A stretch of DNA of 13,878 nucleotides, taken from the NCBI GenBank assembly GCA_021828635.1, contig JAJZEJ010000643.1:1-13878 (forward strand), given 5' to 3'. The translations under genes and the position numbers were made by a program. Numbering within the stretch: position 1 is the first letter of the stretch; the number at the start of each line of letters is the position of its first letter. This document shows, piece by piece, positions 1-13,878 of this stretch. The notes beneath the pieces were generated by a model that was given only the letters and a program-made list of their open reading frames with translations, ran no database searches and was not told the DNA's origin. This stretch comes from Chloroflexota bacterium (GTDB lineage: Bacteria; Chloroflexota; Ktedonobacteria; Ktedonobacterales; Ktedonobacteraceae).

Positions 1-1380
1 GAAAAAGATGAAGCAAAACGCAAAGCACAACAGGTACAGATCAATATTCTGGGTTTACAGAACTCGTTAGATAAGCTGGCAAGTAGAGCGTGGTCAGAGG
101 TGTTTACACAGCAGCAGGAACGCTGGTTAAGTAACCCAAGATATGAAATCACTATGCGTTATGATAACCTGTTGCAGCACATTGAAGATGCCTGTCTTGT
201 TCTCAAGCAGAATGGCGAGATAACAGAGAAGGTTCTCCGTCTTGTTGATGTAACTGATAGCACACAGGGCATTATTCCCTATCACACTCGTACCGAAAGT
301 GCGATCAACCCTTATATCAAAACACGGTGGGAATTGCCAGCCGATATTACAGAGTGGAAACCATTACTGGATGGTAATAGCTTTGTTGGACGCTATGAGT
401 TGCGTTGGGGAAGTAAACAGCATTATTTGAAGTATGGGAAATGGCTTTATTCCGTACCCCAAGCGCGTTTTTTCGAGTCACCCAAGTTACTTGTGCAGGA
501 TATGCGTAACCGCTCTTTGAAGCGCCGACTCGTTGCAACCTTCGACGACCAGAAGTTTTATAATCGGCATAACTTTAACAATATTATTGCTAAAGATGCG
601 AATTATCATCTCAAATACATTCTCGCAGTGTTCAACTCATCTTTACTAAATTATTGGTTTGGGCGTCTATTTGATAACCTGCATATCAATCCCTCATATT
701 TTCGCCAACTTCCTATCTATCCAGCTGATGCCGAGATGCAGGCGATATTTGTAATGCTTGTCGATCAAATGCTGGCAAGACATGCCGAATTGAACGTATT
801 GAGGGAGCAAGGATATATCATCAGGCCGCGCCGCGATGGCACTATGCTGATTGAGGTGCCATATGCTGTGCTACTGACCGAGTTGCAGCAGGCCGACCCA
901 AATTTTCCCGTTCTCAACTTTTTTGATGCGAAAGCCATTGGCCTGTTCACTTTGCCCGACAATTGTGATCTCAGTGCGACCATTAGCAGGAATGTCTATC
1001 TTCCAGAACGCTATCCAGGCAGTATCGTCTTGCGCCATAACAAGCTCTGGTTAGAGGTCGCGGATGAAGCATTGCGCCGTTATCTCTATGGCTACTTGCG
1101 AAGTCCACAATGGCAAGGAAAAACTTGGGATGCTATCAAAAACACGGCTCTGCTACCGGCTGATGGAGAGGCGCTTCAACGGCTATTCGCGCTAGAAGAG
1201 CAGAAAAAACAGTCTATTCAGGTTATTCAAGCTGAGATTCGGCGCATCGACGCAGAAATTGATGAGCGCGTGCTTGACCTGTATGGTATTCATGAGCCAA
1301 CCGATAGACAGCGTGTGCTGGGTAGCGCCCCTGTGGAGGATGAGGAGGAAGATGATGCTGATACAGCATCTCTTGGGTGA
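1..1380 (+). CDS. C-terminal part of an Eco57I/TaqI-like N6-adenine DNA methyltransferase or type IIG restriction-modification protein (5' partial)
   Basis: The frame is open from base 1 and ends at a TGA at 1378-1380, so about 459 residues are visible and the N-terminus lies upstream. The GTG at 100 is an internal Val codon, not a start. What remains matches the target-recognition half of Eco57I/TaqI-class methylases: a block with GIIPYHTR, then LLDGNSFVGRYELRW and PKLLVQDMRNRSL, then the hallmark segment LKYILAVFNSSLLNYWF followed by NPSYFRQLPI. Near the end, EEQKKQSIQVIQAEIRRI forms a short coiled coil before IDERVLDLYGI, the usual tail of these enzymes, and then a very acidic terminus (EDEEEDDAD). 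The SAM-binding and NPPY catalytic motifs would lie upstream, so methylase-only, type IIG or BREX PglX-like cannot be separated here. Base composition looks more AT-rich than the fad genes, consistent with horizontal transfer. It converges on the XRE regulator with a 1-nt gap. Confidence 0.82.
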   Translation, partial: EKDEAKRKAQQVQINILGLQNSLDKLASRAWSEVFTQQQERWLSNPRYEITMRYDNLLQHIEDACLVLKQNGEITEKVLRLVDVTDSTQGIIPYHTRTESAINPYIKTRWELPADITEWKPLLDGNSFVGRYELRWGSKQHYLKYGKWLYSVPQARFFESPKLLVQDMRNRSLKRRLVATFDDQKFYNRHNFNNIIAKDANYHLKYILAVFNSSLLNYWFGRLFDNLHINPSYFRQLPIYPADAEMQAIFVMLVDQMLARHAELNVLREQGYIIRPRRDGTMLIEVPYAVLLTELQQADPNFPVLNFFDAKAIGLFTLPDNCDLSATISRNVYLPERYPGSIVLRHNKLWLEVADEALRRYLYGYLRSPQWQGKTWDAIKNTALLPADGEALQRLFALEEQKKQSIQVIQAEIRRIDAEIDERVLDLYGIHEPTDRQRVLGSAPVEDEEEDDADTASLG

Positions 1381-1381
1381 A

Positions 1382-2179
1382 TTACTCCGGTTGCCAGCCC
1401 TGCAATCTGTAAATCTTCAATGTCTGCTGGTCGCCAGGGACGTAGCTGACCATTGAGTAGTTGGAGAAGCCGGTGAAGACGGTGGTTGCGGTACGCAGCG
1501 TCAACCTACCCAATGTGCTATGTTGTATCTGGAAGGTAAAGGATGGCGCGGGTTTGCCAGTGGGATACGTGGCGGCGGCGATACGCTTGAACTCTGGTAA
1601 TTCACGCAGGCGCTTGAGCAGGCTCTTATATTCTGGCAGGTGTGTCATCGTGCGGGTGTTGTACTGAAAATCGCTGGCCAAGCGACGCGCCAGATTCTCC
1701 CAGCCATGAAAACGCCGCCGCAACACCGGATTGAACACTACTTCTAATAAATGATGTTGTCCACCTCTAGCTACCTCCTCTTGCATCTCGAACAGCGTGA
1801 TCGCAGGCTCATTCCACGAGCGCAGATACCAGAGCCGGTCGAGCGAGTGGGCTGGATACGAAGTATTATGCACCAGCAAAGCGGCCAGATCGCCCAGGTC
1901 CAGTAGCGTACTTTCGCTGTCCTCATCATCAACGAACTGTCCTGTCATGACGCGATATGCCTCGTAGAGCCGTTCGCGCTCGTCCCGTTGCAATTCTAGT
2001 GCGCGTGCAATCGCTTGCACGACATGTGACGAGGGGTTGCTGCGCTGCCCGCTCTCAAGGTGATAGATGTAGGTGCGCGAGAGCCGGGTCGCCTGTGCCA
2101 GTTGTCCCTGTGACATGCCATGTCGTTGGCGTAAATCTGTGAGCAAGTATGAAAAATCGGGTGTGTTCTCTGTAATCAT
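1382..2179 (-). CDS. XRE-family transcriptional regulator with MmyB-like ligand-binding domain
   Basis: This 265-residue cytoplasmic DNA-binding protein has an N-terminal helix-turn-helix at about residues 10-70 (LRQRHGMSQGQLAQATRLSRTYIYHLESG, shown in part: SQGQLAQATRLSR), followed by an MmyB-like PAS-type ligand-binding domain at about 95-260. Diagnostic text of that domain includes RLWYLRSWNEPAITLF and FNPVLRRRFHGWE. The domain family is common in Actinobacteria and Chloroflexota, and a Chloroflexus member was crystallised with a fatty acid in the pocket (recalled, not checked). The ATG at 2179 lacks a strong Shine-Dalgarno but lies about 40 nt downstream of a good promoter. The gene is divergent from fadD across 212 bp. 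I infer that it autoregulates and controls the fad cluster in response to a fatty acid or acyl-CoA. The family call is firm; the effector and targets are inference. Confidence 0.9.
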   Translation of the reverse strand: MITENTPDFSYLLTDLRQRHGMSQGQLAQATRLSRTYIYHLESGQRSNPSSHVVQAIARALELQRDERERLYEAYRVMTGQFVDDEDSESTLLDLGDLAALLVHNTSYPAHSLDRLWYLRSWNEPAITLFEMQEEVARGGQHHLLEVVFNPVLRRRFHGWENLARRLASDFQYNTRTMTHLPEYKSLLKRLRELPEFKRIAAATYPTGKPAPSFTFQIQHSTLGRLTLRTATTVFTGFSNYSMVSYVPGDQQTLKIYRLQGWQPE

Positions 2180-2210
2180 TTTCGCTTTATGTCTTATGAC
2201 GTTTCGTTTC

Positions 2211-2249
2211 GTTAGCTACATATTCATTATCGCGCAAAATTTGTTAGCT
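2211..2249. promoter_or_regulatory. Direct repeat GTTAGCT in the regulator/fadD divergent region, candidate operator
   Basis: GTTAGCT occurs at 2211-2217 and 2243-2249, 32 bp apart, which is about three helical turns, so both face the same side of the DNA. The second copy abuts the -35 of the regulator promoter and the first sits near its transcription start. The rest of the 2180-2391 intergenic region holds a short inverted repeat GTACC (2274-2278) / GGTAC (2296-2300) around TATACT (2280-2285), a possible -10 for fadD lacking a convincing -35. Operator function is inferred from position only. Confidence 0.3.
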
Positions 2250-2254
2250 GGCAA
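2226..2254 (-). promoter_or_regulatory. Sigma-70-type promoter of the XRE-MmyB gene
   Basis: On the minus strand, TTGCCA (2249-2254, 5/6 to the -35 consensus) is separated by 17 bp from GATAAT (2226-2231, 5/6 to the -10). Transcription would start near 2219, giving a leader of about 40 nt before the ATG at 2179. The match is by eye; spacing and position are both ideal. Confidence 0.6.
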
Positions 2255-2391
2255 CATGTTCATCTGTACAAGAGTACCATATACTTATGATAGTAGGTAC
2301 CTGATGCATGGCCGTTTTGCTCATTGTGGCGATCCAACCACTGCCTGGATACCCAAAGAGGGGCATCCCTATCGAGAGGAGCTACTGCTGC

Positions 2392-4179
2392 ATGTCTGAT
2401 TCATCGGTCATCAATAATAGGCAAAAACAACCTGATCCTTCCATCCCACCGAGCAACGGACGCGACGAACTGCTTGCCACCCGCCCCTGGCTACGGCATT
2501 ATGAGCCGGGTGTACCTGCGCTTCTCACTATTCCAGATCGTCCTCTCACCTGGTTGCTCGATGAGACTGTCAGCCATTATCCCAATCATACGGCATTCAT
2601 CTATTATGGCACAAAGATCACGTATGCTCAGTTTTCCAGTTATGCCAATCGCTTCGCTATCGGGCTACAACGGCTAGGCGTGCAAAAAGGTGATCGTGTC
2701 GCTATCGCACTACCCAATATTCCGCAATATCCCATTGCTTTCTATGGTGCTTTGCGGGCCGGAGCCGTTATCGTACCAACCAATCCACTTTATACTGAGC
2801 GTGAAATGCAACACCAACTGGCGGACTCTGACGCCAAAGTTATTGTGATGCTGGACAGCTTCTATCCAGTGGTACGTGCGGTACGCAAAAGTACAGCCGT
2901 AGAACATGTCGTCATCACCAGTCCGGCTGATTTTCTACCACCCATGCTGCGCATGCTCTATCCACTCAGTCAGCGCAAAGCTAAGCATCCAGAGCCGCTC
3001 TTAACGCCACAGGAGATGAGCGAGGATAAGACGTTGCATAGCATGAAAACCATGCTGGATACGCATAATACACATACGAAGGGCGGCGTGGAGCTATTCA
3101 ATCTGCCTGTACCGGCCTCTGGCAGCGATCTGGCGGTGCTACAATATACTGGTGGCACGACAGGTCTCTCTAAAGGCGCTATGTTGACGCATCACAATCT
3201 GTTCTCCAATGCTATGCAGACGCGCAATTGGACGCCCAGTGTCAACGAAGGTAGCGAGATTGCGCTGTGTGTTGCGCCATTCTTTCATTCCTATGGCTTG
3301 ACCGTCGGCTTGAACCTCTCTATTCTGGTGGCAGCTACGATGGTGTTGGTGCCACAGTTCAAGGCTAAAGCGATTGTGCAGGATATTCACCGCTATAAGC
3401 CAACACTCTTCCCCGGTATTCCGACGATGTATGTGGCGATTCTGCGCGAGGCGGGCAAGCGCACTGAGTATCTCAGTTCCATCAAATACTGTATCAGCGG
3501 CGCGGCACCCCTGGCGGCTAAAATGCAGAGTGACTTTGAGCAGGCTTCGGGCGCGAAACTGGTGGAGGGCTATGGGTTGAGCGAGGCATCACCGGTCACG
3601 CATTGCAACCCCTTTACCGATGAACGCCGCAACGGCAGCATCGGCCTACCTCTGCCCGATGTCGAGGCGGCCATCCTCGATGCTGAGACGGGCGAACTGT
3701 TGCCGCCCGATGCCATTGGCGAAATCGTCGTTAAAGGCCCAAACATCATGCAAGGCTATTGGAAGCGCGAGGCCGAGACAGAGACAATCTTTGTCAATGG
3801 TTGGATGCGTACCGGTGACATCGGCAAGATGGATGAAGATGGCTACTTCTACATTGTTGATCGTGCCAAAGACCTCATCATCGCCAGTGGCTTCAACGTC
3901 TATCCGCGTGAAGTGGAAGAGGTGCTATTTCAGCATCCCGCCGTCTCCGAGGCCGCCGTTATCGGTGCGCCGGACGAGTATCGCGGCGAAACTGTTGCGG
4001 CCTTCGTTGTTCTCAAGCCCGGCTTCGAGCCATCTGAGCAGACGAAAGAGGCGATTCTAGCTTTTTGTAAGGAGCGCCTCACTCCCTATAAAGTGCCGAA
4101 AAAACTGGAGTTTCGCACTGATCTACCCAAATCGTTAATTGGCAAAGTGTTACGGCGCGAATTGCGTGCCTCACAATAA
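2392..4179 (+). CDS. fadD: Long-chain fatty-acid--CoA ligase (acyl-CoA synthetase)
   Basis: This 595-residue ATP-dependent acyl-CoA synthetase activates free fatty acids to acyl-CoA via an acyl-adenylate, the entry step of beta-oxidation. ANL-superfamily motifs are all present: the P-loop YTGGTTGLSKG at 252-262, GYGLSEASP at 393-401, the adenosine-binding RTGDIG at 473-478, the hinge region DRAKDLIIASGFNVYPREVE at 490-509, and the catalytic lysine K585 in PKSLIGKVLRR. Length is normal for FadD/LcfA. I chose the ATG at 2392 because AGGAG lies at 2377-2381; an in-frame ATG at 2308 would add 28 unrelated residues. It is the first gene of the cluster, 50 nt before fadE. Chain-length preference cannot be read from sequence, but the neighbours favour long-chain substrates. 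Confidence 0.95.
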   Translation: MSDSSVINNRQKQPDPSIPPSNGRDELLATRPWLRHYEPGVPALLTIPDRPLTWLLDETVSHYPNHTAFIYYGTKITYAQFSSYANRFAIGLQRLGVQKGDRVAIALPNIPQYPIAFYGALRAGAVIVPTNPLYTEREMQHQLADSDAKVIVMLDSFYPVVRAVRKSTAVEHVVITSPADFLPPMLRMLYPLSQRKAKHPEPLLTPQEMSEDKTLHSMKTMLDTHNTHTKGGVELFNLPVPASGSDLAVLQYTGGTTGLSKGAMLTHHNLFSNAMQTRNWTPSVNEGSEIALCVAPFFHSYGLTVGLNLSILVAATMVLVPQFKAKAIVQDIHRYKPTLFPGIPTMYVAILREAGKRTEYLSSIKYCISGAAPLAAKMQSDFEQASGAKLVEGYGLSEASPVTHCNPFTDERRNGSIGLPLPDVEAAILDAETGELLPPDAIGEIVVKGPNIMQGYWKREAETETIFVNGWMRTGDIGKMDEDGYFYIVDRAKDLIIASGFNVYPREVEEVLFQHPAVSEAAVIGAPDEYRGETVAAFVVLKPGFEPSEQTKEAILAFCKERLTPYKVPKKLEFRTDLPKSLIGKVLRRELRASQ

Positions 4180-4184
4180 TATCA

Positions 4185-4209
4185 TGGGCGTGATTATGTA
4201 ACACGCCCA
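4185..4209. repeat. Hairpin between fadD and fadE, resembling the GGGCGTG palindromes elsewhere in the window
   Basis: TGGGCGTG (4185-4192) pairs perfectly with CACGCCCA (4202-4209) over a 9-nt loop. The arm GGGCGTGAT is the same as in the hairpin before fadA (6219-6238), but no GTAG head is visible here. It is followed closely by the fadE ribosome site AAAGGAG (4211-4217), with no T tract, so it is more likely a degenerate repeat or an mRNA-stability hairpin than a terminator. Confidence 0.6.
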
Positions 4210-4229
4210 AAAAGGAGTTAATCACTATT

Positions 4230-6011
4230 ATGACCACAACGGAGAAACCGACCGAGAAAGGTACCGCTTTCCTGACCACGCCGGTCAGCGAGAGTGCTGA
4301 TCGTATATTTACGTTGGAGCAGCGCGACGAAGAGCAACGCTGGATTGCTGAGTCGAGTGCGACCTTCATGGCCCGTGAAGTGTTGCCCAAAGCCGAGGCC
4401 ATCGACCAGCAGGAGCCGGGGCTGATGCCCAGCCTGGTCAAGAAGGCCGGTGAGCAGGGTTTGCTGATGATTGAGGTTCCAGAATCGTATGGCGGAGCCG
4501 AACTTGGTCTGCTCACAAGCTGCCTTGTTGTCTCTTCTATCAATGAGTCCTCGTTCGGTGTGGCCTATGGCGCACATACCGGCATTGGCACATTACCCAT
4601 CGTTTACTACGGCAATGAAGAGCAGAAGCAGCAATACCTGCCCAAGCTGGCGAGCGGTGAATGGATTGCGGCCTACGCGCTGACTGAGCCGGGTGTTGGT
4701 TCCGATGCCATGCACCTCAGCACTCGTGCGGAACTCTCCGAGGATGGCAAATATTATATCCTTAATGGTACCAAGCAGTGGATTTCTAATGCCGGTTTCG
4801 CCGATGTGATGGTCGCTTTCGCCCGTATCGGCAATGAACGTCCCACAGCCTTTATCGTCGAAGCCTCCTGGTCCGGCGTCTCGACCGGTAAGGAAGAGAA
4901 CAAGATGGGCATCAAGGGTTCCTCGACACGTCAGGTCTACTTTGAGGATGTCAAGGTTCCGGTCGAGAATCTGCTGGGCGAGATTCACAAGGGCTACAAA
5001 ATTGCCTTCAACATCCTCAATATCGGGCGTTTGAAACTCGGCGCGGGTAACGTTGGTGGCGCACGTAGCGCGTTAGGACTGGCTGCCGCCTATACGACTG
5101 AGCGCAAAGCCTTTGGGAAGTTCCTGAACGAGTTCGGCATGATTCAGAAGAAGTTGGCACGGATGGCTGCCGAGACGTATGCCGCCGAGAGCGAGGTCTT
5201 CCGCACCGCTGGTAGCATTGACCGCGCCGAGCGTAGCACCGATAATACAGAAGCTATGTTCAAAGCCGTTGAGGAGTACGCTATCGAAGCCTCGATAGCG
5301 AAAGTGCATGGTAGTGAGACACTGGCCTATGTGGTTGATGAGGGCGTACAGATTTTTGGTGGCTACGGCTTCATGCACGAATATCCGATTGAGAAGGCGT
5401 ACCGCGATGCTCGTATTCAGCGTATCTTCGAGGGTACGAACGAGATCAACCGTCTTGTTACCTCTGGCACGCTTTTCCGCCGCGTTCTCTCCGGCAAGCT
5501 AGACCTGATGAGCCAGTTTCCCGTTGTCTCAGCGCGTATCGCCGCCGGTCAGTCTGCCAGTAGCGTCGATGAAAATGTTCCCTCTGAATTGCGCGACGCC
5601 GTCAATGCGTTGGCTCGTGCGAAAGATGTGACGATCTATGCCGGTATGAAGACGGCCATGAAGCATATGCAGGGGCTTGAGAACGAAGAGGAGTTTATTG
5701 AATACCTGGCCAACCTGCTGATCGAGGTCTACTCGATTGATAGCACGCTGGCACGGGCCATTCAAGCCATGCGCCGTGGCGATGAGAATAGCGCGACACA
5801 TGTAAAACTGGCACAACTGGCAACCTGGCTGGCCTTCGCACGCATCCGCACCAATCTCGATCAACTGGTGATGTCCTACATGGATCAGAGCGAAGTCACA
5901 GAAGAACTACCACGCCTGCGCAACTACCTGGGCGACTACCTGATGAATGGTGTGGCCTTGCAACGTGAGATCGCCGCGCAGGTGGTTGAGAAGCAAGGCT
6001 ATCCACTCTAA
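4230..6011 (+). CDS. fadE: Acyl-CoA dehydrogenase, long-chain type with C-terminal extension
   Basis: This 593-residue FAD-dependent enzyme oxidises acyl-CoA to trans-2-enoyl-CoA, the first oxidation of beta-oxidation. Visible motifs are ALTEPGVGSDA at 150-160, KQWISNAG at 182-189 (flavin and substrate binding), QIFGGYG at 374-380, and the catalytic-base region IFEGTNEINR with Glu401. The length and the roughly 170-residue helical C-terminal extension match the VLCAD/ACAD9-like family and Bacillus FadE (YusJ), rather than the 380-residue short-chain dehydrogenases. The ATG is preceded by AAAGGAG with 12-nt spacing. It follows fadD on the same strand, probably in one transcript. Electrons would go to an electron-transfer flavoprotein, which is not encoded in this window. 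After it comes a 249-bp gap carrying hairpins and a possible promoter. Confidence 0.95.
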   Translation: MTTTEKPTEKGTAFLTTPVSESADRIFTLEQRDEEQRWIAESSATFMAREVLPKAEAIDQQEPGLMPSLVKKAGEQGLLMIEVPESYGGAELGLLTSCLVVSSINESSFGVAYGAHTGIGTLPIVYYGNEEQKQQYLPKLASGEWIAAYALTEPGVGSDAMHLSTRAELSEDGKYYILNGTKQWISNAGFADVMVAFARIGNERPTAFIVEASWSGVSTGKEENKMGIKGSSTRQVYFEDVKVPVENLLGEIHKGYKIAFNILNIGRLKLGAGNVGGARSALGLAAAYTTERKAFGKFLNEFGMIQKKLARMAAETYAAESEVFRTAGSIDRAERSTDNTEAMFKAVEEYAIEASIAKVHGSETLAYVVDEGVQIFGGYGFMHEYPIEKAYRDARIQRIFEGTNEINRLVTSGTLFRRVLSGKLDLMSQFPVVSARIAAGQSASSVDENVPSELRDAVNALARAKDVTIYAGMKTAMKHMQGLENEEEFIEYLANLLIEVYSIDSTLARAIQAMRRGDENSATHVKLAQLATWLAFARIRTNLDQLVMSYMDQSEVTEELPRLRNYLGDYLMNGVALQREIAAQVVEKQGYPL

Positions 6012-6056
6012 GCGAAACAGATAACACTCCTCTTCCCCTTGTGTGTGTGGGAACTG

Positions 6057-6082
6057 GCGAGCGACCAGAGATGCTCGCTCGC
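6057..6082. other. Hairpin in the fadE-fadA intergenic region
   Basis: GCGAGCGA (6057-6064) pairs perfectly with TCGCTCGC (6075-6082) over a 10-nt loop, 46 nt after the fadE stop. There is no following T run, so it is a weak terminator candidate at best; it may protect the 3' end of the fadE message. Confidence 0.4.
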
Positions 6083-6136
6083 TGGTATCCCTTCCCTAAC
6101 ATGGGAACGAGGCAGCGTAATACCATTCCGGCACCA

Positions 6137-6164
6137 TTTACAACAATTTCGTGGGGACTATAAC
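6137..6164 (+). promoter_or_regulatory. Candidate internal promoter for fadA-fadN
   Basis: TTTACA (6137-6142) and TATAAC (6159-6164) each match the sigma-70 consensus at 5 of 6 positions with a 16-bp spacer. Transcription would start near 6171, about 90 nt before the fadA ATG. The -10 lies in a small palindrome, ACTATA (6157-6162) / TATAGT (6169-6174). This would allow fadA-fadN to be expressed apart from fadD-fadE. Confidence 0.4.
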
Positions 6165-6173
6165 AAATTATAG

Positions 6174-6203
6174 TGTAATGCGGTGGGACAATAACCGATT
6201 ACA
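6174..6203. repeat. Imperfect hairpin in the fadA leader
   Basis: TGTAATGCGGT (6174-6184) pairs with ACCGATTACA (6194-6203) with one bulged G, forming a 10-bp stem. It lies between the small ACTATA palindrome and the GTAG hairpin, so three palindromes are stacked within about 80 bp. Each is headed by a similar GTGGG, GGTGGG or GTAGGG stretch, suggesting decayed copies of one repeat family. Confidence 0.4.
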
Positions 6204-6214
6204 TCACAAATGCC

Positions 6215-6238
6215 GTAGGGGCGTGATTTATCACGCCC
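6215..6238 (+). repeat. GTAG-headed REP-like palindrome upstream of fadA
   Basis: GTAG (6215-6218) is followed directly by an 8-bp perfect stem, GGGCGTGA (6219-6226) / TCACGCCC (6231-6238), with a 4-nt TTTA loop. A GTAG tetranucleotide at the foot of an imperfect palindrome is the known signature of REP elements mobilised by RAYT (TnpA-REP) transposases. It ends 22 nt before the fadA start codon. Confidence 0.55.
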
Positions 6239-6260
6239 TATGGACGCGAGGAGAGAGCAA

Positions 6261-7457
6261 ATGCCAGAAGCAGTGATTGTCAGTGCTGTGCGCACGCCGA
6301 TTGGGCGTGCTAATAAGGGCGTATTAAAGGATGTGCGAGCTGATGACCTGGCCGCCTTCGCCATCAAGGCCGCGCTGGATCGCGTGCCGGAGTTAGATCG
6401 TTCGTTAGTCGAAGATGTCATTCTTGGTTGTGCCTTTCCCGAAGGTGAGCAGGGCATGAACCTGGCGCGTATCGTCGCCATTCTGTCCGGTCTGCCAGAG
6501 ACGGCGGCGGGTGTGACCGTCAATCGCTTCTGTGCCTCTAGCCTGCAAGCTTTCAACATGGCGGCGCAGAATGTCATGCTCGGCCTGGGCGATGTCTTTG
6601 TGGCGGGTGGCGTTGAGAACATGTCGCGTGTACCGATGGGCGGTTTCAATCCGTCATTCAATCCACGTCTCGTCAAAGCAGTCGAGGGCGAGCCATATTC
6701 TTCACCTTACCCGCCCGCGCCGCAAGATTTCGCACCAGCTAGCTATATACCGATGGGCATTACCGCCGAGAACCTGGCCCGCGAGTACCATATCAGCCGC
6801 GAGGAGCAGGATCGTTTCGCCTTGCGCAGCCACCAACGCGCTCTTGCCGCGATTGATGATGGCACCTTCGCGCGTGAGATCACGCCCGTGCCATTGCCCA
6901 ATGGCACATTGATGACCACAGACGAGGGGCCACGCCGCGATACCTCGTTGGAGCGTTTAGCCACACTTGAACCCGCTTTCTTGAAAGGTGGCACCGTTAC
7001 GGCTGGCAATTCCAGTCCGTTGAACGATGGAGCCGCCGCACTCGTCGTCATGTCGGCTGAAAAGGCCCGTGAGCTTGGCATCAAGCCACTGGCCAAAGTC
7101 CACACGATGGCGGTCGCCGGAGTCAGGCCCGATATCATGGGGATCGGGCCTGTACCCGCGATTCACAAAGCTCTCCAGCGTGCCGGTATGCAGTTGAGCG
7201 ATATCGAGGTGATCGAACTCAACGAAGCCTTCGCCGCGCAGTCGTTGGCCGTCGTCAGGGCGCTCAATCTGAATGAAGAGACGCTTAATCCGCATGGTGG
7301 CGCGGTTGCGCTAGGTCATCCGCAGGGGTGTAGTGGCTCGCGTATCGTCGTGACACTGCTCAATGATTTGCAGAGCATGAACAAGACGATAGGCATGGCG
7401 ACGCTATGTGTCGGCGGTGGTCAGGGCGTCACGACGATTATCGAGAGGTTGGCCTAG
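6261..7457 (+). CDS. fadA: Acetyl-CoA C-acyltransferase (3-ketoacyl-CoA thiolase)
   Basis: This 398-residue thiolase cleaves 3-ketoacyl-CoA with CoA to acetyl-CoA and a shortened acyl-CoA, the last step of each beta-oxidation turn. The catalytic residues are all visible: nucleophile Cys91 in VNRFCASSLQAF, His353 in NPHGGAVALGHPQGCSGSR, and Cys383 in CVGGGQG, plus the ELNEAFAAQ loop. Length is typical of degradative thiolases. The ATG at 6261 is chosen because GAGGAG lies at 6248-6253 with 7-nt spacing; an in-frame ATG at 6240 would put the start inside the repeat end and has no comparable site. The stop is 2 nt before the fadN start, so the two are almost certainly co-transcribed and may form a trifunctional beta-oxidation complex. 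Biosynthetic acetoacetyl-CoA thiolase is less likely given the neighbours. Confidence 0.95.
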   Translation: MPEAVIVSAVRTPIGRANKGVLKDVRADDLAAFAIKAALDRVPELDRSLVEDVILGCAFPEGEQGMNLARIVAILSGLPETAAGVTVNRFCASSLQAFNMAAQNVMLGLGDVFVAGGVENMSRVPMGGFNPSFNPRLVKAVEGEPYSSPYPPAPQDFAPASYIPMGITAENLAREYHISREEQDRFALRSHQRALAAIDDGTFAREITPVPLPNGTLMTTDEGPRRDTSLERLATLEPAFLKGGTVTAGNSSPLNDGAAALVVMSAEKARELGIKPLAKVHTMAVAGVRPDIMGIGPVPAIHKALQRAGMQLSDIEVIELNEAFAAQSLAVVRALNLNEETLNPHGGAVALGHPQGCSGSRIVVTLLNDLQSMNKTIGMATLCVGGGQGVTTIIERLA

Positions 7458-7459
7458 CC

Positions 7460-9901
7460 ATGACGTACCAGATTCGCAAGGTGGCCGTGCTGGGCGCGGG
7501 CGTGATGGGTGCCGCGATTGCCGCGCATCTCGCCAATGTCGGCATTTCTAGCCTGCTGCTTGATATTGTGCCGCAAGGGGCGAAAGATCGCAATATAATC
7601 GCCAAAACTGGTCTTGAGAAAGCTCTGAAAGCACGACCTGCCGCCTTTTATAGCAAACGTAGCGCCGCTCTCATCACTGTTGGCAACATTGAGGATGATC
7701 TTGCGAAACTTACGGAGGTTGATTGGGTGATCGAGGCCGTAGTTGAACGCCTGGATATCAAACATCCTCTGTACGATAAAGTCGAAGCCGTCTTGAAGCC
7801 CGGCGCAATCATTACATCGAATACCTCTGGTTTGCCCGCGCATCTGCTGGTCGAGGAGCGTAGCGCGGCGTTCCGCCGAAACTTCCTTATCACGCACTTC
7901 TTCAATCCCGTGCGCTACATGCGTTTGCTGGAACTGGTACCGTGCGCCGATACCGATCCGGCTTTGATGACGTTTATGCAGCAATTCGGAACAGAAGTAT
8001 TGGGCAAAGGTGTGGTGTTGTGTAAGGATACGCCAAATTTCATCGCCAACCGCATCGGCGTCTACGGCTTCGTCTCCGCGCTGCAACGCGCTTTGAGCGA
8101 AGGTTATAGCGTCGGTGAGGTGGACGCTATTCTGGGGCCAGCGATGGGACGCCCCAAATCCGCTCTGTTCCGCACGACCGACCTGTCCGGCCTGGACACT
8201 ACCGCGCATGTTGCCACCAATCTGTATCAAAATGCACCCAACGATGAGCAACGCGAAACTTTCCGCGTGCCAGCGTTAGTGCAGGAAATGCTCAAGCGCA
8301 ACATGCTGGGTGAAAAGACCAGTCAGGGTTTCTATAAGCGCGTCAAAAATGCCGATAGCTCATCAACTATCCTCGAATTGAACCTCAAGACGCTGGAATA
8401 CGAGCCGCCGCAGAAGGTGCGCTATCCCTCGCTCGGTGCGGCACGTAATATCGACGATCCGGCTGAGCGCACGCTGGCTGTTCTCAATGGCGATGACCGT
8501 GCCAGTCAATTCGCCCGCGAGACGACCGCCGATACGCTGATCTATGCCGCCAATCGTGCGCCAGAGATCGCTGAAAGCATTGTTGACATCGATAACGCCC
8601 TACGCTGGGGTTTCAACTTTGACATGGGGAGTTTCGAGGTCTGGGATCTGCTCTTGCAGCATCCCGCGACCTTCGAGAGAGTCTTCGAGGGCCGCCAGCT
8701 ACCGGAGCTTGTTGAGCGTGTGCGGACGCAAGGACAAGGTACATTCTATAGCGGAGAGACGGGCCAGCGTTCCTACTTCGATTTCCAGACAGCATGGCAC
8801 CCACAAGGGGTGTCACTACATGTAGCGACACCCCTTGTGGGTGCCGTGTCCTACAAACCTGTTCCGCAACCGCAGGGCGTCATTTCGCTACCCACGCTCA
8901 AGACCAATAATAAGGTTGTGCGCGGCAACGGCTCGGCGGTGTTGATCGACCTGGGTGATGGCATTGGCTGTGTCGAGTTCCACACGAAGATGAACTCGAT
9001 TGACGAGGGTATCATTGAGATGATGCGCTATGCCGTGGAAGAGGGTCAGCAGCAGTTCCGCGCGTTAGTTCTTGGCAACGAGGCGGCGGACTTCTCTGCC
9101 GGAGCTAATCTCTTCCTCGTGCTGATGGGGGCGCGTCAGGGCGAGTGGCAGATGCTTGAGAACGCCATCAACGGTCTGCAACAAGCGCACCAGATGCTCA
9201 AGTATAGTCCCATTCCTGTTGTGGCTGCTCCGGCTGGTCGCGCTCTCGGTGGTGGCTGTGAGATTATCATGCATAGCCAGCACGCTCGCGTTGTCGCCGA
9301 ATCCTATATTGGTCTCGTCGAGGTCGGTGTTGGCCTCATTCCGGCTGGCGGTGGCTGTAAAGAGCTACTCTTGCGACAAGGGGCGAGTTTAGAGTCGCAG
9401 ATGGCGCGTAAAACGGGTGGACCTTTCACGCCGTCGCGCAAAGCCTTCGAGATCATCTCCTTCGCCACCGTCTCGACCAGTGCCGCCGAGGCACAGGAGT
9501 ACCGTTTCTTGCGCAAAACCGACGCTGTGACAATCAACCGCGACCTGCTGCTGCGCGATGCCAAAGCTGACGCTATTAAGCTGGCCGATGCCAAAGCGGC
9601 GGGTAAATGGCAACCAGCCAAACCACAGATGCTGCTCTTACCCGGTCCTGGCGCACGCATGGTGTTAGAGCAACAGATCGAGAACATGCTACTCTTGGGC
9701 AAGGTCAGCGAGCATGACGCCGTGATTGGGCGCAAGCTAGCTTATGTGTTGACGGGAGGTGAAACCTCGCCCGTCATGCCGCTCAGCGAGCAGCAAGTAC
9801 TTGACCTCGAACGCGAAGCCTTCCTCAGCCTGTGTGGCATGGAGAAGACGCAAGAGCGTATGCAATCCGTCCTGATGAGCGGCAAGCCGCTACGGAACTA
9901 A
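7460..9901 (+). CDS. fadN: FadN-type bifunctional 3-hydroxyacyl-CoA dehydrogenase / enoyl-CoA hydratase
   Basis: This 813-residue enzyme hydrates trans-2-enoyl-CoA and oxidises the 3-hydroxyacyl-CoA with NAD. The dehydrogenase is N-terminal (GAGVMG at 12-17; catalytic His146 in THFFNP and Glu158 in LLELV) and the crotonase-fold hydratase is C-terminal. This is the order of Bacillus FadN (YusL) and the reverse of E. coli FadB. The hydratase keeps the oxyanion-hole loop DFSAGANL (544-551) and both catalytic glutamates, Glu601 (GGGCEIIM) and Glu621 (GLVEVGVGLIP), so both activities should be intact. Residues 446-462 (WHPQGVSLHVATPLVGA) are encoded by a palindromic repeat inserted in frame just before the conserved YKPVPQPQGVISLP linker. 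The ATG at 7460 starts 2 nt after the fadA stop, with GAGAGG at 7443-7448 inside fadA. A strong terminator follows the gene. Confidence 0.94.
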   Translation: MTYQIRKVAVLGAGVMGAAIAAHLANVGISSLLLDIVPQGAKDRNIIAKTGLEKALKARPAAFYSKRSAALITVGNIEDDLAKLTEVDWVIEAVVERLDIKHPLYDKVEAVLKPGAIITSNTSGLPAHLLVEERSAAFRRNFLITHFFNPVRYMRLLELVPCADTDPALMTFMQQFGTEVLGKGVVLCKDTPNFIANRIGVYGFVSALQRALSEGYSVGEVDAILGPAMGRPKSALFRTTDLSGLDTTAHVATNLYQNAPNDEQRETFRVPALVQEMLKRNMLGEKTSQGFYKRVKNADSSSTILELNLKTLEYEPPQKVRYPSLGAARNIDDPAERTLAVLNGDDRASQFARETTADTLIYAANRAPEIAESIVDIDNALRWGFNFDMGSFEVWDLLLQHPATFERVFEGRQLPELVERVRTQGQGTFYSGETGQRSYFDFQTAWHPQGVSLHVATPLVGAVSYKPVPQPQGVISLPTLKTNNKVVRGNGSAVLIDLGDGIGCVEFHTKMNSIDEGIIEMMRYAVEEGQQQFRALVLGNEAADFSAGANLFLVLMGARQGEWQMLENAINGLQQAHQMLKYSPIPVVAAPAGRALGGGCEIIMHSQHARVVAESYIGLVEVGVGLIPAGGGCKELLLRQGASLESQMARKTGGPFTPSRKAFEIISFATVSTSAAEAQEYRFLRKTDAVTINRDLLLRDAKADAIKLADAKAAGKWQPAKPQMLLLPGPGARMVLEQQIENMLLLGKVSEHDAVIGRKLAYVLTGGETSPVMPLSEQQVLDLEREAFLSLCGMEKTQERMQSVLMSGKPLRN
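8796..8845. repeat. 50-nt REP/BIME-like palindrome inserted in frame in fadN
   Basis: The left arm 8796-8814 is perfectly complementary (19 of 19) to the right arm 8827-8845. After one A/C mismatch (8815/8826) the centre CTACATGTAG (8816-8825) is itself palindromic. Each half is a GTAG-headed hairpin: GTAG at 8822-8825 followed by CACCC (8829-8833) / GGGTG (8839-8843), and its mirror image with CTAC at 8816-8819 and CACCC (8798-8802) / GGGTG (8808-8812). This is two REP-like units head to head. It encodes residues 446-462 of FadN without a stop or frameshift. Confidence 0.85.
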
Positions 9902-9906
9902 GAACC

Positions 9907-9962
9907 GTGTAATCAAAAAATCGTCGTATCTCAATGAGGTACGACGATTTTTTTGATTACAC
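9907..9962. terminator. Bidirectional intrinsic terminator between fadN and the minus-strand peptide gene
   Basis: A long stem runs from 9907 to 9932 and back from 9936 to 9962, with a 3-nt loop, one G-T pair and one bulged T. The arms carry an A6 tract (9915-9920) and a T7 tract (9948-9954), so it can act in both directions. It starts 6 nt after the fadN stop and ends 2 nt before the end of the convergent peptide gene at 9965. Confidence 0.88.
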
Positions 9963-9964
9963 AG

Positions 9965-10207
9965 TTACATACACCCCAACTGGCCCGGCGCGGCATCAGC
10001 GCAACCACAAGGGACACTGTAACCCAGGAAGGTCAGGGGAATGCCGAGGAAGGTCGGATAATGCTCGATCAGGCAACCACCCTGTACATATGCTAGATCA
10101 TCATCGCTGAGTTCTTTGATGCCTTGCGCTAGCTGCTCAAAAGATAATGCTTCCTGTTCCTTCACGCTAAAAGCCGAATGCTGGCGGTTAGGGATGTGCT
10201 GATTCAT
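9965..10207 (-). CDS. Small double-glycine leader peptide, putative RiPP or bacteriocin precursor (orphan)
   Basis: This 80-residue peptide has an N-terminal region ending in KELSDDDLAYVQGG (residues 31-44), which looks like the double-glycine leaders of class II lanthipeptides, mersacidin/Nif11-type RiPPs and class II bacteriocins. Such leaders are cut after GG by a C39-peptidase ABC transporter. The predicted 36-residue core (45-80) is hydrophobic and glycine-rich, with Cys at 45, 67, 69 and 79, a CGC motif and only three Ser/Thr. Disulfides, thioethers at few sites, or another modification are all possible. The ATG at 10207 is preceded by GAAAGGG (10216-10222, minus strand) with ideal 8-nt spacing; a TTG further out (10237) is less likely. 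No modifying enzyme, protease or transporter lies in the window. Its function is unknown; the leader assignment is by eye. Confidence 0.72.
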   Translation of the reverse strand: MNQHIPNRQHSAFSVKEQEALSFEQLAQGIKELSDDDLAYVQGGCLIEHYPTFLGIPLTFLGYSVPCGCADAAPGQLGCM

Positions 10208-10462
10208 ACTATTTTCCCTTTCTAAACTGTTATGCAACTGTACTCCGACGATGGCACGTCAATCTGGAATATCCATTGCTCTAAATACAAAAATTTCGTG
10301 TAAAAACTTAAAAAGAGCTAAATGTGTTCGCAAACGTCGTATTTGTTGCCTCGCCTATGTTCACGTAGCTCATCACCTGGAGGTTTCACGAATCTGGCTC
10401 CGAAAAGACGTTCTAAGCTCTTCCTTATGTACGTGTGCGCCCACTTATCTTTGTGGAATATC

Positions 10463-10492
10463 TTGACATTCTTCCCCTCGGCGTCGTACAGT
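10463..10492 (+). promoter_or_regulatory. Promoter of the PerR/Fur-like gene
   Basis: A perfect -35 TTGACA (10463-10468) is followed after 18 bp by TACAGT (10487-10492, 4/6 to the -10). Transcription would start near 10499, about 40 nt before the ATG and just upstream of the Fur box. The remainder of the 10208-10538 gap holds an AT-rich tract (about 10280-10320) likely to contain the divergent promoter of the peptide gene, and a minus-strand open frame discussed among the findings. Confidence 0.5.
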
Positions 10493-10509
10493 ATGAAGAG
10501 AACTATGAT

Positions 10510-10528
10510 GAGAATGATAATCATTTTG
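10510..10528. promoter_or_regulatory. Fur box, likely autoregulatory operator
   Basis: The 19-mer at 10510-10528 matches the classical Fur box (GATAATGATAATCATTATC) at 16 of 19 positions, with the central palindrome AATGATAATCATT intact. It lies downstream of the predicted transcription start and ends 10 nt before the start codon of the PerR/Fur-like gene. Binding there would block transcription of the regulator's own gene. Confidence 0.7.
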
Positions 10529-10538
10529 GAATAAGAAG

Positions 10539-10928
10539 ATGGAAGAAAAAACGTTAAATGCGAATGCTCGTGCAGTGCTGGAAATCTTAAAAACGGATCA
10601 CAATCATCCGACAGCTCTGGACCTGTACAGCAAAGTGCGACTCCAGCGTCCACATATTGGTCTGGCAACGGTGTATCGTATTCTGCACCAGCTTTCAGAG
10701 CAGGGAATTATCAGCGAGATCGGGCGTGATAGTGATACGCGCTATGATGCCAATACTGGTCGTCATGACCACGCGATCTGTACCAAATGCGGGGCGCTAC
10801 TCGATGTACCGGTCGAGATAGTTGTAGCTCAAGAAGCTCTGCGAGCGGCGGCCCAGGCATCCGGTATCGTCCTGACCTCGCATGAAGTCAGAATGTATGG
10901 CCTATGCCAGCAATGCCAGCAATCGTAG
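10539..10928 (+). CDS. Fur/PerR-family metal-dependent transcriptional repressor, PerR-like
   Basis: This 129-residue winged-helix metalloregulator has the DNA-binding region at about 23-60 (HPTALDLYSKV ... LATVYRILHQL). Two CxxC pairs (Cys81/Cys84 in HDHAICTKCG and Cys123/Cys126 in YGLCQQCQQS) would form the structural zinc site. Candidate regulatory ligands are His23, Asp70, His76, His78 and Asp89. These line up with the PerR set (His37, Asp85, His91, His93, Asp104 in Bacillus), and Asp rather than Glu at position 70 favours a peroxide-sensing PerR. Fur or Zur remains possible. The ATG at 10539 follows a weak AAGAAG ribosome site and a Fur box, suggesting autoregulation. Its stop codon TAG lies in the GTAG head of a REP-like hairpin. 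It probably controls oxidative-stress or iron genes and possibly the divergent peptide gene. Confidence 0.9.
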   Translation: MEEKTLNANARAVLEILKTDHNHPTALDLYSKVRLQRPHIGLATVYRILHQLSEQGIISEIGRDSDTRYDANTGRHDHAICTKCGALLDVPVEIVVAQEALRAAAQASGIVLTSHEVRMYGLCQQCQQS

Positions 10929-10947
10929 GGACCGATGTATCGCGTCC
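10925..10947 (+). repeat. GTAG-headed REP-like hairpin overlapping the PerR/Fur-like stop codon
   Basis: GTAG (10925-10928) contains the TAG stop of the regulator gene. It is followed by GGACCGA (10929-10935) pairing with TCG-C-GTCC (10940-10947) over a TGTA loop with one bulged C. The layout and several bases (GTAGGG, CG, GAT, TATC, CG, CC) match the copy at 6215-6238. Confidence 0.45.
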
Positions 10948-10948
10948 G

Positions 10949-10977
10949 CCAGCCGATTGATCGCCTCTGTAGGCTGG
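10949..10977 (+). terminator. Possible weak terminator after the PerR/Fur-like gene
   Basis: CCAGCC (10949-10954) pairs perfectly with GGCTGG (10972-10977) over a 17-nt loop, followed by TTTATT. The stem is short and the T run weak, so this is a low-confidence terminator in the 53-bp gap before the rhodanese gene. Confidence 0.3.
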
Positions 10978-10981
10978 TTTA

Positions 10982-11368
10982 TTGTGTCCGCTTAAACTGA
11001 TCAATGACGATCAACAAGGGAGAATCAACGATGATGAAGCTATCGAGACGCTACATCGGCGCTGGTTACAACATGAGCGTGTGACGATAGTGGATGTGCG
11101 CCGCAACGATGAGTGGCGCGAGGGCTATATTCCCGATTCTATCCATTTACCATTGGGCGACCTGCCACAACATATGCATCGCTTGCCCAAAGATCAACCA
11201 TTGGCCGTGATCTGTCGTAGTGGCTATCGCGCTGAGATTGGTGCTAGCATTCTGGCCGCATACGGTTATGATGTGATAGCGGTACGCGGTGGTGTACCCG
11301 ATTGGCTTGAGCGCAACTACCCCGTCGATAACAAGGTTGCACCATTCTCCGATCATGTTCATTCCTAG
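10982..11368 (+). CDS. Single-domain rhodanese-like sulfurtransferase (start uncertain)
   Basis: This rhodanese-fold protein has about 128 residues if TTG at 10982 is used. It carries the N-terminal motif VTIVDVRRNDEWREGYIPDS and the active-site loop CRSGYR with persulfide-forming Cys78, followed by RGGVPDWLERNYPV. Such proteins transfer sulfane sulfur or act in cyanide, sulfide or redox handling. The start is unclear: there is no in-frame ATG before the domain, and TTG at 10982 has no good ribosome site. The one good site, AAGGGAG at 11016-11022, serves the ATG at 11031, which is in another frame and stops after 17 codons. Either the TTG is used, or there is a frameshift or an unusual translation start. 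The stop is followed by 70 bp before the hydrolase gene. It lies 53 bp after the PerR-like gene and could be part of the same redox response. Confidence 0.85.
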   Translation: MCPLKLINDDQQGRINDDEAIETLHRRWLQHERVTIVDVRRNDEWREGYIPDSIHLPLGDLPQHMHRLPKDQPLAVICRSGYRAEIGASILAAYGYDVIAVRGGVPDWLERNYPVDNKVAPFSDHVHS

Positions 11369-11378
11369 CGTGCTGTAA

Positions 11379-11387
11379 TGTTACAAT
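11379..11387 (+). promoter_or_regulatory. Possible extended -10 promoter of the alpha/beta-hydrolase gene
   Basis: TGTTACAAT (11379-11387) is an extended -10 (TGn plus TACAAT, 5/6) with no clear -35. It would start transcription near 11394, about 45 nt before the GTG start codon. Confidence 0.3.
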
Positions 11388-11438
11388 ATCCTCAGCCATT
11401 GTTTTTCTCCCTCTTATTTGTAAGGAAGGAATCTGAAC

Positions 11439-12317
11439 GTGTTGTATCAGACAGACGCTCCCGGCGATTGGGGGCAGATGCAAGCGACAGCGCATGTCCA
11501 TGTAGCCACCGAGAAGTGGTCCGCGCCGGATAGCACGCCACTGTTTGTGCGGAGCTGGCTCGTTGAGAGTCCTACGGTACTCCTGATTGTGCATGGTCTG
11601 GGCGGTCATAGCGGCTGGTATATCGATATGGCAAACAAGCTTGCCAGCAACGGTATGTATGTATACGCGATGGATTTGCGTGGTTTTGGGCATTCTGGCG
11701 GCCTGCGCGGCCATGTGGATAATTATCGCACGTATGTGGATGACGTGCTGACTGTATTGCGCGAGATTCGCCAGCGTCATCCCGATGCTCATATACATTT
11801 GTTGGGCCATAGCATGGGTGGAGCTATCTCTTCACATGTGGCAGCGCAGCACGGCGATCTGCTTGCAAGTGTGTTGTTACTCAATATGTGGATACAGGAG
11901 ACCGGTAGTCCAAACCTCTCTGCTACGCTCTCTATCCTATTTGGTGGCCTTTTCCACTCTAAACGCTACTGGCGCACTGGCAACAGTACGCAAGGTATGA
12001 CAACCAATCCAGAGGCGGTGCGTTTATTAGAAGCGGACCAGTACTGGCAGCGTGAGGAAACCATGACCATGTTGCTCCAGACACTCCTCATGCGCCAGTC
12101 TATTCCCGCGCTCGCCAAAAACATTCACATTCCGGCGCTCTTCTTGCAGGCTGAGGCTGACACGGTCATCGTTCCCGCCGTGAATAAGAAGTTTTATGAT
12201 GCACTGAGCGGCCCGAAAGAGTGGAAAAGCTATCCTACCTATGAGCATGATAGCGAGTTCCACCCCGACCGTTCAGCGATGGATAATGATATTATCGCGT
12301 GGTTGAAAGCGCATTAG
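11439..12317 (+). CDS. Alpha/beta hydrolase of the monoacylglycerol-lipase / lysophospholipase type (Hydrolase_4)
   Basis: This 292-residue serine hydrolase has no evident signal peptide, so it is probably cytoplasmic. The oxyanion strand is VHGLGGHSGWY (51-61), the nucleophile elbow is GHSMGG with Ser125, and the acid is Asp242 in QAEADTVIVP. The base is probably His271 in TYEHDSEFH, with His276 a less likely alternative. The DLRGFGHSGG motif (79-88) is typical of monoacylglycerol lipases and PldB-type lysophospholipases. Substrate is uncertain, but release of free fatty acids would fit with the fad cluster about 1.5 kb upstream. The GTG start at 11439 is supported by AAGGAAGGA (11422-11430) with 8-nt spacing. 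Its stop codon overlaps the convergent SDR stop codon. Confidence 0.88.
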   Translation: MLYQTDAPGDWGQMQATAHVHVATEKWSAPDSTPLFVRSWLVESPTVLLIVHGLGGHSGWYIDMANKLASNGMYVYAMDLRGFGHSGGLRGHVDNYRTYVDDVLTVLREIRQRHPDAHIHLLGHSMGGAISSHVAAQHGDLLASVLLLNMWIQETGSPNLSATLSILFGGLFHSKRYWRTGNSTQGMTTNPEAVRLLEADQYWQREETMTMLLQTLLMRQSIPALAKNIHIPALFLQAEADTVIVPAVNKKFYDALSGPKEWKSYPTYEHDSEFHPDRSAMDNDIIAWLKAH

Positions 12318-13198
12318 GAGCCTATGCCCACTGGCAAACCGGTCAGTTCCGCGCTGATTTGCCAGAGGCGCTCCTGCATATCGACATCGTAGGAGATGGG
12401 CGTCGATGGTTGCGCCGCGAACTTCTCAAAGTATTTGCCGGTGACGCCCTCCACCTCTGGCGAAGTTGCCAGATAGAGTGAGGTATACGCGCCCTCCTCT
12501 GGCGATACACCAAAAAAGCGCGAGACTATCGACAAGCCACGCAAGAAAGGAGGTAACGGGCTGCTCCAGATGTTGGTGGCGACGACGCCAGGGTGCAGGC
12601 AATTCACGGTGACACCTGTGCCTTCCAGACGACGAGCCAGTGCGTAGGTGAAAAGGACGTTCTCCAGTTTCGATTGCGCGTAACCTCGACCTGCGTTATA
12701 GTGTTGTTCCATTTGCAAATCATCAAGGTTGATATAGCCGACCCTCTGGGCCTCAGAACTGACGTTGACTATTCTGGCTGGTGCGCTGGCTTTGATGGTG
12801 TCTAGCAGCAAGTTTGTCAGCAGGAAGCTTGCTAGATGGTTAACGGCCTGAAACATCTCGATGCCATCGGCGGTCAATTGTCGCCTGAGAAAAAAGCTGC
12901 CCGCGTTATTCACCAGGATGTGTAGTTGCTGATAACGCTGCTGAAAATCGTGTGCAAGCTGGCGAATCGATTGTTGTGAAGCGAGATCGGCCAGCAATAG
13001 CTCAACGGCTGCATTGCCACTGCGCTGTATGATATCTTGTCGCGCCTCCTCGCCCTTTTCGCGGTTGCGACAGACCATGATGACGCTGGCTCCCATACGC
13101 GCCAGACCCAGCGCCGTCTCTTTGCCGATGCCAGAGTTGGCTCCCGTGACCATGCAAATCTTGCCGCTCATAAGCAGGCTTCCAGGTTGTTGATTCAT
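12314..13198 (-). CDS. Short-chain dehydrogenase/reductase, retinol-dehydrogenase-like
   Basis: This 294-residue classical SDR oxidoreductase has the nucleotide-binding motif TGANSGIG at 18-25, NNAG at 97-100, the structural Asn120, catalytic Ser147/148, and the Tyr173-Lys177 pair (YAQSK). Arg44 after the second strand (VCRNREKG) favours NADP(H). The overall pattern, with LHPGVVATNIW and a long C-terminal substrate loop, resembles the retinol-dehydrogenase/WWOX-like SDR group. The true substrate in bacteria is usually unknown. I chose the ATG at 13198 because TAGGAGA (13209-13215, minus strand) lies 10 nt upstream; the frame extends 26 codons further to 13276 without a ribosome site. It converges on the hydrolase with a 4-nt overlap and is divergent from ribonuclease III. 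Confidence 0.9.
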   Translation of the reverse strand: MNQQPGSLLMSGKICMVTGANSGIGKETALGLARMGASVIMVCRNREKGEEARQDIIQRSGNAAVELLLADLASQQSIRQLAHDFQQRYQQLHILVNNAGSFFLRRQLTADGIEMFQAVNHLASFLLTNLLLDTIKASAPARIVNVSSEAQRVGYINLDDLQMEQHYNAGRGYAQSKLENVLFTYALARRLEGTGVTVNCLHPGVVATNIWSSPLPPFLRGLSIVSRFFGVSPEEGAYTSLYLATSPEVEGVTGKYFEKFAAQPSTPISYDVDMQERLWQISAELTGLPVGIGS

Positions 13199-13231
13199 CT
13201 TTATACAGTCTCCTACACATTGTTTTAATTT

Positions 13232-13237
13232 ATTATA
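13232..13237 (-). promoter_or_regulatory. Possible -10 element of the SDR gene
   Basis: TATAAT is read on the minus strand at 13232-13237, 34 nt before the SDR start codon. No good -35 is visible at the expected distance. A 6-bp inverted repeat, ACGCAT (13248-13253) / ATGCGT (13260-13265), lies where a -35 would be and may be an operator. Confidence 0.35.
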
Positions 13238-13297
13238 TGCTATACGGACGCATGAGGTGATGCGTTTTGATAACAAAGCATCGGCGGCCCCTACCCG

Positions 13298-13306
13298 TGC
13301 TATAAT
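13298..13306 (+). promoter_or_regulatory. Extended -10 promoter of the ribonuclease III gene
   Basis: TGCTATAAT (13298-13306) is a perfect TGn plus TATAAT extended -10. No matching -35 is seen at 16-18 bp, which such promoters often do without. The start codon lies only 6 nt after the -10, so transcription should begin at or within a base or two of the ATG. Confidence 0.65.
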
Positions 13307-13312
13307 ACGGAC

Positions 13313-13878
13313 ATGGAAGACGGAAATTTTACTGACAAGTTAGATGCCCTGGAGGCGTTGCTTCAGGTACAATTTCATGATCGCTCACTATTGCTACGCG
13401 CTATCACTCATCATTCGTGCTGCCCAGAGACGGCGCAACATGACTCCTATGATACGCTGGAATTTTTGGGAGATGCGATTATCGGCGCACATGTGGTGGA
13501 ATATATCTATCGCACGTTTCCTGATGCCAGCGAAGGCGAGATGACGGCACTCAAATCAGAGGTGGTGAGTCGGCGTGTTTTCGCTACTATTGGTCAAAAA
13601 CTGGGTTTCTTTCCCTTTATTCGTGTTGATATCGCCAACCTGCGCACCTTCAATGAGCGTTCGCGTGACTCGCTGTGCGCCGATGTATTAGAGGCTATTG
13701 TGGGCGCGATGCATATCGATCAGGGTGCGGACGTGGCGCGAGATTTTGTGGCGCGAACGGTGTTGCCGATGGTCGAATATGTTAGCCAGCAGAAGTTGGA
13801 TACCAACCCAAAGGGACGCCTACAAAAGATTGTCTTGCAGCGTTCGGGCAGTTTGCCCAGGTATCGCGTGCTGGAGCA
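13313..13878 (+). CDS. rnc: Ribonuclease III (3' partial)
   Basis: The frame runs from ATG at 13313 to the window end, giving 188 complete codons. The enzyme cuts double-stranded RNA in rRNA maturation and mRNA control. The catalytic domain is complete: TLEFLGDAIIG with metal ligands Glu50 and Asp54, and SLCADVLEAIVGA with Asp124 and Glu127. The first residue of the usual ERLEFLGD signature is Asp47 instead of Glu, a conservative change. The C-terminal double-stranded-RNA-binding domain begins at about residue 163 (NPKGRLQKIVLQRSG) and is cut off by the window edge. The next motif PRYRVLE is also typical. There is no ribosome site and almost no room for one after the predicted -10 element, suggesting a leaderless message. 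It is divergent from the SDR gene over 114 bp. Confidence 0.92.
   Translation, partial: MEDGNFTDKLDALEALLQVQFHDRSLLLRAITHHSCCPETAQHDSYDTLEFLGDAIIGAHVVEYIYRTFPDASEGEMTALKSEVVSRRVFATIGQKLGFFPFIRVDIANLRTFNERSRDSLCADVLEAIVGAMHIDQGADVARDFVARTVLPMVEYVSQQKLDTNPKGRLQKIVLQRSGSLPRYRVLE

Follow-up and report, generated by a model that had tools for sequence, protein, structure and literature searches.

A head-to-head dimer of a GTAG repeat within the reading frame of a fadN-type gene from Ktedonobacteria

The REP/BIME elements of E. coli are paired hairpins located between genes, and in REPINs, which are mobilised by RAYT transposases, a spacer flanked by two inverted REP units is copied as a whole. The available text of a survey by Di Nocera et al. 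(2013; PMC3733652) describes REPs with GTAG and CGTC tags, records GTAG repeats in Chloroflexi, and sets the GTAG REP superfamily at stems of 5-13 bp and loops of 2-20 nt (its Table 1). It also reports REPs that lie wholly inside open reading frames (ORFs) and REPs whose ends supply TAG stop codons, and flexible linkers or loops are proposed there as neutral sites for in-gene copies. Among the species of that survey, in-gene GTAG copies are most numerous in O. terrae, whose GTAG-17 dimers are arranged head-to-head with spacers of 1-2 bp. The in-gene repeats RPE-4 and RPE-6 of R. conorii are equated with CGTC repeats in the same text, which calls RPE-1 longer. Perfect inverted repeats of up to 284 bp inside coding genes are described, in the accessible part of PMC6649704, for nematomorph mitochondrial genes.

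The palindrome analyzed here, built from two units of a repeat that we call REP-A, lies in frame within a fadN-type gene of a bacterium from the Ktedonobacteria; the window referred to below is the whole stretch of 13,878 nt that was studied. It resembles the GTAG REPs, including GTAG-17 of O. terrae, in its unpaired GTAG heads, short stem-loops, head-to-head order, near-absent spacer and in-frame location, a likeness judged from the architecture as described. The stem and loop sizes of REP-A fall into the range of the GTAG superfamily, and its unpaired terminal GTAG and head-to-head dimers fit as well. Unlike the O. terrae repeats, the fadN case comes with insert-free homologues and a site placed in a structural model, and it is the one clear in-gene case of REP-A that was seen. 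Paired hairpins are shared, by description, with the REP/BIME elements of E. coli, and two inverted units around a spacer are shared with REPINs; in contrast to the REPIN/RAYT system, the 14 loci scanned gave no matching transposase gene adjacent to REP-A. The original prediction had named the element REP/BIME-like, of which the REP-like dimer stands, but the term GTAG REP head-to-head dimer suits it better than BIME. As in the Rickettsia palindromic elements (RPE), a palindromic repeat sits in frame within a protein gene, but in the relative studied most copies of REP-A lie outside genes, and the window units are GTAG-headed and not CGTC-tagged like RPE-4 and RPE-6 (compared by tag description). 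The nematomorph coding palindromes are likewise perfect in-gene inverted repeats, but mitochondrial.

In-gene GTAG REPs are already known from other bacteria, and the fadN case is a clean new example, not a new phenomenon. Among the matches listed in the open-licence literature, no title dealt with elements of this kind, be it in Ktedonobacteria or in fadN. The present data extend in-gene GTAG REPs to the Ktedonobacteria and describe two repeat families there, REP-A and REP-B.

The palindrome in fadN and its absence from homologues

The window contains a beta-oxidation cluster with genes for an acyl-CoA synthetase, an acyl-CoA dehydrogenase, a thiolase and the FadN-type fusion protein, in which the Pfam domains 3HCDH_N, 3HCDH and ECH_1 are recognized. 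For fadN (Table 1) we chose the start common to its homologues; the ORF as called begins at 7406.

Table 1. Positions of fadN and of the GTAG repeats in the window
Feature	Position	Strand	Basis
fadN-type gene, fused 3-hydroxyacyl-CoA dehydrogenase / enoyl-CoA hydratase, 813 aa	7460..9901	+	ORF, Pfam, homologues
REP-A head-to-head dimer, 56 nt including CAT...GTG ends	8793..8848	.	inverted repeat; alignment
First REP-A unit, GTAG head pointing to the centre	8796..8819	-	family pattern and alignment of variants
2-bp spacer AT separating both heads	8820..8821	.	read directly from the sequence
Second REP-A unit, GTAG head pointing to the centre	8822..8845	+	family pattern and alignment of variants
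REP-B copy (GTAGGGGCGTGATTTATCACGCCC), just upstream of the thiolase ORF	6215..6238	+	pattern, 1 mismatch; chance expectation 0.00

The inverted repeat at 8793-8848 has arms of 28 nt with 93% complementarity and no spacer, and in its core (8796-8845) perfect outer arms of 19 bp enclose CACTACATGTAGC. Each half agrees with GTAGYGACACCCCTTGTGGGTG at every position, for which the chance expectation is 0.00 (200 shuffles). The predicted RNA fold of 8780-8860 reaches -51.7 kcal/mol (z -9.1), and 0 of 200 shuffles were equally stable. The palindrome is confirmed as a real feature. It bears out the original description of a near-perfect palindrome with 19-bp perfect arms that is made of two GTAG-headed hairpins in mirror orientation: the heads face each other across the AT, and the first 22 nt of each unit agree with the family pattern without mismatch. 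The layout CAT-unit-AT-unit-GTG equals that of the dimers found in the related genome G002 (see below) with the spacer cut to AT. Each window unit has a stem mismatch and a 5-bp fold, of -4.7 kcal/mol when taken alone versus -7.1 kcal/mol for the family consensus; the GTAG heads are unpaired in the predicted folds of REP-A units. When 8600-9100 was scanned with Rfam, only two microRNA matches were returned, which we dismissed as generic hairpin similarity on account of scores far under the gathering thresholds.

At the protein level, the insert comprises the 18 residues W446-V463 (WHPQGVSLHVATPLVGAV), corresponding to a net gain of 54 nt by alignment. It is in frame and free of stops, as had been predicted, but extends one residue beyond the 446-462 originally proposed. 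Besides the stop-free frame that is used, a second frame is open and the third contains one stop. To place the insert among homologues, we aligned all of the best 120 of 8000 scored proteins, the window's own protein included; residues 446-463 are missing in 119/119 of the other homologues among the matches listed. This includes the closest of them (P0002), a 795-aa protein that is 92% identical. The FadN loci of relatives number 45 (L001-L015 and L058-L087) and represent 36 distinct genes, nine loci in L058-L087 being duplicates of L001-L007, L010 and L011. At the insert stretch, 43 of the 45 carry no extra residue, L083 has one, and L012, from a distant relative, has two. A protein database search with residues 436-477, which reaches exact-word sharers only, returned the window's own protein alone (1 match among 3 candidates). 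A linker of the same length in orthologues, the finding that would have spoken against an insertion, was looked for in the 119 homologues and 45 loci, and none was seen. As judged from sequence comparison, the insert-free homologues together with the dispersed occurrence of the unit in a relative show that the palindrome arrived in fadN as an insertion.

REP-A in related genomes

The search for further copies, proposed originally for the host genome, was carried out in genomes of relatives, two of which have REP-A. One, G002, is the Ktedonobacterales metagenome-assembled genome of locus L002, whose FadN is 80% identical to that of the window; the other is G001. The 17-mer GACACCCCTTGTGGGTG occurs 34 times in G002, once in G001 and not at all in the other 45 of 47 genomes of the order, with 0 hits for the reversed control. 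A 19-mer of REP-A was present in 2/400 genomes sampled across the phylum, namely these same two. Allowing the 24-nt unit up to 3 mismatches raises the count to 56 matches in G002 and 3 in G001, and the reversed control gives 0; this supports the proposal that the fadN element is a REP-like pair, here of a dispersed repeat. A scan of IMG/VR yielded 6 stretches with the 17-mer, all lacking the GTAG head and differing from the 24-nt unit by 3-5 mismatches.

An alignment of 22 distinct rows (20 variants from relatives and both window units) gave a consensus with a 7-bp stem and a 5-nt loop. Both window units and 17/20 of the variants from relatives start with GTAG. The stem is paired in 92.9% of the cells of the 22 rows, and 4/7 of its pairs have changed on both sides, a number reached by 8/500 shuffles. 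The covariation score was reached by 0/500 shuffles; the count of additional pair types is unremarkable (131/500 shuffles). The aligned variants show REP-A to be a dispersed family of predicted hairpins with compensatory stem changes in G002.

Surveying dimers with up to 5 mismatches, and leaving out one G002 unit (C114), we found 17 distinct head-to-head REP-A pairs in the relatives, 16 in G002 and one in G001 (L091). Their spacers measure 20-35 nt (20-32 nt in G002), apart from one of 0 nt (L115). CAT precedes and ATG follows 16/16 of the G002 pairs, and the G001 pair has neither. In the 15 G002 pairs with a spacer, it begins with AT in 14/15 and ends with AT in 15/15. Other arrangements were limited to one same-direction pair (L117); L129 and L141 are overlapping hits of a single unit on both strands. 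The window's 2-bp spacer was found in none of these dimers, the nearest compact form being the spacer-free pair L115; its left unit is degenerate, and the pair resembles the product of an internal deletion. Several G002 pairs (L019, L024, L030 and others) lie within larger composite repeats that have outer arms of the TTTGACAGAGCACTAC type and short tandem repeats alongside; the TTTGACAGAGCACTAC-type composite is absent from the window element.

In the relatives, 52/59 REP-A units lie outside ORFs of at least 100 aa. The contexts of 58 units (55/56 from G002 and 3 from G001) include 6 units inside 5 such ORFs, none of which gave a Pfam match. The 59th unit (C114 of G002, in L029), which has no GTAG head, sits at the very start of a 311-aa TauE/SafE ORF (L029:1497-2432), whose TauE/SafE domain starts about 45 residues past the unit. 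A start at MGTLTLL just before this domain may place the unit upstream of the gene; for N-terminal REPs, the available text of PMC3733652 cautions that the true gene start may lie past the repeat. With 52/59 units outside ORFs and the 59th possibly upstream of one, REP-A copies outside genes are the rule, and a second mid-gene copy was not seen among the 59 units.

Site of the insert and origin of the dimer

To locate the insert in the enzyme, FadN was modelled with AlphaFold2 from a 58-sequence alignment, which gave five models with mean pLDDT values of 56.9 to 79.4, the best of them (79.4) with a pTM of 0.74. Residues 446-461 are modelled with pLDDT below 50 between the short strands 438-440 and 465-467; these low values arise partly because the other rows of the alignment lack the residues. 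We read the insert as a disordered loop predicted at the turn of a small beta-hairpin, and the model thus supports the flexible position suggested originally. Less exact was the placement at the linker: the insert does lie between the dehydrogenase and hydratase modules, but about 38 residues N-terminal of the ECH_1 match instead of at the domain border (distance from a Pfam run on the 831-aa frame, numbering shifted by 18).

Very probably, a compact REP-A head-to-head dimer inserted into fadN after the split from the closest sequenced relative and is most likely neutral. REP-A would have been placed in fadN through single-strand transposition of the kind ascribed to RAYT-type (Y1) transposases, or through a related process. 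The usual REP-A spacer of about 30 nt would have been reduced to 2 bp before or after insertion, and the insert may have persisted because the extra residues make up a floppy loop, flanked by two short strands, in the inter-module segment. Genes for Y1_Tnp proteins are present in 41/47 genomes of the order, and G002 shows one that is cut off at a contig end; neither REP-A nor REP-B was found near Y1 transposases when 14 of their loci were scanned at a tolerance of 6 mismatches.

That the insert was domesticated as a useful linker, or that the hairpin in the mRNA delays ribosomes between folding of one module and the next, would agree with the position between both enzyme modules and with the strong predicted RNA hairpin (-51.7 kcal/mol). 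We give these two proposals of the original prediction a slim chance. The insert is modelled as disordered, and it shows no sign of conservation, since it is missing in 119/119 other homologues listed and was not found in another protein. Domestication is unsupported, with no second insert-bearing protein in a search limited to exact-word sharers; ribosome pausing, which had the predicted RNA hairpin as its sole basis, is unsupported as well. Structured inserts in metabolic genes could also be harmful, and this one could be the first lesion of a decaying fadN, yet the 813-codon frame is intact, and fadN has 0 private changes at those alignment columns that are invariant across the remaining 57 rows (median over the 58 rows 1, maximum 7). 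Six among the closest homologues likewise have none. Base differences between fadN and L001 number 117, 66 and 409 by codon position (409/592 at the third; 18 insert codons excluded), an excess that also argues against decay, though most of these differences are older than the insertion and so the excess mostly predates it. The gene shows no decay, and a decaying fadN is very improbable.

An amplification or assembly artefact, in which an inverted fold-back created the palindrome, has to be considered because the window is apparently a contig of metagenome type. Fold-back, however, would copy fadN sequence and not a foreign repeat; the reading frame is preserved, and the identical type of hairpin unit is dispersed in an independent genome, which leaves an artefact hardly credible. 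Inverted repeats are common in the window (44 pairs), but most are imperfect and distant, and the next longest perfect arm with a loop of at most 12 nt measures 14 bp and is terminator-like. Given also that 0/200 shuffles match the fold energy, the probability of a chance inverted repeat or a local duplication within fadN is negligible; a chance origin of the palindrome had already been ruled out by the copies of the unit in G002. For the insertion of a REP-A dimer, the insert probably represents a tolerated 18-residue loop that is most likely neutral for the enzyme. In fadN, a mobile-looking palindrome turned protein sequence can be compared cleanly with the state that lacks it, with one enzyme, many insert-free relatives and a modelled loop able to absorb the insert.

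REP-B and further reading frames

The second GTAG family, REP-B (GTAGGGGCGYGATNNATCRCGCCC), is present in 14/47 genomes of the order and abundant in several relatives, with 130 matches in G001 as an example. Exact words from translated REP-B variants were compared with all 120 FadN proteins (95,020 positions). The only 8-residue match was VGARLIAP at residue 468 of P0055, which lies within the FadN inter-module segment about 20 residues beyond the REP-A insert site of the window; a protein search with this stretch returned P0055 alone (1 match among 46 candidates). Words of 5 residues matched 18 times, in many cases in other parts of the proteins, which makes GRDKS, found twice in P0027/P0028, a weak case. 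A third pattern, REP-C, had no word match in the 120 FadN proteins. Back-translation of FadN inserts gave palindrome arms of 13 for P0055 and 11 for P0076 versus a 95th percentile of 14, and this test was not discriminating. By eye, an N-terminal extension of P0065 (MPDQNVGTRFIAS, with VGTRFIAS) looks like a translated REP of the GTAGGGACACGATTTATCGCGTCC type before the usual start.

The gene contexts of 69 of 159 REP-B matches in G001 were examined, both-strand hits on one palindrome being counted apart, and 7 ORFs of at least 100 aa cover a REP-B copy. In an 875-aa PAS/histidine-kinase frame (L202:398-3022), REP-B is read in frame as MGVMNHAPT from residue 368. This site looks like a variable loop: from a comparison of 24 loci (35-49% identical), 23/23 of the homologues listed show gaps there that differ in size, and the exact gain is uncertain because the compared homologues are distant relatives. 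The REP-B-covering ORFs of L195 and L198 gave no Pfam match.

With somewhat less than even confidence, we suggest that several GTAG-REP families may repeatedly enter reading frames in Ktedonobacteria, with the FadN inter-module segment as a recurrent target. This draws on REP-A in the window, REP-B in P0055, possibly P0027/P0028, and P0065 by eye, the cases outside the window being protein sequences. If recurrent entry is true, small palindromes would provide a steady supply of new loops in Ktedonobacteria, as in Rickettsia; if several families keep hitting this one segment, fadN would lend itself as a simple test case for the gain of protein loops from mobile DNA.

Further hairpins were noted elsewhere in the window. 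Immediately 3' of fadN (9903-9966), nested inverted repeats with A and T runs are terminator-like. A hairpin without GTAG (4186-4208, GGGCGTGATTATGTAACACGCCC), perhaps a decayed REP-B, lies between the ORF for the acyl-CoA synthetase and that for the acyl-CoA dehydrogenase. A REP-like hairpin at 10925-10947 (GTAGGGACCGATGTATCGCGTCC) overlaps the 3' end of a Fur-family gene (10539-10928), and its GTAG provides the TAG stop codon of this gene, comparable to what the available text of PMC3733652 describes for GTAG REPs.
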